From: Acidobacteriota bacterium
GTDB lineage: Bacteria; Acidobacteriota; Holophagae; Acanthopleuribacterales; Acanthopleuribacteraceae
NCBI GenBank assembly: GCA_030066195.1
Contig: JASJCB010000025.1
Location: 1 to 64,000 of the forward strand
Direction: 5' to 3'
DNA length: 64,000 nt
Positions 1-64,000 of the stretch are shown here, in pieces. The notes under the pieces are model-generated. The model did not search any database and was not told the origin of the DNA. It worked only from the letters and a program-made list of their open reading frames with translations. The position numbers were made by a program, and so were the translations under genes. How positions within the stretch are numbered: position 1 is the stretch's first letter; every line of letters begins with the position of its first letter.

Positions 1-214
1 CACCGGAAGTTCAGGGTCAAAGAATCAGATCTCATTCTTTGCGCACCTAAAAGTCAGGGTCAAGGACCCACAACTGATTTCTTTCACATTACTTTTCAGG
101 GAGCAAAGAATTAGTTTACATTCTTCGACCCTGACTTTTCCGGGTAGAGGAATCAGGCCTCATTCTTTGCTCCTGGCTTTTCCGGGTCAAGGAATCAGAA
201 CGGATTCTTCGATG
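1..214. repeat. array of short hairpin repeat units (left window edge)
   Basis: Four units of about 31-34 bases lie at 14-47, 101-131, 142-173 and 184-214. Each has the pattern AARGAATYAG, six variable bases, then ATTCTT, so each can fold as a small hairpin. The sequence between units is itself conserved, in the style CCTGACTTTTCCGGG, and occurs inverted as AAAAGTCAGGGTC at 50-62 against GACCCTGACTTTT at 128-140. The array ends in GGAACAACCAA at 226-236. A further unit lies at 63954-63984. No cas gene is present and the spacers are not unique, so this is not a CRISPR array. Confidence 0.75.
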
Positions 215-310
215 CTGAATTTTCAGGAACAACCAAACACAACCGGGTGCGAGTTCCCGTGAACTCAGCTCGACAACCGGAAACAACCTGGTTAACGGCC
301 CCCATTCCCT

Positions 311-364
311 CTACTCCGAAGGGCGTTGTGTACCCGGCAGTGTACACAACGCCCTTCGGGGTAG
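311..364. repeat. 23-bp-stem perfect hairpin of a dispersed 20-bp repeat
   Basis: Bases 311-333 pair with 342-364 over 23 positions with a single G-T wobble and an 8-base loop. The core CCGAAGGGCGTTGTGTAC is found again in direct orientation at 551-568 and 643-660, so four copies lie within 350 bp. Confidence 0.85.
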
Positions 365-385
365 GGGGGAATCTGGAACGTCTCA

Positions 386-430
386 CCCCAGGTAGGCAGC
401 CAAGACGGTGTCTTGCCCGCCAACCTGGGG
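386..430 (+). repeat. stem-loop element, copy 1 (covarying inner stem)
   Basis: Outer stem: CCCCAGGT pairs with ACCTGGGG, followed after one mismatch by GGC with GCC. Inner stem: CAAGAC with GTCTTG around a GGT loop. An inverted copy sits at 575-619, with arms equidistant from 502.5. A terminator-like hairpin follows at 443-467, so the element could be transcribed as a small RNA. Confidence 0.75.
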
Positions 431-442
431 CTGATAGGACGC

Positions 443-467
443 AATCCCTTCAGGATAGGGATTTTTT
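443..467 (+). terminator. candidate Rho-independent terminator
   Basis: AATCCCT at 443-449 pairs with AGGGATT at 457-463 and is followed by a T run to 467. It lies 13 bases after the stem-loop at 386-430. Confidence 0.5.
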
Positions 468-574
468 GTAGCCGGATTGCCTGAATGCCACATGACCTGG
501 GGTTTTACAAGGCGTCGGCTTTTTTGTCTTTGTTGCCGTCTTCTTATACCCCGAAGGGCGTTGTGTACTACAAG

Positions 575-619
575 CCCCAGGTTGGTCGTGATGACTCCGT
601 CATCGCGGCCTACCTGGGG
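575..619 (-). repeat. stem-loop element, copy 2, inverted
   Basis: Outer stem: CCCCAGGT with ACCTGGGG, then GG with CC after a mismatch. Inner stem: GATGAC with GTCATC around a 3-base loop. Relative to copy 1 the inner stem differs in sequence on both sides yet still pairs, which is what selection on structure would produce. Confidence 0.75.
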
Positions 620-836
620 TAACGTCCCCCCATTCCCCTACCCCGAAGGGCGTTGTGTACCTGGATGCCATGGGACAAACCGGTAGGATCAGCCCCAACC
701 GTTTCGTTCAAAATGGGGCATGCCATGCTTCCGCGCATCTTTTTGAAGATGGATCGCGGTCCGCGGGCGGGGTTGTTGTTAACTTTGCCGCCCGTATAGC
801 GTAAAATCCATGGAGATACTTGTCAGGGAGGGCGGC

Positions 837-3383
837 ATGAAGCATTGGGTCCCGGTACTTTTGGTTCTCGGCTTTTGGGGGCCGCTCGTTTCGGCTCAGG
901 ATGACAACAATCGGCGCGAGAACCCCATGGCTCGCTTCGAGGATACGACCGAGACCTACCAGGATTTCCGTCGCACCGGCAAGTATCGCGAGTCGCTGGA
1001 GTATTTGGAGAAAGCCATCAACCGCAGCGCCGAGGTGCCGCTGTTGTGGCTCTATGACCGCGCCGATCTTTATTATGAAGTAGGCGAGGTGGATCGCGCC
1101 ATCAGTGAAATCGAATGGTTGCACTATCGCCGCCCCTCTCCCAAAAGCGCGCTGCAACTGGCGATTTACTATAGAGCCAGGGGCGATATCCCCGCTTATC
1201 GGCGCACCATGGAACGGGCCGCCAACCGTTATCGCCGCTTTCGCGGCGGCGTGGATGAGACCGACAACGCCCTGGCCATGATTCGCATCAAGGAAATGCT
1301 GGGCGAGAACCCGCGTTCCCTCTTCCAGGACATCCTCAGCGTGGAGGAGCGCGAGCCGGAAAATACGCTCAAGCGTTACCTGGCCGCCGGTGAGTTGGCC
1401 TGGCGCAAGTTCGACTTTCAGCTGGCGTCGGAGTATTTCGACAAAGTATTGAAGCAGGATGAAGAGAACCTGGACGCCATGGTCGGCCTGGCCGAGTGCT
1501 ATTGGAAATCCGGCGATCCCCGCCTGGGCGAGATGCTGGAAGCGATTCAGGCCGTCAATCCCATTCATCCCCGCGCCCTGGCCATTATGGCGGAGTTGAA
1601 CCTGGAGAACGACCGCTTCGAGGAAGCCCTGGACCAGATCGAGCAGGTTCTGGACTTCAATCCCAATCACATGCGTTTCCTGGGCCTTAAGTCGGCCGCC
1701 TACTTTCTGATGGGCAAGCCGGAGGAAAGCGAACAGATCCGGCAACAGGCCCTGTTGTTCAACCCCTATGCCGCCGAGGTGCTGCGCATTACCGGCCGTA
1801 TCTTGTCGCGCAAATACCGCTTCAAGGAAGCCGCCGGGTTTCAGAAACGCGCCTTGGAGCTGGACCCCGACGACGCCCTGGCCCGGGCCTATTACGCCTT
1901 CGACCTGTTGCGGCTGGGCCGGGACGAGGAAGGCTATGCCGAACTGAAGAAGAGTTTCGAGGCCGACCGGTTCAATGTCCAGGTTTTCAACATGCTGGAG
2001 TTGATGGACAAGGTCCAGGAATTCGTGGTGGTGGAGCGCGACGGTTTCAAGCTGCAGATTCCCAAGCGCGAACGCGAGGTCTGGGGTGATGACGCGTTGG
2101 ATATGCTGGCCGAGGCCATGAAGCAACTCGAGGTCAAATACCGCATGAAGGTGGAGCGTCCGGTATCCGTTCAGATCTTCGACGATCACGACGATTTCAT
2201 GGTCCGCTCGCTGGGTCTGCCCGGCATGGTCGGTTTTCTGGGCATTTGCTTCGGCAACCTGATCACCATGGACGCGCCGTCGGCCCGCACCAAGGGCACC
2301 ATGAACTGGCAGGCCACGCTCTGGCACGAATTCGTCCACGTGATTACCCTGCAAAAAACCGGGAACCGCATCCCCCGCTGGCTGTCGGAAGGTATTTCCG
2401 TCTACGAGGAAGTGGAACGCAACCCGTCCTGGGGCCAACTGCTGGCGCCGCCCTACCTCAACATCCTGGACGAGGACGGTCTGCCCGGTCTGGATGACCT
2501 GGAACCCTACCTGACCCAACCCAAGAGCGGCATGCACACCATGTACGGTTATTTCGCCTCCGGCGAGTTCGTTATGTTCTACGTGGATCGCTTCGGGCAC
2601 CCGGCCCTGGTCGATGCGCTGGAGGCCATCGGTAAGGGCGTCCGCGCCGAGGAAGCGCTGGTGGCCGCCGCGGGCGCCTCCAAGGAATCCCTGGACGACG
2701 CGTTCAAAACCTACCTGGGCGAACGCGTGAAGACCCTCAAGAACCTGGAGGGCCCCGCCGGCGGCGGTTTGTTCCGCGATCAAGCCCGCCCCGTGCCCGA
2801 TCCCAAATCGCCCTTCCTGAAAGCGATGCAAGCCGGGGCCGATGCCATGCGGGCCGGTGACATGGAAAAGGCGGAAAAAGAATTGCTGAAGGCCCGCGAC
2901 CTGTTCCCCGAATACACGGGTGAGGACGGACCTCGCGGCATGCTGGCGCAGATCTACCGCCGGACGAATAACACGGAGGGCCTGCGCACCATTCTGGAGG
3001 AAGCCCTCACCTATGACGGGGCCGACCTGAACGCCTGTCTCGACCTGCTGCCCATCTACACCGAGGAAGAGGCCTGGCAAAAGCTGCACGACACGGCCAG
3101 GACCGGTATGCTGATCGATCCCTTCGACCTGAACATGCACCGGGCCTACAGCCAGGCGCTGGAGAAACTGAATAAACCGGACGAGGCGCTGAACCAACTC
3201 AACCGGTTGATTACGCTGGATAAAGCCAGGGCCGTGGATTACCGGCTGAAGCGACTGGACCTGCTGAAAGGCCAAAAGCGCTTGAAGGAAGCTAAATCCG
3301 AGGCCGTTCGCCTGCTGGAAGACGTGCCCTACTCGTGGGAAGCCCAAAAGCGTTTGCTGGATATCGTTGAAGAGGGCTCCTGA
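837..3383 (+). CDS. secreted TPR-repeat gluzincin-type metallopeptidase
   Basis: The product is 848 residues. It begins with a signal peptide (MKHW, a hydrophobic stretch, then SAQ). Tetratricopeptide-like helical repeats cover roughly residues 40-390 and again 640-845. Between them is a peptidase domain with HEFVH at residues 497-501 and a third-ligand glutamate in LSEG at 518, the gluzincin (peptidase MA) arrangement. I therefore infer a zinc protease exported to the periplasm or surface, with the TPRs binding protein partners. The ATG at 837 was chosen over an upstream ATG at 810 because AGGGAGG lies 5 bases before it and the signal peptide then starts correctly. The stop overlaps the next ATG, so the DUF4159 gene is co-translated. 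The substrate is unknown. Confidence 0.85.
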   Translation: MKHWVPVLLVLGFWGPLVSAQDDNNRRENPMARFEDTTETYQDFRRTGKYRESLEYLEKAINRSAEVPLLWLYDRADLYYEVGEVDRAISEIEWLHYRRPSPKSALQLAIYYRARGDIPAYRRTMERAANRYRRFRGGVDETDNALAMIRIKEMLGENPRSLFQDILSVEEREPENTLKRYLAAGELAWRKFDFQLASEYFDKVLKQDEENLDAMVGLAECYWKSGDPRLGEMLEAIQAVNPIHPRALAIMAELNLENDRFEEALDQIEQVLDFNPNHMRFLGLKSAAYFLMGKPEESEQIRQQALLFNPYAAEVLRITGRILSRKYRFKEAAGFQKRALELDPDDALARAYYAFDLLRLGRDEEGYAELKKSFEADRFNVQVFNMLELMDKVQEFVVVERDGFKLQIPKREREVWGDDALDMLAEAMKQLEVKYRMKVERPVSVQIFDDHDDFMVRSLGLPGMVGFLGICFGNLITMDAPSARTKGTMNWQATLWHEFVHVITLQKTGNRIPRWLSEGISVYEEVERNPSWGQLLAPPYLNILDEDGLPGLDDLEPYLTQPKSGMHTMYGYFASGEFVMFYVDRFGHPALVDALEAIGKGVRAEEALVAAAGASKESLDDAFKTYLGERVKTLKNLEGPAGGGLFRDQARPVPDPKSPFLKAMQAGADAMRAGDMEKAEKELLKARDLFPEYTGEDGPRGMLAQIYRRTNNTEGLRTILEEALTYDGADLNACLDLLPIYTEEEAWQKLHDTARTGMLIDPFDLNMHRAYSQALEKLNKPDEALNQLNRLITLDKARAVDYRLKRLDLLKGQKRLKEAKSEAVRLLEDVPYSWEAQKRLLDIVEEGS

Positions 3384-4213
3384 TGTTCACCCGACCGTGG
3401 ATCGTCCTGCTGCTTGCCTGGAGCAGCGGTTTTTTGTGGGCTCAGTCCTATTACGATTACGGTTACAGCGATTACGGCAATATGGCCGTGGTCAATCCAT
3501 GGGACGAGGGCGTTGCACTGGATCTTCCGCGCCATACCTTCACCTTTGCCCGCATCCACTACAAGCAACGCAACGAGTACGGTTGGGGTTGGCGCACCGA
3601 TTACCCGGACAGCGATATCAACTTTTCGCTACGCCTGAGCGAGTTAACGACCATCCAGGTGAACCGCGATCGGCACGGTAGGATCATCCACGCGGTGATC
3701 GAATTGGGCGACGACCGCCTTTTCTCTTTTCCCTTCATTTATATGGTGGAGGTAGGCAACCTGTACCTGGACAAGGGCGACGCCGGGCGCTTGAGGGAAT
3801 ACCTTTTGCGCGGCGGTTTCCTGCTGGTGGATGATTTCTGGGGCGGCTGGGACTGGGACAACTGGGTGGAGCAAATCCGCAAGGCTTTTCCGGACGCAAG
3901 CCAATATCCCATGTACCCCATCAGCCTGGATCACCCCATCTACCACACGGTCTTCGATTTGGACGAGGTGCCCCAGGTGCCCAGTATCAACAACTGGCTG
4001 CGCTACGGCACCAGTTCGGAAAACGGCGAGGATGCCGAGGCTTACGGTTTGTTCAACCCCGAGGGTCGGCTGATGGCGGTGGTGCTGCACAACACGGACC
4101 TGGGCGACGGCTGGGAACGCGAGGGCGTGGATTACGAATACTTCCGCAAGTTTTCGGTGGGCCGCGCCTATCCCCTGGGCATCAATATCGTCGTCTACGC
4201 CATGACGCATTGA
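3383..4213 (+). CDS. DUF4159 domain secreted protein
   Basis: The protein is 276 residues with an N-terminal signal peptide ending near WAQS. The rest matches the DUF4159 pattern: FTFARIHY near residue 50, W-TDYPDSDINF, a YMVEVGNLYL segment, the glycine-rich GGFLLVDDFWGG, and a late HPIYHTVF segment. DUF4159 is a glutamine-amidotransferase-like fold often found beside MoxR/BatA-type and von Willebrand A proteins; its activity is not established. The start overlaps the stop of the upstream metallopeptidase gene (TGATG), so the two form an operon and probably act together in the cell envelope. Confidence 0.85.
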   Translation: MFTRPWIVLLLAWSSGFLWAQSYYDYGYSDYGNMAVVNPWDEGVALDLPRHTFTFARIHYKQRNEYGWGWRTDYPDSDINFSLRLSELTTIQVNRDRHGRIIHAVIELGDDRLFSFPFIYMVEVGNLYLDKGDAGRLREYLLRGGFLLVDDFWGGWDWDNWVEQIRKAFPDASQYPMYPISLDHPIYHTVFDLDEVPQVPSINNWLRYGTSSENGEDAEAYGLFNPEGRLMAVVLHNTDLGDGWEREGVDYEYFRKFSVGRAYPLGINIVVYAMTH

Positions 4214-4224
4214 TCGGGAAAGCC

Positions 4225-4254
4225 TTGCAGTAATACCGCTCCAGGGAGTATGCT
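4225..4254 (+). promoter_or_regulatory. candidate sigma-70-like promoter of the ABC operon
   Basis: TTGCAG at 4225-4230 and TATGCT at 4249-4254 are separated by 18 bases, about 43 bases before the GTG start at 4298. Confidence 0.4.
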
Positions 4255-4297
4255 GTAACTGTCTCAAAGTACGCTGGTAATTTCCAAGGAGTGGGTC

Positions 4298-5221
4298 GTG
4301 ATTGAAGTAGAGCAGTTGCGCAAGACCTACGGCGAACTCGTTGCCGTGGACGACCTCAGTTTTCGAGCCGAGCCGGGCGCCGTGTTCGGCCTGTTGGGTC
4401 CCAACGGGGCCGGAAAGTCTACCTCTATCGGCTGTATATCCGGACTGTTGCAGCCGTCCGGCGGCAATATTCGCGTATTGGGTCACGACGTGGTCAGTCA
4501 AAGCCTGGCCTCGCGGGAAAGCTTGGGCGTGGTGCCGCAGGAGTTGGCGCTGTACGAGGATCTTTCCGCACGCGAGAACCTGATGTATTGGGGCGGCGCC
4601 TACAAACTGCGCGGGGCCGCCTTGAAACAGCGGGTGCTGGAGGTTTTGGACGTGGTGGGCCTTTCCGACCGCGCCAAGGAACCCTGCAAGAACTTCAGCG
4701 GCGGCATGAAGCGACGGCTTAACTTTGCCTGCGGCATCATTCATCGGCCCAAGGTGCTGCTGCTGGACGAACCCACGGTCGGTGTCGATCCGCAGAGCCG
4801 GGTCAAGCTGCTGGACCTGGTTCGCGAGGAGGCCGCATCCGGCACCTGCGTGCTCTACACCACTCACTACATGGAAGAAGCCGAAAGCCTTTGCGATCGG
4901 TTGGCCATTGTGGATCACGGTAAATTAATGGCGGAGGGCAGCCTGGACGAGCTGCGCGCCATTATGGGTGAACGGGACTTGCTGCGCCTCAGCGGTAGTT
5001 TCGAACCGGAAAAGTTGGGCGGCGGTTTGGGCGAAGGCATCGAAATGGTTCAAATGGAGGCCGATCAGCTTACCCTGGCCGCGGAACACGCATCGACCCG
5101 CCTGCCCGAGATCTTTGCGGAGTTGGCCAAGATAGGTGCCGAGATTCGCGAAACCACACTGACTCGACCAAGCCTGGAGACCCTGTTTATCAAGTTGACA
5201 GGAAGGGAGTTGCGTGAATGA
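4298..5221 (+). CDS. ABC transporter ATP-binding protein
   Basis: This 307-residue ATPase energises export by the two permeases that follow. Walker A is GPNGAGKST (Lys 40), the signature is FSGGMKRRL in place of LSGGQ, Walker B is LLLDEPTVGVD, and the switch histidine is in TTHYMEEAE. The sequence is typical of the DrrA/CcmA-like ABC-2 subfamily that exports drugs, lipids or polymers. The GTG start at 4298 is supported by AAGGAG six bases upstream. The stop overlaps the ATG of the first permease (ATGA), giving translational coupling. The NRPS at 25-38 kb is too far away to assume it is the substrate source. Confidence 0.95.
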   Translation: MIEVEQLRKTYGELVAVDDLSFRAEPGAVFGLLGPNGAGKSTSIGCISGLLQPSGGNIRVLGHDVVSQSLASRESLGVVPQELALYEDLSARENLMYWGGAYKLRGAALKQRVLEVLDVVGLSDRAKEPCKNFSGGMKRRLNFACGIIHRPKVLLLDEPTVGVDPQSRVKLLDLVREEAASGTCVLYTTHYMEEAESLCDRLAIVDHGKLMAEGSLDELRAIMGERDLLRLSGSFEPEKLGGGLGEGIEMVQMEADQLTLAAEHASTRLPEIFAELAKIGAEIRETTLTRPSLETLFIKLTGRELRE

Positions 5222-6447
5222 TGATGCTTCGGGTAGCGCTCAAAGACCTGCGACTGCGGTTCCGCGATCCCCTGGCCCTGTTGCTGTGGCTGGGTATTCC
5301 CATCATGATCGGCGGGCTCATCACCACGGCATTCGGCGCCGGCGGCGGTCCGCCCAAGGCTCAGATCTGGATCGTGGATCAGGACAACAGCTTCCTTTCG
5401 CAAATGTTGGCCGGGGTGCTTTCGGGACAAAACCAGGATGCTCCGTTTTCCGGAGAACAGGTTTCGCTGGAGGAAGGTCGGGCCCGAATCGATGACGGCA
5501 AGGGCACCGCCTTGCTGATTGTGCCTAAAGGATTCCAGGATGCGGTTCTGGACGAAACGCCCACTAAGCTCCAATTGATTACCAATCCCGCGCAACGCAT
5601 TTTGCCGCAGATCGTGGAAGAGGTGCTGGGTCTGTTGACCGAGATCGTCTTCTATCTACAGCGTCTTTTCGGCGACCAATTGCGGGAGTTCTCCACGGAA
5701 GATGTCAACAACCCCCTGGCCTTGCTTTCCAAGCTGGCCGGCGACGAGGCTTTGGTCGCCCGTTTGAAGCGTCTGGGCGAGTTATTATTTCCGCCGGTGC
5801 TCACCGCCGAAGTGGTGGTGGAGAAGAAGGAGCAAGCGGTTCAGAAAGGCATCGGCGAGTTGTTCCTGCCGTCCATGCTGTTCATGGCCCTGTTCTTCAT
5901 GGCGCAGGGGGTAAGCGGCGACATTTGGGAGGAAAAGAATCAGGGCACCTTACGGCGGTTTCTATCGACGCCCAATCGGGTCTTCCAACTGATGGCCGGT
6001 AAGATTCTGGCCGCGGTTTTACTTACTGCTCTGATCTCCTCGGTGGGCCTGGGACTGGCCCGCTACGCGTTCGGCATGCAAATGGCCAACCTGGCCGGTG
6101 CGATTGCTTGGGCTTCGATTTCGGGCGCGATGTTGACCCTCTTGATGATGCTGTTGCAGATGCTGGCCTCCAGTCAACGTGCAGCGGGAATGCTGACCAG
6201 TGTTGTGCTGATACCCCTGCTGATGCTGGGCGGCAGTTTCTTTCCCTTTGATTCGATGCCCGCCGGCATGGCGGCATTGGGTCGCTATACGCCCAACGGT
6301 TGGTCCCTGACCCACCTGGTAGCCCTGATGGACGGCGAAACCCAATTGTCCGACATGGCGCAACCCGCGGCGATTGGGATCGGCATTTGCCTGGTCCTCT
6401 TCATCATCTGCACCCAACGCGCCGGCGGCGCTTTCGCCAGGAGTTGA
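5218..6447 (+). CDS. ABC-2 type permease, subunit 1
   Basis: The 409-residue membrane protein has one N-terminal transmembrane helix (about 18-38), a large extracytoplasmic domain to about residue 215, then five or six C-terminal helices, as in YhiH/DrrB-type ABC-2 permeases. The segment NQGTLRRFLSTPNRVFQLMAG before the helices matches the conserved ABC-2 region contacting the ATPase. Three consecutive ATG codons (5218, 5221, 5224) are possible starts; the first overlaps the ATPase stop. It pairs with the homologous downstream permease to form a heterodimeric exporter. Confidence 0.9.
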   Translation: MMMLRVALKDLRLRFRDPLALLLWLGIPIMIGGLITTAFGAGGGPPKAQIWIVDQDNSFLSQMLAGVLSGQNQDAPFSGEQVSLEEGRARIDDGKGTALLIVPKGFQDAVLDETPTKLQLITNPAQRILPQIVEEVLGLLTEIVFYLQRLFGDQLREFSTEDVNNPLALLSKLAGDEALVARLKRLGELLFPPVLTAEVVVEKKEQAVQKGIGELFLPSMLFMALFFMAQGVSGDIWEEKNQGTLRRFLSTPNRVFQLMAGKILAAVLLTALISSVGLGLARYAFGMQMANLAGAIAWASISGAMLTLLMMLLQMLASSQRAAGMLTSVVLIPLLMLGGSFFPFDSMPAGMAALGRYTPNGWSLTHLVALMDGETQLSDMAQPAAIGIGICLVLFIICTQRAGGAFARS

Positions 6448-6450
6448 ACC

Positions 6451-7596
6451 ATGCTGAAAGACGCTTTGTTTATTGCCGGTAATGACCTGCGTATTATGAT
6501 CAAACAGAAGGAGGCAATCCTTTGGGTATTCATCATGCCCTTCGTGTTCTTCTATTTCATCGGCGCGGTTACCGGGGGAAGCGGCATGTCGCCCTCGGGG
6601 CCGGTCAGTCTTGCGGTTCAGGTGGGCGACAACGGCGGTTACCTGGCCGATGAATTGCTGCGTCGCTTGGAAGAGCAGGACATGAAGCCGGTCCTGGAGT
6701 TCAAGGACGACCTGAGTTTCGACGATTACACCCGCCGTCTCATCATTCCCGCCGATTTTACGCAAAACCTGCTGGCCGATGAGCCCCAGGAAGTCACCTT
6801 CCGCCGAAGGGGTGAAGGTTTGACTTCAGACTATGACCAGTTTCGGGTCTATCGGGCCGTCAATACGGTATTGGCGGACCTGGCCGCGGCCAATCTGCTT
6901 GCTGAAGAAATGGTCACGATCAAGGATTTCGAAAAACTGCACGCCATGCCGCGCAATCTGGAAGTGGAGGTTTCCACCGCCGGCAACCTGGAGAAGGTGC
7001 CGCGTGGATTCGACCAATCGGTACCGGGCATCATGGTGATGTTTACCCTGTTGGTGCTGCTGACCACGGGCGCCGGCAACTTATTGAACGAGCGTCGGGA
7101 AGGCCTGTTGCGACGTCTGGCCAGCGCGCCGATTTCGCGGGCATCGGTGGTTACGGGCAAATGGCTTGGTAAGCTGGCGCTGGGTCTGATTCAAATCATT
7201 TTCGCTATGATTGTGGGAAGCCTGCTCTTCGGTGTCAGTTGGGGACCGCAATTGGCCATGGTGGCTCTGGTTCTGGCGGGTTACGCGATTCTGGTGAGTT
7301 GGCTGGGCATGTTGCTGGGCTGCCTCGCCAGGACGGAAGGCCAGGCGGTTGCCGCCGGTGTTTTGGCGGCTAATGTTTTTGCCGCGTTGGGGGGCTGCTG
7401 GTGGCCGATCGAGGTGACCTCGCCGTTTATGCAAAAGCTGGCTTTGTTCCTGCCGACGGGATGGGCAATGGATGCGCTGCACAAGCTTGTATTTTTCGGC
7501 GATGGAGCCGTTTCGGCTTTGCCGCACCTGTTGGGAATGCTGTTGGCGAGTTTGCTCACGGCCATGTGGACGGTTCGGGTGTTTCGCTTCGATTGA
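6451..7596 (+). CDS. ABC-2 type permease, subunit 2
   Basis: The 381-residue protein has the same architecture as the upstream permease: one N-terminal helix (about 22-42), a periplasmic domain to about 185, then a bundle of C-terminal helices. The REGLLRRLASAPISRASVVTGKW segment marks the ABC-2 coupling region. AGGAG lies 7 bases before the ATG, and only three bases separate it from the previous stop. It is the last gene of the exporter operon and ends 9 bases before the convergent Uma2 gene. Confidence 0.9.
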   Translation: MLKDALFIAGNDLRIMIKQKEAILWVFIMPFVFFYFIGAVTGGSGMSPSGPVSLAVQVGDNGGYLADELLRRLEEQDMKPVLEFKDDLSFDDYTRRLIIPADFTQNLLADEPQEVTFRRRGEGLTSDYDQFRVYRAVNTVLADLAAANLLAEEMVTIKDFEKLHAMPRNLEVEVSTAGNLEKVPRGFDQSVPGIMVMFTLLVLLTTGAGNLLNERREGLLRRLASAPISRASVVTGKWLGKLALGLIQIIFAMIVGSLLFGVSWGPQLAMVALVLAGYAILVSWLGMLLGCLARTEGQAVAAGVLAANVFAALGGCWWPIEVTSPFMQKLALFLPTGWAMDALHKLVFFGDGAVSALPHLLGMLLASLLTAMWTVRVFRFD

Positions 7597-7605
7597 AGCC
7601 GAGAT

Positions 7606-8445
7606 CTAGACTTTATCGGGGTCGATTCCGGCTTCTTTGAGAATGGCCAGCAGGCGCTCTTTCTCGGCGCGCTCCCGCTCTTTCTCGGCGCGCTCCCGCT
7701 CTTTTTCGGCGCGCTCCCGCTCTTTCTCGACGCGCTCTTGTTCCTTTTCGGCAAGAGCATTGTTTTTCGCCTCTTCCTGGGTGGGGAGCAGCTTGCCCGA
7801 TCTGTCATAAAAACGGAGCCAGGTGCTTGTTTGATGTTGGTAACGACCTTTCCAGGTACCCAAACGCACCTGGATTTCTTCCAACCACAATCCGGCTCTG
7901 GGGATGGCCAACGGCACATAACCGGTAGCATCTCTACGGTAGGCTTTCATCTCGCCCTCATGATGGTCATACAAAACATAATAAGGAACCTGGAGGATAT
8001 CTTCATAGACCACCCACTTGGAAGGCACATATTCTTTGGAGTCGGCGGTTCCCAAATCCTCTTTTTCGGTAGACTTGGATAGGATTTCCAAGACAAGGTA
8101 GGGACGAACGCGCTCTTGCCAGATGAGATAACTCTTTCGTTTCATTGCATTGAAGACCGGCGAGGTTCCCAAGGCCAGAAACCAGTCGGGCTGCTTGTGC
8201 CAATGGGGGTTGTTTTTGTCAAAGTGGATATTCAATTCGCTTGCAATCAAAAAATCGGTGACGCCGCGGGCCTCGAAACTCATGAGCAGGCATTCTTTGA
8301 GGAGGTTACATTGAGTGGGGTGAACGATATCGGGCAATTGATGGTCCTCCGGGTATTCCGAGGGCAGGTCGTCCATGGTGGGCAGGCCGGCTTCGAAATC
8401 GTCTTCGGGGTATTTCAGGTTCTCCATCAGTGCTTCCAGTGTCAT
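7606..8445 (-). CDS. Uma2 family (DUF820) PD-(D/E)XK endonuclease-like protein
   Basis: The product is 279 residues. The fold markers are QPDWFLAL near residue 85 and VLEILSKST near 115, which match the Uma2 pattern (PD followed by VxEVxSxST). Uma2 proteins are numerous in cyanobacteria and some other phyla and are annotated as putative nucleases, but their role is unknown. The C-terminal 50 residues are a charged coiled coil built from ERERAEK heptads. The ATG at 8445 is preferred over a GTG at 8472 because GGAGG lies 7 bases upstream. The gene is monocistronic and convergent with the exporter operon. Confidence 0.8.
   Translation of the reverse strand: MTLEALMENLKYPEDDFEAGLPTMDDLPSEYPEDHQLPDIVHPTQCNLLKECLLMSFEARGVTDFLIASELNIHFDKNNPHWHKQPDWFLALGTSPVFNAMKRKSYLIWQERVRPYLVLEILSKSTEKEDLGTADSKEYVPSKWVVYEDILQVPYYVLYDHHEGEMKAYRRDATGYVPLAIPRAGLWLEEIQVRLGTWKGRYQHQTSTWLRFYDRSGKLLPTQEEAKNNALAEKEQERVEKERERAEKERERAEKERERAEKERLLAILKEAGIDPDKV
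7658..7741 (-). repeat. 21-bp tandem repeat inside the Uma2 gene
   Basis: About four near-identical 21-base units, each encoding one ERERAEK heptad. The multiple of 21 keeps the frame and the coiled-coil register, so copy number can vary without disrupting the protein. Confidence 0.8.
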
Positions 8446-8525
8446 TCGCAAACCTCCGGGAACATGTTCCACGCTCTCATTATAGCAGATGCTTCGGGCG
8501 GAGCCGGATATGGCGGTTCCATCAA

Positions 8526-10187
8526 TCAGTTTGTCCAGGAAACCTTTGCTACCGCGTAGGGGATTTTGTGGTCTTCAAAGTAACGCATCCAGCGACGTTG
8601 GTTGTTTTGTAGTTGATCACCCGGGCCCTTGACCTCGACCAATCGGTAGCCTTCCTCGAAGAACACCAACAGGTCCGGGAAACCGGTTCTGTATTCGCCC
8701 GGGTCCCGGCTCAGTCGATCCATGATTGCTCTTAGATGGGCGGCGGGGATGTGGGACAAAGCCAGGTCCAGCATTTCTCTGGTCAGGTAGCGCCAGTGAA
8801 CCAGGTAGCAGGCGATACCGTTTTTAGCCTCGAAGGTGTGAATCGCTCTCTCCGTTGCACCGCCTTGCGCAATTTCCTCAAGCCTGGCCAGGACGGCGGC
8901 GGTTCGCTCGTCTCGGAATCTGGATGAAAACAGGCCCTTGGGTCCACGCTGGTAATGGTTGAAGAAGGCGCCGCGAACCGACATGAAGATGATGTCCCAG
9001 AACAGCAGACCGAACAGGCTTTGCCAGAAGACGTTTTCCGCGTAGAAACACGGAGTCTTTTGTTCAGCATAGTGTTGCAGCACCCTTTCTTCTACATGCA
9101 GTTGCGGGTCGAGGGGGACGGTCAAGTCGATTTGCGGCGGTTTCAGGCGTGGCACCGGCCTGGTGCTGTAACCCAGCTTTTTGTGCAGTTTCACCGCGAA
9201 ACGAGCCGAGAATTCCCGCTCCTCCTCGTCTCGGGGCGCTTTGGCAATGGTTTCGCAATAGTATAAGGCTTCTTTGTATCGGCCCTCCCGCTCCAGGATA
9301 CGGGCGCGGCGTTCTCGCGACGGCGGCGCCAGGGTGCGGTCATACAGTTTTAGGGCAATATCCGGCATCTCGATGCGCTCGAAGAAACGGCCCGCCCGGT
9401 TCAGGGTGCGATCATAGCGGCGGCGCAGGCTGGGTTCCTCTCCCGGGTCCGGCAGGCTGAGGCAGAAGGCCCACAGAGCCGTAGCGTGTTTCCCCTCTTC
9501 CGCGAGCCAGGCCCATTCGTTGAGTTGCGACATGACGATGGTTTTCTTCACCAGTTCACGCGAGTTGAACAGGCGATCGTCAGCCTCGATGGAATAGTCC
9601 TCATAACGCAGCATACCCAGATCTTCCAGAACGAATTCCGTCAGGTCCTGGCGCAGGTTACCGAAGAAGAGCAGCTTATAGACCTGCAAAGCCCTGACAT
9701 AGCGAGGCGTAAACCAGGAGAACAGCTCGCGCACAGCTGAATGGATCTCAGCCGGCGTCAGGGTGTCGGTCACCAATTGCACCAATGCCGATTTGTTGTA
9801 ACGCGATAGGGGGCCGGTATCTGCAAAGCGGTCGGGGCGTTGCTTCACCAGTTGCACTAATTCGGGAAGCGCGGGTAGGGCGACCAGGTTTTGGAGGTCC
9901 CGCCCGCTGACCGGCGCATCGATGCACAGCAGTTCAGCCCGCGCCAACTCGTCCGCGGCATGATGCAAGTCGGGAATCTCGGGATAATGCAATTTGTCCA
10001 CACGGAAGTGCGGACCCTTGCGGCCGATCAGGCGCACGTACAATCGTTGGGCCGATAAGGAGACCGAACGGAAGCGGCGCGATAACTCCCGTTCCTCCAA
10101 GGCCAGGATGTCCGCGTAGTGATTGTCGACAAAATCGAGGATTTTCAGGAAATTATCCAAATAATAGCCGACCGGCAATTCATCCAC
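8526..10187 (-). CDS. FAN1-like structure-specific nuclease with VRR-NUC domain
   Basis: The 553-residue protein has YYLDNFLKILDFV at the N-terminus, then AQRLYVRLIGRKGPHFR and KLHYPEI, all characteristic of FAN1. It has helical repeats in the middle and a C-terminal VRR-NUC nuclease domain with GFPDLLVF and LVEVKGPGDQLQNNQ (the D...ExK metal-binding site). In characterised members FAN1 cleaves 5' flaps and helps unhook DNA interstrand crosslinks. A GTG at 10187 is preferred because GGAAGG lies 6 bases upstream; a TTG at 10208 extends the frame. It is a genuine family member rather than a short stand-alone VRR-NUC protein. Confidence 0.88.
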   Translation of the reverse strand: MDELPVGYYLDNFLKILDFVDNHYADILALEERELSRRFRSVSLSAQRLYVRLIGRKGPHFRVDKLHYPEIPDLHHAADELARAELLCIDAPVSGRDLQNLVALPALPELVQLVKQRPDRFADTGPLSRYNKSALVQLVTDTLTPAEIHSAVRELFSWFTPRYVRALQVYKLLFFGNLRQDLTEFVLEDLGMLRYEDYSIEADDRLFNSRELVKKTIVMSQLNEWAWLAEEGKHATALWAFCLSLPDPGEEPSLRRRYDRTLNRAGRFFERIEMPDIALKLYDRTLAPPSRERRARILEREGRYKEALYYCETIAKAPRDEEEREFSARFAVKLHKKLGYSTRPVPRLKPPQIDLTVPLDPQLHVEERVLQHYAEQKTPCFYAENVFWQSLFGLLFWDIIFMSVRGAFFNHYQRGPKGLFSSRFRDERTAAVLARLEEIAQGGATERAIHTFEAKNGIACYLVHWRYLTREMLDLALSHIPAAHLRAIMDRLSRDPGEYRTGFPDLLVFFEEGYRLVEVKGPGDQLQNNQRRWMRYFEDHKIPYAVAKVSWTN

Positions 10188-10330
10188 TACAAACCTTCCA
10201 AGCAGCAAGCTTCGGCCTTCAAGCCTCGGTTGATTGGCATCATATCACCCCTCGTTGGACAAATGAGCTTCCGGCCGCTAAGATGCAACCACAACCCCGC
10301 GTTTCGGTAACGCGGGGAGAAGGGTTTGCC

Positions 10331-11056
10331 ATGCTTTCACATCCCCGCGATGCGCGGATTACCTTTGATCCGGGGCCTCATACCTATTTAGTAGACGGCG
10401 TCGAATACACCTCGGTTACCACGGTGATTTCCCATTTCTTCCCCAAGTTCGACAGTGAGCGCATCGCTCGAAACTGCGCGGGAAAGGGCAAGTACCAGGG
10501 CATGAGCGCCGAGGAAGTGGAAGCCCGTTGGAAGAAAAATGCCGATGAGTCGGCCGATAAGGGAACCCTTTTCCATCAAACGGTCGAAGACTTCCTTTCC
10601 CAGGGCACGCTTTCCGAGAATCCCGATTTCCTGGCCTGGCGGCGTTGGTACGAAACGGCAGGCGCCAAAATGGGCAAACCGGCGCGTCTCGAATGGACCA
10701 TTTTCGACGAGGAGTACCGGGTGGCCGGAACCTTAGACGCCCTGTTTCAAAGTCCCAAGGGCCCTTACTTCCTAATGGATTGGAAGCGCAAGCGACATAT
10801 GGCCCGGCAGCCCTATCGCCCGGGAGATAACGGACTGGGGCCGTTGACCCATATCCCCAATTGCGACTTTGCCAAGGCCGCGCTTCAGCTCAATACCTAT
10901 CGGTGGATGTTGGCGCGCCGCTATGATGTGCGGGTCAAAGCCATGGGCCTGGTCCAGGTCCATCCCGACAGCGGCCTCAATACCCATCGCGTGGGTTTCC
11001 TGGAAGACGATGTTTCCCTGATGCTGAATGCCTGGAAGAACCGAGATATCCGCTAG
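10331..11056 (+). CDS. RecB-like PD-(D/E)XK nuclease domain protein
   Basis: The product is 241 residues and seems to be only the nuclease domain. The motifs in order are GTLFHQTVEDF near residue 80, VAGTLDALF near 132, YFLMDWKRKRHM near 147 and ALQLNTYRWML near 180, the pattern of RecB/Cas4/phage exonuclease-type folds (H, D, DxK, QxxxY). The ATG at 10331 was taken because GAGAAGGG precedes it; an ATG at 10283 is also open. Its stop codon lies in a CTAG that is also the stop of the convergent phosphatase gene. No cas or addAB partner is nearby. A role in DNA end processing is inference. Confidence 0.7.
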   Translation: MLSHPRDARITFDPGPHTYLVDGVEYTSVTTVISHFFPKFDSERIARNCAGKGKYQGMSAEEVEARWKKNADESADKGTLFHQTVEDFLSQGTLSENPDFLAWRRWYETAGAKMGKPARLEWTIFDEEYRVAGTLDALFQSPKGPYFLMDWKRKRHMARQPYRPGDNGLGPLTHIPNCDFAKAALQLNTYRWMLARRYDVRVKAMGLVQVHPDSGLNTHRVGFLEDDVSLMLNAWKNRDIR

Positions 11057-12258
11057 AGTAGTTCCAGGGCGCAGATCGTCAGGTCGTCGTCCAGGTCACT
11101 GCTGCCGGCCCATTCGATCAAGCGGCTTTTGACGGTGCTCAAGATTTCCTCCATGGGTCGGCCCCGAAGTTCGGTAAGGCAGTCCAAAAGGCGTTCTTCA
11201 GTGAAGCACTCGCGTTTATGGTTGAACGTATCCGTGGCGCCGTCGGAATAGAGGAACAAGCGGTCCCCCGCCCGGTAGTCTATTTCCAACTCGCGGTAAA
11301 CGACCTTGGACGGGGAGAACAGGCCGATGGGATAACCGCCCTCACCGATAGCGCGCACGGGTCCCTCCTCGGGTACGAAGATGGCCGGAGGGTGACCCGC
11401 CTGGGTGAGCATGAGTTGGTGTTTGACATGGTCGATCACCACGTAATTCATGGTGAAGTATTGAGCGCCTCTACCCCTGGATTGAAACATTTTGTTTAAC
11501 TGGGCGGCGGTTACGCTGGGACAAGATAGGGGGATGGTGTATCGGTTCTCGCCGTGTTCCTGGTCGACCGGATGAAGAATCTTGCTGAGCGTGAACGACA
11601 ACAAGGCGGCAGGCACGCCCTTTCCGGAAACGTCCAGCACATAACATACGGTATAGCGTTCATCCAGGGGGACGATATTGAAAATGTCTCCAGCCAGGAA
11701 GCGGGATGGGTAGAACAGAGACTCGAAACGAAAGCGCTTTTCTGCCAGGGCAGGCGGCGGCAACAGGTTCTTCTGCAACTGGGCGGCGAAGTGCAGGTCC
11801 TCGCTGATCTTATCGTATGCAGCTTCCAACTCGCGGTTCACCTTGTTGAGGTGGGCCTGCTTGTCCTTCAGCGTCCGCTCCAACTGCAGAATGCGTAACC
11901 CGGCGTTGATGCGAGCCTTCAACTCGCTGCTGTCGAAGGGCTTGGTAACGAAATCGTCAGCACCGGCGGCCATGCCCTCGGCAAGGTCTTCTATTTCGGA
12001 TCGACCGGTCAGCAGGATCAGGTAGATATAATTGCCGAAGTCGGAAGCACGGACCTTGCGGCATAATTCGACACCGGAGCAAAGGGGCATACTCCAATCG
12101 GTAATCACAAAGCAAACATCCTCGCGTTGGAGGATTTCGTAGCCCTCCCAACCATCTGCCGCCGTTAAGACGCGATGCCCCCAACTGGACAGACGCCTCA
12201 CCATCAGATCCCGAATATCCTCGGAATCATCCACCACCAAAATGGTTTCACCCTGCAA
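11053..12258 (-). CDS. response regulator with PP2C (SpoIIE/RsbU) phosphatase output
   Basis: The 401-residue protein has an N-terminal receiver domain (residues 5-120; acidic pair Asp10-Asp11, phosphoacceptor Asp54 in VITDWSMP, Lys in DDFVTKPF). A coiled-coil linker (about 125-165) leads to a SpoIIE-type PP2C phosphatase domain containing AGDIFNIV, LDVSGKGVPAALLS and LFLYSDGATD metal-binding segments. Such proteins dephosphorylate anti-sigma-factor antagonists or phosphoprotein partners upon receiver phosphorylation. The start is TTG at 12258 with a strong AGGAGG six bases upstream. It is divergent from a kinase operon whose first gene carries a degenerate receiver, suggesting antagonistic phosphorylation of shared targets. 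Confidence 0.92.
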   Translation of the reverse strand: MQGETILVVDDSEDIRDLMVRRLSSWGHRVLTAADGWEGYEILQREDVCFVITDWSMPLCSGVELCRKVRASDFGNYIYLILLTGRSEIEDLAEGMAAGADDFVTKPFDSSELKARINAGLRILQLERTLKDKQAHLNKVNRELEAAYDKISEDLHFAAQLQKNLLPPPALAEKRFRFESLFYPSRFLAGDIFNIVPLDERYTVCYVLDVSGKGVPAALLSFTLSKILHPVDQEHGENRYTIPLSCPSVTAAQLNKMFQSRGRGAQYFTMNYVVIDHVKHQLMLTQAGHPPAIFVPEEGPVRAIGEGGYPIGLFSPSKVVYRELEIDYRAGDRLFLYSDGATDTFNHKRECFTEERLLDCLTELRGRPMEEILSTVKSRLIEWAGSSDLDDDLTICALELL

Positions 12259-12390
12259 GATTGCCTCCTGGCAAGGTTATATCATGAAATCTTTTGAAAT
12301 GATTCAGACAATCAAGTCGTTTACCCATTGAATCGCCTTTTGTCCCGGCTGTCCCATGTCAAGAGGAAACGACCGAGCCCCGGAAAGTGG

Positions 12391-12419
12391 TTGTGATTCC
12401 AGATGGGAAAAACTATAGT
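12391..12419 (+). promoter_or_regulatory. sigma-70-like promoter of the kinase operon
   Basis: TTGTGA at 12391-12396 and TATAGT at 12414-12419 with a 17-base spacer. The kinase ATG is 27 bases downstream. Confidence 0.6.
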
Positions 12420-12446
12420 GATGATATTCGGAGAGGGAACCATACC

Positions 12447-14018
12447 ATGAGTGATGCAACAGGATCGGGTATGATTCTTGTTATCGAAAGGGACGCCCGG
12501 TTCTCCGCCAAGTTCAAAAAGCACTTGAGATTAACAGGCTACCGCACCTTTTTTGTGGAGTCCGGCCAGGACGCGTTATTCCTGTTGGAAAATATTTCGG
12601 CTGATTTCATCCTGATCAACCTCAACGGAATCGATAGTTGGGACCAGCTGAAAAGTCTCATTCTATATGGGCGCAAAAACAAGATTCCCCTTTTGTTCGT
12701 GGACGGGTTGCGCAAAACCCAAAGCATTGCCGATCGTTTGAAGACCAAGGGAATCGATTGCTTCATCACCCTGCCCTTCACCGTGGCCGATTTAAACCAA
12801 CGCGTCGCCTCTATGTTGGGCGGGCGCGATCCCATGATCGGGCGCAAACTAGGACCCAAGGGCCACGAGGTTCAAATCATCAAGAAACTGGGCGCCGGCG
12901 CCATGGGTACGGTTTACAAGGCAGACCAGGAGGATTTGGGTCGCAATGTGGCCGTCAAGTTCCTCAGCGCGGAACACCAGCGCCAAGATCCCGAGGCCGG
13001 TAAACGCTTCTATAACGAGGCCCGCGCCATGGGCCAGTTGCGCAGTCCCCACATCGTCCAGGTCTACTTCGTAGGTAAGTATGAGGATCGGCCCTACATG
13101 GTCATGGAACTGATCGAGGGACCCAACCTGGAAAAGTACATGAAGGACAAGGGCGCCCTGACCAGCTTTGAAGCATTGACCATCACCCGCGACGTCCTGC
13201 TGGGCCTGGTAGCCGCCCATGGGAAAGGCAAAACCCACCGCGACCTGAAGCCCGCCAATATCATGCTCAACCGCGAGCGCCAGGCGGTGATTCTTGACTT
13301 CGGCTTGGTGCGTGAGAAATCCCAGAACATGACGAAGGCCGGCACCGTTCTGGGTACGCCGAGATACATGTCCCCCGAACAGGTCAACGGCCGCAATGTG
13401 GATCACCGTTGCGATCTCTATTCAACGGGCATCATTCTTTACGAGATGATGGTCGGCACCGCGCCCTTTCGCGGCGAGGACTTTGTTTCCGTCCTCATGA
13501 AACATGTCAACGAGCCTCTGCCCAGACCGGAAGTCTACGGTCGCTCGGTGGACCCTGCTGTCTACGCGGTCATCGAAAAGCTGACTCAAAAGAATCCTGA
13601 CGATCGTTACCAGACCGCCCGCGAGGTCCTGGACCATGTCGAAGCCCATTTGGAAACCCTATCCATTCCCTCCTTCTCCGACGACGACACCATGACTCTG
13701 GTTGCCGAGGTCAAGCCCACCGGCGGCATCGCCGTCAATTCCAAGGGCCACGCGATCGGTCGCTTCGGCAAGGTCTCCAATCACCGCAGCCAACACCTCT
13801 ACCTTTTGGGCAGCGTATTGGAACAACTGGTCGAAATGGATGACCTGGGCAGCTTTCAGCGCGGCCTTGTCGACACCGAGGATCGCCGTATCGTCGTCTT
13901 CCCCGGTAAGAACGGCTTGGCCTGTTTGGAAACCGAATCCAATGACCTGACCACCAAATTCAATGTGATGCGTCCCGCCGAACTGGCGCGATACTTCGAA
14001 AAGGAAGCTACCCAATGA
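12447..14018 (+). CDS. pseudoreceiver Ser/Thr protein kinase
   Basis: The 523-residue protein starts with a receiver-like domain (about 10-125). Its phosphoacceptor position reads ILINLNGID, with Asn where Asp is expected, so phosphorylation is unlikely. A complete Hanks-type kinase domain follows (about 140-400): LGAGAMGTVYKA glycine loop, VAVKFL lysine, HRDLKPANIML catalytic loop, DFGLV and the APE-region MSPEQV. The C-terminal 90 residues (GHAIGRFGKV onward) look like a small alpha/beta Roadblock/LC7-type domain. ATG 12447 has GGAGAGGG upstream. Its stop overlaps the next ATG (ATGA). No transmembrane helix is seen, so the kinase is cytosolic. Confidence 0.88.
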   Translation: MSDATGSGMILVIERDARFSAKFKKHLRLTGYRTFFVESGQDALFLLENISADFILINLNGIDSWDQLKSLILYGRKNKIPLLFVDGLRKTQSIADRLKTKGIDCFITLPFTVADLNQRVASMLGGRDPMIGRKLGPKGHEVQIIKKLGAGAMGTVYKADQEDLGRNVAVKFLSAEHQRQDPEAGKRFYNEARAMGQLRSPHIVQVYFVGKYEDRPYMVMELIEGPNLEKYMKDKGALTSFEALTITRDVLLGLVAAHGKGKTHRDLKPANIMLNRERQAVILDFGLVREKSQNMTKAGTVLGTPRYMSPEQVNGRNVDHRCDLYSTGIILYEMMVGTAPFRGEDFVSVLMKHVNEPLPRPEVYGRSVDPAVYAVIEKLTQKNPDDRYQTAREVLDHVEAHLETLSIPSFSDDDTMTLVAEVKPTGGIAVNSKGHAIGRFGKVSNHRSQHLYLLGSVLEQLVEMDDLGSFQRGLVDTEDRRIVVFPGKNGLACLETESNDLTTKFNVMRPAELARYFEKEATQ

Positions 14019-14638
14019 TCACGGTAGAGGACTTCGAAGGCGTTGCCGGTTTCCGTTGGGGCGCCCTGTTCGATAACCTGGGCGCCTTGTCTATAGCCGG
14101 TCGGGCGCCGTTGGACATGGAAAAGAAGCTGGGCCTGGTTTGCAAAGTCCTTATCCAAGGCACGTTTCAATTCAAGACCTCCGATCTCGTGTTCGAGAAC
14201 GGCAAGGTATTGATCAGGCGCGGCACATACGGGATGTTGTTGCTGTTTTGCGATGATCACGCCAACGTCTCCATGATCAACGCCATCGTCAACGAAGATC
14301 CGGTTCCGGGAGGTGGGGATGTCGATTCCCAGGTCTCCAGCAGCAAGAAGGTCGAACCAAGTGATCCCGGCATGAGCGTCATTCACTCTACCTCGTTGGC
14401 AAACAAACCGATTCCGCCTGAAATCATCGATGAATTATTGGACATCTATACCACCTTTCTCGGCCCGTTGGCCCGCGCCCTGGCCAAAAAGCAATGTAAG
14501 GCCCGGGGCCTCGACCCCGATCATGTCCCCGCTCGCGAGTGGTTCAAACTGCTCAACGCTCTCGCCGATCGGATCACCGATACTGAGAAACACGAGGATT
14601 TTCTCGACAGAGCGGTCATGCTCAAGACCAGATTTTAA
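14015..14638 (+). CDS. Roadblock/LC7-like small protein with DUF8082-like tail
   Basis: The 207-residue protein is translationally coupled to the kinase. The first 100 residues (GALFDNLGALSIAGR, then IQGTFQFKTSDLVFENGKVLIRR) suggest a Roadblock/LC7-type fold. Residues 130-205 (PPEIIDELLDIYTTFLGPLARALAKK) match the helical pattern I associate with DUF8082 domains attached to bacterial kinases. Both assignments are by eye. Operon position suggests a dimerising adaptor or substrate of the kinase. Confidence 0.55.
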   Translation: MITVEDFEGVAGFRWGALFDNLGALSIAGRAPLDMEKKLGLVCKVLIQGTFQFKTSDLVFENGKVLIRRGTYGMLLLFCDDHANVSMINAIVNEDPVPGGGDVDSQVSSSKKVEPSDPGMSVIHSTSLANKPIPPEIIDELLDIYTTFLGPLARALAKKQCKARGLDPDHVPAREWFKLLNALADRITDTEKHEDFLDRAVMLKTRF

Positions 14639-14647
14639 GGAGCCCCC

Positions 14648-15448
14648 ATGAGTCTGAAGATCAAGTTTGCCTTGTTTACCTCCTTACTGTGCATCGTCGT
14701 TATCGCGGGGATTACTTCGCTGTCGTATCTCAATGCCCGCTTGCAGTTGGAGAAAAGCCTGGGCGAAAGGTTGGAAGCCATTGTCCGCACGGGCGCCCTG
14801 GGTCTGGACGGCACCCTGCATGACACCATTTCTGTAGAAGGCGACGCGGCCACGCGCAACAAGCAGGCCGAAACCGAGACCTTCATTCAAATGCGCGATC
14901 ACCTGCGCGCCCTGAAAAAGGCAAACAACTTGAGCCAGGAGCTTTATACCTTTCGACAAGTAGGCAATAAACTCCATTTCGTGGTGATGACCAACGACAA
15001 ACCCTACATCGGCGACGAGTATGAAATTCGCCAGGAGATGCTGCCGACCCTCAAGGACGGTAAACCCGCGCGAACCGGGCTTTATAGTGATGATCACGGC
15101 CACTGGCTTTCGGCCTATGCCCCCATCTTCGACCAGGACGGCAATATCTCCGGCCTGTTGGAAGCCGATATCCGCGTGGAAGAGTTCGAAGCGCTGTTGG
15201 GTCAACAAGCCTTCCTGATGTTCATCAAGGGTTGCGGCTTCGGCCTGGTCGCCGTGCTGCTCAGTTTCCTCCTGGCCGGTACCGTCACCAGTAAGATCAA
15301 CTACCTCACCGATATCACCGAGAAAATCTCTTTAGGCAAGATGGATACGCCCATCAAGCTGCAAGGCAAGGACGAGGTCGCCAGACTGGGCGCCTCTCTG
15401 GAACGCATGCGGGAGAGCCTGAAGATTGCCGCGGAGATGATGGAATAG
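14648..15448 (+). CDS. membrane sensor with Cache-like extracellular and HAMP domains, no output domain
   Basis: The 266-residue protein has a transmembrane helix at about 8-30, an extracytoplasmic sensor domain (about 31-193, with a Cache-like LSAYAPIFDQDGNISGLLEADI segment), a second helix at about 195-217 and a HAMP domain (about 218-262). It stops right after HAMP, so it lacks a kinase, cyclase or methyl-accepting domain. AAGGAG precedes the ATG. As the third gene of the kinase operon it may feed a signal to the cytosolic kinase through protein contact. That link is inferred from operon position only. Confidence 0.8.
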   Translation: MSLKIKFALFTSLLCIVVIAGITSLSYLNARLQLEKSLGERLEAIVRTGALGLDGTLHDTISVEGDAATRNKQAETETFIQMRDHLRALKKANNLSQELYTFRQVGNKLHFVVMTNDKPYIGDEYEIRQEMLPTLKDGKPARTGLYSDDHGHWLSAYAPIFDQDGNISGLLEADIRVEEFEALLGQQAFLMFIKGCGFGLVAVLLSFLLAGTVTSKINYLTDITEKISLGKMDTPIKLQGKDEVARLGASLERMRESLKIAAEMME

Positions 15449-15469
15449 AAAACACCCGGGGGACCGGCA

Positions 15470-16012
15470 ATGGGGGATTATCTCTACCAGCCCTTCTTCT
15501 GTGAAGAAAATATCTACCAGTTGAGCCTCCACCCGCATGTGGCCGCGCTTCCTCAAAAGGTTGTCTTCATCACCAACGCGGCTAAAACCTGCGCCGTGTG
15601 GAACATGCGCGCGGCGGAAAACACCTGGGAACCGGTGCTTTGGGATTACCATGTCATCCTGGTCGTCAGGGTTGGGGAACAATTCCAGGTCTGGGACCTG
15701 GACACGGTCCTGGGTATGCCGGTTCCCGCGCGTCACTATTTCTCCCGAAGTTTCTCATTGGAACTGGAGGAGGTCTACCTGCCGCGCTTTCGGGTGCTGG
15801 ACGGCAACTTATACCGCAACCTGTTCTCATCCGACCGGAGTCACATGCGCAACCAGGACAAAACCTGGCTGCAGCCGCCACCGCCTTGGCCGCCTATCCT
15901 CAACGGACCCTGTAATTTGCCGCGATTCTTGGACCTGGAGGACCCCATTGCGGGTCAGGTCATGGATCTGGAGGAGACCGCGCGGCTTTTCTGCCCGGAA
16001 GAATTCAATTAA
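15470..16012 (+). CDS. NTAQ1-like protein N-terminal glutamine amidohydrolase
   Basis: The 180-residue sequence follows eukaryotic NTAQ1 throughout: Y-Q-P-FFCEENIY with the nucleophile at Cys11, WDYHVIL with His61, VWDLDTVL with Asp76, then SDRSHM and PPPPWPPI. In eukaryotes NTAQ1 deamidates N-terminal Gln to Glu, the first step of the Arg/N-degron pathway. All three triad residues are present, so activity is plausible; in a bacterium it could prepare proteins for the ClpS/Aat or Bpt route, or act on a peptide substrate. A GGGGGA sequence precedes the ATG. It lies just downstream of the HAMP gene and 45 bases before the desaturase-family gene. Confidence 0.85.
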   Translation: MGDYLYQPFFCEENIYQLSLHPHVAALPQKVVFITNAAKTCAVWNMRAAENTWEPVLWDYHVILVVRVGEQFQVWDLDTVLGMPVPARHYFSRSFSLELEEVYLPRFRVLDGNLYRNLFSSDRSHMRNQDKTWLQPPPPWPPILNGPCNLPRFLDLEDPIAGQVMDLEETARLFCPEEFN

Positions 16013-16057
16013 ACCTGAAGGGTCGCTCAGCGTTCTGTAAGGATGTGGGAGGCGCCC

Positions 16058-16867
16058 GTGATTCCAACTCTGATCCGATTGTCCGTTGCGTTTCTTTTAC
16101 TGGGCCTTGTACTTTACAGCCTGGAAAAGCTGTTCCCGGCTGTTCGGGAAAAGCCGCTTCTGCGCAAGGGGGTCGGCACCGACCTGATTTACTGGTTCTT
16201 CACGCCCGTAGTGACCAAGGCGATATCCAAGGCGACCGTCATCATCGCCGTTATTCCGGTCGCTTTGCTCCTAGGTCTTGAGCCCGGCCCCGAGCTCGCG
16301 GAAGGTTTCGGGCCGATCGCTCGGCAACCCATGTGGCTGATTGCACTGGAAATGCTGGTGTTCGGTGATTTTTTGGGCTATTGGATACACCGCCTCTTCC
16401 ACGCACCGCGGCTCTGGCCCTTTCACGCGGTCCATCACAGCTCGACCGGCTTGGACTGGCTTTCCTCCGTTCGCGTTCATCCGGTTAACGACCTGTTGGG
16501 TAAAGTTCTACGGGTGGTCATTCTGCTCTGTCTCGGTTTTCCCTTGAACGCGTTGGCCGCCTATGTTCCCTTCCTGGTCTTCTATGCCTTGCTGCTGCAC
16601 GCCAATGTGCCCTGGTCTTTCGGTCCGTTACGTTATGTCATCGCGAGCCCCCTGTTCCATCGCCGGCACCATTCCTCCGAAGTGCCCGACAAGAACTTTG
16701 CCGGCTTGTTCCCAATTTTCGATATCCTCTTCGGCACCTTCTACATGCCCAAAGGGGAACAACCCAGCCGCTTCGGAGTATCGGGAAGTCCGTTGCCCGA
16801 CTCATTTCCGGCGCAGATGATCTACCCTTTCAGGCGAACCCAAGAATCGGCCTCCTCCTCAGCGTGA
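16058..16867 (+). CDS. sterol desaturase / fatty acid hydroxylase family membrane enzyme
   Basis: The 269-residue protein has several hydrophobic segments and the histidine clusters of the di-iron family: HRLFH, HAVHH, an HP in VRVHPVND, and HRRHH. Members hydroxylate or desaturate sterols, fatty acids or carotenoids using oxygen. A GTG at 16058 is chosen because GGGAGG lies 5 bases upstream; an ATG at 16043 has its purine run too close. The substrate cannot be predicted. A link to the isoprenoid operon 36 kb away is possible but unsupported. Confidence 0.88.
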   Translation: MIPTLIRLSVAFLLLGLVLYSLEKLFPAVREKPLLRKGVGTDLIYWFFTPVVTKAISKATVIIAVIPVALLLGLEPGPELAEGFGPIARQPMWLIALEMLVFGDFLGYWIHRLFHAPRLWPFHAVHHSSTGLDWLSSVRVHPVNDLLGKVLRVVILLCLGFPLNALAAYVPFLVFYALLLHANVPWSFGPLRYVIASPLFHRRHHSSEVPDKNFAGLFPIFDILFGTFYMPKGEQPSRFGVSGSPLPDSFPAQMIYPFRRTQESASSSA

Positions 16868-17149
16868 TCGAAACCACCAATCTCGACCAGGACCTCGTCA
16901 AAGTCGCGAACATGAGCGGGTAACAACGCCGAATCGTGTCTTTCGGTCGACGTACCGCTGACGAGGTACGAAGAACCAGAAAAGGAGCACCGTAGCCATC
17001 TTTTCCCTTTCCCGCCACCTGAAAGGATGGAATGTTGCCGAGAAAAATCACACCGTATTTGCTTGGAGCCTTTTACCCGTACCTGGTAGCTATCTTCTTT
17101 AAAAAACTCTTCCTTCGAGAAACTCCCAACTGACCCGTCTCCTCCTCTT

Positions 17150-17700
17150 CCTTCCCGCGATCTTTCATTGAAAAACAGGTTTCCGAGCCCGGGAATCAAA
17201 CCATTCTCGATGCCGAAAGCGGCACCATTCCCTGGCATCGGTATTGTGAAATTCAAAAACGCAACTTCAGTGCCCGGAATCACCCTTTTGGGTGCAAAAA
17301 ATAGGGTCCTAATCCCAAAATTCAGCCGAAGCTGTACTCCAAAGGGGTATCAATCCCGAAAATAAGGGCCGAGCACGAAAAAAATCACAACCTCCTGACC
17401 GATTTTGGTCGGGTCGCATGATGCTCATGTGGGCTCTAGGACTAAAAAACAACCATGAAGGAGAAATTGTTGTGCCCTTTTCCGGGAACAGGGCCGACAA
17501 GACCGTGATCAGGTATACCTGTTCCCGGGAACAGAACCGCCTTCACGCCGGCCAACCGGTCCTATTCCCGGGAACGGAACCATCTTGGCCGCGCTCAGGT
17601 AGACCTTTTCCCGGGAGTCGGCACAGTTTTTCGCTCAAAACCGGTCGTTTTTGCAAGAAACTTGATCAAATTAGAATGAAATGCCGGCTTGACAATCTAT
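17150..17700 (+). repeat. long interspersed repeat, copy A
   Basis: It is collinear with 38550-39050. The best-preserved part is GCGCTCAGGTAGACC followed by TTTTCCCGGGAGTCGG near 17592-17622, then an AACTTGATCAA stretch and a TTGACAATC end. Divergence with indels shows the copies are old. Confidence 0.7.
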
Positions 17701-17778
17701 AAGGGCGTTAAAATCAGGTAACAATGTCCTTGGCAAATAGTTGACCAAATGAGGCCCCGAAAGCCCGGTGGAGCCTCC

Positions 17779-17831
17779 CCGGTCAGCCTTGCCTCAGCAA
17801 GACATAGAACGAAGGCCGATTGGCTGACCGG
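17779..17831. repeat. nested inverted repeat upstream of the EVE gene
   Basis: CCGGTCAGCC at 17779-17788 is the exact inverse complement of GGCTGACCGG at 17822-17831. Inside the loop is a second hairpin, CTTGC at 17788-17792 with GCAAG at 17797-17801. It could be a protein-binding site, a REP-like element or a structured RNA. Confidence 0.6.
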
Positions 17832-17946
17832 AAATCGACCTCACTCAACCCGCTCCTATGCTTGTATCGGCCCTGTCTCCTCGTGTTAGTATTTTTTATG
17901 TAGCGGATGCGCAATGCCCGCGCTTATATAAATATTTGAGGTGTAA

Positions 17947-19059
17947 ATGGAGAAGTGCTTTTGGCTAAACTTGTACACACCTGAGTCATGGTTGGAATTT
18001 GTCGATGCGGGCGCTAATACCTCCGGGTTCAGGCCGAATCAATGGACAGCACTCCAAAAGGTAAACGTCGGTGACTTTCTACTATGCTACGTGACGCGTA
18101 TTTCGCGCTTTATCGGCGTGTTTGAGGTAACCGGCGCCGCATATCAAGACCAGACGCCGATCTGGTCCGATGAGGTTTTCCCCTGCCGCTTGAAGGTAAA
18201 GCCGGTCGTCCAACTGACCCTTGAGACAGCCGTGCCCGTACTGATCATGAAAGAGAGCTTATCTTTTTTCGAAAACCTGAAATCTCCCAATGCCTGGTCG
18301 GTTTTCTTTCGGTCATCCCCGAAAATGTGGTCCACGGCAGACGGTGAAGCTGTTCTCAAGGTTTTGAGGCTCGCCAAGGCCGATCCTGTCAAACGGCCGC
18401 TAGATAAACGAAAAATGCGTCCTCCTCCCAGACCCGTTAAGTCAAAACTGGGAGCAGTCACGGTCCCGGAAAATGATACGACCAAGGCAAGCAAGCAAAA
18501 AGCCGGCACCTCAGATAAACCCAAAAGTGAAGAGCGAGCACACACGGAAATCCAATACCTACTGCTCAAACTGGGCTCCGGAATGGGTTTTGATGTATGG
18601 GTCGCACGCAATGACCGGGGGTGTAGCTACAAGGGGATTAAGTTCGCGGATATGCCGCGAATCAAGGACGACCTGCCGTCCCAATTCGACGAGGCTACCA
18701 ACCGCACGATCGCCTTGATCGATGTGCTGTGGCTGAAAGAAAACACCTATGTCGCGGCATTTGAAGTGGAGAGCACCACATCCATCTACTCCGGTTTGTT
18801 GCGAATGGCAGACCTCGTGGCGATGCAACCCAATATCAAGATCCCGCTCTACCTCCTAGCACCCGGCAACCGTCGCGGCAAGGTATTTGCCGAAGTTAAT
18901 CGACCAACCTTTTCCAGGTTAAAGCCGCCGCTGGTGGACATCTGCAGCTATATCTCTTTCGAATCGCTACGTGAGGAGTATCAGCATGTTCAGGAATACT
19001 TGTCATTCCTAAGACCGGAATTCCTGGAAAAGATTTCCGAACGTTGTCTTCTGGAGTAA
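17947..19059 (+). CDS. EVE-domain protein fused to a putative PD-(D/E)XK nuclease
   Basis: The 370-residue protein has an N-terminal EVE/PUA-like domain (about 1-130: FWLNLYTPESW, VGDFLLCYVTRISRFIGVFEVTG, FPCRLKVKP). A low-complexity basic linker follows (about 150-200). The C-terminal domain (about 200-345) has ERAHTEIQYLLLKLG, IALIDVLW and AAFEVESTTSIYSGLLRMADL. The D...ExE pattern fits a restriction-endonuclease-like active site. EVE domains read modified cytosine in modification-dependent restriction enzymes, so I infer a modified-DNA restriction factor. GAGGTG precedes the ATG. It is flanked by repeats and a transposase remnant, as expected for defence genes. Nuclease activity is not proven by sequence. 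Confidence 0.7.
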   Translation: MEKCFWLNLYTPESWLEFVDAGANTSGFRPNQWTALQKVNVGDFLLCYVTRISRFIGVFEVTGAAYQDQTPIWSDEVFPCRLKVKPVVQLTLETAVPVLIMKESLSFFENLKSPNAWSVFFRSSPKMWSTADGEAVLKVLRLAKADPVKRPLDKRKMRPPPRPVKSKLGAVTVPENDTTKASKQKAGTSDKPKSEERAHTEIQYLLLKLGSGMGFDVWVARNDRGCSYKGIKFADMPRIKDDLPSQFDEATNRTIALIDVLWLKENTYVAAFEVESTTSIYSGLLRMADLVAMQPNIKIPLYLLAPGNRRGKVFAEVNRPTFSRLKPPLVDICSYISFESLREEYQHVQEYLSFLRPEFLEKISERCLLE

Positions 19060-19788
19060 CTTGGCCGAGTTCAGCCGGAAAGATCACCTGGGATCGACTG
19101 AACAACAGGAGACCAAACGGTTACTGGAGACGCCTGCCAGGTGATTCATGTGATCCGCGAACATCTCCTTGACAGCCGGGTCTTTCAGCCAATGGATCTG
19201 TTGGGCGGTTCGCGTCATGACGTGGTAAAGAGCACCATCCTTTTGAAGTTTGATTCTGCGGGCCATTACCCGGGCTCCGGTTTGAAATGTAAGGCAAGCG
19301 GCGGCTCCGCGGCCACGAAACGCGATGCCGGATACCCATCCTACCCTGGCAAGTCTCTGCCGGCCAGGGGTTTTTGGAAATTGTTCTTCCGAGTCATCTT
19401 CCCATACAAGTCAGGAAACATCCCATCATACAACCGTCTTTCTAATACACCACTCTCAAAACTACCCGGCAGAGGCCCCAATAAAGCCCTGAAAACTGAA
19501 CGCGATGCACAGCAAGATCGATGAGCAGGTACACAGGCAGAGATCAATGAGAAAGATCGACGAGCAGGTACAGGCAAGGGGTGTCAAAATGACAGGTTAT
19601 CATCCAGGCAGCCGGGTTTACCTTTGAAAAAGACCGTGCAGATTGTGCAAAACGCCGATTCCAAGATGGACATCACAACTCACTTTTGATTAGGTAAATG
19701 TTTCCAGGGAATGCTACAATGCAGCCCTTGCTATGCCGTTAATCATTGCTACACCGGGAGGGAATCAAAACAATACAGGTGGTTTCCG
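19060..19788. other. gap with transposase remnant
   Basis: Apart from the truncated Y1-type transposase at 19084-19266 I see no gene. The rest has no long frame with a ribosome-binding site. Confidence 0.5.
19084..19266 (-). pseudogene. N-terminal fragment of a REP-associated (Y1/TnpA_REP) transposase
   Basis: The first 46 residues (MARRIKLQKDGALYHVMTR, followed by a DPAVKEMFADHM helix) match the start of IS200-like Y1 transposases of the RAYT group. After that the frame turns to unrelated sequence and stops at 60 residues. The catalytic HUH histidines and tyrosine are absent, so it is a dead remnant. RAYTs move hairpin repeats, which are abundant in this window. Confidence 0.7.
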
Positions 19789-21672
19789 ATGAGGGTTTAT
19801 GTGAGGCGTCCGCCTACAAGACCGACTTGTCCTGTCCGTCCCGATTCAGCAGTGTCCCAACAAACGGGGCCGGGGGTTTATCCGGGTTTTAACCTGGCGA
19901 ATATCAACATCTTTCCTCCGGAACCGCAAACAACAAACGCCGCCCCCATTCAAGCGGTTGGGTTTTCCTCTTCCACTTCCGGGCCGGAATGGCGGGATCG
20001 TTTTCCCGGTGCCCGGAATCCTCCAAGAAGATTGGAGACAGATTTCGATGATCCCACCGTCGGCGCTCAGATGTCCAACAGTACCCCCATACCGGATATC
20101 ACCATTACCTCGCCTGAAGGCCGACATGATCGGGTGTTCCACGGCAGCTCCGTACCCGATATCTCCCTTACATCGCCGGAAGGCCGACATACTGCCCTGC
20201 ACAGCAACCCCAACGTCGGCGCTCAAATGTTCAACAGCAATTTCGTGCCGAAGATCATCGTTACCCCGCCCGAAGACCGGCATACCTCCGGAGACGATCG
20301 GAACCCCTCCGTTCCCATGAGTGCCGGGCTTTTGGCATCCCATATCGGCGGGAGAGGGAGGGCCGAAACCGATCCGCCGATCGATGATTCTCCCGTAGAG
20401 GGTTACGGGGGAATGCATCCGCTCTACTATGAGCCGACCCCCCGGCTGACATCTTCCGACCCGTCAGAGGAAATGGAGCAACAGTCGGCCTCTCCTCAGG
20501 TCGTTGGGGTTGATGCCGCTCCGGTGGTGGAATCACAGCCGGAATCCAGGAGCGACGAGCCCCGAAAGAAGTTGGCGCCGGCGCCGGAATGGCGGTTTGG
20601 CGGGGAAGAGGTCGGCCAATTCGGCGCTACTTTTGCCGCCAGCAACGAGGGGAATTTGAATACCGTCAACGATCTGACGCTTGCCGCGGCCACCAGCCAT
20701 AACAGCGCCATGGGCCGAGCGGCGGAGAAGTCGGGGGGCTCGATTCCCAATCCCGCTACCCCCGGGATGGAATTCCTGGGTGAAGGAATCGAGGCCTTTT
20801 ACGGTGTGAAAGCCCTCCGCGGCGCCCGAGACGTTCTCTCAAGCAACACCTCAACCCAGGCAGAAAAAGATGCTGCCGCGCGCGATTTGAAGATGGCGAA
20901 GGCGGGTCTCGCCAAAAACGTGGTCAGCGGGGTCAAGAACACGGCCGTGACCCTCAGCCAGAGCGATGCCCTCCACCAGGCCGGGGGACATGCAAGTTAT
21001 TTGGATCAGGCCGCGCCGGTGTTCAATACGGTGGGGACGGCCGCGGTGCCCGGTTTGAGCGGGGCCATGGCGCTCCGCCAGGGGCGTCAAGGGGTCAAAG
21101 CTTTTAATAGGGTGCGGAGGATCGGTAAGGTCGAAATGAGTGAGGAGGCAAAGGGTCAGGAGCACATGCTCTCCTTCAAGACGCCTGACCGGGAGGTTCC
21201 GGAGGAGGGCTATGGTATGGACCGAATCGCGGCCTATATGCGCAAGAAGAGTAAGCGGAAGGCTACCCGGGATGCGGCCGCAACCGCCGCGGGTACGTTG
21301 GCAGTCACATCGCTCGCGGCGCCGCCCGCCGCCATCGCGGCCGGGACGATTTCCATGGGCCTGACCGCGTCAGCCATGGGTAAATCCGCATGGAAGAGGG
21401 GCCGGAACTTCGATAAGCGCGAAGAGATGGCCCGGGCGCTGCACTGGTTTGCCCATCAGAACAGCGCGGAAAAGCCCAAAGCGGTTCAGAACTGGATCGA
21501 GCACAACCAAAGCACGGAGGAGAATTGGAACCAGGCGGAGGCGCTGGAACAGCAAAAAGCAAAGGCCCTCCAGGTGATCGAGGCCATGGTAGGCTCCGAG
21601 CGCGTGGGACCCATTCTCGATGACACGGAGAACGGCTGGAAACTTTTGAAAGAAAAGGCCCGCTCCAAATAG
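19789..21672 (+). CDS. large protein of unknown function with repeated SPEGRH motifs
   Basis: The 627-residue protein is not recognised. Residues 1-300 are Pro/Ser-rich and disordered-looking, with three imperfect repeats of the type P(D/K)I(T/S/I)(I/L/V)T(S/P)PE(G/D)RH near residues 78, 98 and 130. From about 330 it becomes helical and Ala-rich, with two small hydrophobic Gly/Ala stretches near 435-455 and 515-545, and ends in a charged helix. This layout (disordered head, Ala-rich amphipathic helices, no signal peptide) resembles contractile-injection-system cargo or polymorphic-toxin carriers, but no toxin domain is evident. ATG 19789 has AGGTGG upstream; an ATG at 19711 lacks spacing. Confidence 0.6.
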   Translation: MRVYVRRPPTRPTCPVRPDSAVSQQTGPGVYPGFNLANINIFPPEPQTTNAAPIQAVGFSSSTSGPEWRDRFPGARNPPRRLETDFDDPTVGAQMSNSTPIPDITITSPEGRHDRVFHGSSVPDISLTSPEGRHTALHSNPNVGAQMFNSNFVPKIIVTPPEDRHTSGDDRNPSVPMSAGLLASHIGGRGRAETDPPIDDSPVEGYGGMHPLYYEPTPRLTSSDPSEEMEQQSASPQVVGVDAAPVVESQPESRSDEPRKKLAPAPEWRFGGEEVGQFGATFAASNEGNLNTVNDLTLAAATSHNSAMGRAAEKSGGSIPNPATPGMEFLGEGIEAFYGVKALRGARDVLSSNTSTQAEKDAAARDLKMAKAGLAKNVVSGVKNTAVTLSQSDALHQAGGHASYLDQAAPVFNTVGTAAVPGLSGAMALRQGRQGVKAFNRVRRIGKVEMSEEAKGQEHMLSFKTPDREVPEEGYGMDRIAAYMRKKSKRKATRDAAATAAGTLAVTSLAAPPAAIAAGTISMGLTASAMGKSAWKRGRNFDKREEMARALHWFAHQNSAEKPKAVQNWIEHNQSTEENWNQAEALEQQKAKALQVIEAMVGSERVGPILDDTENGWKLLKEKARSK

Positions 21673-22065
21673 TATCCTCATGGACATTGCCAAAAAAACA
21701 ACCGTTCAGCGGTTGGACTTTTCGGTCATATGCTTCACCTCGCACCGGATTGAGACCGTATTGACCGCTCCCTCATCAAAAAATTACAAAAGTTACTTGC
21801 ATTTTGAAAGTCTGCAGCTTATGTTACTTGCAACATGCAAGTGACCTTGTGAAGGAAGCGCAAATCTTCCCTGTCCGGTCTTTGCATGCGCGCCGTTCTA
21901 CCATGCCTTTTTGCGCGCGGGTGGTGAACGGGAACGTTTTCATCTCCGGGGAATCCGGCAGGGCTCTTGCCAAGACTCCTCTTACCTGTTTCTCTGCCAT
22001 TCCGGGACGACTCTGTGGCCCGATCATCTTCTTTTCAGAATCTCATGAACAAAAAGGAGTTTCTT
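21673..22065. other. intergenic region, 393 bp
   Basis: It holds a terminator-like hairpin at 21699-21715 and a perfect dyad ACTTGCA-ACA-TGCAAGT at 21826-21842. GTTACTTGCA occurs twice (about 21793 and 21824). The latter may be an operator for the DUF2141-SDR operon; no gene seen. Confidence 0.45.
21699..21723 (+). terminator. candidate terminator after the SPEGRH-repeat protein gene
   Basis: CAACCG pairs with CGGTTG around a TTCAG loop, followed by GACTTTTC. Short stem and short T run, so moderate support. Confidence 0.4.
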
Positions 22066-22506
22066 ATGTGTAAGCCGTCACTTTCCAAATTTGCGGTGCT
22101 GCTTTCTCTGATTCCGTTCGTCTTCTCATCAGGGGCTTTTGCGGCCGATATCATTGTCCATGTCACCGGCATTCAATCCGGTGAGGGAGAAATCGGCTGT
22201 ACCTTGTTCGATGACAAGAAAACCTTTCCCATGAAAGCCGGTAAGGCGGCGCAGTGGCAGAAGGCCGACCAACAAGGCGTCCAATTCCGTTTTACGGGTG
22301 TTGCGCCGGGTACTTACGCCATCTCCATAGGTCACGATCTCAACGGCAATAAAAAGGTGGACACCAATTGGCTGGGCATACCCAAGGAGGCCTGGGGCGT
22401 TTCCAATAACGTGCGGCCTACCATGCGTCCTCCCCGGTTCAAGGAAGCTCAATTCGAAATCAAGGGTGATGAGCCGCTGGTGCTGACCATCGAAATCGAC
22501 AAGTGA
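22066..22506 (+). CDS. DUF2141 secreted protein
   Basis: The 146-residue protein has a signal peptide (KFAVLLSLIPFVFSSGAFA) and then the DUF2141 pattern: IIVHVTGIQSGEGEIGCTLFD, FTGVAPGTYAISIGHDLNGNKKVDTNWLGIPKE and GVSNN. DUF2141 is a small beta-sandwich periplasmic or outer-membrane-associated domain of unknown role. The start at 22066 is fixed by AAGGAG six bases upstream and by the signal peptide. It is followed after 10 bases by the SDR gene, so the two form an operon. The DLNGNKKVD segment resembles a calcium-binding loop. Confidence 0.88.
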   Translation: MCKPSLSKFAVLLSLIPFVFSSGAFAADIIVHVTGIQSGEGEIGCTLFDDKKTFPMKAGKAAQWQKADQQGVQFRFTGVAPGTYAISIGHDLNGNKKVDTNWLGIPKEAWGVSNNVRPTMRPPRFKEAQFEIKGDEPLVLTIEIDK

Positions 22507-22516
22507 GGGTGATGTC

Positions 22517-23329
22517 ATGAACTTTTCTTCCGCGGAACAAAAGCGGCTGATGGACAAATACGGACCCTGGGCGGTGGTCACCGGCGCGACATCCGGGATC
22601 GGCAGGGAACTTGCCGTCCGTCTGGCCGAGGCCGGCATGAACCTCGTGCTGACGGCCAGGCGCGAACGGGTCTTGGAGGAACTTGCCGCTGAATTACAAG
22701 CCGCCCATGGTATCCAAACCCTGGTGGCGCCGACGGATGTATCGACACCGCAGGGGGTGGAGGACATTGTTCGAGCCGCCGAAAATGTGAAGGTAGGCCT
22801 CTTGGTAGCCGCCGCGGGGTTCGGTACCTCCGGCAGGTTCCTCGAATCCTCACTGGGCGAGGAACTGAATATGATCCAAGTCAACTGTTCAGCCCTGATG
22901 GCCCTGACCCACCGGTTCGGCAGACTCTTCGCTCGGCAGAAGCGGGGTGGGATCATCCTGTTGAGTTCCATGGTGGGTTTTCAAGGCGTCCCCTATGCCG
23001 CCCATTACGCCGCCACCAAGGCCTATGTCCAATCCCTCGGCGAGGCTCTGGCCGTTGAGCTTCGCTCTCACGGCGTGCACGTGTTGGCCGCGGCGCCCGG
23101 TCCGGTCAACACCGAATTCGCGGAGCGCGCCGATATGCGCATGGGGAATGCCTTGGAGCCGTCCGCCGTCGGTATTCCCATCCTCAGGGCGCTGGGCCGC
23201 AAGTCCACCATTTTGCCCGGCTTCTTGACCAAATTCCTGACCGGTTCTTTGGCAACGCTGCCACGTTGGGGCAAGGTCAGGATGATGGGAGTGGTCATGG
23301 GCGGCATGACCAAACACCAGAGAATCTGA
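22517..23329 (+). CDS. short-chain dehydrogenase/reductase
   Basis: The 270-residue enzyme has the NAD(P)-binding TGATSGIG motif near residue 22, ARRE after the second strand (favours NADP), an AAG loop, and the Ser-Tyr-Lys active site in LLSSMVG and HYAATKAY. PGPVNTEF follows. It belongs to the classical SDR group close to 17-beta-hydroxysteroid/ketoacyl reductase-like enzymes; the substrate is unknown. It lies in an operon with the DUF2141 gene and ends before a strong terminator shared with the convergent gene. Confidence 0.9.
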   Translation: MNFSSAEQKRLMDKYGPWAVVTGATSGIGRELAVRLAEAGMNLVLTARRERVLEELAAELQAAHGIQTLVAPTDVSTPQGVEDIVRAAENVKVGLLVAAAGFGTSGRFLESSLGEELNMIQVNCSALMALTHRFGRLFARQKRGGIILLSSMVGFQGVPYAAHYAATKAYVQSLGEALAVELRSHGVHVLAAAPGPVNTEFAERADMRMGNALEPSAVGIPILRALGRKSTILPGFLTKFLTGSLATLPRWGKVRMMGVVMGGMTKHQRI

Positions 23330-23395
23330 ACGCTTTTTCCCCGGATGCACCGGCTTACCGCCGCCTCACTCTGTCCCTGAAAAGGAAACACGGGG

Positions 23396-23423
23396 AAACC
23401 GGCCCGCTGAGCGGGCCGGTTTT
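23396..23423. terminator. bidirectional Rho-independent terminator
   Basis: AAACCGGCCCGC and GCGGGCCGGTTT form a 12-bp perfect stem around a TGA loop. The flanking A and T runs allow it to serve both converging transcripts. Confidence 0.9.
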
Positions 23424-23496
23424 ATGTTTGCGGGCAATCGGTTTTCATCGTTCGGGAACGACAGGACCGAAGAATCTCCCGCCGGTTTCTGTCGAT

Positions 23497-25104
23497 TTAT
23501 TGGGCATCCGTTTCCAGGGCGGGCAGCGGGGTGACCGCTGTTTCCCAGAAGTAGCGGTTGCCGCTGTTGGCGAAACGCAACGCCGTAATGGCAAACGACC
23601 GATCGGCATAGATTTCGTAGAAGGTTTCCTGTTCGGGCGAGAAGTCGCCTTCGAAGACATATAGGCCCTTGGCGTGCGGAGCCAGGGGCGCGTCGAACAA
23701 GGCAACTTCGCTGATGATATTGCCGTGCTTGTCCATCTGGCGGCACTTCACATCGATCGGGACTCTATTGGGGTTCATCAGGGCAAAACCGTCGGTAACG
23801 TCGCCCATGGAGCCGGGATAGATGCGGAAGCGTTGCGCCCGCATGTCGTTCTGACGAACGTGGGCCGGGCTGTTTTGACCGGCGGCATCCTGATAGGCGA
23901 TAGTGACGCCGATCCGGCTGTCTTTGTTAATACCGAAGTGCGAGACCTCAGTCGTACCGAACAACTCCTCGGGAGAGATGTACAGGGTCTGATTAACGGC
24001 CAACTCGCCGCTGACCGCGGGGAGCGCGGTACCGTCGGCGCGGTAGGGCGTCAGTTCGTAGGTTTGCGGGGAGCCGCTACTGTTGTTGAGGATGAGTTCG
24101 CTCATAAAGTCGCCGTCCACCGTGGTGACGTGGGGAATACCCAGGCCGATGTCGGAGAGCGCGGCCAGGCAGGGTTGGCCGTCGGAATCTAGCGCGAAGA
24201 CGGTATTGGTGAGGAAATCACCGCCGAGCATGCCGAAGTCGCTGTTTTCATCGTTGTTCAGCAGGACCATACCGGATTGGGGACCGCTCACGCCGTCGTC
24301 CAGGAAGTCAACATAGGCCACTTCAAAGGAAGTATTGCCCTCGCCGATCATATTGGCGGAGGTCAAGGACCTGTGGGTGCTTGTTCCGGCGATATCCATT
24401 TCGCCCATGATTTCCAAACCCGCTGCTTCAGCGATGGAACGAGGCAAGATGGTCCATTCACTCAAAGTGCTGGTGGTAGTGAAAACCTCGGTAGCGCCGC
24501 CGAATCCCTGTACGGTGACCGCACCGACTTTCTTCACCTCACCGGTTTTACTGTCGGTTTTTTCTTCCAGTTTCTTTTTGGGAGGCTCCAACTGCCAGGT
24601 GCCGTCTTCCGACCAATAGGCTTTGAGCTGATCACCGGCGCCGCTGGAGCAGGAGTTGACGCCGTTGATCCAGGCTTTATTGAGAAGGCTGTTTGCAGTG
24701 AAGATGGAATTGGAACCGGCCTTGTTTTTGACTACCCAAACTTCCAAACCGGCGACACAGCATTCATTGCCCGCATCATCGGTAACACAGACTTCGATAC
24801 CGGTAAATTTCCAATAGGTAATGGCTCCGTTGTTGGCGCTTCCGGAACCCGGGGAGCCGGTGGGATCGAAGGTATCATCGCCTGTACCGGCCGTGCCGTG
24901 GCCGTTGATGGTGCCAAGACCGAGATCTTTGGCGCACTCCCAACTCAGGAAAACCTTACCGCAGTTCTCGGTGTCATATTCGAATTTGCTGTTACATGAT
25001 TTGGTTCCTTTCTTGGCTTTGCCGTTGAACTCTTTGGCGAGAAGGGGGGTGGCAGTTAAAAGCAAAAGGATGGTTGCAAAAAGGGACGCACAGGTCTTGA
25101 ACAT
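23497..25104 (-). CDS. secreted protein of unknown function
   Basis: The 535-residue protein has a clear signal peptide (MFKTCASLFATILLLLTATPLLA). It then has a Cys-rich region (NSKFEYDTENCGKVFLSWEC, CVTDDAGNECCVAG, NSCSS) to about residue 155 and a long beta-rich part without cysteines. I do not recognise the family. The later half contains serial ILNNSSGSPQTYEL, GFALMNPN and ALRFANSGNRYFWE segments typical of repeated beta-sandwich surface proteins. AGGTG precedes the start. It is monocistronic and ends at a strong shared terminator. Confidence 0.75.
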   Translation of the reverse strand: MFKTCASLFATILLLLTATPLLAKEFNGKAKKGTKSCNSKFEYDTENCGKVFLSWECAKDLGLGTINGHGTAGTGDDTFDPTGSPGSGSANNGAITYWKFTGIEVCVTDDAGNECCVAGLEVWVVKNKAGSNSIFTANSLLNKAWINGVNSCSSGAGDQLKAYWSEDGTWQLEPPKKKLEEKTDSKTGEVKKVGAVTVQGFGGATEVFTTTSTLSEWTILPRSIAEAAGLEIMGEMDIAGTSTHRSLTSANMIGEGNTSFEVAYVDFLDDGVSGPQSGMVLLNNDENSDFGMLGGDFLTNTVFALDSDGQPCLAALSDIGLGIPHVTTVDGDFMSELILNNSSGSPQTYELTPYRADGTALPAVSGELAVNQTLYISPEELFGTTEVSHFGINKDSRIGVTIAYQDAAGQNSPAHVRQNDMRAQRFRIYPGSMGDVTDGFALMNPNRVPIDVKCRQMDKHGNIISEVALFDAPLAPHAKGLYVFEGDFSPEQETFYEIYADRSFAITALRFANSGNRYFWETAVTPLPALETDAQ

Positions 25105-25369
25105 TTTTCACCTCATGTCAATTGATTACTCAATGAGAAATTCAACAGGTGATTTGGTATTCGAAATATTAGCATTTTCAATGAGCAATGACAATGAACA
25201 ATCCGGCATTTTTATAAATAACTGTGATCAATTCAACATTTCGCTGAAAAATACTTAAGAGGATTGTCAGGAAATCGGCACATCCTTGAAATCGGAAGTT
25301 CTCGACATACCCCCATATTTACTCCACTGAAGCATCTTGCCCGTCGAGTATGGACGGTCTCTCATCCGC

Positions 25370-28300
25370 CTACAACTCAAACTCCTCTCGATCTTCGTCG
25401 GGTTCATCGGTTTCCTGAACGGGTTCTACCAGTTGCAGGATCTCTATGAATTCGGCCAGTTCGGTGAGAGATTGTTTTTTGAAGACGGCACGGAGGTTCA
25501 GATCGATACCCAGTTGTTTGGAGATTCTGGACAACAAACGGGTGGCCAGCAGACTATGACCGCCCAGATCGAAGAATTGATCGTTGCGGCCTACCTTGTC
25601 CAGCTTGAGAACCTCGGCCCAGATTTCGGCCAGGGCCTTTTCAACCTCGCTTTGCGGCGGTTGATAATCGGCTGTTTGGGTCCATTGCGGGACGGGTAGG
25701 GCGCGGCGGTCGATTTTGCCCCCGGCGGTTCGCGGCAGTTGATCCAACAGCATCAGGGCGCCGGGTTGCATATAGTCCGGCAGAGTAGATTTCAGATGGT
25801 TGCGAATGGTTTCGGCATCCGTTTCCGGGGCGACCGCGTAGGCGGCCAGGCGTAGGGTTCCGTGGTCGTCGGGGACCGCGATGACCGCGGCTGCCTTGAC
25901 GCCGGGGGCTCCGACCAGCCGGGCCTCGACTTCGCCCGGTTCGATGCGGAAACCGCGAAGTTTGACCTGTTGATCCACGCGGCCCAAGAATTCAAGAGTT
26001 CCGTCAGCCTGTCGGCGCACCAGGTCGCCGGAAGCGTACAGTCGGGCGCCGGCTTGCTTGCTGAAGGGGTCGGGGATGAAGACCGCGGCCGTTTTGGCCG
26101 GGTCGTTCGCGTATCCTCGGGCCAGGAGTCCTCCCAGGTACAACTGACCGGGCAGGCCGTTGGGTAAGGGCTGCAGGTCGGCGTCCAAAACCCGTGCGAA
26201 ACGGTTCGGCAGGGCCGTGCCGATGGGGACCCGGGCCGGCAGAACTTCCGGCGAGACCGTGTGCATGGTTGCGGTGATGACCGCTTCCGTCGGGCCGTAG
26301 GCGTTGACCAGGGTGATGTTCACCGGCGCCATTTTTTGCCAGCGGGCCAGACCTTGGAGCGGCAGTGCTTCGCCGCCCAGGATCATCAGCCGCAGGTGCG
26401 GCAGATCCGTCAAACTACCCGCTGTCAACATTTCCTGCCAGTAGGCGGGCGGCGGGTTGGCGATGGTGATTTGCTCGGCGGCCAGGATAGACGGCAGTTC
26501 CTCGGGCGGCCACAGTTCATCGCCGCGAACGTGGACGGCAGCGCCGGCGGTCAGGGCGGGGAGCCACTGTTCTAGTGAGGCGTCGAAGGCCGGGTTGGCG
26601 AATTGCAGGACCCGGTCCTTTGGCGTCAGTTCGAAGCGCCGGCTGATCGAACGGCAATGATCGGCCAGGGCGCCGTGAGACACCACCACGCCCTTGGGTC
26701 GACCCGTGGAGCCGGATGTGAAGATCGCGTAGGCCGTCTGGCTCGGATGGGGTTGTATTTCCCGGAGGTCGGCGGAGGTTTCCTCTGCATCGTCCATTAA
26801 GATGACTTTGAATTTGCCCTCTGGCTGTTCCGTGTTTTGTTGCGTCACCAGCAGGACGGCGTCAGTGTCCTGCAGCATGGCCTCGGTGCGGGCCAAGGGC
26901 TGTGCCGGGTCCAGGGGGATGAAGGCGGCGCCCGCCTGCATGACCGACAGTTGCGCGATCAGCATGTCGATACCGCGCGGCAGCAGCAGACCTACGAATG
27001 TTTCGGCGCCGGCGCCGGCTCGTTGCATTCGCCCGGCCAGCATGCGGCTGTGTTCCATCAGTTGCGCATAGGTAAGCGTGTCCGCCGGATGACCGACGGG
27101 AACCAGCGCCGGCGCATGCGGGTTTGCTTGGGCGCGTTCCGCGATCAGTAAGGGCACCGCCGGTACAGAGGGTCTTTCCGGCAGGTCATGCACTACCGGG
27201 GCTTCGTCACCCGGATGCAATACGGCGATGTTCGCTTCCGGGTTGTCGCACATGGCTTGCAGCATACGCACATACAGTTCGGTCAACATGGCGATGGTGT
27301 CGCGCTCGAACAGGTCAATGCAGTATTCCAGGCGAGCGCCCGCGCCGTCACCATAGGTGGTAATGGTCAGGCTCAGGTCGAACTTGGCGGTTTCCCCGCG
27401 TTGTCCCAAGGGAGCCAGGGAGAGCCCGGTCGGCGACGTTGCGGTTTCGCCGGAACCGCCGCCCGTACCGTCGATCAGGTTGAACATGACCTGGAACAGC
27501 GGCGTGTGACTGAGGGAGCGCGGCAGGCGCAGGGCCTCGACCACGGTTTCGAAGGGGGCGTCCTGGTTGTCGAAGGCGTCCAGGGCGGTGCGGCGCGTAC
27601 GGGTCAACAGGGTTCTGAAGTCCGGGTTATCGGCCAGGTCGTTGCGCATGACCAGGGTATTGACGAAGAAGCCGATCAGGGGTTCCACTTCCGCCCGGTT
27701 CCTATTCGCGATCGGGGTGCCGATCACCACATCATCCTGGCCGCTGAAGCGATACAGCAACGCTGCGAAGACTGCTTCCAACACCATAAAACGCGTACAG
27801 CGCGTCTCGGCGGCGACGGCATCGACGGCGGACAACAGTTGCGGCGGTATCGAGAAGCCCACATTATCGCCCCGGAAACTTTGCAGCACCGGCCTGGGTT
27901 TATCGGTGGGCAGCGCCAACAGGTGGGGAATGCCGGCCAACTCCCGCTTCCAGAAGGCCAGGCGTTCGTCCAGCGCCTCGTCGGTCAACCAGTTGCGTTG
28001 CCAGTGGGCAAAGTCCACATAACGCACCGGTAAGTCCGGCAACCGGTCCGCTACGCCGCTGTAAAGCGCCGTGATTTCTCGAATCAATACCTCGATAGAC
28101 CAGCCGTCGGACACGATGTGGTGCATATTCAACAGCAACGCGTGCCGGTCCGGGGCCAGGCGCACTAGGGCGGCGCGCCATACCGGACCGTTGGCCAGGT
28201 CGAAAGGTATCAGTATCTCGTCCGCCGCCAGTTCCCGCGCTTTTTGCTCGGCGTCTTCCGGCGACAGGTTGCTGAGGTCGGCAAAGGTCATGCGAAAACC

Positions 28301-31300
28301 GCCCGCCGGCAGAATTGCCTGGTAGGCCGTGCCGTCATCCTCCAGGAAGACCGTGCGCAACGCCTCCTGGCGGGTTTCGATACGCCTGAAGACGTCTTCT
28401 AACCGGGCAATGTCCGGCGGGCCGGCCAGGAGCAGGGCCGCCGGCACGTTGTAGCTCGCTACGGCCGCCGTATCCGTGTCATCGCTGAGTTTGGTCAGGA
28501 ACCAGAGCCGTTCCTGGGCAAAGGATAGAGGCGGTTTGTCGCCCACTTCGCGACGGGTGAGTGTGGGCGCCGGCGCATGGGCCGAGCCGCGTGTCTCCAC
28601 AACGGCCCGGGCCAGTGCAGCGACCGTGGGGCCGGCAAAGAAGGCTTTCAGAGCGATCTCCACCTCGAATTCCTGCCGTATGCGCGAGACGGCGCGAGTA
28701 GCCAGCAGGGAATGTCCGCCCAGATCAAAGAAATTCCGATGGATATCTATCGCGGGAAGACCCAGCAACTCGGCGAAAACAGCGGCCAGTCGCTTTTCGA
28801 TCGGGTTGCGCGGCGCGGTAATGATCTCGTCGGGCCGCGCCGTTTCCAGTTTTTGCAGGGCGCGGCGGTCCAGTTTGCCCGCCGCGGTCAGCGGGAAGCT
28901 TTCCAGGGGCACGAAAACCGCCGGGATCATGTAGTCCGGCAGGCGATCGGCCAGAGCGGTTTTCAAGCCGGCCTCGTCAAGCTTCTCGCCGGTGATGAAG
29001 GCCGCCAACATGCGGGTTTCGCCGCTTTGTTTCAGCAACACCACGGCCTCGGTCACTCGCGGTAGATCCAACAGGGCCGCCTCGATTTCTCCCAACTCGA
29101 TGCGGAAACCGCGCAGCTTGATCTGGTAATCGCTCCTGCCCACGAACAGCAGGGTCGGCGCGTCATCGACCATGCGCAGCCGCACCAGGTCGCCCGTGCG
29201 GTACAGGCGTTGTCCGGGCTCCGCGCTGAACGGGTCGGCGGTGAAGCGCTCGGCGGTCAGAGCCGGCCGGTTCAGGTAACCGGAAGCCAGGCCGATGCCG
29301 CCCAGATGGAGTTCGCCCACCACGTTTTCCGGTACGGGCATGCCGGCGCGATCCAAGACATAGGCGGTGGTGTTGGCAATGGGTTTACCGATCGGCACGG
29401 TTTCCGCGTCTTCCGCAACCCTTAGGACACGGTTCCAGGTGGAGAAAGTGGTATTTTCGGTGGGCCCGTAGACATGGAGCAGGCGCTTCGGGGCGCCCTC
29501 GTCCAGCGCCCGGCGCACGCGCTCGGCGTCGACAGCTTCCCCGCCGAAGAGCAGGGTGTCCAGGCATGCGAAACAATCCGGTCGCTCGCTGATGTGGCGG
29601 TTGAACAGGGCGGTGGTAATAAACAGGGTGTCAATTTGTTGTTCACAGAGCCAGGCGGCGAAAGATTCCGTATCCAGCGCCAGGTCGCGGTGAGCGGGAA
29701 CCACGGTGGCACCGTTCAACAGCGGTCCCCAGATCTCGAAGGTGGCGGCGTCGAAGACCGGGGTGGCGATTTGACCCACGCGGCTGCCCTCGTTCAGGAA
29801 GACGTAGTCTGTTTCGCGAACCAGGCGCGTGACCCCGTGATGGGGAATCAAAGTACCCTTGGGTTTACCCGTGGAACCCGAGGTATACATGATGTAGGCG
29901 GGCAGGGCCGGGTCCACCTTCTGCAGTTGCGGCGCCGCTTCCTTGGAACCGTCTGTAGGGGAGACCAGTACAGCGTTGTTTTGCGGCATAGCGGCAGCCG
30001 TTTCGGGCGTTGCAATGATCAGCGGCATGCCGGTATCTTCCATAATGGTTCGCTGACGTTCCACCGGTCCGGCCGGGTCCATGGGCACATAAGCAGCCCC
30101 GGCAGCGGTAACGGCAAGCATGGCCGTGATCAGACCCTCGCCCGGCTCCAGCAGAATGCCCACGGGGGTTAACGGGCCCGCGCCCAGTTCCACCAGACGG
30201 GTGGCCAATCGTTCGGCGCGGCCTGCCAGGTCGCCGTAGGTCAGAGGTTCCGAGGTCAAGACGGCGACGGCGTCCGGGTTCCGCGCCGCTTGTTGATGGA
30301 ATTGTTCGGCCAGGGACGTTTGGGGAATCGGCGCACCGGTTTGATTCCAATGAGTGATCAGTTGCGCCGTCTCGTCTTCCGAGAGCAGGTTCACATCGCT
30401 CAAGGGGCGATCGGGCGACGCGCAGACCTGTTCCAAAAGATGAACGAAATGCCGGGCCATGCGGTCCATGGTGGACGCGTCGAACAGGTCGGTATTGTAT
30501 TCGAACAGGCCCCAAATGCCGTGCGCGTGTTCGGTGAAGAAGACGGTGATGTCGAAGCGGGAAGTCCGACGACCGGTGGCCACGGGTTCCAGGCGCGCAT
30601 CGGGAAGGGCGGCTTCGCCCAAGGGCGCGTTTTCAAGCACGAACATCACCTGGAACAGGGGCGTGTGGCTGAGATCCCGATCGGGTTTGACGGCTTCCAC
30701 CACCAGGTCGAAGGGCGTTTCCTGGTGGGCGTAGGCGTTCAGGGTGGTGCGGCGGACGCGTTGCAACAGGTTGCGGAAATCGGGGTTGCCCGAGCAGTCA
30801 TTGCGCAGCACCAGGGTGTTGACGAAAAAGCCGATCAGGCGCTCCACTTCCACATGCGTCCGGTTGGCGACCCCGGTCCCCACGCAAATATCTTCCATGC
30901 CGCTGAGCCTGACCAGTAGCGCGGCAAAGGCGGCTTGCAAGGTCATGAAGCGGGTGACGTCCTCGGCTCGTTCGATCTCGGCCAGGCGGGCTGTGATTTC
31001 GGCGGGAATGGTGAAGTGGGCCAGATCGCCGATGAAGGTTTGCACGGCCGGTCGCGGGCGATCGGTAGGCAGTTCCAGGAGAGCAGGTGCGTCGCCCAAT
31101 TCGCGCCGCCACCAGGCCAGGCGCTCGTTGCGTTGCTCGCCTTGGAGTTGTTGTTGCAGCCAGGCGGCGTAGTCGGCATATTGGACGGGCAGCTCCGGCA
31201 GTTCGGCAGCGGGATCGGCATAGAGCGCGGTCAATTCGTCCACCAGGATCCCTTGCGACCAGGCGTCGCTGATGATGTGGTGGATGACCAGAATCAGCAG

Positions 31301-34300
31301 GTGGTCCCCGCCTTCCAGGGGATAGAGGCAAACGCGGAACAGCGGACCTTTTTCCAGGTCGAAGGGCCGCTCGGCTTCCTCGGCCACGATTGCCTCGACG
31401 GCGCTTTCCGGAATAAGGGCTTCTACGGTCAAACCAATCGCGGTCTCCGGCAGTAATCGCGCCGCCGGGGCGCCGTCCGCCGAAAGGAAAACGGTGCGCA
31501 ACGAAGTCTGGCGCTTGACCAGCGCTTTCACCGCCGCATCGAGAGCGTCCCGATCCAGGGGGCCCTTCAAGCGCAGGGCGGTGCTCATGTTGTAGGCGCT
31601 GCCCGGCTGATCTTCCATGCTGTCGATGAACCACAGGCGTTGTTGGGGGAAACTGACCGGCAGGAATTCGTCGTGTTGCAGGGGAACCAAACCAGGCAGA
31701 GCCTTTTCCCCGCCGGCTTGACGGTCCAGCCACTTTGCCAGCGCCTCGATAGTGGGCGTTTCGAACAGGCGGCGAACCGGCAATTCCCGAGCCAGGCTGT
31801 CGCGAATGCGGGCGCAGACCTGAACCGCTAACAAAGAATGACCGCCGGCGCGGAAGAAGTTATCTTGGATACCTACCTTGGGGATACCCAACACTTCACT
31901 CCAGACTTCGGCCAGGACGCGTTGGGTAGGCGTTTGCGGGGCCACATACTGTTGCGTGGTTCCCGTGTCGACGTCTTCGGCATATGCCGCCAGCCTTTTG
32001 CGGTCAACCTTACCGTTGGTGGTGAGCGGAAAGCGCTCCAGGATGGTAACGGCAGCGGGAACCTGGTGATCCGGAAGTTGTTGTTCCAGCCAGGCGTGGA
32101 TGGACGCCGAATCGCTCGCGGCTCCATCGCTCAGCACGGCGAAGGCGACCAGGCGATAGTTACCGTGACCGTCGGGCAGGGCAATCACAGCCGCGTTGTC
32201 CACATCCGAATGATGACGCATGGTCGCGGCGGTTTCCTCGGGTTCGGCGCGTTTACCGCGTACCTTCACCTGGAAGTCCAGGCGGCCCAGGATCTCCAGG
32301 TTGCCGTCAGGCATCAGGCGACCGCGATCACCGGTACGGTAGAGCAAGTCGTCGAGATCGTCTCGGAAAGGATTCTGGATAAAAAGCCTGTTCTCAGCGG
32401 CCTGGTTGAGGTAACCCAGGGTCCGGTAGGGGGTGCGAATGACGATTTCACCAGGCTCGCCGATGCCGCACGGTTTCAGGCTACGGTCCACCACCGCCAC
32501 TTGCGCCCCCGGCAGTGCAAAACCGCCCGGTTGGTTGCCTGGACGCGGACGGGTAACCACCTGGCTGGTTTTGGCCAGGGTGGTTTCGCTGGTGCCGTAC
32601 ATATTGACGAAGGCGGCATGGTCGCCGAAGCGGGCGCGCCAGTTCCGCACCAGGCGATCGGTGAGCGGTTCCCCGGCCAGAAAGATGTGGCGCAGCTTGG
32701 GCAACGGCGGCGCTTCCCCGGTATGTAACAACCAGGCGTTGACCAGGGACGGCACCACATTCAGCACGCTGATTTCTTCATCGGCCAACCATTGAAGCAG
32801 GCGCTTGGGTTCCAAAAGGATGTCGTCATCAGGGGGGATGCACAGCAAAGCGCCTTGCGTTAAGGGCAGGAAGACATCGCGCAGCACGGCGTCGAAAGTG
32901 GGGTTGGCCAGTTGGCCCGCTCTTTCTTCGGCGTGCAGATCGAAGGTCCGGCCTTGCCAATCGAGGAAGTGAGACAGACCGACGGCGCGGCCCAGCATGG
33001 CCTTGGGGATGCCCGTGGTGCCGGAGGTGAAGAAGATATAGAAAGGGGCATCCTGACCCAATTCGACCGCTTGGAACGAACCTGAGATTTCCTGTTCCAA
33101 CCGGCCTGTTTGCGGGTCCATGGAAAGGCCGGTCAGGCTAGGTGGTGTGTCATCCACCGGCGTAAAGGGTTCCAGGTTCACCAGGAAGCGGGTGTCGGTC
33201 TCGCGCAGCAGCAGTGTCTTGCGGGCAACCGGTTGGCGGGGGTCCAGATTCAGCAGCACGCCGCCTTGTGAAACCACGGCCAACATGGCCGTCACCAGCC
33301 CGGCGGAGCGCCCGCCGTGAACAGCAACCACGTCGCCCGGTTTGAAGCCGTGTTCGGTAAGGGTCGCCTGGAGCGAGCCGGCCCGCTCGCCCAGTTGAGT
33401 GTAGGTCCAGGTGGTATCCCGAAAGCGCAGGGCGGGTGCGTCGGGGCTCTCCGCAAGCCGGGCCGCAAACTGCTCGCCGATCAGCGGGAAGTTCTGCTTC
33501 TCAATGGGACTCGACAGGTCGGCGGTTACTCGGCGCGCTGTATCATCCACCAGGGCCGGCTGATCCACGGGCAGGTCGGGCCGTTCCAGCAATTGACCCA
33601 ACAGGTTACGAAACTGCTCCAGGAAGATCTGCATTGCGCGGGCGCCGAAGCGGGCGCGGCGATAGACCAGGCGCAGGTGGTAACCCTCGTGCAGTTCATT
33701 AACATATAGGTTCAGCAGGAACTTGGCGTCGGGTTCGCCCGTGTCCACCCCGGCAAGAGACAGGCCCGGCAGGTCCAGATCTCCCTCCGGGGTGTTGACC
33801 AGGTTGAACATGATATCGAACAGCGGATGACTGTCCAAGTCCCGCGCCGGCTGCAATTCCTCCACCAACTTCTCGAACGGCAGGTCCTGGCGGCTGAACG
33901 CATCCAGCGCGGTTTGCCTGACCCGTTCCAGCAGGGTACGGAAGCAGGGCAGACCGGCGGTGTCCTCGTCATCGCCGGTATCGGCGAGGTAAGTGCGCAG
34001 GACCAGGTTGTTGAGGAAACAACCGATCAGGGGCTCCAACTCGGCAAAGCGGCGGCCGGCGATGGGCGTGCCCACCACCACATCGGTTTCGCCGGAAAGC
34101 CGCGACAGCAGAACCTTGAAAGCGCCCAGCAGAACCATGAAGGGCGTGGCGCCCGTCTCGGCGGCAAGTTCTTCCACCTGTTGCCTGAGCGTTGCATCCA
34201 AACCCAGGTTGACCGAGGCGCCCAGATGGGCGGGCATCGACGGATCTCGATCGATGGCCGGATGAGGCACGCTCAGGGGCGGCGCCAGCTGTTGCTTCCA

Positions 34301-37300
34301 CCAATCCAGTTGATTTTGCATGGCATCGCCGGCCAGCCATTGGTGCTGCCAGGCGGCGTAGTCGGCGTACTGGACAGGCGAGGCGGGCAGAGACGTGGTG
34401 TCGCCCGCGGCAAGAGCGCGGTAGGAAGTAGATAACTCATTGACCAGCAACCCGGTAGACCAGCCGTCAGAGGCAATGTGGTGCATGGTGGCGACCAGGA
34501 TGTGACGGTCGGCTTGCAGGCGGATGAGCAGACAGCGCAGCATGGGCGCGGTTTTCAGGTCGAAAGGCCGGTGGGCCTCAGCGGCGGCGATCTCTTGGGC
34601 GCGCTCGGGGGCATCGTCCAACACGACGAGGTCGATCAACGGCAGGTTCAGGCGCACCTCGGGTTCGATGATTTGCAGCGGCAGTCCACCCGCTTCCTCG
34701 TAACGGGTGCGCAGAATCTCGTGTCGGTTCAGGATGCCTTGCAGCGAGCCGTGCAGCAGGTCCAAACAGAGCGCGCCGTCCAGTTGCAGGGCGGCGGGCA
34801 TGTTGTAGGCGCTGTCTGCCGAGGCGCTGCCCTCCAGTTGGTCCAGGAACCACAAGCGACGTTGGGCGAAGGACAGGGGCAGGTCGCCGTCCCTGGGCAC
34901 GGGGACAATGCCTTGTTCCCCGACGGCCAGGGGATCTTGTAACCGCGTCGCCAATTGGGCGATGGTGGACGCGGTGAACAGGTCGGTCAGCGGCAGTTCC
35001 CGCCCCAGACGATCGCGAATTCGGGCCACGACCCGTGTCGCCAGCAGAGAATGGCCGCCCAGTTCGAAGAAATCCTGGTGGATGCCGATGTTGTCCGCGT
35101 CTACTTCCAGTACCTGGGACCAGATGGTCGCCAATTCCCGCTCGATTTCGGTGCGGGGCCTCACCAATTCGCTTTCCTGAACCGAGACGCCGGGTTCCGG
35201 CAGTGCTCGCTCGTCTATTTTACCGGCCGGTGTCAGGGGGAAGGCGGCCAGGTAGATCAGGCTCGACGGCAGCATGAAGCGGGGCAGCTTGTCGGCCAGC
35301 AGAGAACGCAAGGCACTTTCTTCCGGCGGGTTGTCCTCGGCAACCAGGTAGGCGACCAGACGATCCCTGTATTTAAGCACCAAGGCTTGGGAGATGTCGG
35401 GGTGCCCCGTTAGCGCGGCCTCGATGTCGCCCGGCTCGATACGGAAGCCGCGTAGTTTGAGCTGGCGATCGATTCGGCCCAGGAAGTCCAGAGTGCCGTC
35501 GGACAGGTAGCGCACCTTGTCGCCCGACGCATAAAGACGGGCACCCGGCAGATCGCTGAACGGGTCGGGGCGAAAGAGTTCGGCCGTCCTGGCCGGCCGG
35601 TCCTTATAACCGCGGGCAATGAAGGGGCCGCCGATGAACAGTTCGCCGGGGAGACCGACGGGCTGTACGCCTTCCTGTCGGTTCAATACATATAAGACAC
35701 GGCTTCGTTGGCGGCGGCCGATGGGAACGCGACTGAAGGATTTACCCCGAGGAACGTCGAAGTTGACGGCGGCAACCACGGTTTCGGTGGGGCCGTAGCT
35801 GTTGACCAGGCGGATATGGTCGGTGGGCGACCGGTTCCACAACTCCAGGCCGGCAGCGGGCATGGCCTCGCCGCCGGTGATGACCAGGCGCAACGCGGCC
35901 GGCGCAAAATAAGGTCTGGTCTCTTGGAGAGCCTGGTGCCAATAGGCCGGCGGCAAATCGGCGATCGTGACATTGTAGCGGTTGAGGTTCTCTTGGAGCC
36001 AGGCAGGCGGCCATAACCCCGAGCCCGGTGCGATGATCGCGGCGCCGCGCATCAGGGTGAGCAGCCATTGTTCCAAGGAAGCGTCGAAGCTGTAAGAAGC
36101 GATGTGCAGCACGCGATCGTCTTCGACCATGGCGAAGTCAGCGCCCTGATCGGCCATATGGGCGGCCAGTGCGGCATGACTGACCACCACGCCCTTGGGT
36201 CTGCCCGTGGAACCGGAGGTGTAGATGATATAGGCCGCCTGATCCATGTGGACAGTGGTTTCAACCCTGGTCTCGGGCAGCGGGCCGTCCACCACGATCA
36301 CGGTTTTGCCGGGTGCGTGATCGGCATAGGCCGCGCCGGCCAAAACCAGGCGGGCGCCGCAATCTTCCAGGATCATGGATATACGGTCAGCCGGATAAGC
36401 CGGGTCAAGGGGTACGAAAGCGCCGCCCGCGTGCATGACCGCCGTCATGGCGATGTACATTTCGAATGAGCGATCGAAAAGCAGCGCCACCGGCTCTTCC
36501 GCGCGTACGCCGGTCTCCAGCAGCACGGCGGCCAGGGCTTGGATCTGCCCGGCAAGGGCGCCGTAGCTAAGTTGCGGGGATTCGGGCCGGCCGGTGAACA
36601 CCACCGCCGTCCGGTCGGGACCTGCCTCGGCCCGGTCCAACACCACCGCATGGCCGGGGCATGTGGGACGGGGCCGCGTGTCCTGGTTCCAGGTGACCAC
36701 CAGCCGCCGTCGTTCCCGATGCGACACCAGGGCAAAGTCGCGGACAGGACTGTCGGCATGGTCGATGATTTCTTGCAGCAGGTGTCGGTAATGACCGTCC
36801 ATGCCCTGGATGGTTCGCTCGGCGAAGAGATCCGTATTGTATTCCCACACCAGTTGAAAACCCTGTGATGATTCGTTGACATTGAGGGTCAAGTCGAACA
36901 GGGCGCTCGTCTGCTCCCGCGCTACGCCTTCTATTTTCAGGCCGGTCAAGCTGGGGAAATCGCGGCGTTGACCCAGGGAGAAGAAGACCTGGAACAACGG
37001 CGAATAGGCGGGATTGCGTTCCACGTCCAGAGTCGTCAGCAGTTTCTCGAACGGCAGGTCCTGGCGGTTCTGGGCGTCGGCATTGACCTGCTGGACCTGT
37101 TGCAGCAATTGGGTGAAGGGCGCCTGGCTTTGCAGTTGAACGCGCAAGACCAGGGTGTTAACGAAACAGCCGATCAGGGGTTCGATCTCGGCGCGCGTAC
37201 GATTGGCCACGGGGGTGCCGACCGCCAGATCTTCCTGGCCGCTATAGCGTTGCAGCAAGACATACCAGGCACTGAGCAGGATGGTAAACGGCGTGGTTTT

Positions 37301-38257
37301 CAGGCGGTGCGCCAGGTCTCCTACCTGTCTGCTGAACGACGGTCCCAACGGTTTCACGAATTCACGGCCGTTAAAGGTCTGGATCGCGGGCCTGGGAAAG
37401 TCGGTGGGAAGGGAAATCATTTCGGGCAAACCCGCCAACTGTTGCTGCCAATAGTCTTGTTGCGCCTTCAACTCGTCGCTTTCAAACCAATTGCGCTGCC
37501 AGACCGTGAAATCGGCGTATTGAACCGGCAGCGGCATCAACTGGGGTTCGTCGCGGTCCCGCGCCTGAAGATAGAAGGAGTAGAGGCGCTCCAATTCCTG
37601 AATCATGACGCCGATCGACCAGCCGTCGGAAATGATGTGGTGCATGGTCACGATCAGGATATGGTTCGTTAAACCCTGCCGTAACAAGGCCATACGAGCC
37701 AGGGGTCCGCGAGCGAGGTCGAAGGCGGCGCGGCCGATATCGTCGACGATGCGGGCCGCAACGGCTTCCCGGTCGGCGTCCGCGAACAGGGTCAGGTCGA
37801 AGGCGCCCAACCGTACCGGCAGGTGATCGGCAATCACCTGAACCGGGATTTCCTCTTCCACTTGGAAGGTAGTGCGCAAACTTTCGTGACGGTCCACAAT
37901 GGTTTGCAGCGCGGCTTCCATGGCGGGAATATGAATGGGCCCCAACAGGCGCAGGGCAGCCACGATGTTGTAACCGTTGTTGCTGCCGCCCATCTGGTCG
38001 ATAATCCAAAGGCGCTGCTGCGCAAAAGACAGCGGGGGATTGCCTTCCCTGGGTACGGGGACGATGGGCGCCTGGGCCGCGGCGCCCTCGGCCTCCTTGA
38101 AGAAGGCGATGATCTGGGCCTTGTGATCGCGTAACCGAGCCTTGAGCTCGGGCGTCAGTGCGCCCTTGGGGGCCTTGAAGCGTAATTTTTCGCCCTCTGC
38201 CCAGACTTTAATACCCTTCCGGCGGAAGTCAGACAGTAAGGAGAGGACCGAATTCAT
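25370..38257 (-). CDS. four-module nonribosomal peptide synthetase
   Basis: The product is 4295 residues with the order docking-(C-A-T)x4 and no epimerase, methyltransferase or thioesterase. A TubC_N-type docking domain covers residues 1-60. Condensation motifs are HHIISDG (about 206), HHIASDG (1258), HHIISDA (2325) and HHIVSDG (3377). Adenylation core motifs (YTSGSTG or variants) lie near 677, 1740, 2788 and 3844. Carrier GGHSLL sites are near 1066, 2136, 3174 and 4228. Codes read by eye are DAEDIGSVAK, DARNFAMLAK, DAFFLGVTFK and DAENIGAITK. The third fits a branched aliphatic residue; the first resembles a Lys-type code from memory. A2 has FTSGTTG and YGTSE instead of YTSGSTG and YGPTE. RBS AGAGGA precedes the ATG. 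No MbtH, phosphopantetheinyl transferase or tailoring gene is adjacent, so initiation and release must be supplied in trans. Confidence 0.93.
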   Translation of the reverse strand: MNSVLSLLSDFRRKGIKVWAEGEKLRFKAPKGALTPELKARLRDHKAQIIAFFKEAEGAAAQAPIVPVPREGNPPLSFAQQRLWIIDQMGGSNNGYNIVAALRLLGPIHIPAMEAALQTIVDRHESLRTTFQVEEEIPVQVIADHLPVRLGAFDLTLFADADREAVAARIVDDIGRAAFDLARGPLARMALLRQGLTNHILIVTMHHIISDGWSIGVMIQELERLYSFYLQARDRDEPQLMPLPVQYADFTVWQRNWFESDELKAQQDYWQQQLAGLPEMISLPTDFPRPAIQTFNGREFVKPLGPSFSRQVGDLAHRLKTTPFTILLSAWYVLLQRYSGQEDLAVGTPVANRTRAEIEPLIGCFVNTLVLRVQLQSQAPFTQLLQQVQQVNADAQNRQDLPFEKLLTTLDVERNPAYSPLFQVFFSLGQRRDFPSLTGLKIEGVAREQTSALFDLTLNVNESSQGFQLVWEYNTDLFAERTIQGMDGHYRHLLQEIIDHADSPVRDFALVSHRERRRLVVTWNQDTRPRPTCPGHAVVLDRAEAGPDRTAVVFTGRPESPQLSYGALAGQIQALAAVLLETGVRAEEPVALLFDRSFEMYIAMTAVMHAGGAFVPLDPAYPADRISMILEDCGARLVLAGAAYADHAPGKTVIVVDGPLPETRVETTVHMDQAAYIIYTSGSTGRPKGVVVSHAALAAHMADQGADFAMVEDDRVLHIASYSFDASLEQWLLTLMRGAAIIAPGSGLWPPAWLQENLNRYNVTIADLPPAYWHQALQETRPYFAPAALRLVITGGEAMPAAGLELWNRSPTDHIRLVNSYGPTETVVAAVNFDVPRGKSFSRVPIGRRQRSRVLYVLNRQEGVQPVGLPGELFIGGPFIARGYKDRPARTAELFRPDPFSDLPGARLYASGDKVRYLSDGTLDFLGRIDRQLKLRGFRIEPGDIEAALTGHPDISQALVLKYRDRLVAYLVAEDNPPEESALRSLLADKLPRFMLPSSLIYLAAFPLTPAGKIDERALPEPGVSVQESELVRPRTEIERELATIWSQVLEVDADNIGIHQDFFELGGHSLLATRVVARIRDRLGRELPLTDLFTASTIAQLATRLQDPLAVGEQGIVPVPRDGDLPLSFAQRRLWFLDQLEGSASADSAYNMPAALQLDGALCLDLLHGSLQGILNRHEILRTRYEEAGGLPLQIIEPEVRLNLPLIDLVVLDDAPERAQEIAAAEAHRPFDLKTAPMLRCLLIRLQADRHILVATMHHIASDGWSTGLLVNELSTSYRALAAGDTTSLPASPVQYADYAAWQHQWLAGDAMQNQLDWWKQQLAPPLSVPHPAIDRDPSMPAHLGASVNLGLDATLRQQVEELAAETGATPFMVLLGAFKVLLSRLSGETDVVVGTPIAGRRFAELEPLIGCFLNNLVLRTYLADTGDDEDTAGLPCFRTLLERVRQTALDAFSRQDLPFEKLVEELQPARDLDSHPLFDIMFNLVNTPEGDLDLPGLSLAGVDTGEPDAKFLLNLYVNELHEGYHLRLVYRRARFGARAMQIFLEQFRNLLGQLLERPDLPVDQPALVDDTARRVTADLSSPIEKQNFPLIGEQFAARLAESPDAPALRFRDTTWTYTQLGERAGSLQATLTEHGFKPGDVVAVHGGRSAGLVTAMLAVVSQGGVLLNLDPRQPVARKTLLLRETDTRFLVNLEPFTPVDDTPPSLTGLSMDPQTGRLEQEISGSFQAVELGQDAPFYIFFTSGTTGIPKAMLGRAVGLSHFLDWQGRTFDLHAEERAGQLANPTFDAVLRDVFLPLTQGALLCIPPDDDILLEPKRLLQWLADEEISVLNVVPSLVNAWLLHTGEAPPLPKLRHIFLAGEPLTDRLVRNWRARFGDHAAFVNMYGTSETTLAKTSQVVTRPRPGNQPGGFALPGAQVAVVDRSLKPCGIGEPGEIVIRTPYRTLGYLNQAAENRLFIQNPFRDDLDDLLYRTGDRGRLMPDGNLEILGRLDFQVKVRGKRAEPEETAATMRHHSDVDNAAVIALPDGHGNYRLVAFAVLSDGAASDSASIHAWLEQQLPDHQVPAAVTILERFPLTTNGKVDRKRLAAYAEDVDTGTTQQYVAPQTPTQRVLAEVWSEVLGIPKVGIQDNFFRAGGHSLLAVQVCARIRDSLARELPVRRLFETPTIEALAKWLDRQAGGEKALPGLVPLQHDEFLPVSFPQQRLWFIDSMEDQPGSAYNMSTALRLKGPLDRDALDAAVKALVKRQTSLRTVFLSADGAPAARLLPETAIGLTVEALIPESAVEAIVAEEAERPFDLEKGPLFRVCLYPLEGGDHLLILVIHHIISDAWSQGILVDELTALYADPAAELPELPVQYADYAAWLQQQLQGEQRNERLAWWRRELGDAPALLELPTDRPRPAVQTFIGDLAHFTIPAEITARLAEIERAEDVTRFMTLQAAFAALLVRLSGMEDICVGTGVANRTHVEVERLIGFFVNTLVLRNDCSGNPDFRNLLQRVRRTTLNAYAHQETPFDLVVEAVKPDRDLSHTPLFQVMFVLENAPLGEAALPDARLEPVATGRRTSRFDITVFFTEHAHGIWGLFEYNTDLFDASTMDRMARHFVHLLEQVCASPDRPLSDVNLLSEDETAQLITHWNQTGAPIPQTSLAEQFHQQAARNPDAVAVLTSEPLTYGDLAGRAERLATRLVELGAGPLTPVGILLEPGEGLITAMLAVTAAGAAYVPMDPAGPVERQRTIMEDTGMPLIIATPETAAAMPQNNAVLVSPTDGSKEAAPQLQKVDPALPAYIMYTSGSTGKPKGTLIPHHGVTRLVRETDYVFLNEGSRVGQIATPVFDAATFEIWGPLLNGATVVPAHRDLALDTESFAAWLCEQQIDTLFITTALFNRHISERPDCFACLDTLLFGGEAVDAERVRRALDEGAPKRLLHVYGPTENTTFSTWNRVLRVAEDAETVPIGKPIANTTAYVLDRAGMPVPENVVGELHLGGIGLASGYLNRPALTAERFTADPFSAEPGQRLYRTGDLVRLRMVDDAPTLLFVGRSDYQIKLRGFRIELGEIEAALLDLPRVTEAVVLLKQSGETRMLAAFITGEKLDEAGLKTALADRLPDYMIPAVFVPLESFPLTAAGKLDRRALQKLETARPDEIITAPRNPIEKRLAAVFAELLGLPAIDIHRNFFDLGGHSLLATRAVSRIRQEFEVEIALKAFFAGPTVAALARAVVETRGSAHAPAPTLTRREVGDKPPLSFAQERLWFLTKLSDDTDTAAVASYNVPAALLLAGPPDIARLEDVFRRIETRQEALRTVFLEDDGTAYQAILPAGGFRMTFADLSNLSPEDAEQKARELAADEILIPFDLANGPVWRAALVRLAPDRHALLLNMHHIVSDGWSIEVLIREITALYSGVADRLPDLPVRYVDFAHWQRNWLTDEALDERLAFWKRELAGIPHLLALPTDKPRPVLQSFRGDNVGFSIPPQLLSAVDAVAAETRCTRFMVLEAVFAALLYRFSGQDDVVIGTPIANRNRAEVEPLIGFFVNTLVMRNDLADNPDFRTLLTRTRRTALDAFDNQDAPFETVVEALRLPRSLSHTPLFQVMFNLIDGTGGGSGETATSPTGLSLAPLGQRGETAKFDLSLTITTYGDGAGARLEYCIDLFERDTIAMLTELYVRMLQAMCDNPEANIAVLHPGDEAPVVHDLPERPSVPAVPLLIAERAQANPHAPALVPVGHPADTLTYAQLMEHSRMLAGRMQRAGAGAETFVGLLLPRGIDMLIAQLSVMQAGAAFIPLDPAQPLARTEAMLQDTDAVLLVTQQNTEQPEGKFKVILMDDAEETSADLREIQPHPSQTAYAIFTSGSTGRPKGVVVSHGALADHCRSISRRFELTPKDRVLQFANPAFDASLEQWLPALTAGAAVHVRGDELWPPEELPSILAAEQITIANPPPAYWQEMLTAGSLTDLPHLRLMILGGEALPLQGLARWQKMAPVNITLVNAYGPTEAVITATMHTVSPEVLPARVPIGTALPNRFARVLDADLQPLPNGLPGQLYLGGLLARGYANDPAKTAAVFIPDPFSKQAGARLYASGDLVRRQADGTLEFLGRVDQQVKLRGFRIEPGEVEARLVGAPGVKAAAVIAVPDDHGTLRLAAYAVAPETDAETIRNHLKSTLPDYMQPGALMLLDQLPRTAGGKIDRRALPVPQWTQTADYQPPQSEVEKALAEIWAEVLKLDKVGRNDQFFDLGGHSLLATRLLSRISKQLGIDLNLRAVFKKQSLTELAEFIEILQLVEPVQETDEPDEDREEFEL

Positions 38258-38349
38258 ATAAATCCTCTTTTTTGTTTGCGGGTCATTTTTTTTCAGGTGT
38301 GCGTTTGGGAATTTGTTCCCATGGGGGACACGAGTTAAGGCAAGGGCAA

Positions 38350-38355
38350 ATTATA
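38350..38355 (-). promoter_or_regulatory. candidate -10 element of the NRPS gene
   Basis: A perfect TATAAT on the minus strand, about 95 bases before the NRPS ATG; no good -35 is seen. A TGGGAA-TTTG-TTCCCA hairpin at 38306-38321 lies in the leader. Confidence 0.35.
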
Positions 38356-38549
38356 CCCGGAATACAGGCCGGTGCGCAGTAATTAAAGTAACGACTTCAG
38401 GAGCAAGCAGGCGCGGGAGCCCTTGGAAGCGAACGTACCCTGTCCACATTGCGAACGCCGGCCCTGGAAATACCGGTGAGTTTTGACGGAAATCCGGTCG
38501 GTAGTCATGCACGACCACGCCCGCAACAGCAGGGCCGATCTCGGGCGGC

Positions 38550-39050
38550 AAACCATCCTTGCGGACAAATCCACCATTATTCCCGAGCGCACATATTGTG
38601 GCTTTCAAAAACACAACCCCACTCCGGGGAATCACGCTTGCAGTGATCACAAAAAGGGTTTTCGACCTGAGAATTTGTCAACTCGCCGCCGGCAAAGGGC
38701 TATCAATCCCGAAAACTATAACGACTTCTGGAACATTTAACAACTTCGTGCCCAAAATCAGAGGTGCCCGGTATACACAAGACATCGCATTTCCCAGGAA
38801 TACAACCAAGGATGGTTTTCAGTTGGGCAGTTTTCCGGGAACAGGACCGGTGTGAAGCCGTCGAGGTATAACCATTCCCAAGAATGGTGCCGCCCGCGAG
38901 TGCCGAAGGTAGTCCTCTTCCCGGGAATGATGCTACCTTCGGCGCGCTCAGGTAGACCTTTTCCCGGGAGTCGGTATCTTTTTCCGTCCAAATTCGACCC
39001 GTTGTGTAAAAAACTTGATCAATTTGAGAGGAAATAGCTATTTGACAATC
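38550..39050 (+). repeat. long interspersed repeat, copy B
   Basis: Diverged, collinear copy of 17150-17700. GCGCTCAGGTAGACC followed by TTTTCCCGGGAGTCGG is at 38942-38972, and AAACTTGATCAA and TTGACAATC follow as in copy A. Confidence 0.7.
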
Positions 39051-39142
39051 AATTCAGGTGTTCGATGCACTGAACAACTACCTTAAGGCTTTGTGGGAAG
39101 GGAACGCCCGGAAGATAGGCGAAGATCTCCCGGACCGCCCCG

Positions 39143-39202
39143 CTACTGCAGAATGTCAGTTTCTGTTTCTGCGCCTGCATTCAGATTGGTTTTCAGCTTC
39201 AT
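39143..39202 (-). CDS. micro-ORF 2, 19-residue peptide
   Basis: ATG at 39202 with GGAGG six bases upstream; the peptide begins MKLKTNLNAG and ends TDILQ. The start resembles the MKxKTNxKAG leader I associate with short repetitive peptides of unknown function in several phyla (from memory). It lies 12 bases after micro-ORF 1. Confidence 0.45.
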   Translation of the reverse strand: MKLKTNLNAGAETETDILQ

Positions 39203-39214
39203 GAAACCCTCCAC

Positions 39215-39277
39215 TCAGGTGAGTACGTCGCCGTCTTTTTCAGCCAGGCCGGTTCGGACGAAAGTTTTGATGACCAT
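39215..39277 (-). CDS. micro-ORF 1, 20-residue peptide
   Basis: ATG at 39277 with AAGGAG 8 bases upstream; the peptide begins MVIKTFVRTG and ends DGDVLT. Two well-spaced strong ribosome-binding sites in tandem on such short frames are unlikely by chance, so translation is plausible. Function unknown. Confidence 0.45.
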   Translation of the reverse strand: MVIKTFVRTGLAEKDGDVLT

Positions 39278-39735
39278 ACTGGTTCTCCTTTGGATTCGGG
39301 CAAAGAAAACCTATGTTGGGAGCGACCAATTTAAAGAGCAACACCGAAAGTAGGAGCGGGTATTCCCAGGTATTCCCACCTCGGTACCTTTCCCTTATCT
39401 CTTAGATTCATTGACCACTCGAGGGCTTAAAATTCCCTGGACAATCGCTTCGGGTGAATAAATGCACCGAAAGTTTCCATCGAGGCTTGGTTTAACCTTC
39501 GCTTCTAAGTCGGGGAGCCTGACAAATCATTTAGCTTTGCAGGCAGGGCGCCTCAACAATTTCATTTCCAGACTGGGTTCCCCCTTTCGCGGCAAAACTA
39601 GGCTCTGACCGATTGTCATAATCAACGCTATGCGCCTAGCGCTGCGAAGGTTCCACGATTAATTTCCTGGACAGATACAGGCTTCCATCCAGCAATCAAA
39701 GAAAAGAACTTGAAATCTGGACCCGACAATTTCCT

Positions 39736-39763
39736 TTGTTTTATATTTGAGTTCATGTATAGT
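39736..39763 (+). promoter_or_regulatory. candidate promoter of the AT-rich lipoprotein-like gene
   Basis: TTGTTT at 39736-39741 and TATAGT at 39758-39763, 16-base spacer. Confidence 0.35.
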
Positions 39764-39851
39764 GGATCAATTGATTTCAATGATGCCAGCATTTGAGCTC
39801 ATAATGCATTACCCAAGTTTTGGCTTATGAAAAAAGCGAACCCTGGAGGAA

Positions 39852-40676
39852 GTGGATGTTTCGCTTTACAAAAGGACAAAAGGACGAGCATGTTTTACAA
39901 TAAAGAAGCCTTTCTTTTTTATTTTGCTCTTTCTTTCTGTGTTTTTAACACAAGGTTGTGATAACACATACGGCAAGAAAACTGCTGAAGAAGAAGGTTA
40001 CTTCATTGTTCATCATCCTCCTAATCTTGCTTACGAATGCCGAGAAGTCGTTTCGTTATATCATGAATACTGTGCAATGATTGATCTTGGGGGCAAGGAT
40101 GATCAAAGTACTACACTGAAAAACATAAATAGGAAAATTGAATCACTTCAATCTCAGATAAACAATGCACAATTTTCTGCACAAAGCACTTTGCCGCCTT
40201 CAAGCCTAAGCGACCTATATTCAGCCAAGCTAGAACTTTTCGAGTATATAGCGAATTTTGACGCTCACAAGGATTTCAATGCGCTTTCGGAAAAAAGTGC
40301 TAAGTATTACAAGATAAAAAGCCTTTGGCTGAAGAGTGTTACGCAACGAGAAGCAGTTAACAACAAAAATGTAAACATTAAACTCAGCTTTCAGCCCAAG
40401 GGTCTCCCTTTATCAATTTACTCTGAGAGTGGCTTTTCTATTGGCGTGACAGCTACAACTCCTATTGGCAACTTTACTGCAGGGTACTCAAGCGAAGTTG
40501 CTGTTGAGTTGCTAGTGGTCAAATCTCGTGGTAAAAACCGATACTTCGCGCTTAGCCAGCCATTTGAGCTTTTTGTACCATCTAACTTTGGAATTTCTGT
40601 ATCGAACGGCAGAAAAGGTACATTAACTATTGAGGTTTTAGAGCCTGTTCCTAGCTTAGGCATGACCTCGGATTAA
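39852..40676 (+). CDS. AT-rich gene for a lipoprotein-like protein of unknown function
   Basis: The 274-residue protein has a basic start, a hydrophobic stretch (FFFILLFLSVFLTQGC) and a cysteine at position 36 that could be lipidated, although the lipobox (TQGC) is weak. The remainder is soluble with a helical segment (about 85-150) and a beta-rich C-terminus. No family is recognised. Codon use is strikingly A+T-rich compared with every neighbour, a sign of recent acquisition. The start is uncertain: the GTG at 39852 has GGAGGA only one base upstream. Confidence 0.5.
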   Translation: MDVSLYKRTKGRACFTIKKPFFFILLFLSVFLTQGCDNTYGKKTAEEEGYFIVHHPPNLAYECREVVSLYHEYCAMIDLGGKDDQSTTLKNINRKIESLQSQINNAQFSAQSTLPPSSLSDLYSAKLELFEYIANFDAHKDFNALSEKSAKYYKIKSLWLKSVTQREAVNNKNVNIKLSFQPKGLPLSIYSESGFSIGVTATTPIGNFTAGYSSEVAVELLVVKSRGKNRYFALSQPFELFVPSNFGISVSNGRKGTLTIEVLEPVPSLGMTSD

Positions 40677-41164
40677 CATCTTAATACTGCGGATCTTTAC
40701 TGCGTTATGCTGCACCAAATTATTGACCTTAACCTTTTCGATAAATAGAAGCAGCGAGAGTTAATCGCCTTTATGATTTTGAGAATCTAGTATCCGTTGT
40801 GCAGCTTGGCATTCCGTGCCGCATTGGGTTGGGCTCCTACTTCGATATGGATGTCTTTCGCCGGCAGCCGGCGCTTGCGATCCATGCAGGGGTCTCCGAT
40901 CGGCCGCTTATTTCCATCGAGTTATTGGTCTGATCATTCCATCGGAGTTCGAGTTCGGTTGCGTTGACCTGAGTCATGGAAGAGGTCCGGCCGGTCTTTC
41001 CCCATGACGTGAGTGACGTGAGCCGGACGTTGGTGCTTCCCAACGATTATGATCCATTGAAGATTTGACCGATGGCACAAGGACAAACCCGAATGAAAGC
41101 AAGCAGAACCAAAGCAGTGCGTCCGTGTTATGCTTGGCGGGACGGCATGTATCGGGAGTCCTGG
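40677..41164. other. intergenic region, 488 bp
   Basis: No gene or clear regulatory element found. The open frame of the ATPase-nuclease gene extends back to 41072 but lacks a convincing start there. Confidence 0.4.
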
Positions 41165-42919
41165 ATGAGCCTGAAGATCAAACAGATGAAGTACCCTTTG
41201 AAAGAACGAATCGGCGCCCCCGATCTCTTTGTTGAAAGAGTTGCGGAAACCGCGGAATACCATAAATGGTTTGCGGGCATTCCCAAGATGATTTCCAAGT
41301 CGCGGGTCATCCTGGCTCGGAAGAAATCGGGCAAGACCGCCTTTATGCAACGCCTGTTCAATCAACTTTGGAGTGCTGACGGGCAGGTGATCCCGTTTTA
41401 TTTGGAGATTGTGGAGCGCAAGGTCTGGTACCCCTATCTGGCCATCAACTATTTTCAGGTTTTTGCATCGCAATTCATTTCCTTTCGAGAGCGGAATTCA
41501 AACCCGGCAAGAGTTCCTTTAAGCTTGGAAGCCATTGCCGACTATGGGCGAGAACATCAGATCGATATCCTTGAACGCATCGCGACAGAATTACCGGCAC
41601 TTTTTGAAAAGGGCCTTCACGACTACATGTGGGATCTGGCGATTCATGCGCCCCACCGCCTGGCGTCTGTCCATGACCTTCGCTTTGTGGTGATGATCGA
41701 CGAGTTCCAGAACCTGAGCCATTATGTTTACACTGACAAGGATAAAAAGAATCTGGATGAAACCATTCCCGGCAGTTACCACGAACTCTCCGAGTCCAAA
41801 ATTGCGCCCATGTTGGCCGCGGGCTCCGCGGTGGGTTGGCTGATCGAGGCCATCGACACCTATCTGGAAGCCGGTCGGCTCGGTAAGCGTTGGATGTCGT
41901 CCTACCTGACCGATGAAGAAGGTCTGGAAGCTGTTTACCGTTATGCCGAAATCTATGAAGAACCCATCACCAATGAAGCGGCCGTCTTTCTCAACATGCT
42001 CTGCTTCTCCGACCCCTATTTTATTGCCTGTGCCGTACGCAGTAGTTGCCCGGAGCGCGACCTGACCACCTTGGAAGGCGTGGCGCGCGTGGTGGATTTT
42101 GAAACGGGTAACGAACACGCGGAGCTATCCCAGGAATGGGAAACCTGGCTGGATCGCTCGTTGTCGCGTATCAATGAGCGGCACGCCAAGAAGATTCTCT
42201 TGTATTTGACGCGCCTGGCCGACGAACAATTCACGCCCAAGATCCTCAAGGAACGACTTGCCTTACCCATCTCCGAGGAAGAGATCCATCAAAAACTGGA
42301 AATGCTGCGCAAGGCCGAACTGATTCACGCCGCCCGAACGGAATACCGTTACTACGCCCTGAAGGACGGCACCTTCTACATGTTGTTGAAGCAGCGCTTC
42401 AAAGACCAGTTGGCCGAACTGGACCCGGAAGCAGAGTTGGGCATCCAGGAAGAACTGGCCCGCGTGAGACAAGAGAAAAAGTCCCTACAAGGCAAACTGA
42501 ACAACCTGGCGGGCCGCTTCGCCGAGATGCAATTGGAAAATGACATGCGCACGCGCAAGCGCTTCAAACCCTCGGTTTATTTCGACGGCATTGAAGATGA
42601 TCGGGAATTCGAGATCGCCCGCATCTATCCCCGCTATGTGGTGCAAGCCCCGGACGGCGAAGGCGGCGAGGTCGATTTGCGAATCGACGGGACGGATAAC
42701 CGCACCCTGCTGATCGAGGTCAAGAAGCACGAAGACCCTATCACCGCCTCGATCGTAGAAACCCTGATCGAACGCGTCGCTACCTTCAAGAATGAGAACC
42801 CCGACCGGGACGTGGTGCCTTGTATTCTGGCCACGGGTGGTTTCCGTAAAGATGCCTTGGACGCTTGTGAAGGCATCATCGGCACTGCGACGTCGATCAA
42901 CTATGTTCATTTATCATGA
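41165..42919 (+). CDS. P-loop ATPase fused to a C-terminal PD-(D/E)XK nuclease domain
   Basis: The 584-residue protein has a Walker A variant ARKKSGKT (Lys 57), Walker B FVVMIDEFQNL near residue 180, and a winged-helix-like region (about 340-420: ERLALPISEEEIHQKLEMLRKAELI). A short coiled coil follows (about 425-465). A nuclease-like domain ends the protein, with EVDLRIDG (Asp504) and LLIEVKKHE (Glu518, Lys520). The ATPase resembles the STAND/archaeal-ATPase (DUF234-type) group. Such fusions are candidates for defence or mobile-element control. ATG 41165 has GGGAG six bases upstream. The gene stands alone, between non-coding stretches. Confidence 0.7.
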   Translation: MSLKIKQMKYPLKERIGAPDLFVERVAETAEYHKWFAGIPKMISKSRVILARKKSGKTAFMQRLFNQLWSADGQVIPFYLEIVERKVWYPYLAINYFQVFASQFISFRERNSNPARVPLSLEAIADYGREHQIDILERIATELPALFEKGLHDYMWDLAIHAPHRLASVHDLRFVVMIDEFQNLSHYVYTDKDKKNLDETIPGSYHELSESKIAPMLAAGSAVGWLIEAIDTYLEAGRLGKRWMSSYLTDEEGLEAVYRYAEIYEEPITNEAAVFLNMLCFSDPYFIACAVRSSCPERDLTTLEGVARVVDFETGNEHAELSQEWETWLDRSLSRINERHAKKILLYLTRLADEQFTPKILKERLALPISEEEIHQKLEMLRKAELIHAARTEYRYYALKDGTFYMLLKQRFKDQLAELDPEAELGIQEELARVRQEKKSLQGKLNNLAGRFAEMQLENDMRTRKRFKPSVYFDGIEDDREFEIARIYPRYVVQAPDGEGGEVDLRIDGTDNRTLLIEVKKHEDPITASIVETLIERVATFKNENPDRDVVPCILATGGFRKDALDACEGIIGTATSINYVHLS

Positions 42920-43520
42920 TTGAAGCCAGGCCCGACCACCCATTTATGGTTTCTCGGGCGTAAGCGGAATATCGATTCAAGACGGCCCCGCTTCTATCAG
43001 GAGACGGTTGTCACAAGTTAGAATGCCGTGATCCATTTGACGGCCGTGTATCCTGGACCATCGTGTAGGGTGAAGGTGGATTCGTAACCCAATTGACGAC
43101 TGTCGAGGAGGTAGCCGAAGTAGGCTAAGGCATTGTTTCTGTTACGGTTAGTTGCTCTGGAAGAAACCGAGAGTATTTCGAGAACATCGCGGAAGAAAAT
43201 CGCAAGCCTGGCGAGAAGATGGGTGAGAAAGTATGGCGAGAAGCTCGGCGAGATCAAATGTGAATTGCAACTCCCTATCTTCGATATCATTCTTGATCAT
43301 TCACTCGGCATGGAATATGACGCTGTCGAGGCCCCGGATTTTCGATTCGCACTCTCGCTTTTTGACTTGTGTGACGCCGGCGGGTTTCTCGAAGTTGGCG
43401 TTTTGATATCATCGGGAACAGAAACGGCCGAAAAAGCGTATAAGGTGTGGCTGGATTTCCCCGACCGTTTCGGGGATAATAAGCCCCTTGTGATATCGAG
43501 CAGGATAGGGAGTGGGTTTT
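42920..43520. other. intergenic region, about 600 bp
   Basis: No reliable gene. On the minus strand, 43018-43161 reads as plausible protein (NNALAYFGYLLDSRQLGYES onward, ending at a stop), perhaps the C-terminal remnant of a lost gene. A 132-codon plus-strand frame from 43133 runs into trxB and is not convincing. Confidence 0.35.
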
Positions 43521-44453
43521 ATGAGTCATGAAAAGGTTATCATCATCGGGTCGGGCCCGGCGGGTTTGACCGCGGCCATCTACGCCGCCCGGGCGGATCT
43601 CGAACCCCTGGTTTTTGAAGGCATTCAACCCGGCGGTCAATTGACGATTACTACCGATGTTGAAAACTACCCGGGTTTCCCCGACGGGGTGATGGGCCCG
43701 GAGATGATGGAAAAATTCCGCGAACAGGCCGAGCGCTTCGGCGCCCGTTGCATTCGGGAACACGTCGATAGGGTTGAACTGGGCAAGGACGGCGTGCATC
43801 ACGTCCAGGTGGGCAACGACCGCTATACCTGCGATGCGGTCATTATTTCGACCGGCGCCACCGCCAAATTGTTGGGCCTGGAAAACGAATCCAAGTTGAT
43901 GGGTCACGGCGTTTCCGCCTGCGCCACCTGTGACGGCTTCTTCTTTCGGGGCAAGGAAATCGCAGTGGTGGGCGGCGGCGATACCGCCATGGAGGAAGCC
44001 ACCTTCCTGACCAAATTCGCAAGCAAGGTCTACGTGATTCACCGCCGTCGCGAGTTGCGCGCTTCCAAAGCCATGCAGCACCGCGCGGAGAACGATCCCA
44101 AGATCGAGTTCATCTGGGATACGGTGGTCGAGGATGTCATCGGCACCCCGGAAGGCGGCGTCAACGCGTTGAAGCTGAAGAACGTTGTTTCCGGTGAGGC
44201 AACCGAGAAGGCCATGGAAGGCTTGTTCATCGCCATCGGCCACAAACCCAACAGCGAATTATTCAAAGGTCAGTTGTCCATGGACGACGTGGGTTACCTG
44301 ATCACCAAACCCGACAGCACGGCCACGGATGTTCCGGGCGTCTATGCCTGCGGCGATGTGCAGGATGCCGTTTATCGCCAGGCCGTGACCGCGGCGGGCA
44401 CCGGTTGTATGGCCGCCATCGAGGCCGAGCGTTGGCTGGCTGAAAAGGAATAA
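43521..44453 (+). CDS. trxB: thioredoxin-disulfide reductase
   Basis: The 310-residue flavoenzyme transfers electrons from NADPH to thioredoxin. Seen: FAD-binding GSGPAG near residue 10, redox pair CATC at 134-137, NADPH-binding [19 protein letters not shown] and the C-terminal [22 protein letters not shown]. Length is typical of the low-molecular-weight type. ATG 43521 has AGGGAG 8 bases upstream; a GTG three codons earlier is less likely. A terminator-like hairpin follows. Confidence 0.96.
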
Positions 44454-44459
44454 TCGGAA

Positions 44460-44497
44460 CGCTCGCGGGCCCATTTTCGGATTCACGAGCGGTTTTT
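44460..44497 (+). terminator. candidate terminator after trxB
   Basis: CGCTCG at 44460-44465 pairs with CGAGCG at 44486-44491, followed by GTTTTT. Confidence 0.45.
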
Positions 44498-44636
44498 CGT
44501 CTCTTTTTTGATGTTTCGACCATGCAACTCCTACATTTTTAATGACAAGCGGTCGTGAAAGTGGCATGATAGTGAGCTTACGGCCTGACGGGCCTTTGGG
44601 ATTGGAAACCCCAAAAAACATTATCGAGGTTTGATC

Positions 44637-44879
44637 ATGAAGCAAGGCATCCACCCGAAATACCATCCCGTGGTTTTTGTCGACGCCGGTACGGGCGCGG
44701 AGTTCACGACCTACTCCACCATGAAGTCCGATACACAGCGCGACGTCGACGGTGTTCCTCATTATGAAGTGCGTTTGGAAATCTCCTCCGACAGCCATCC
44801 CTTCTGGACCGGTAACCAGAAACTGGTCGATACCGAGGGTCGCGTCGAGCGCTTCCGCCGCAAGTACGGCCGCAAGTAA
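44637..44879 (+). CDS. rpmE2: 50S ribosomal protein L31 type B
   Basis: The 80-residue protein begins MKQGIHPKYHPVVFVDAGTG and contains SDSHPFWTG and ending RRKYGRK, diagnostic of the zinc-free (C-) type B form of L31. It has no CxxC pairs. Type B paralogues replace the zinc form under zinc limitation in many bacteria, although in some lineages it is the only L31. GAGGT precedes ATG 44637. No clear Zur box was recognised upstream. Confidence 0.93.
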   Translation: MKQGIHPKYHPVVFVDAGTGAEFTTYSTMKSDTQRDVDGVPHYEVRLEISSDSHPFWTGNQKLVDTEGRVERFRRKYGRK

Positions 44880-44919
44880 GCGAACCGTCCCCAATCATCC
44901 CGCCCGAGGGTGGATCGAG

Positions 44920-44943
44920 AAAGCCCCGCCCCGGCGGGGCTTT
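44920..44943 (+). terminator. Rho-independent terminator of rpmE2
   Basis: AAAGCCCCGCC and GGCGGGGCTTT form an 11-bp stem, followed by GGTGTTTTT. Confidence 0.8.
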
Positions 44944-45035
44944 GGTGTTTTTGGACCGGCCGCACCATCTTCCGGATGCTTGCAGTTTCATTGTCCGGTA
45001 TGTTGAAATGAAACAGTAGGGGGAGAACAACAGCG

Positions 45036-45395
45036 ATGGAAAACCCGGTGATTACCGATATCTGGTTTCGAACAGGCATGCATCTGATGCGCCTTGGCCA
45101 GGCCTTGAATTTGAGGAGAATTCGCCACGATTACGAGGATTATTGGGAATGGATCACCGGCATATACGGGGATGTCACCCTGGATATTACCCGCACCCAC
45201 ACGCTTGAACCGGAAGACACCGATACCCGCATTTTCGTGCAATTCGGCCCCAAGATCTTCACTGACGCCGACTGTCGGTCGCTGGCGGCCGGACTGACTG
45301 CCCAGGGTATTGAATCGGTATCCCTGGGCCGCTGGGTGTATTTGAAAGGCAACGATTTCGAAAAGCAGGTGGTTCGCACCGTCCATAAGAGCTGA
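45036..45395 (+). CDS. small protein of unknown function
   Basis: The 119-residue soluble protein begins MENPVITDIWFRTGMHLMRL. It alternates strands and helices, with a DITRTHTLEPEDTDTRIFVQFG stretch and a final VYLKGNDFEKQVVRTVHKS. GGGGAG lies about 11 bases before the ATG. Codon use matches the neighbouring chromosomal genes, so it is probably real. No family recognised. Confidence 0.55.
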   Translation: MENPVITDIWFRTGMHLMRLGQALNLRRIRHDYEDYWEWITGIYGDVTLDITRTHTLEPEDTDTRIFVQFGPKIFTDADCRSLAAGLTAQGIESVSLGRWVYLKGNDFEKQVVRTVHKS

Positions 45396-45612
45396 CGCGC
45401 GACCATTACGACATTAAATCGGCGGTCTTGGACCGGCCTGGGACCGCCCCGACAAAGATCCGGCAAGACTTCTACATGACACTTGGGGAAGGGTGTTCGC
45501 CGGGTTGCTCCTTGCGGACGCCCACATATCCTGACCTGTCGACACAATGCCTTCCTGTCCGGGCCGGTGGGCCCTTTCTTTTTTTGGTTCGATGCTTTCT
45601 TGAGTCCCGTAG

Positions 45613-45652
45613 CCCGCATTTCCCCGTGAATACGGCAGCTCGGGGATGCGGG
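45613..45652 (-). terminator. strong hairpin downstream of the small peptide gene
   Basis: CCCGCAT plus CCCCG on one side pair with CGGGG plus ATGCGGG on the other, two bases bulged. No T run follows, so it may be a stabiliser or part of a repeat rather than a terminator. Confidence 0.35.
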
Positions 45653-45654
45653 TA

Positions 45655-45723
45655 TCAGATATGAAGTGAGAACAGGGATGCCAGTATGCCTAAGAAGGCA
45701 ATCCAGCCTTTATTCCGGGTCAT
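45655..45723 (-). CDS. possible 22-residue membrane peptide
   Basis: ATG at 45723 with AGGAG five bases upstream. The peptide starts MTRNKGW and continues as an uninterrupted hydrophobic stretch (IAFLGILASLFSLHI). The positive-inside start and single helix are typical of small membrane proteins. Confidence 0.4.
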   Translation of the reverse strand: MTRNKGWIAFLGILASLFSLHI

Positions 45724-46003
45724 GGTCGCTCCTGGACGGAAAGAATGGCAGGCAAACATGAATCGAACGCCTGCTTTCATCGATGCCGGGTATACGTGGG
45801 GACGCTTCCCGTTTTAGAAAACATAGGGTCTATCGATCGATGTGTCCACTGTACAAAAGTGACGTGATTCGCATTCTGTCACTTTTTACGTTGCGTCCAA
45901 AAAGTGATAAGCAGCTTGTCGTTGTGCCGTGACCGGGTTCCTCAACTGCCGGCCGGGCATTAAGAACTCGTTGGTTTCTGCATGATCTTTCGAGAAACAC
46001 GAC

Positions 46004-46792
46004 TCAAGCAAGATTGAAAAAGGCTTCCGCCGCGGCCGTTGTCTCGCGCGCCACCTGTTCCGGCGATTTGCCCGTACACGCGGCCACAGCGTCACGGACA
46101 TAGGTCAGGTAGCGCGGTTCGTTACGCCGTGAGGCGGGCTTGGGGCGAATATTGCGCGGCAACAGGTAGGGCGCGTCGGTTTCAATCATCAAGCGGTCGG
46201 CGGGAATATGCTTCACCAGTTCAAGCAGGTCTTGACCGCGCCGTTCGTCGCAAATCCAACCCGTGATGCCGATATGGCAGTCCAAGGCAAGGTAGGCATC
46301 CAGAGCCTCGCGGTTGCCCGTGAAACAGTGGACGACTAACGCACCCAGGCAGTCGCGGCGGCGCTCGATCATGTCTCGTAAGGTCGGATAGGCGTCGCGC
46401 TCATGGAGGAAAAGCGGCAGGTTGACCTCCGCGGCAAGTTCCAACTGCGCCTCGAAGGCGCGTTTCTGGTCCTCGGGCGGTGAGAAATTGCGGTTGAAGT
46501 CCAACCCGCATTCGCCTACCGCGACCACCTCGGGCCGTGCCGATAAACCTCTCAGCGTATCCAACGTACGATCGGTGAAGTCGCGAGCGTAGTGGGGATG
46601 AACCCCGGCCGTGGCGTAGAGCGTGCCGGGTCGGGTAACGGCCAGCTCCGCGGCCTCCCGGCTTACCGTTTCGGATGTTCCGGTGAGGATCATGCGTGTC
46701 ACACCGGCTTCCGAGGCTTGCGCGATGACCGTATCCCGGTCGGTTGTAAACGATTTATGTGTCAGGTTGATACCGATATCGACCAGATTCAT
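46004..46792 (-). CDS. tatD: TatD family metal-dependent hydrolase / DNase
   Basis: The 262-residue TIM-barrel enzyme closely follows E. coli TatD along its length: VDIGINLTHKSF start, GVHPHYARDF, GECGLDFNRNF, FLHERDA, HCFTGN, ITGWICDERRG and METDAPYLLPRN-type IETDAPYLLPRN. These carry the two-metal site. TatD acts as a 3'-5' exonuclease in DNA repair and apoptosis-like degradation. ATG 46792 is preferred over GTG 46798 because GGAGG then has 7-base spacing. Divergent from the GGDEF-EAL gene. Confidence 0.94.
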   Translation of the reverse strand: MNLVDIGINLTHKSFTTDRDTVIAQASEAGVTRMILTGTSETVSREAAELAVTRPGTLYATAGVHPHYARDFTDRTLDTLRGLSARPEVVAVGECGLDFNRNFSPPEDQKRAFEAQLELAAEVNLPLFLHERDAYPTLRDMIERRRDCLGALVVHCFTGNREALDAYLALDCHIGITGWICDERRGQDLLELVKHIPADRLMIETDAPYLLPRNIRPKPASRRNEPRYLTYVRDAVAACTGKSPEQVARETTAAAEAFFNLA

Positions 46793-46885
46793 GGACACAC
46801 CTCCGGGAAGGGCATTATAGCCCGCTGAACGACCAAAACACTATCGCCTTTTCCTTGTTCCGGGCGGATGCCTGGCTGACATATC

Positions 46886-48676
46886 ATGTTTTTTCAAAAA
46901 GACCTTAATTTTAGACCTCATCGCCCCGATAACCGATATGAGGATAATTGTCGGGGGTTCCAGGTGGACAGCGGCCTACTAAGAAAAGTAATCGAGCACA
47001 GCGAATGCGGGAAGATCCTGCTCGATGACAAGAGCCGTATTCAGTTATGGAACCGTTGGATGGAGGAAAAGAGCGGTAAAAAGTCGGAGGAAGTCAAGGA
47101 TCTCACCCTTTCCCAGGTCTTCGGTAATCTTCCCCCGCGCCTTCTGCATGCGGTGGAGGATGCCTTCCAGGGTCTTTCCGCAACCATTTCCTCTTCGTTC
47201 ACACCGCACCCCCTGCCGCTCCGCAATCCGGGTTCCGAGGAGTTGTTGTATCAGAAACTTTCCGTCAGGGGTTTCCGCGGCGGAGACGATGCCTTTTTGT
47301 GTATGATCGAGGTCATCGATGTCTCGCCGCATATTCACCGCCATGAAAGTATGCAACGCGAGACCAAACGATTGAGTCATCGCGCCGGGCATGATCCCCT
47401 GACGGGTTTGGCCAACCGTGAACTGTTCCTGGACTTTTTGAACAAGTCGCACGCCCGAGCCCGTAGGCGCGGCGCCCGTTACGCGGTCATGTTCCTGGAT
47501 TTGGCCAATTTCAAGGAAATCAACGATAAACAGGGTCATCAAATCGGTGACCAGGTATTGACCGAGGTAGCCGGTCGCCTGCGGCAGACCCTGCGTAAGG
47601 GCGATGTGATTGCCCGTATGAGCGGCGACCAGTTCACCATCCTGGTGGAAAGTCACCAAGACCCGCGTCACGGCGCCGTTATCGCGGAAAAAGTGATCTC
47701 GGTCCTCAGCGAACCCGTCCTCATCGAAAACCGACGCATTGCCATCAGCACCAAGGTGGGCATTGCCACCTATCCCGAGGCGGGTGACAATCCCGAAAGC
47801 GTGTTGCAGAACGCCGATGTGGCTTTGATGCGGGCCAAGCAGGATCGCAATACCGACTTCCATTTCTTCACCAGTCGCATGAACGAGGAGGCTCGCGAGC
47901 AGCGGAACCTGGAGCGAGACCTCATTCTTGCCCTGGAAAACAATGAGTTCGAACTCTTCTTTCAGCCGCAGTTGGACCTACGCTCCCAGCACGTGGTGGG
48001 CGCCGAGGCACTGTTGCGCTGGCGGCATCCCACCATGGGACTCGTTTCACCCGGCCGCTTCCTGCCGCTGGCCAACGAGACCGGGCTCATCCTGCCCATC
48101 GGCGAGTGGGTTTTGAAGGCCGCGCTTACTCAATACAGTCAATGGGATCACAACGCCAACCGTCCGTTGAGAATGGGCGTCAATATTTCCGGACGCCAGT
48201 TCAACGAGAGCGGCGTTCTGGAGTTACTGGACCAGATGCTGCAACGCACGGGAATCGATCCCAGCTTCATCGAGTTGGAATTGACCGAGGAGGTCATGAT
48301 CAATCGGGACGCCAAGAGCTTGGATATCCTGCGCGGCCTGCGCGATATCGGCGTCAATATCGCCATCGACGACTTCGGCACCGGTTACAGTTCGCTCAGC
48401 TACCTGAAGGATTTTCCCCTGGATACGCTGAAGATCGACCGGTCCTTTATCGAGCGCGTCAGCGACAATGAGCGCGACGCCATCATTACCCGAACCATCA
48501 TCGGCCTGGCTCATGACCTTGGCTTGAAGGTCGTTGCGGAGGGCGTGGAGAACCAGGACCAATTACCCTTTCTACGCAGCCTGCGGTGTGATGAAGTACA
48601 GGGCTATTTCTTCTCCAAACCCCTGCCCGCCGATCAGTTCTGGGAGTATCTGCGCCGTACCAACGGCAAGAACTGA
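46886..48676 (+). CDS. PAS-GGDEF-EAL protein, probable c-di-GMP phosphodiesterase
   Basis: The 596-residue protein has a PAS-like sensor (about 27-155), a GGDEF domain (about 165-335) and an EAL domain (about 345-590). The cyclase signature is degenerate: SGDQF replaces GGDEF, so synthesis is unlikely. The EAL site is intact: EALLRW, NISGRQF, ELTEEVM, DDFGTGYSSLSYL, KIDRSFI, AEGVE and QGYFFSKPL. I infer a cytosolic c-di-GMP phosphodiesterase, with the GGDEF part possibly binding GTP as a regulator. No transmembrane segment. The start has no clear ribosome-binding site. Confidence 0.9.
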   Translation: MFFQKDLNFRPHRPDNRYEDNCRGFQVDSGLLRKVIEHSECGKILLDDKSRIQLWNRWMEEKSGKKSEEVKDLTLSQVFGNLPPRLLHAVEDAFQGLSATISSSFTPHPLPLRNPGSEELLYQKLSVRGFRGGDDAFLCMIEVIDVSPHIHRHESMQRETKRLSHRAGHDPLTGLANRELFLDFLNKSHARARRRGARYAVMFLDLANFKEINDKQGHQIGDQVLTEVAGRLRQTLRKGDVIARMSGDQFTILVESHQDPRHGAVIAEKVISVLSEPVLIENRRIAISTKVGIATYPEAGDNPESVLQNADVALMRAKQDRNTDFHFFTSRMNEEAREQRNLERDLILALENNEFELFFQPQLDLRSQHVVGAEALLRWRHPTMGLVSPGRFLPLANETGLILPIGEWVLKAALTQYSQWDHNANRPLRMGVNISGRQFNESGVLELLDQMLQRTGIDPSFIELELTEEVMINRDAKSLDILRGLRDIGVNIAIDDFGTGYSSLSYLKDFPLDTLKIDRSFIERVSDNERDAIITRTIIGLAHDLGLKVVAEGVENQDQLPFLRSLRCDEVQGYFFSKPLPADQFWEYLRRTNGKN

Positions 48677-48732
48677 TTGCCCCGCGCACGTCTTCATGGA
48701 ACAATGCCCTGACCTTGTAGGGCAGGAGTTTT

Positions 48733-49941
48733 ATGACACGACCCGTCCATATCGGCATTCCCGCGTTTGATGAGGGTGACTGGCTACCGGCCGTGTTAGA
48801 GGATCTGGCCGCTCAGGACGATCCCCGGTTTCACGTTTGGGTTGGCATCAATCAACCCGCGGAATACGCCCTCGACCCGCAACACGCCGAGGTAGACCGA
48901 CGCAATCGTCAACTGGCCGCCTGGCTGCAAGGCGCCCGGTTTCCTTTTCCCCTGCATGTTCTGACCGCGCTCGATCCCGGCACCGCGCCGCCTGCCAAAA
49001 AAGCCGGCGCCGGTTGGGCGCGGCGCTTCCTCTTCGAACATGCTGTCGCGGATCGGGAAGATGCGACCGTGTTCATCTCCATGGATGCCGACACGCGAGT
49101 TCAGCCGGAATATGTGCGCGCCGTTCGAGAAGCCTTTGCCGCTCATCCCAACGCGGTCGCCCTTGCCGCCCCCTATTATCATCCCTTGCCCACGGACCCG
49201 GGGGCCGCACGAAATATCCTGCGTTACGAAATCTATATGCGTTATTACCAGTTGAGCCTCTGGCGCATCGGCTGTCCATACGCCTTCCTGCCTATCGGTT
49301 CCGGCATGGCCTTTACCGCCCGCGCCTGGCGGGCTATCGGCGGAATGGCCCCGCGTAAGGCCGGAGAAGATTTCTATTTCATGCAGCAAATGCGCAAATG
49401 CGGACCCGTGATTCGCTATCTGCCCTGCCGGGTGGAACCCTCGCCTCGTCGGTCCGTTCGCAATCCCTTCGGCACCGGTCCTGCCATGAGTCGGCCCGAT
49501 GTTCTGAAACAACGCTATCCCTTCTACGCCCAGGCCGGCTTCGACCTGATCGCGGAAACCTACGCGCTGTTTCCCGCGCTGCATACCCAAGATATCGACC
49601 TGCCCGTCGGCGATTTTTTGGAAGAGCGATTAGGCGGATACGAGCCCTTCGTCCGCATGCGCCGCAACCATCGAAACCCGGAAGCCTTCGTGCGCGCCTG
49701 CCATGAGCGTTTCGACGCCCTTCGTATTCTTCAGTTCCTGCGCTACGATCACGCCCGGCGGCCCTACGCCGGCGAAGGGGCCGGCTTAAACGAACTCCTG
49801 GCTCTTACCGGGCGACCGAGAATGGATTACCGAGAGGATGACATTGCCGGCTTGGAAATGGTTCGTGACGTGCTTTTTGAATACGAGTCAAACGCTCAGA
49901 AGGCTTTTATGGAGCAGTGGGATGTCAGGCAACACTGGTGA
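48733..49941 (+). CDS. glycosyltransferase family 2-like protein
   Basis: The 402-residue protein opens with HIGIPAFDEGDWLPAVLEDL, the GT-A fold start. It contains SMDADTR as the metal-binding DXD element (near 117), GSGMAFTARAWRAIGGM as the acceptor-loop strand and AGEDFYFM with the general-base acid. The last 120 residues are helical and not recognised. No membrane helix is evident. AGGAG precedes the ATG. The acceptor is unknown and no polysaccharide genes are adjacent. Confidence 0.8.
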   Translation: MTRPVHIGIPAFDEGDWLPAVLEDLAAQDDPRFHVWVGINQPAEYALDPQHAEVDRRNRQLAAWLQGARFPFPLHVLTALDPGTAPPAKKAGAGWARRFLFEHAVADREDATVFISMDADTRVQPEYVRAVREAFAAHPNAVALAAPYYHPLPTDPGAARNILRYEIYMRYYQLSLWRIGCPYAFLPIGSGMAFTARAWRAIGGMAPRKAGEDFYFMQQMRKCGPVIRYLPCRVEPSPRRSVRNPFGTGPAMSRPDVLKQRYPFYAQAGFDLIAETYALFPALHTQDIDLPVGDFLEERLGGYEPFVRMRRNHRNPEAFVRACHERFDALRILQFLRYDHARRPYAGEGAGLNELLALTGRPRMDYREDDIAGLEMVRDVLFEYESNAQKAFMEQWDVRQHW

Positions 49942-50098
49942 TTCAAGTAAAGTTGGCACATAAAGATCCTCAAATGAGTTAAACTGATGTCGTCTCACAA
50001 AACACTCTTTCCTGAAAAGAGTATTGATTTCGACAGCAGCTTTACCGATACTTGGGAGTAGTCCCCGTGCGCCCTGACGTCCCTTTGGAGATCCGTGT

Positions 50099-50707
50099 AT
50101 GGAAACCAGCCAAGAATTAGACGAATTCCTTCCCGCTTACAGCAAGGATCTAGAAGGTTTCCTGCCCGAAAACGCCAAAGAAGACCTGGAATCCTTGGAA
50201 AGCATTCTGCCCAAAGCATACGATGAGTTGCGCCGGGTAGCCAGTCGGCAATTACGGGGTCAGCGTCATGTCACCTTACAAACCACCGCCCTCGTGAACG
50301 AAGCCTGTGTGCGTTTGATGGAAAGTCGCGGCTTGGATATCAAGAATCGGCGCCAATTCTTTTATTGGGCGGCGCGAACCATGCGTCACCTGCTGGTGGA
50401 GCGGGCCCGCAGGCGCGGCGCGGTCAAACGCGGCGGCAACCAGGCTCATGTGCCCATCGACGAGATGATTCAACTGGCTGACGGCGCCACCCTGCCGCTG
50501 GCGCGTATCCTTCCGTTGAACCAGGCCCTGAAACGCCTGGAGAAACGTGACCCGCGCCAATGCCGTATCGTGGAATTGCGCTTCTTTGCGGGAATGACCA
50601 CCGAAGAAGTCTGCGGCGTACTGGATATATCCGAACGCACCATGCGCCGGGAATGGGCCATGGCCAAACGTTGGCTGGCCCGCGAGTTAAGTTCGGATAA
50701 GGTTTGA
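50099..50707 (+). CDS. ECF-type RNA polymerase sigma factor (TIGR02999-like)
   Basis: The 202-residue protein has sigma region 2 (about 37-105: LPKAYDELRRVASRQLRGQR, LVNEACVRLME, FYWAARTMRHLLVERAR) and region 4 (about 135-195: LKRLEKRDPRQCRIVELRFFAGMTTEEVCGVLDISERTMRREWAMAKRWL). This is the pattern of the sigma subfamily that is usually paired with a Ser/Thr kinase instead of an anti-sigma factor. The kinase follows after 19 bases, so phosphorylation of the sigma factor is the likely control. GGAG lies 8 bases before the ATG. Confidence 0.92.
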   Translation: METSQELDEFLPAYSKDLEGFLPENAKEDLESLESILPKAYDELRRVASRQLRGQRHVTLQTTALVNEACVRLMESRGLDIKNRRQFFYWAARTMRHLLVERARRRGAVKRGGNQAHVPIDEMIQLADGATLPLARILPLNQALKRLEKRDPRQCRIVELRFFAGMTTEEVCGVLDISERTMRREWAMAKRWLARELSSDKV

Positions 50708-50726
50708 ACCGAAAGGGGAATCGTCC

Positions 50727-52559
50727 TTGGATACCAAACGCTGGAATCGCGTCAAAGATATCTTCGGCGAAGCCATGGAGCAACCCGCCCATGAGCGCAT
50801 GGCCTATGTATGCCAAATGGCCGGCGATGATCAGGATGTCTTGGAAGAGGTTTGTTCCCTTCTGGCCGTTGACGACGAGGAGGTCTCCTTCCTGGAAGCC
50901 GCGCCCGCGCCGCCGGATGAAGAGCCGGATAAAATGCTCGGATCCGAACTGGGTCCTTGGAAGCTGGCGCGCAAGCTGGACAGCGGCGGCATGGGTAAGG
51001 TCTACGTGGCAGAACGCGCGGACCGCCTGTACAAGGATCGCGTCGCCATCAAGGTTTTGAAACGCGGCATGGACACGGATGAAGTAGTGCGTCGTTTCCG
51101 TCGCGAACGCCAAATCCTGGCTCATTTAGACCATCCCTACATTACGCGTTTGATGGACGGCGGTTCCACGGCAGACGGCCGGCCCTACCTGGTGATGGAG
51201 TACGTTGACGGCGAACATATCACCAAGTGGTGTCGCGAGAAACCCTTGAGGGAACGGCTTCAAGTGTTCCTGAAGGTGTGTGAAGGCGTATCCTTCGCCC
51301 ACAGTAACCTGATCGTGCACCGCGATCTGAAGCCGGGCAACATTTTAGTCACCGATCGCGGCGAGCCCAAGCTGTTGGATTTCGGCATCGCCAAACTGCT
51401 GGACCCGGACGAGGGCCAAACTCATACCCGTATCGGCCAGCGCCTGCTGACACCCGCCTACGCGGCTCCCGAGCAAATCCGCGGCGAGGCCATTACCACC
51501 GCTTGTGACGTATTTGCATTGGGCGTACTTTTGTTCGAGGTGTTGGTGGGGCAGTTACCCGAGCGCAGCGCCACGGGAACCACCGGTCCCGGCCGAGGCT
51601 CCCTCGAACGCATGCCCATACCCAGCAAGGCGGTGGGCCCGCATCCGGGACCCGGCGCCGTTCAAAAGCGGCTGCTGACCGGCGACCTGGACACCATCGT
51701 CCTGAAAGCCCTACGCGAGGACCCGGCCAAACGCTATCATTCCGCCGACGAAATGGCCGAGGACATCGGTCGTTACCTGGAAGGATTCCCGGTTCGCGCC
51801 CGGCGGGAAACCGTGGTCTACCAAATGAGTAAGTTCTTCGGCCGCCACCGTTTGGGCGTCAGCATCTTTGCCATGGTGGTCACTCTCCTGCTCAGCCTGC
51901 TGGTGGCTTTGATTACCAGCCAGGATCAAGTAGCCAGAGAACGCGATGAAGCCATGGCATCGGCAGAATTGATGGTGGGGGAAAATCGACGCTTGGCCAG
52001 AGTCCATGAACTGCTGGTGGAAACCATCAGTAAGGCGGGTCTCGACAACCGGGAAACCGTCAATATTGAAAGCTTGTTGGATAAAACAGCGGACCAAATC
52101 CAAAAGAAGCCCAGCAGAGATCCCGGTATACAAGCGGACCGCTATTTGACCCTGGCTTCGATTCACAACAACCGCGGTCACCCGGAAAAAGCGGAACCCT
52201 TGCTGAGAAAAGCCCTGGACATCATGGAAAAAGACGATCATCACCTGCCTCGCGCCATGATCTCCTTAACCCAAACCTGTCTCGCCTTGAAAAAATACAA
52301 AGCGGCCCGGCAAACGGCGCGACTCTTGGTCGCCCACACCGAAAACTGGTCGGGCAATACGGAAGACGCTGAGTCCATGATCGCCCTGGCCGAGGCCCTG
52401 GCTGCCGTCCGACTGCCGGAAGTAGCCCTGGCTTTAGCCGCTCGCGTGCAGGATCTGTTCGAGACGGAACTAAAGCCGGGTCACGGCGTGGTTACCAGAA
52501 GCCTCCGCCTGCAACAAGAGCTGAGTCCCCTCAAAGCAAGCCCGGCTTCAGCACGATAA
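50727..52559 (+). CDS. membrane Ser/Thr protein kinase with TPR-like C-terminal region
   Basis: The 610-residue protein starts with the short helical segment found before such kinases (RWNRVKDIFGEAMEQP). It then has a full kinase domain (about 72-350: SGGMGKVY, VAIKVL, HRDLKPGNILV, DFGIAK, APEQIRG), a transmembrane helix (about 376-398) and a helical TPR-like extracytoplasmic part (about 440-600). A TTG start at 50727 is used: GAAAGGGGA is well spaced and the family-typical N-terminus begins there. In operon with the ECF sigma factor it probably transmits an envelope signal to it. Confidence 0.9.
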   Translation: MDTKRWNRVKDIFGEAMEQPAHERMAYVCQMAGDDQDVLEEVCSLLAVDDEEVSFLEAAPAPPDEEPDKMLGSELGPWKLARKLDSGGMGKVYVAERADRLYKDRVAIKVLKRGMDTDEVVRRFRRERQILAHLDHPYITRLMDGGSTADGRPYLVMEYVDGEHITKWCREKPLRERLQVFLKVCEGVSFAHSNLIVHRDLKPGNILVTDRGEPKLLDFGIAKLLDPDEGQTHTRIGQRLLTPAYAAPEQIRGEAITTACDVFALGVLLFEVLVGQLPERSATGTTGPGRGSLERMPIPSKAVGPHPGPGAVQKRLLTGDLDTIVLKALREDPAKRYHSADEMAEDIGRYLEGFPVRARRETVVYQMSKFFGRHRLGVSIFAMVVTLLLSLLVALITSQDQVARERDEAMASAELMVGENRRLARVHELLVETISKAGLDNRETVNIESLLDKTADQIQKKPSRDPGIQADRYLTLASIHNNRGHPEKAEPLLRKALDIMEKDDHHLPRAMISLTQTCLALKKYKAARQTARLLVAHTENWSGNTEDAESMIALAEALAAVRLPEVALALAARVQDLFETELKPGHGVVTRSLRLQQELSPLKASPASAR

Positions 52560-52569
52560 ATCGTTCGCG

Positions 52570-52989
52570 CTATTGCTTGAGAACGCTTTCGTTTTTTCTT
52601 TCTCGAACCGGCATGATGGTGCAGGCTTCTTTGCAGCCGAAAAAGCGGCTGAGCAGGTGTCGATTTTTGCTGATCCATCGGTAGATCAGTTCCGCTATCT
52701 GGATGACGCCCGGTATCCAAAGGACCAGCGCCATGGGGATGCCCAACACCAGGCGCATACACACAAAGCGCAAAGCCCTGGCGCCTCGGTGGATCTTGCC
52801 CCGGTTGCTGACGCAGTGGATCGCTTCCAGCAGGTCCTCGCGGCCTATGCCGGGTGCAAGTTGCGCCGCCTTTTCGTGGCTGATGGGCACCATCGTCAGG
52901 ATATCGAACCAGTCCAGCCAGATCAGGGTGCGCATCTGAAAGGTGCACATCGGGCATTTGTCGTCGTACAGCAGGTAGTGGGTGCTCAT
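52570..52989 (-). CDS. DCC family (DUF393) thiol-disulfide oxidoreductase-like protein
   Basis: The 139-residue protein has the YDDKCPMC motif near the start that defines the DCC family, a thioredoxin-like fold of unknown substrate. A hydrophobic segment (about 75-95) could be membrane-associated. The second half ends with CKEAC, another cysteine pair. The ATG at 52989 has GAGGAG six bases upstream and overlaps the stop of the cyclase gene (ATGA). It is the last gene of the seven-gene isoprenoid/lipoyl operon, suggesting redox handling in that pathway. Confidence 0.85.
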   Translation of the reverse strand: MSTHYLLYDDKCPMCTFQMRTLIWLDWFDILTMVPISHEKAAQLAPGIGREDLLEAIHCVSNRGKIHRGARALRFVCMRLVLGIPMALVLWIPGVIQIAELIYRWISKNRHLLSRFFGCKEACTIMPVRERKNESVLKQ

Positions 52990-54827
52990 GATTCTCCTCG
53001 TGTCAGGCTTTCCGCTTTCTCTATACGGTTTGGCTTTAATTGGCCTGTTGCTCGTTCCAGGGCCGATACCGCGAAGGTCAGCGGGTAGAGCTTTTCGTAG
53101 TACCACAGGTTGGCGAAGTAGAAACCGATGGGGCTTGCCTGCAGGCGGCGACCCTCGTCCGTTAGTTCGACCAGTGCGTTGAGGCCGTAGCGCAGGGCCG
53201 CTTTCGGCGGTTCTTGAAGCGCGGTCAGGGCGTCCAAGGCCAGGGCCGTTTCTTCGATGGTCGACGCTGTTTCCTTGCCCGCGCCCCAGCCGCCGTCCTC
53301 GTTTTGGTTGGCGATCAACCAGGAGAAACCCTTCTTGAGCATTTGCCGTTCTTGGGTCAAGCGTGGTTCATCCGCCGTGATTTGAGCCAGGGCCAGGACT
53401 ACTTTAGCCGTGCCGTAGGTGGGGTTTTGTTCGTTTGGATGGTCCTGGTTGCCGAACCATAGGGGCAGCCAACTGCCGTCCGCCTGTTGTTGCTTTTTCA
53501 AGTAGCGCCGCATGCGGGACTGAGCCGCCGGCCAGCCCGGGCATTCCAGGCCGCGTTTGCGCCAGGTGTGCATGGCCAGGAGTGCATGAGCCGTGATGTC
53601 CGGACAGCTTTTGTCGAAGGGCAGCGTACCCCAACCCCGGCAGAAGGTGGGAATACCTCCGTCCCTGTTCTGCAAGTCAACCAGCCAGTCGATACCCTTG
53701 CCCGCGGCTTTTTCGACCACTGGTGATGCGCGTCGATCGCCGCACAGGTTGGCTAAGGCCAGAACGGCGCCGCTGGTGTCATCCGCATCGGGTACGCCGC
53801 CGGGGAGCGGAGTCCAGGCCCATCCGCCGGGCGCCGCGCCCGTGTAGGGGTGCACCACACGGTACTGTTGGTCGATCAGCCATTGGGTCAGCAGGCGGCA
53901 ATCTTCCTCGGTCAAATTGTTTCGCCCGCCCGCGTTCAGGGCGTTGATCGAAAGGGTGGTCACCCAGGTTTGCAGGTGGGTGTCGATGGGCAGGCTGCCG
54001 TCCGGACGTACCAGCGAAAGAATGAATTGGATACCCTTGCGGACCACGGGGTGATCGACCTTACCCATGGAGGCCATGCTCATGCACACGAAGGAGGTAA
54101 GGGGAACCGCTTCCAGGAAACCGCCGTTTTCAGGTTGAATACTTTCCAGTAGGTTCAGGGTATGCGCTTTGGTTTTTTCGCGGAAAAAGCGCGAGACGGG
54201 GTTGCCCGCACCGCGATGGTGGTAAATGGCCTGACCGATGGCGATCAAGGCGGGTAATGCATAGGAAACCACGGGCATGCGTACGGTTTTGTAGAATTTG
54301 CGTGGGACGGCTGCAAGCTCGAAAGGCAGTGGCGCCACCAATTGCCAGGCCTGTTCGGGAGGGCCCAACCGCCCGCAAATGGCCAGCATGGTGAGGATGG
54401 GCACGGAGAAGGTGTGGTCCTTGCCGTAGCGCTTCATGATTGCCTTGCGCAGTGTCTCCGGTTCCAGGCCTCCCGCCGTTTTTTTCAGCCAGGTTTCGGC
54501 AGCGAGCACACTGGTTTCCAATTGGTCATTGGTTTCGGAGATCAAACCCAGAGCGCCCCAACACAGGGCGGTGGTGCTGATGTTGCTGTGGCTGCGCACC
54601 GTGTCACCCCAGCCGCCGTCGGCATTTTGGTTGGTCGCCAACCAGTTCAGGGCGTCCTCGATCACTGAGAGGTTGTTTTCTCTGTCGACCGCATGCAGCG
54701 CCGCAATCGCCGTGGCCGTGGAAAGCGCGCTGGTGGACAATTCACCTTCCCAGGTTCCGTTCTGCCTTTGCTTCAGAAGGGTTTCTACCAGGCGATCGCG
54801 GGTGCCGCATAGTTTGACTTCGTCCAT
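52986..54827 (-). CDS. squalene-hopene-cyclase-like class II terpene cyclase
   Basis: The 613-residue protein is an alpha/alpha barrel with repeated QW-type motifs (QNADGGWG near 68, LQNRDGG near 388, QQQADGSW near 460, QNEDGGWG near 515). The catalytic class II motif is VPDADDTSG, a DXDD near residue 346, close to its place in squalene-hopene cyclases (about 630 residues). Protonation-initiated cyclisation of a linear isoprenoid such as squalene is inferred. It begins 3 bases after the prenyltransferase-repeat gene, without a strong ribosome-binding site, so it is probably translated by coupling. Confidence 0.85.
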   Translation of the reverse strand: MDEVKLCGTRDRLVETLLKQRQNGTWEGELSTSALSTATAIAALHAVDRENNLSVIEDALNWLATNQNADGGWGDTVRSHSNISTTALCWGALGLISETNDQLETSVLAAETWLKKTAGGLEPETLRKAIMKRYGKDHTFSVPILTMLAICGRLGPPEQAWQLVAPLPFELAAVPRKFYKTVRMPVVSYALPALIAIGQAIYHHRGAGNPVSRFFREKTKAHTLNLLESIQPENGGFLEAVPLTSFVCMSMASMGKVDHPVVRKGIQFILSLVRPDGSLPIDTHLQTWVTTLSINALNAGGRNNLTEEDCRLLTQWLIDQQYRVVHPYTGAAPGGWAWTPLPGGVPDADDTSGAVLALANLCGDRRASPVVEKAAGKGIDWLVDLQNRDGGIPTFCRGWGTLPFDKSCPDITAHALLAMHTWRKRGLECPGWPAAQSRMRRYLKKQQQADGSWLPLWFGNQDHPNEQNPTYGTAKVVLALAQITADEPRLTQERQMLKKGFSWLIANQNEDGGWGAGKETASTIEETALALDALTALQEPPKAALRYGLNALVELTDEGRRLQASPIGFYFANLWYYEKLYPLTFAVSALERATGQLKPNRIEKAESLTRGES

Positions 54828-54830
54828 GGG

Positions 54831-55712
54831 TTATACGCTCAGGTGGCCCAGCGCCAGCAGGCCGTAGAAGGTGTATTCGGTGTCCAGGGTGTCGTCGCCC
54901 CAGTTGCCGTAGAAACTACCATGATTGACCCACAGGCTGTCCAGGTAATCCAGACAATCCTCGCGGATGGGATCGATGGACACGCCCATGCCGGAAAGCG
55001 CATGCAGGGCCGTGGCTGTAGATAGCAAATCGGGCATGGGCGCGGCCGGCACGGCGAAGAAGCCGCCCGCGCCGTAGCATTTGTCCAACAGCCAACTCGC
55101 CGCATCTCTCGGCGAACCGTCACCCACGTTGCGCATGACCGCCTCGGCCGCGGCAATGGCGGGCGTGTTGCCCACGGGCATGTGCGGTTCATTGGCGAAT
55201 CCGCCGTCCCGTGAGCGCAGTGAGGCGCAGGTAGCGGCCAACATACCCGGCGCGCTTAATTGATCCTCGCGGCCCAGATCCTGGAAGGCGGCTAAAGCCA
55301 GGAAGTTGGCGTAGGCGGTAGCGGTCTCCGCGCCGGCTTCGGCATTGAAACCGCCGTCCGGGGTGCGCCACTGTAGCAACCGGGCGGCCATGGCTTGCGC
55401 GCGCGGGTTTTCCAAACCCACGGCCGACCAGCAGCGTGTCAGCGAGCACAGGTGTACGAAATCAAGCTTGTCACCGTCGCCGAATTGTTCCAACCAGCCG
55501 ACTACCTTGTGCGCGGGGATGTCCATCATCAACGCTTCCATGCAGCTAAGGCCGAAAACCGTGTAGTACAGGTCGCTACGGCCGCCGCGATCGCGGAAGC
55601 CGCCGTCCGGGTTGAGTTGGGATGCAACGAAGTCGCGCACCAGATCCGTGCCGTCAGACAGGGATTGGGGCGACAGCCTCGCGACTTGTAGCATTTCTCT
55701 TCTCAAACTCAC
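54831..55712 (-). CDS. prenyltransferase/squalene-oxidase repeat protein
   Basis: The 293-residue protein is built of alpha/alpha barrel repeats with DGGF cores (LNPDGGFRD near 35, RTPDGGFNAE near 120, RSRDGGFANE near 170). This resembles the beta subunit of protein prenyltransferases and one barrel of the triterpene cyclases. It lacks a DXDD motif, so it is not itself a class II cyclase. It may bind or prenylate a partner. The GTG at 55712 (or ATG at 55694) lies inside the upstream polyprenyl synthetase gene, an overlap of 41-59 bases, implying tight coupling. Confidence 0.75.
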   Translation of the reverse strand: MSLRREMLQVARLSPQSLSDGTDLVRDFVASQLNPDGGFRDRGGRSDLYYTVFGLSCMEALMMDIPAHKVVGWLEQFGDGDKLDFVHLCSLTRCWSAVGLENPRAQAMAARLLQWRTPDGGFNAEAGAETATAYANFLALAAFQDLGREDQLSAPGMLAATCASLRSRDGGFANEPHMPVGNTPAIAAAEAVMRNVGDGSPRDAASWLLDKCYGAGGFFAVPAAPMPDLLSTATALHALSGMGVSIDPIREDCLDYLDSLWVNHGSFYGNWGDDTLDTEYTFYGLLALGHLSV

Positions 55713-57372
55713 TGCACCATTCCTTGATCTCGATATCGTTGAATATTTTACCGACCACGCGGCGTAAAAGGCCCTTCAGGTTGGGATTGTTGAGCGTTTT
55801 CAGGGAGATCACCGCGTGTTCCTTATAGGTTTCCAGCAGTGCTTCCACATGCTTGGGGATCTCCAGTTCCGCCAGCAGAGTGTCGACGGCCGGGCGATCG
55901 GCCAGGGCGCCGGTATCGCGGTTCCACAATGCGGCGATCAAGTCTCGCGGCGCGCCTTTCTTGGCGTGTTTGTAGGCTAGAGCCAGGGGCATGGTCGGCC
56001 GCAAGGCGTCGATGTCGTTGGGGTCCTCGTTGCTGTTCAGATCATCGAAATCGTCTTTGATCTGGTAGGCGATGCCCAGGTTGCGGCTATAGTCGGCCAG
56101 CACCTCGTGCACATCGCCGTCACAACCGGTGTAGGCGGCGCCAAGGCGTAGCGCAACCTCGAAAGCGGGGCTGGTTTTTTTGTCGAAGATATCGACGACC
56201 TCGCCCGGGCTGAGCACCTTGGGGTCTCGCATCCAGGCCAGTTCCGCGCCCTGGCCGTGGCACAGGTTGCGCTGACCCTCGGCCGCGATGCGGATGAGTT
56301 CCGGCATGCGGGCGGGATCGGCGCCGCTTTCAGCGATCAACCGGTAGCCCTCGCCGATCAGGAGGTCGCCCGCGTTGAGGGCAATCGGGACACCCCATTC
56401 CGCGTGTAGCGTGGCCTGGCCATAGCGCGTATCGTCGTCATCCTCGATATCGTCGTGGATCAGCGAAGCCTTGTGGAAGCACTCCACGGCAACGGCCAGT
56501 TTCTTGAAACCGTCGGGGATTTCGGCTTCCGGGTCGTCCTGCATGGCGCGCCATACGCATGCGGCCAGGAAGGGGCGCCAGCGTTTGCCGTCGCGCAACA
56601 ACCATTCGCGTGCCAGTTCTTCCGCCTGGCCTTCCGCCGGTCCCATCAGTTGATCCAGCGAGTCGGGTGAGAACCAGGCGCGCACATCGTTGCGCAACTC
56701 GTCCAGGTTCAGGCGACGGGTTTTGTCTTCGGAGGTCAGGTGCACCACGTCCCAGACCCAGTCCAGGTCCACATTGGTATCGATGCAGTCGCCTTGCAGC
56801 AGGGGGATGGCGATGCCGGGAATGGCGGCCGCTTCCATAAAGGGGAAGGCCTTCTCCAACACCGAAAGGCAGCTGACGCCTACGATGGCGTCGATCTTAC
56901 CGGTTTCGATGATGGCCATCACCAGCGCGGAACCTTCCGCGATCAATACCGCGTATCCCAGTCGCTCGGCCTCTTCCTGAAGGTCTTGCAGGGAGCAGGC
57001 GCCGCACTGTTTGCACAGCAGGCCGAATTCGTCGAAGGGCGCGGGACAGACTTCCTCTTTGCGCAGGCACTTGGGCATCAACAACAGGCGGCGCTCGTAG
57101 GGGATCGTGGCCAGGGTGTCTTCCCACGATTCGTTATTCATCAACACGGCGACGAAGTCCAGATACTCGTCCGGGATGCCATGCTGTTCCAGAAAGACCT
57201 CGGCGTGTTCGCGCAGTTCGGCCATGGGCATGGGCGGCACCAGGTTTTGCTCGGCGACGAAGTCCTTGACCAGTGATTTGATCAGGCGGCGCTGCTCCTG
57301 GGTTTGTGGAATGGACTTGTCCGGTTTGCGCCAGACTTGCAGGGGCAGCGTTTTCGGTAATGTAGCGGCCAT
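55654..57372 (-). CDS. DUF116 domain fused to polyprenyl diphosphate synthase
   Basis: The 572-residue protein has two parts. Residues about 30-215 form a DUF116 domain with conserved cysteines (CLRKEEVCPAPFDEFG, CKQCGACSL, VSCLSVLEKAF). Residues about 250-550 form a trans-isoprenyl diphosphate synthase: GKRWRP near 261, the first Asp-rich motif DDIEDDDD near 306, GQGAELAW, KKTSPAFEVA and the second Asp-rich motif QIKDDFDD near 440. Chain length cannot be judged by eye. DUF116 has unknown function and its cysteines suggest metal or Fe-S binding. RBS GGGAGA precedes the ATG. The fusion couples isoprenoid chain formation to the Fe-S genes immediately upstream. Confidence 0.88.
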   Translation of the reverse strand: MAATLPKTLPLQVWRKPDKSIPQTQEQRRLIKSLVKDFVAEQNLVPPMPMAELREHAEVFLEQHGIPDEYLDFVAVLMNNESWEDTLATIPYERRLLLMPKCLRKEEVCPAPFDEFGLLCKQCGACSLQDLQEEAERLGYAVLIAEGSALVMAIIETGKIDAIVGVSCLSVLEKAFPFMEAAAIPGIAIPLLQGDCIDTNVDLDWVWDVVHLTSEDKTRRLNLDELRNDVRAWFSPDSLDQLMGPAEGQAEELAREWLLRDGKRWRPFLAACVWRAMQDDPEAEIPDGFKKLAVAVECFHKASLIHDDIEDDDDTRYGQATLHAEWGVPIALNAGDLLIGEGYRLIAESGADPARMPELIRIAAEGQRNLCHGQGAELAWMRDPKVLSPGEVVDIFDKKTSPAFEVALRLGAAYTGCDGDVHEVLADYSRNLGIAYQIKDDFDDLNSNEDPNDIDALRPTMPLALAYKHAKKGAPRDLIAALWNRDTGALADRPAVDTLLAELEIPKHVEALLETYKEHAVISLKTLNNPNLKGLLRRVVGKIFNDIEIKEWCSEFEKRNATSREAVAPIPV

Positions 57373-57388
57373 GATTCTCCCTCTCCGA

Positions 57389-58300
57389 TTATCGATCCGA
57401 TGATTTTGGGGTTTTGTCGAACACGGCGGCGGCCTTGGCCTGGATGGCGTCGACGCTCGGCAGCGCGTTCATGACTTCCTCGGGGATGCCGAGTTTGTCT
57501 TGTAATTTCTTCAGGCAACGCTTGCGTTCCTTAAGGGCGCGCTCGTCGTCGCGTTCGCGGCTGAAGCGTGACCTGGCGCGGGTGGAACGATCGCGCAAGA
57601 GGCTGTAGATATCGCCGCCCAGCAGTGAGGTGATGTCCACCTGCATCTTCTCGCGGCGCAGGTCTTCATCGCTCACCGGAGCGCCGTTAATCGGCCCCTG
57701 GCGGTATTTGGGAAATAGAATGGCGGCCTCGGGGCAGACGCGTGAGCAGGCGGGGCAGTCGGTCTTGCACTTGGTGGGATTCTGCACCGCAATCTTGCGC
57801 TCATCGGAGACGCCGTAGACGTCGAACAGGCAAAAGCTGAGGCACTGCATGCAATTCGTGCACCGGTCGTAGTCGATGACGGGAAACCAGGGCTTCCATT
57901 CTCCGGTAGGTTTGACCGTGGGTTCGGTTGCCCTTGCCTCCTCGGGTTCTTCCGGCGGCGCTTCACCCAGAAGAGCTTCACAGATCTCGCCGGCTTCCTG
58001 TTCGCGCATGTTCAGGACGTCTACCTTTTCCTCGTCCAGGTCGGCGCCGGCGGCGTGGAACAGCCACTTGACCGCACGCGGGTAACAGGCGGCAATCTTG
58101 ACGGTCTCGCCCTCGGTCATCTCGGCCAGCTTGGGATCGCGCTCGGCGGCCATGCGGCACATGTCTTCCACGTCCTCGAATTCCACGCCCGACTCGATGA
58201 GTTGATTGCGCACCTTCTCCTTGACCTTGGTGGGCAGGATGCGGGTGTAGGCGCAGTTGCAAAAGACGATCTTCTCGCGGGTTTGCGTTGCGGCAGTCAT
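57389..58300 (-). CDS. double [4Fe-4S] ferredoxin-type protein with extra N-terminal cysteine domain
   Basis: The 303-residue protein has an N-terminal domain with Cys14-x-Cys16, Cys48 and Cys72 (IVFCNCAYTRIL, AACYPRAVKWL) that recalls HdrA/hydrogenase-Fe-S-subunit-type modules. A ferredoxin domain follows with two clusters: CTNCMQCLSFC (Cys147, 150, 153, 157) and CKTDCPACSRVCP (Cys178, 182, 185, 189). The C-terminus is a charged helix. It probably delivers electrons to operon partners. AAGGAG lies 8 bases before the ATG. Gaps of 12 and 16 bases separate it from its neighbours. Confidence 0.85.
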   Translation of the reverse strand: MTAATQTREKIVFCNCAYTRILPTKVKEKVRNQLIESGVEFEDVEDMCRMAAERDPKLAEMTEGETVKIAACYPRAVKWLFHAAGADLDEEKVDVLNMREQEAGEICEALLGEAPPEEPEEARATEPTVKPTGEWKPWFPVIDYDRCTNCMQCLSFCLFDVYGVSDERKIAVQNPTKCKTDCPACSRVCPEAAILFPKYRQGPINGAPVSDEDLRREKMQVDITSLLGGDIYSLLRDRSTRARSRFSRERDDERALKERKRCLKKLQDKLGIPEEVMNALPSVDAIQAKAAAVFDKTPKSSDR

Positions 58301-58312
58301 GAATCAGGCTCC

Positions 58313-59455
58313 TTACAGCGCACCGGCCAGGGTTTCCTGGTCGTGCTTCATGCGATAGATGGGATTGGGCTCGCCGGGTTTGAAGGACTCGATATGATCC
58401 AGGTCAAGCGTGACGCCGGACAGCTCGGCGGCAGATTCGATCAGCGCGGCTTGCAGGGCGATGCTCAGGCGCTGGGGGTCGCCTTCCGCGCGCAGGTTGA
58501 CGATGATCTGTCCGCTGTCCAGGGGATCGCTCAGCGATTGCGAGAACTCGGCCTTGCGGGTCGTCCCAACCATGTTGAGCACGGCCAGTTCGCCGCTGCC
58601 GTCCTCGGGAGAGAGCGTCATCTTGAAGTGGGCGATTTCGATATCTTCTACGGCCAGGCGGGTGCCGACGGATTCGGCCAGGGTGCTTAACACCTGGTCG
58701 CCGTCGATGTATTGATCGGCCTTCAATTCAACCGTAGCGTTGAGCCAGCCCAGCAGGGCCTCACCTTCCGCGTAAACCTTGTAGTCCAGGTCCATGGTAT
58801 CGCCGCCGGGTTGCTCGCCCGACATGAGGTTTTCGAACCAATGATCCAGGTTCTCGCCGGTGCGGGCCGAAACGGTGAGGATGGTCTTGCCGGGGAACTT
58901 ATCGGCCAGAGCCTTGCGCAGGGCTGTCTCCTGGTCTTGGGTAATCAGGTCAGCCTTATTAATGATGATCGTAGCGGCTTCTTCCAACTGTTTCAGGTAG
59001 ATGTAGGTGACCTTTTGAGAGAAGCCGCGTTCGTTGCCGATACCCAACACGCGCATACAGCGTAAGGGATCGACCACCACGCTGAGCGGGGCGATGGAAA
59101 AGCGGTCGCCGTAGATGCGGCGCAGGGGATAGGAGACGGAGGCGATCAAGTCGGTGCAACTGCCCACCGGTTCGGCAATAAAGATATCGGGCCGGGTAGC
59201 CGCGTCCAGGTTTTCGGCCGCCTCGGTCAGGGTGTTGAAGCGGCAACAGAAACAGCCGCCGGGAATCTCCTCCACGGCGAAGCCCTGGGAGCGCAATTTC
59301 AGGGTGTCCACCAGGTTGGTGCCTTGATCGTTGGTGATCAGGCCCACCTTCAGGCCTTTGGCGTCCAGATGTTTGGCCAACTCCAAGATAGAGGTGGACT
59401 TTCCGGCGCCCAAAAAGCCGCCGATCATAACGTAACGTGCGGTGCGATCGCTCAT
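58313..59455 (-). CDS. G3E (CobW/HypB/UreG) family GTPase
   Basis: The 380-residue protein has the P-loop GGFLGAGKST (Lys19), the family metal-binding motif GGCFCC (Cys68, 70, 71), a DPLRCMRV switch region, and the base-specificity motif NKAD. The C-terminal half (VELKAD onward) is not the usual CobW C-terminal domain. G3E GTPases insert metals or cofactors into enzymes or reactivate corrinoid proteins. Its place between the lipoyl-carrier and Fe-S genes suggests it matures or reactivates a component of this pathway. The ATG overlaps the stop of the GcvH-like gene (ATGA). Confidence 0.88.
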   Translation of the reverse strand: MSDRTARYVMIGGFLGAGKSTSILELAKHLDAKGLKVGLITNDQGTNLVDTLKLRSQGFAVEEIPGGCFCCRFNTLTEAAENLDAATRPDIFIAEPVGSCTDLIASVSYPLRRIYGDRFSIAPLSVVVDPLRCMRVLGIGNERGFSQKVTYIYLKQLEEAATIIINKADLITQDQETALRKALADKFPGKTILTVSARTGENLDHWFENLMSGEQPGGDTMDLDYKVYAEGEALLGWLNATVELKADQYIDGDQVLSTLAESVGTRLAVEDIEIAHFKMTLSPEDGSGELAVLNMVGTTRKAEFSQSLSDPLDSGQIIVNLRAEGDPQRLSIALQAALIESAAELSGVTLDLDHIESFKPGEPNPIYRMKHDQETLAGAL

Positions 59456-59907
59456 GCAGTTTCTCCAAGCATTTTCGAAATGACATCATCCAGGAAGGCA
59501 GCGTAGCCTTCCGCGTCCACGGCATCGGGTTCGGGGGTGCCGCGAACCTCGTAAAGCCAGCCGCGAGCGTAGGGGTCCTTGGTCAACCATTCGGGGTTGT
59601 CGTTCAGGTCGGGGTTCTCGCGTACGAAGCTGCCTTCCGCCATGCAGAACAGGTCGGAAGCAGCTTTCAGGCACTCGATCCAGCCGATCACGCCGCCCAC
59701 TTCTACGGGATCGTCGACTTGTACTTCCATACCGGTCTCTACCAGGTCGCCCAGCATGCGCGTGGCGAATTTGGTGAAACCTACGCGCTGCAAGCCGGGT
59801 TCGACCTCGTCGATCCAGAAGTGGGCGCGGGTGTAAAGGCGGCCGGTGGGGAGCCTGGTGGAAAAGCGGGATTTCTTGTAGTTGATAAAGGAAGCGGTAC
59901 GATTCAT
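59452..59907 (-). CDS. GcvH-like lipoyl-carrier protein
   Basis: The 151-residue protein follows glycine cleavage H protein: YTRAHFWIDEV, VGFTKFATRMLGD, IGWIECLKAASDLF with the lipoyl lysine at Lys81, and NPEWLTKDPYARGWLYEV. The lysine and surrounding residues are intact, so lipoylation is expected. No gcvP, gcvT or lpd gene is near; instead it heads an operon with Fe-S, GTPase and isoprenoid enzymes. This suggests a dedicated carrier role outside glycine cleavage, as for the lipoate-binding proteins of Hdr-like sulfur oxidation. Divergent from the cysteine desulfurase across 316 bases. Confidence 0.88.
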   Translation of the reverse strand: MNRTASFINYKKSRFSTRLPTGRLYTRAHFWIDEVEPGLQRVGFTKFATRMLGDLVETGMEVQVDDPVEVGGVIGWIECLKAASDLFCMAEGSFVRENPDLNDNPEWLTKDPYARGWLYEVRGTPEPDAVDAEGYAAFLDDVISKMLGETA

Positions 59908-60223
59908 GGACGGGTCATCCGAATGGAAAGATTTCAGGCTGGAAACAAGACAAACTTTTCACACGGGCCCGCTGCAATCGTGCATCTTGTCGACTGTATA
60001 CGCTACACGGGTGCGCGACTGAACCCACCAATGAAAAATTAAGATAAAGCAAACCTTAAGGAAAAGTTAACCACTTGCTTTTGAATATGGATAAGGACGG
60101 GGAGGAGGCAACGGAAAGTAGAACGGAAACAGCGCGTTTACGGTATACTCTAAACCAGGAAACAGGACAAGCTCGCACAGGGTCCGAGGTCAATCATCGA
60201 TGCAACCTCGGAGATAAAGCCCC
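59908..60223. promoter_or_regulatory. divergent promoter region, 316 bp
   Basis: It separates the seven-gene minus-strand operon from the desulfurase-radical SAM operon. A TATACT at about 60141 on the plus strand is a possible -10, without a good -35. No gene recognised. Confidence 0.35.
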
Positions 60224-61390
60224 ATGCCCGAAGTCTACCTGGATCATCAGGCAACCACCCCGCCGGACCCGGCCGTGCTGGAGACCATGCTGCCGTACTT
60301 CACCCATAAATTCGGCAACGCGGCAAGTTCCCACGCTTGGGGAAGCGCCGCGGCAGCAGCGGTGGAAAACGCTCGCGAGCGGGTGGCCGAGTTGATCGGA
60401 GGTCATCCCCTGGCCGTGACCTTTACCGGCGGGGCCACTGAATCGGTGAACCTGGCTCTAAAAGGACTTGCCGATCAATACGGCTCCAAGCGACGTCACA
60501 TCGTCACTTGCGTCACCGAGCATCCCGCCGTGCGCGACACCTGCGCCCGGCTCTCGACCCAAGGCTTCGAAATCACCGAATTGGGCGTGGACCCTAAGGG
60601 ACATATCGACGAAAACGAACTGGCCGAAGCGGTCACCCCGGAAACCCTGGTCGTCAGCCTGATGTTCGCCAACAACGAGGTCGGCACCATTCACCCCGTG
60701 GCGCGTTACGCGGAAATTGCCCATGCACACGGCGCCTTCTTCCATTGCGACGCTACCCAGGCGGTCGGCAAGCTGCCCGTGCATGTGGACGAATTAAACA
60801 TCGACCTGCTGTCGCTTTCCGCGCACAAGTTTTACGGACCCATGGGCATCGGCGCGCTTTACCGACGCTTGAAGCGGCCGCGCGTGCGCCTGGCCCCGCA
60901 AATCCACGGCGGCGGTCACGAACGCGGCATGCGATCCGGTACGCTCAATGTACCCTCGATCGTGGGCCTGGGAGAAGCCTGTCGCATCGCCCGTGACCGC
61001 ATGGCCGACGATGCCGCACACACCCGAGCCCTGGCCGATCGCTTCCTGAAAGCCCTGGGCGGCATCCCGTACGAATTGAACGGGGACCCGGTGAATCGAC
61101 TTCCCGGGAACCTCAACCTCCGCTTCCCCGGCATCAGCGCCGCGAGCCTCATCGAGGAACTGCCCGATATCGCCGTCTCGACGGGTTCCGCGTGCAGCAG
61201 CGCTCGACCCGGCGCCTCGCACGTGCTTTCGGCCATGGGACTTGGCGGAGACGCCGCTGCCCAATCGGTGCGCTTGGGTTGCGGACGTTTTACCACCGAA
61301 ACCGAAATCGATTACGCGGCCCGGCGCTTCAAGGAGGCGATCGCTCGTTTGGGCGCTTGTCCCCGCGAGGCCGAGGCTTGCAGCCTGTAA
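60224..61390 (+). CDS. cysteine desulfurase (NifS/IscS family)
   Basis: The 388-residue PLP enzyme has the YLDHQATTP start, HCDATQAVGK, the PLP lysine in SAHKFYGP (Lys202), the GMRSGTLN segment, and the catalytic cysteine in GSACSSA (Cys324) on the flexible loop typical of group I. It mobilises sulfur from cysteine for Fe-S clusters or thio-cofactors. No iscU or sufE neighbour is seen. It precedes a radical SAM gene by 17 bases and is divergent from the lipoyl/Fe-S operon, both of which need sulfur, so a dedicated role is plausible. Confidence 0.92.
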   Translation: MPEVYLDHQATTPPDPAVLETMLPYFTHKFGNAASSHAWGSAAAAAVENARERVAELIGGHPLAVTFTGGATESVNLALKGLADQYGSKRRHIVTCVTEHPAVRDTCARLSTQGFEITELGVDPKGHIDENELAEAVTPETLVVSLMFANNEVGTIHPVARYAEIAHAHGAFFHCDATQAVGKLPVHVDELNIDLLSLSAHKFYGPMGIGALYRRLKRPRVRLAPQIHGGGHERGMRSGTLNVPSIVGLGEACRIARDRMADDAAHTRALADRFLKALGGIPYELNGDPVNRLPGNLNLRFPGISAASLIEELPDIAVSTGSACSSARPGASHVLSAMGLGGDAAAQSVRLGCGRFTTETEIDYAARRFKEAIARLGACPREAEACSL

Positions 61391-61407
61391 CACCTGGAGA
61401 CAGATTC

Positions 61408-62598
61408 ATGCTCACCCGTTTTGCATTCCGCCTGGCCACCGAGTTGGCCCCCAATGTTGCCATGAAGTGCGCTTATCTCTACGGCTACAAGGGGTTCAAG
61501 GCCATCCGCGCCTACAAGAAGCGCCTGCGCGACGACGTGCTTTACCCGCCGTTCATGTTCATCGCGCTCACCAACACCTGTAACCTGCGCTGCCAGGGCT
61601 GTTGGGTGGAAAAGGAAGGAAAACAACGCAATCTACCGCGCGAGGATCTGGATGCGCTGATCGAGACCGGTAAAAAGCAAAACGCCTACTACTACACCCT
61701 GCTCGGCGGCGAACCCTTTTTGTACAAGCGTCTGCTGGATGTTTTCGAGCGCCACTCCGACTGTTACTTCCAGGTGATCACCAACGGCATGTTCTTCACG
61801 GAAGAAAATGTGCAACGCCTGCGCAAACTGGGCAACGTGACGCCCCTGATCAGCATCGACGGCATGCAGGAACAAAACGATATGCGCCGGGGCGAGGGAG
61901 TGTTTGCCTCGATAGAAAAAGGCCTGGCCCTGCTGAAGAAATACAAGCTGTTCTACGGCGTCGCCACCACCGCCACCGGTAAGAATATGGACGAGGTGAT
62001 GTCCGACGAATACGTGAAATTCTTCATCGATCGCGGCGTCATGTACCTTTGGTACTACATCTACCGACCGGTAGGAGAAGAATCGCACCCGGAATACTGC
62101 ATGGCCAGGGAGCAGATCATCGAAATGCGTCGCCGCCTTTTGGGCCTGCGCCGCAAGCACCCCATTCTGCTGATCGATACCTATTGGACGGCCGAGGGCG
62201 AAGCCTTCTGTCCGGCGGCCACGGGTCTCGGTTTTCACGTGGGACCCGAGGGCAGCATCGAACCCTGCCCGCCGTTGTCCTTTGCCCGCGAGATGGTGCG
62301 CGACAACGACCGCGACGTCTTCAAGAGCATCAACGAAAGCGAGTACCTGCGCGGCTTCCAGCAGTTCGTCAAACAGCGCACGAAAGGCTGCGTCATCCTG
62401 GAGCACCCGCAAGAACTGGTCGAGTTCCTACAAAAACACGAGACCAGGGACTTCAGCACGCGCAACGCGTTCGAGGAGATCAACGCTATCAAACCCAGGC
62501 ACAGCCACCATTTGGACGGCGACGAGATCCCGGAGGATTACTGGGTCTACCGGTTGCTGAAGAAGCAGGTCTTCTTCGGTATGGGCGCGCTGGGATAA
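61408..62598 (+). CDS. radical SAM enzyme
   Basis: The 396-residue protein has the cluster motif CNLRCQGC (Cys58, 62, 65), the GGEP segment (LLGGEPFLY near 100), ITNGMFF and SIDG as in the radical SAM barrel. Extra cysteines occur in the C-terminal part (AFCPAATG, EPCPPLS, KGCVILE), suggesting a second cluster. The N-terminal 50 residues form a helical, membrane-peripheral-looking segment (GYKGFKAIRAYKKRL). The substrate is unknown; context suggests an isoprenoid or lipid. ATG 61408 is fixed by TGGAGA upstream; the frame extends farther back inside the desulfurase gene. Confidence 0.9.
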   Translation: MLTRFAFRLATELAPNVAMKCAYLYGYKGFKAIRAYKKRLRDDVLYPPFMFIALTNTCNLRCQGCWVEKEGKQRNLPREDLDALIETGKKQNAYYYTLLGGEPFLYKRLLDVFERHSDCYFQVITNGMFFTEENVQRLRKLGNVTPLISIDGMQEQNDMRRGEGVFASIEKGLALLKKYKLFYGVATTATGKNMDEVMSDEYVKFFIDRGVMYLWYYIYRPVGEESHPEYCMAREQIIEMRRRLLGLRRKHPILLIDTYWTAEGEAFCPAATGLGFHVGPEGSIEPCPPLSFAREMVRDNDRDVFKSINESEYLRGFQQFVKQRTKGCVILEHPQELVEFLQKHETRDFSTRNAFEEINAIKPRHSHHLDGDEIPEDYWVYRLLKKQVFFGMGALG

Positions 62599-62604
62599 AA
62601 ACCT

Positions 62605-63762
62605 CTAGCTCTCAAAAGTCCCCTTAACTGCCGGCTCACCGTTGCGCACCATGGGCTTGCCGCGTGCGATGACGTGGTGAATATCCATATTGTCGTCCAT
62701 GATCACCAGGTCGGCATCCATATTCGGTGCAAGACGGCCTTTACTTTTTAATTTGAGGATGGCGGCCGGGTTGGCCGTGATAGTGGCCAGGGCCGTTTCA
62801 AAGGGAACGGCTTCATTGTTGACGGCGTCCTTCAACTCGGTCAACAGGGTATCGGCCAGACCAACGGCCAGGCCTTCCAGGTTGCCGTCGTTGTCAAAAC
62901 GGGGCAGCGAACCGCCGGCGTCCGAACTCATGGTGATGTGACCCGCCGGAACCCCCAGCTTCAACAGCCTGGCCAAAGCATAAGCGGGCTTTACTTCGAT
63001 TTCCTTGAAGAAGGGATAGCTGCCCGTGGTGATATCCAAGGGGCCGACCTTGCCCCAAGCTGCCGCTTCCTCGAAGATGATGCCGTTGCGATTGATATGG
63101 GTTGGAAAGAAACAAGCGTGCGGTAATTGCGAAAGGCGCACGGCCTCGTGCAACACGCTGAAGGGCGCGGCTTCATCGCCCATGTGCAGGTGCAGGATGC
63201 CCGCCTTCCCGCCGAGCATGCCGGCCACGTGGATGCGTTTGGCCAGGCGCGCCAGTTCGTGGGCGGTGGGCGCCGAGGAACGTTTGTCGGCGATCGCGAT
63301 CTCGCCGGCCCCGATGACCTCTTGAATGTAGCACAGGTCATGGGCAACATCGCCGCACAAGGTAGGCGGCGGCACCTGGTAGGAGCCCGTGTAGATGCGG
63401 CAGGTCATGCCCTCTTCAGTGAGCCCCTTCGCCTTCATCAGCAAGCCCGCAATGGTGCGCGTGATGCCGTCGGTTCCCAAACAGCCGACCGCCGTGGTCA
63501 CCCCGCTGCCCACCAGTTGCCCCAGTTGGAGCTCAGGCGTTCGCGTAGCCGGTCCGCCCTCACCGCCCGCGCCGCATAAATGCGTATGGCCGTCGATAAA
63601 TCCGGGAACAACGCGCAGGCCGGCAAGATCGATGATCTCCACATCCAGGGAGCCCGTATCCAGCTTCGGCGCAACGGCGGAGATGATTCCGCCGGCCAGG
63701 AGGATATCTTGACGACCCAGCGGGTTCGGGGCAAACACGTTACCGTTTTTGAGAAGAATCAT
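62605..63762 (-). CDS. iadA: isoaspartyl dipeptidase / beta-aspartyl-peptidase-like amidohydrolase
   Basis: The 385-residue amidohydrolase matches IadA: PGFIDGHTHLCGAGGEGGPATRTPE, LHLHMGDEAAP, FFPTHINRN, MSSDAGGSLP and a late PNMDADLVIM with KGTFES end. It hydrolyses isoaspartyl dipeptides derived from damaged proteins. The bridging position that is a carbamylated Lys in E. coli IadA seems to be Glu in GEIAIADKRSS, as in the Glu-bridged subset. Convergent with the radical SAM gene by 6 bases; probably unrelated to the lipoyl operon. Confidence 0.85.
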   Translation of the reverse strand: MILLKNGNVFAPNPLGRQDILLAGGIISAVAPKLDTGSLDVEIIDLAGLRVVPGFIDGHTHLCGAGGEGGPATRTPELQLGQLVGSGVTTAVGCLGTDGITRTIAGLLMKAKGLTEEGMTCRIYTGSYQVPPPTLCGDVAHDLCYIQEVIGAGEIAIADKRSSAPTAHELARLAKRIHVAGMLGGKAGILHLHMGDEAAPFSVLHEAVRLSQLPHACFFPTHINRNGIIFEEAAAWGKVGPLDITTGSYPFFKEIEVKPAYALARLLKLGVPAGHITMSSDAGGSLPRFDNDGNLEGLAVGLADTLLTELKDAVNNEAVPFETALATITANPAAILKLKSKGRLAPNMDADLVIMDDNMDIHHVIARGKPMVRNGEPAVKGTFES

Positions 63763-64000
63763 GAGCGGCTCCCATTACATATCAGGCGGCCGGGGGCGTG
63801 GCGGCAACCTATGATAAGAGTTCGACGGATTAATTTCAATGGACCATTACGAACGAGGGTCGATGCAAAGGGCGCCCGAGGTTGTTCCTGGTTGTCAAGC
63901 GGTAGAAAAAGGCGCCCATCTCTCGTTGTCATTGGTTGTTCCTAAAAAGTCAGGAGTAAAGAATCAGCTTTATTTCTTCGACCCGGAAAAGTCAGGAGCA
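63763..64000. repeat. right-edge copy of the hairpin-unit array, inverted
   Basis: One full unit at 63954-63984 (GAGTAAAGAATCAG, variable bases, ATTTCTTCGACCC) and the start of a second at 63996 are cut by the window end. It is preceded by TTGGTTGTTCC, the inverse complement of the GGAACAACCAA that ends the left-edge array. No gene seen in 63763-63953. Confidence 0.7.

Follow-up and report, generated by a model that had tools for sequence, protein, structure and literature searches.

The window (the whole stretch of 64,000 nucleotides analysed here, which is the start of contig C210 in an 11.6 Mb assembly of 407 contigs and ~92% completeness) very probably contains what is left of two adjacent REPIN-like elements, which are non-autonomous and would have been mobilised in trans by a TnpA_Y1 subclass 1.2 transposase. 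The anatomy of the repeated unit, its copy number, its compensatory pairing and its strand polarity are established here, as is the presence of units of the same plan, with multicopy doublets, beside subclass-1.2 tnpA genes in many phyla. The original prediction described the region as a REP/BIME-like mobile element or a structured RNA, and pointed to RAYT as the suitable transposase family. It was right on the kind of element (the units are multicopy, lie mostly outside long open frames, form inverted doublets and show a strand polarity of the fold), but not on RAYT as the partner.

The hairpins at 386-430 (-) and 575-619 (+), which first drew attention to the region, are indeed inverted copies, complementary across 502.5 at 36 of 45 positions; the axis follows from 386+619 = 430+575 = 1005. 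The compensatory change suggested for them is also present, in that the inner stems CAAGAC/GTCTTG and GATGAC/GTCATC differ and each of them pairs. Outer copies of CCGAAGGGCG were located at 316, 350 (-), 551 and 643, and the repeat region folds at -196 kcal/mol versus -135 +/- 5.6 in shuffles (z = -10.9). The repeated unit exceeds these hairpins, which are its cores: it consists of a mini-hairpin, a palindrome and a second mini-hairpin. One complete A- unit, one complete B+ unit and the remains of a third unit are found in the window (Table 1). The hairpin taken for terminator-like includes box1, the first mini-hairpin, of the A unit, and its T run is not conserved in other copies. The next gene, at 810-3383 (+), encodes a TPR protein with a Peptidase_MA_2 domain, and nothing that we saw connects it with the repeat.

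Table 1. Parts of the repeat units in the window, with the basis of each assignment.
Feature	Position	Strand	Basis
Truncated B-type unit (palindrome 3' end, spacer, second mini-hairpin)	286..333	+	Alignment to 611-664, the matching segment of the complete B-type unit
Complete A-type (CAAGAC) unit	343..458	-	Covariance model match, 121.2 bits
Box1 of A unit, mini-hairpin ATCCT-GAA-GGGAT	441..458	-	Alignment A1; outer pair C-G/T-A/A-T across copies
A-unit 45-nt palindrome with triloop and T-T mismatch at positions 9/37	386..430	-	Sequence
Box2 of A unit (TACCCCGAAGGGCGTTGTGTAC), mini-hairpin with bulged C	342..363	-	Repeat search and alignment
Complete B-type (GATGAC) unit	547..659	+	Covariance model match 546-659, 121.3 bits
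Box1 and linker (ending AAG) of B unit	547..574	+	Alignment A1
B-unit 45-nt palindrome with T-T mismatch	575..619	+	Sequence; alignment A1
Box2 of B unit	639..660	+	Repeat search and alignment
Inner spacer of doublet, A partner missing in the window	660..727	+	Alignment with C33

The arrangement can be read from contig C33, which matches the window over 312-727 at 91% and in which the spacer continues into an A- unit. The order there is B+ (reduced), A-, B+, A-, i.e., two doublets in a row, and the related reduced unit stands at the place corresponding to the truncated B-type unit of the window. Of this order, the window retains the A- and the second B+, flanked by the tail of the first B+ on one side and by the spacer that follows the second B+ on the other. 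The symmetry about 502.5 is the junction between two neighbouring doublets. The window copies fail a strict 13-mer three-hairpin detector because their mini-hairpins are bulged (a bulged base is present in three of the four).

Read on the T-T strand, the unit of 109-120 nt begins with a mini-hairpin (TACCCC-GAA-GGG(C)GTT), which is followed by a 13-nt linker ending in AG (about TGTGTATTATCAG), a 45-nt imperfect palindrome with a triloop and a T·T mismatch (CCCCAGGTTGG..AWGACNCCGTCWT..CCTACCTGGGG), a spacer of ~20 nt and a second mini-hairpin (CTACCCCGAAGGGCGTTGTGTA). This order, with a linker of 12-13 nt ending in AG, is seen in alignment A1, and canonical copies are found in C77, C301 and C238. 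Both mismatch Ts are invariant in 28 aligned units, where the palindrome foot is ..CAG or ..AAG, with ..TAG and ..CGG variants; a GTAG or GTGG tetranucleotide 5' at the foot is absent from these units. Pairing holds in 96.4% of their cells, while slid structures are only 34-54% paired, and changes on both sides occur in 39 cells versus 12.3 +/- 2.5 in shuffles. One compensated pair belongs to the first mini-hairpin (C-G, T-A, A-T), and four pairs in the palindrome change on both sides. There are 39 G-T wobble pairs on the T-T strand versus 2 on the opposite one; the fold therefore seems to matter on the T-T strand, as single-stranded DNA or RNA.

The exact palindrome pattern occurs at 29 places of the host genome versus 0 for the reversed control. 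The covariance-model search proposed together with the original prediction, performed with a model built from the 28 aligned units, gives ~42 places in the preferred orientation (the matches minus reverse-strand and overlapping ones); further copies are thus many, and their stems pair. Most unit intervals (25 of 32) lie outside long open frames. Eight of the 11 converging doublets pair A (CAAGAC) with B (GATGAC) and three pair the same type, the doublet centres being short and non-coding; units also occur singly, side by side in head-to-head orientation, and in tandem runs (C301, C77). Beyond the host genome, the covariance model gave no match in 40 related genomes, six of the same family, in a first pass limited to 90 scored candidates per genome. 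The palindrome pattern had no match in a collection of genomes of 84,980 species, with records near the window's own left out; similar DNA was not found in plasmid and phage collections, nor an exact match in viral contigs.

Two side observations concern the surroundings of the units. At 10-233 of the window, a 42/43-bp palindromic repeat (GGGTCRARGAATCAG..ATTCTTYGACCC) is present five times; with at most two mismatches it has 158 matches in the genome versus 0 for the control. It is a second, more abundant interspersed family, and similar stretches are found near units in L012, L037 and L038. Further, there is a subgroup of longer doublets with CAATGCGATTAAGTTAAG-like inverted ends (L010 1069-1523, L035 1338-1775, L037 1345-1783, L011 1083-1102).

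It is tempting to regard the units as REP/BIME elements of the classical GTAG type, with a class-2 RAYT (TnpA_REP) as the mobilising enzyme, considering that RAYT genes exist in the host genome, that the layout is BIME-like with an irregular palindrome, and that the units form multicopy inverted doublets. The predicted RAYT remnant at 19 kb is itself genuine: this N-terminal class-2 piece of 46 aa at 19084-19266 (-) is 83-89% identical to longer copies in C208, C217, C152 and C213. We nevertheless believe this explanation to be very unlikely. None of the seven PF01797 (Y1) genes found in the host genome, two of whose loci end at contig ends, has a unit within ~1.5 kb; the foot carries neither GTAG nor GTGG; and AG-tagged three-hairpin units occur at only 1 of 28 class-2 RAYT loci. 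Since the tag and a linked gene were both looked for and neither was found, we do not consider the units to be GTAG-type REPs of a class-2 RAYT.

A different Y1 lineage fits better with the plan of the units. The two strong Y1 genes of the host genome, in C364 and C114, encode proteins of ~150 aa. These are recognised by the IS200 model NF033573, and they contain both DHVH and Y---Q--HH, which is the signature of TnpA_Y1 subclass 1.2 (PMC6006769). Each gene is bracketed by other repeats of the same three-hairpin plan. The C364 repeat, GCGCCGAAGGTGC-TCAACATAATAG-CCCAGGGCAACGCCCTGGG, stands inverted on both sides and is also found elsewhere in the host genome, in inverted pairs that lack tnpA and whose copies are separated by 154-169 nt. 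The C114 repeat, TTACCCCGTATGGGGTTTCATCAATTAG-CCTGGGGTTGG..CCTACCCCGGG, has its T-T at the same place as the window-type units. At the C114 tnpA (L041 646-1404, 2404-2472), the three left-hand units have palindromes of ~112 nt with an extra inner stretch; the right-hand palindrome is shorter and its inner sequence is different.

A tnpA bracketed by exactly window-type units was not found in the 407-contig, ~92% complete assembly, the C114 units being related but different. IS200/IS605 insertion sequences encode tnpA between their two ends; no tnpA was found between the units of the doublets, and a search for TnpA remnants beside units with the C364 transposase (E up to 10) gave only the two known genes. 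Since no tnpA bracketed by the same units was found, we describe them as working like the subclass-1.2 class proposed below but lacking an autonomous copy.

A scan for relatives of subclass 1.2 gave 80 loci, which come from several phyla, among them Planctomycetota, Verrucomicrobiota, Acidobacteriota and Bacteroidota, and the Y motif is present in 86 of 88 proteins. At 38 of 78 loci, the upstream flank and the inverted downstream flank agree more closely than the 99th percentile for mismatched pairs. The three-hairpin unit, read from outer to inner, stands beside tnpA on at least one side at 56 of 74 loci and on both sides at 28 of 74. The shuffle control gave 0-2 and 0, respectively; the opposite-strand control (35/74 for one side, 4/74 for both) is not empty because each hairpin is nearly symmetric. 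The plan is found on at least one side at 8 of 28 class-2 RAYT loci, and its AG-tagged form at 38/74 subclass-1.2 loci versus 1/28 class-2 RAYT loci (P = 2.5e-6). Linkers are most often 12 nt long (45 units) and most often end in AG (52 units). Within the family, some subclass-1.2 genes are without flanking inverted repeats, namely L095 and L098.

Near matches come from distant genomes: ATCCCAACGGGAT-TGTGTCCCAAAG-CCCAAGGTTGG..CCTACCTTGGG at L123 and ACCCCGAAGGGGT..CCCAGGG..CCCTGGG..ACCCCGAAGGGGT at L163. The genomes of L123, L139 and L146 each contain multiple copies of the palindromes, many of which form inverted pairs with a spacing of 130-170 nt; in that of L146 most pairs combine both palindrome subtypes from the two ends of the tnpA copy, and resemble in this the host doublets, where A is combined with B. 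The palindrome type agrees with the transposase tree, on which a single change suffices for the T-T palindrome, versus a shuffled mean of 5.9 (0 of 500 as low). The C114 protein, which the detector leaves unlabelled, is placed among the T-T holders with weak branch support. We consider it likely that subclass 1.2 is a widespread and separate REPtron-like class, with three-hairpin AG-tagged repeats, two palindrome types (short perfect and long T-T) following the tree, and doublets of left and right ends across phyla; the window would hold such doublets without a matching tnpA.

The second explanation, a structured RNA (a regulatory element or a small RNA) that has multiplied as a repeat and is selected at the level of the transcript, would be equally suited by the covariation and the wobble polarity. 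We find it highly unlikely, considering that the units occur in both orientations, in tandem and truncated, that there is no Rfam match at a family cut-off (only microRNA-type matches below the cut-offs), and that units of this plan are associated with tnpA in other genomes; the latter association favours single-stranded DNA over structured RNA. The least probable explanation is a DDE-type MITE with the hairpins as cargo and the 18-bp inverted CAATGCGATTAAGTTAAG as true terminal repeats of the longer subgroup: CAATGCGATTAAGTTAAG does stand at one or both outer ends in C71, C163, C264 and C127, but the doublets of C267, C366, C372, C238 and C77 are without such ends, the ends that were read showed no target duplication, and the shared core is the unit. 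Integron attC sites were dropped on inspection by eye, as the conserved R boxes are absent.

In comparison with known systems, the REPIN/BIME elements of TnpA_REP (RAYT) groups 2 and 3 (PMC3116915, PMC8266576) are similar in their inverted doublets of palindromic units, many tnpA-less copies and related Y1 enzymes; the strand-specific imperfect palindrome with an irregular stem is a likeness to RAYT group 2. Unlike them, the present units have no GTAG tag, their palindrome is framed by two additional mini-hairpins, one on either side, and the presumed partner enzymes are of subclass 1.2 (Y---Q--HH) rather than class 2 (Y---NP). IS200/IS605 (TnpA_IS200 subclass 1.1, PMC6006769) shares the family of short Y1 HUH transposases and hairpins near both ends; however, a three-hairpin unit forms the present ends in inverted copies, tnpA is missing from most copies, and in subclass 1.1 the Y motif (Y---Q) is different and tnpA is present in many copies.

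The protein length, the DH[VI]H and Y---Q--HH motifs and the low tnpA copy number agree with TnpA_Y1 subclass 1.2 as described in PMC6006769. According to that reference classification, the subclass has no IS properties and no REP is listed for it, and the taxa named are mainly Cyanobacteria and Bacteroidetes; in the present analysis the genes are flanked by repeats and are also found in Planctomycetota, Verrucomicrobiota, Acidobacteriota and others. The automatic REP search of PMC6006769 demanded a GTAG or GTGG tag and would miss the present units. In the openly accessible journal literature we found no description of this repeat type, and its novelty is provisional.

These elements resemble REPINs and probably work like them, as gene-less inverted doublets putatively moved in trans. 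The complete element would be an inverted pair of units, most often one A and one B, with the first mini-hairpins outermost. Each unit may be a strand-specific signal that folds once its strand becomes single-stranded, for instance during lagging-strand synthesis. A short HUH/Y1 enzyme from TnpA_Y1 subclass 1.2 would recognise, cut and join the units, mobilising them in trans on single-stranded DNA. We presume that A and B correspond to the two ends, left and right, of an element that was once complete, with a short spacer now at the position of tnpA; the best candidate for the acting tnpA in the host genome is that of C114.

The reported association gives the subclass-1.2 transposases a recognisable partner sequence, so that their activity becomes testable by the TnpA_REP cleavage assay, which has already been applied to TnpA_REP (PMC8266576). 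The palindrome type, with or without the mismatch, is tied to the transposase lineage, which parallels RAYT groups 2 and 3 in a separate lineage. The association also offers an explanation for the palindromic repeats of the same plan in the genomes of Acidobacteriota, Verrucomicrobiota, Planctomycetota and Bacteroidota.
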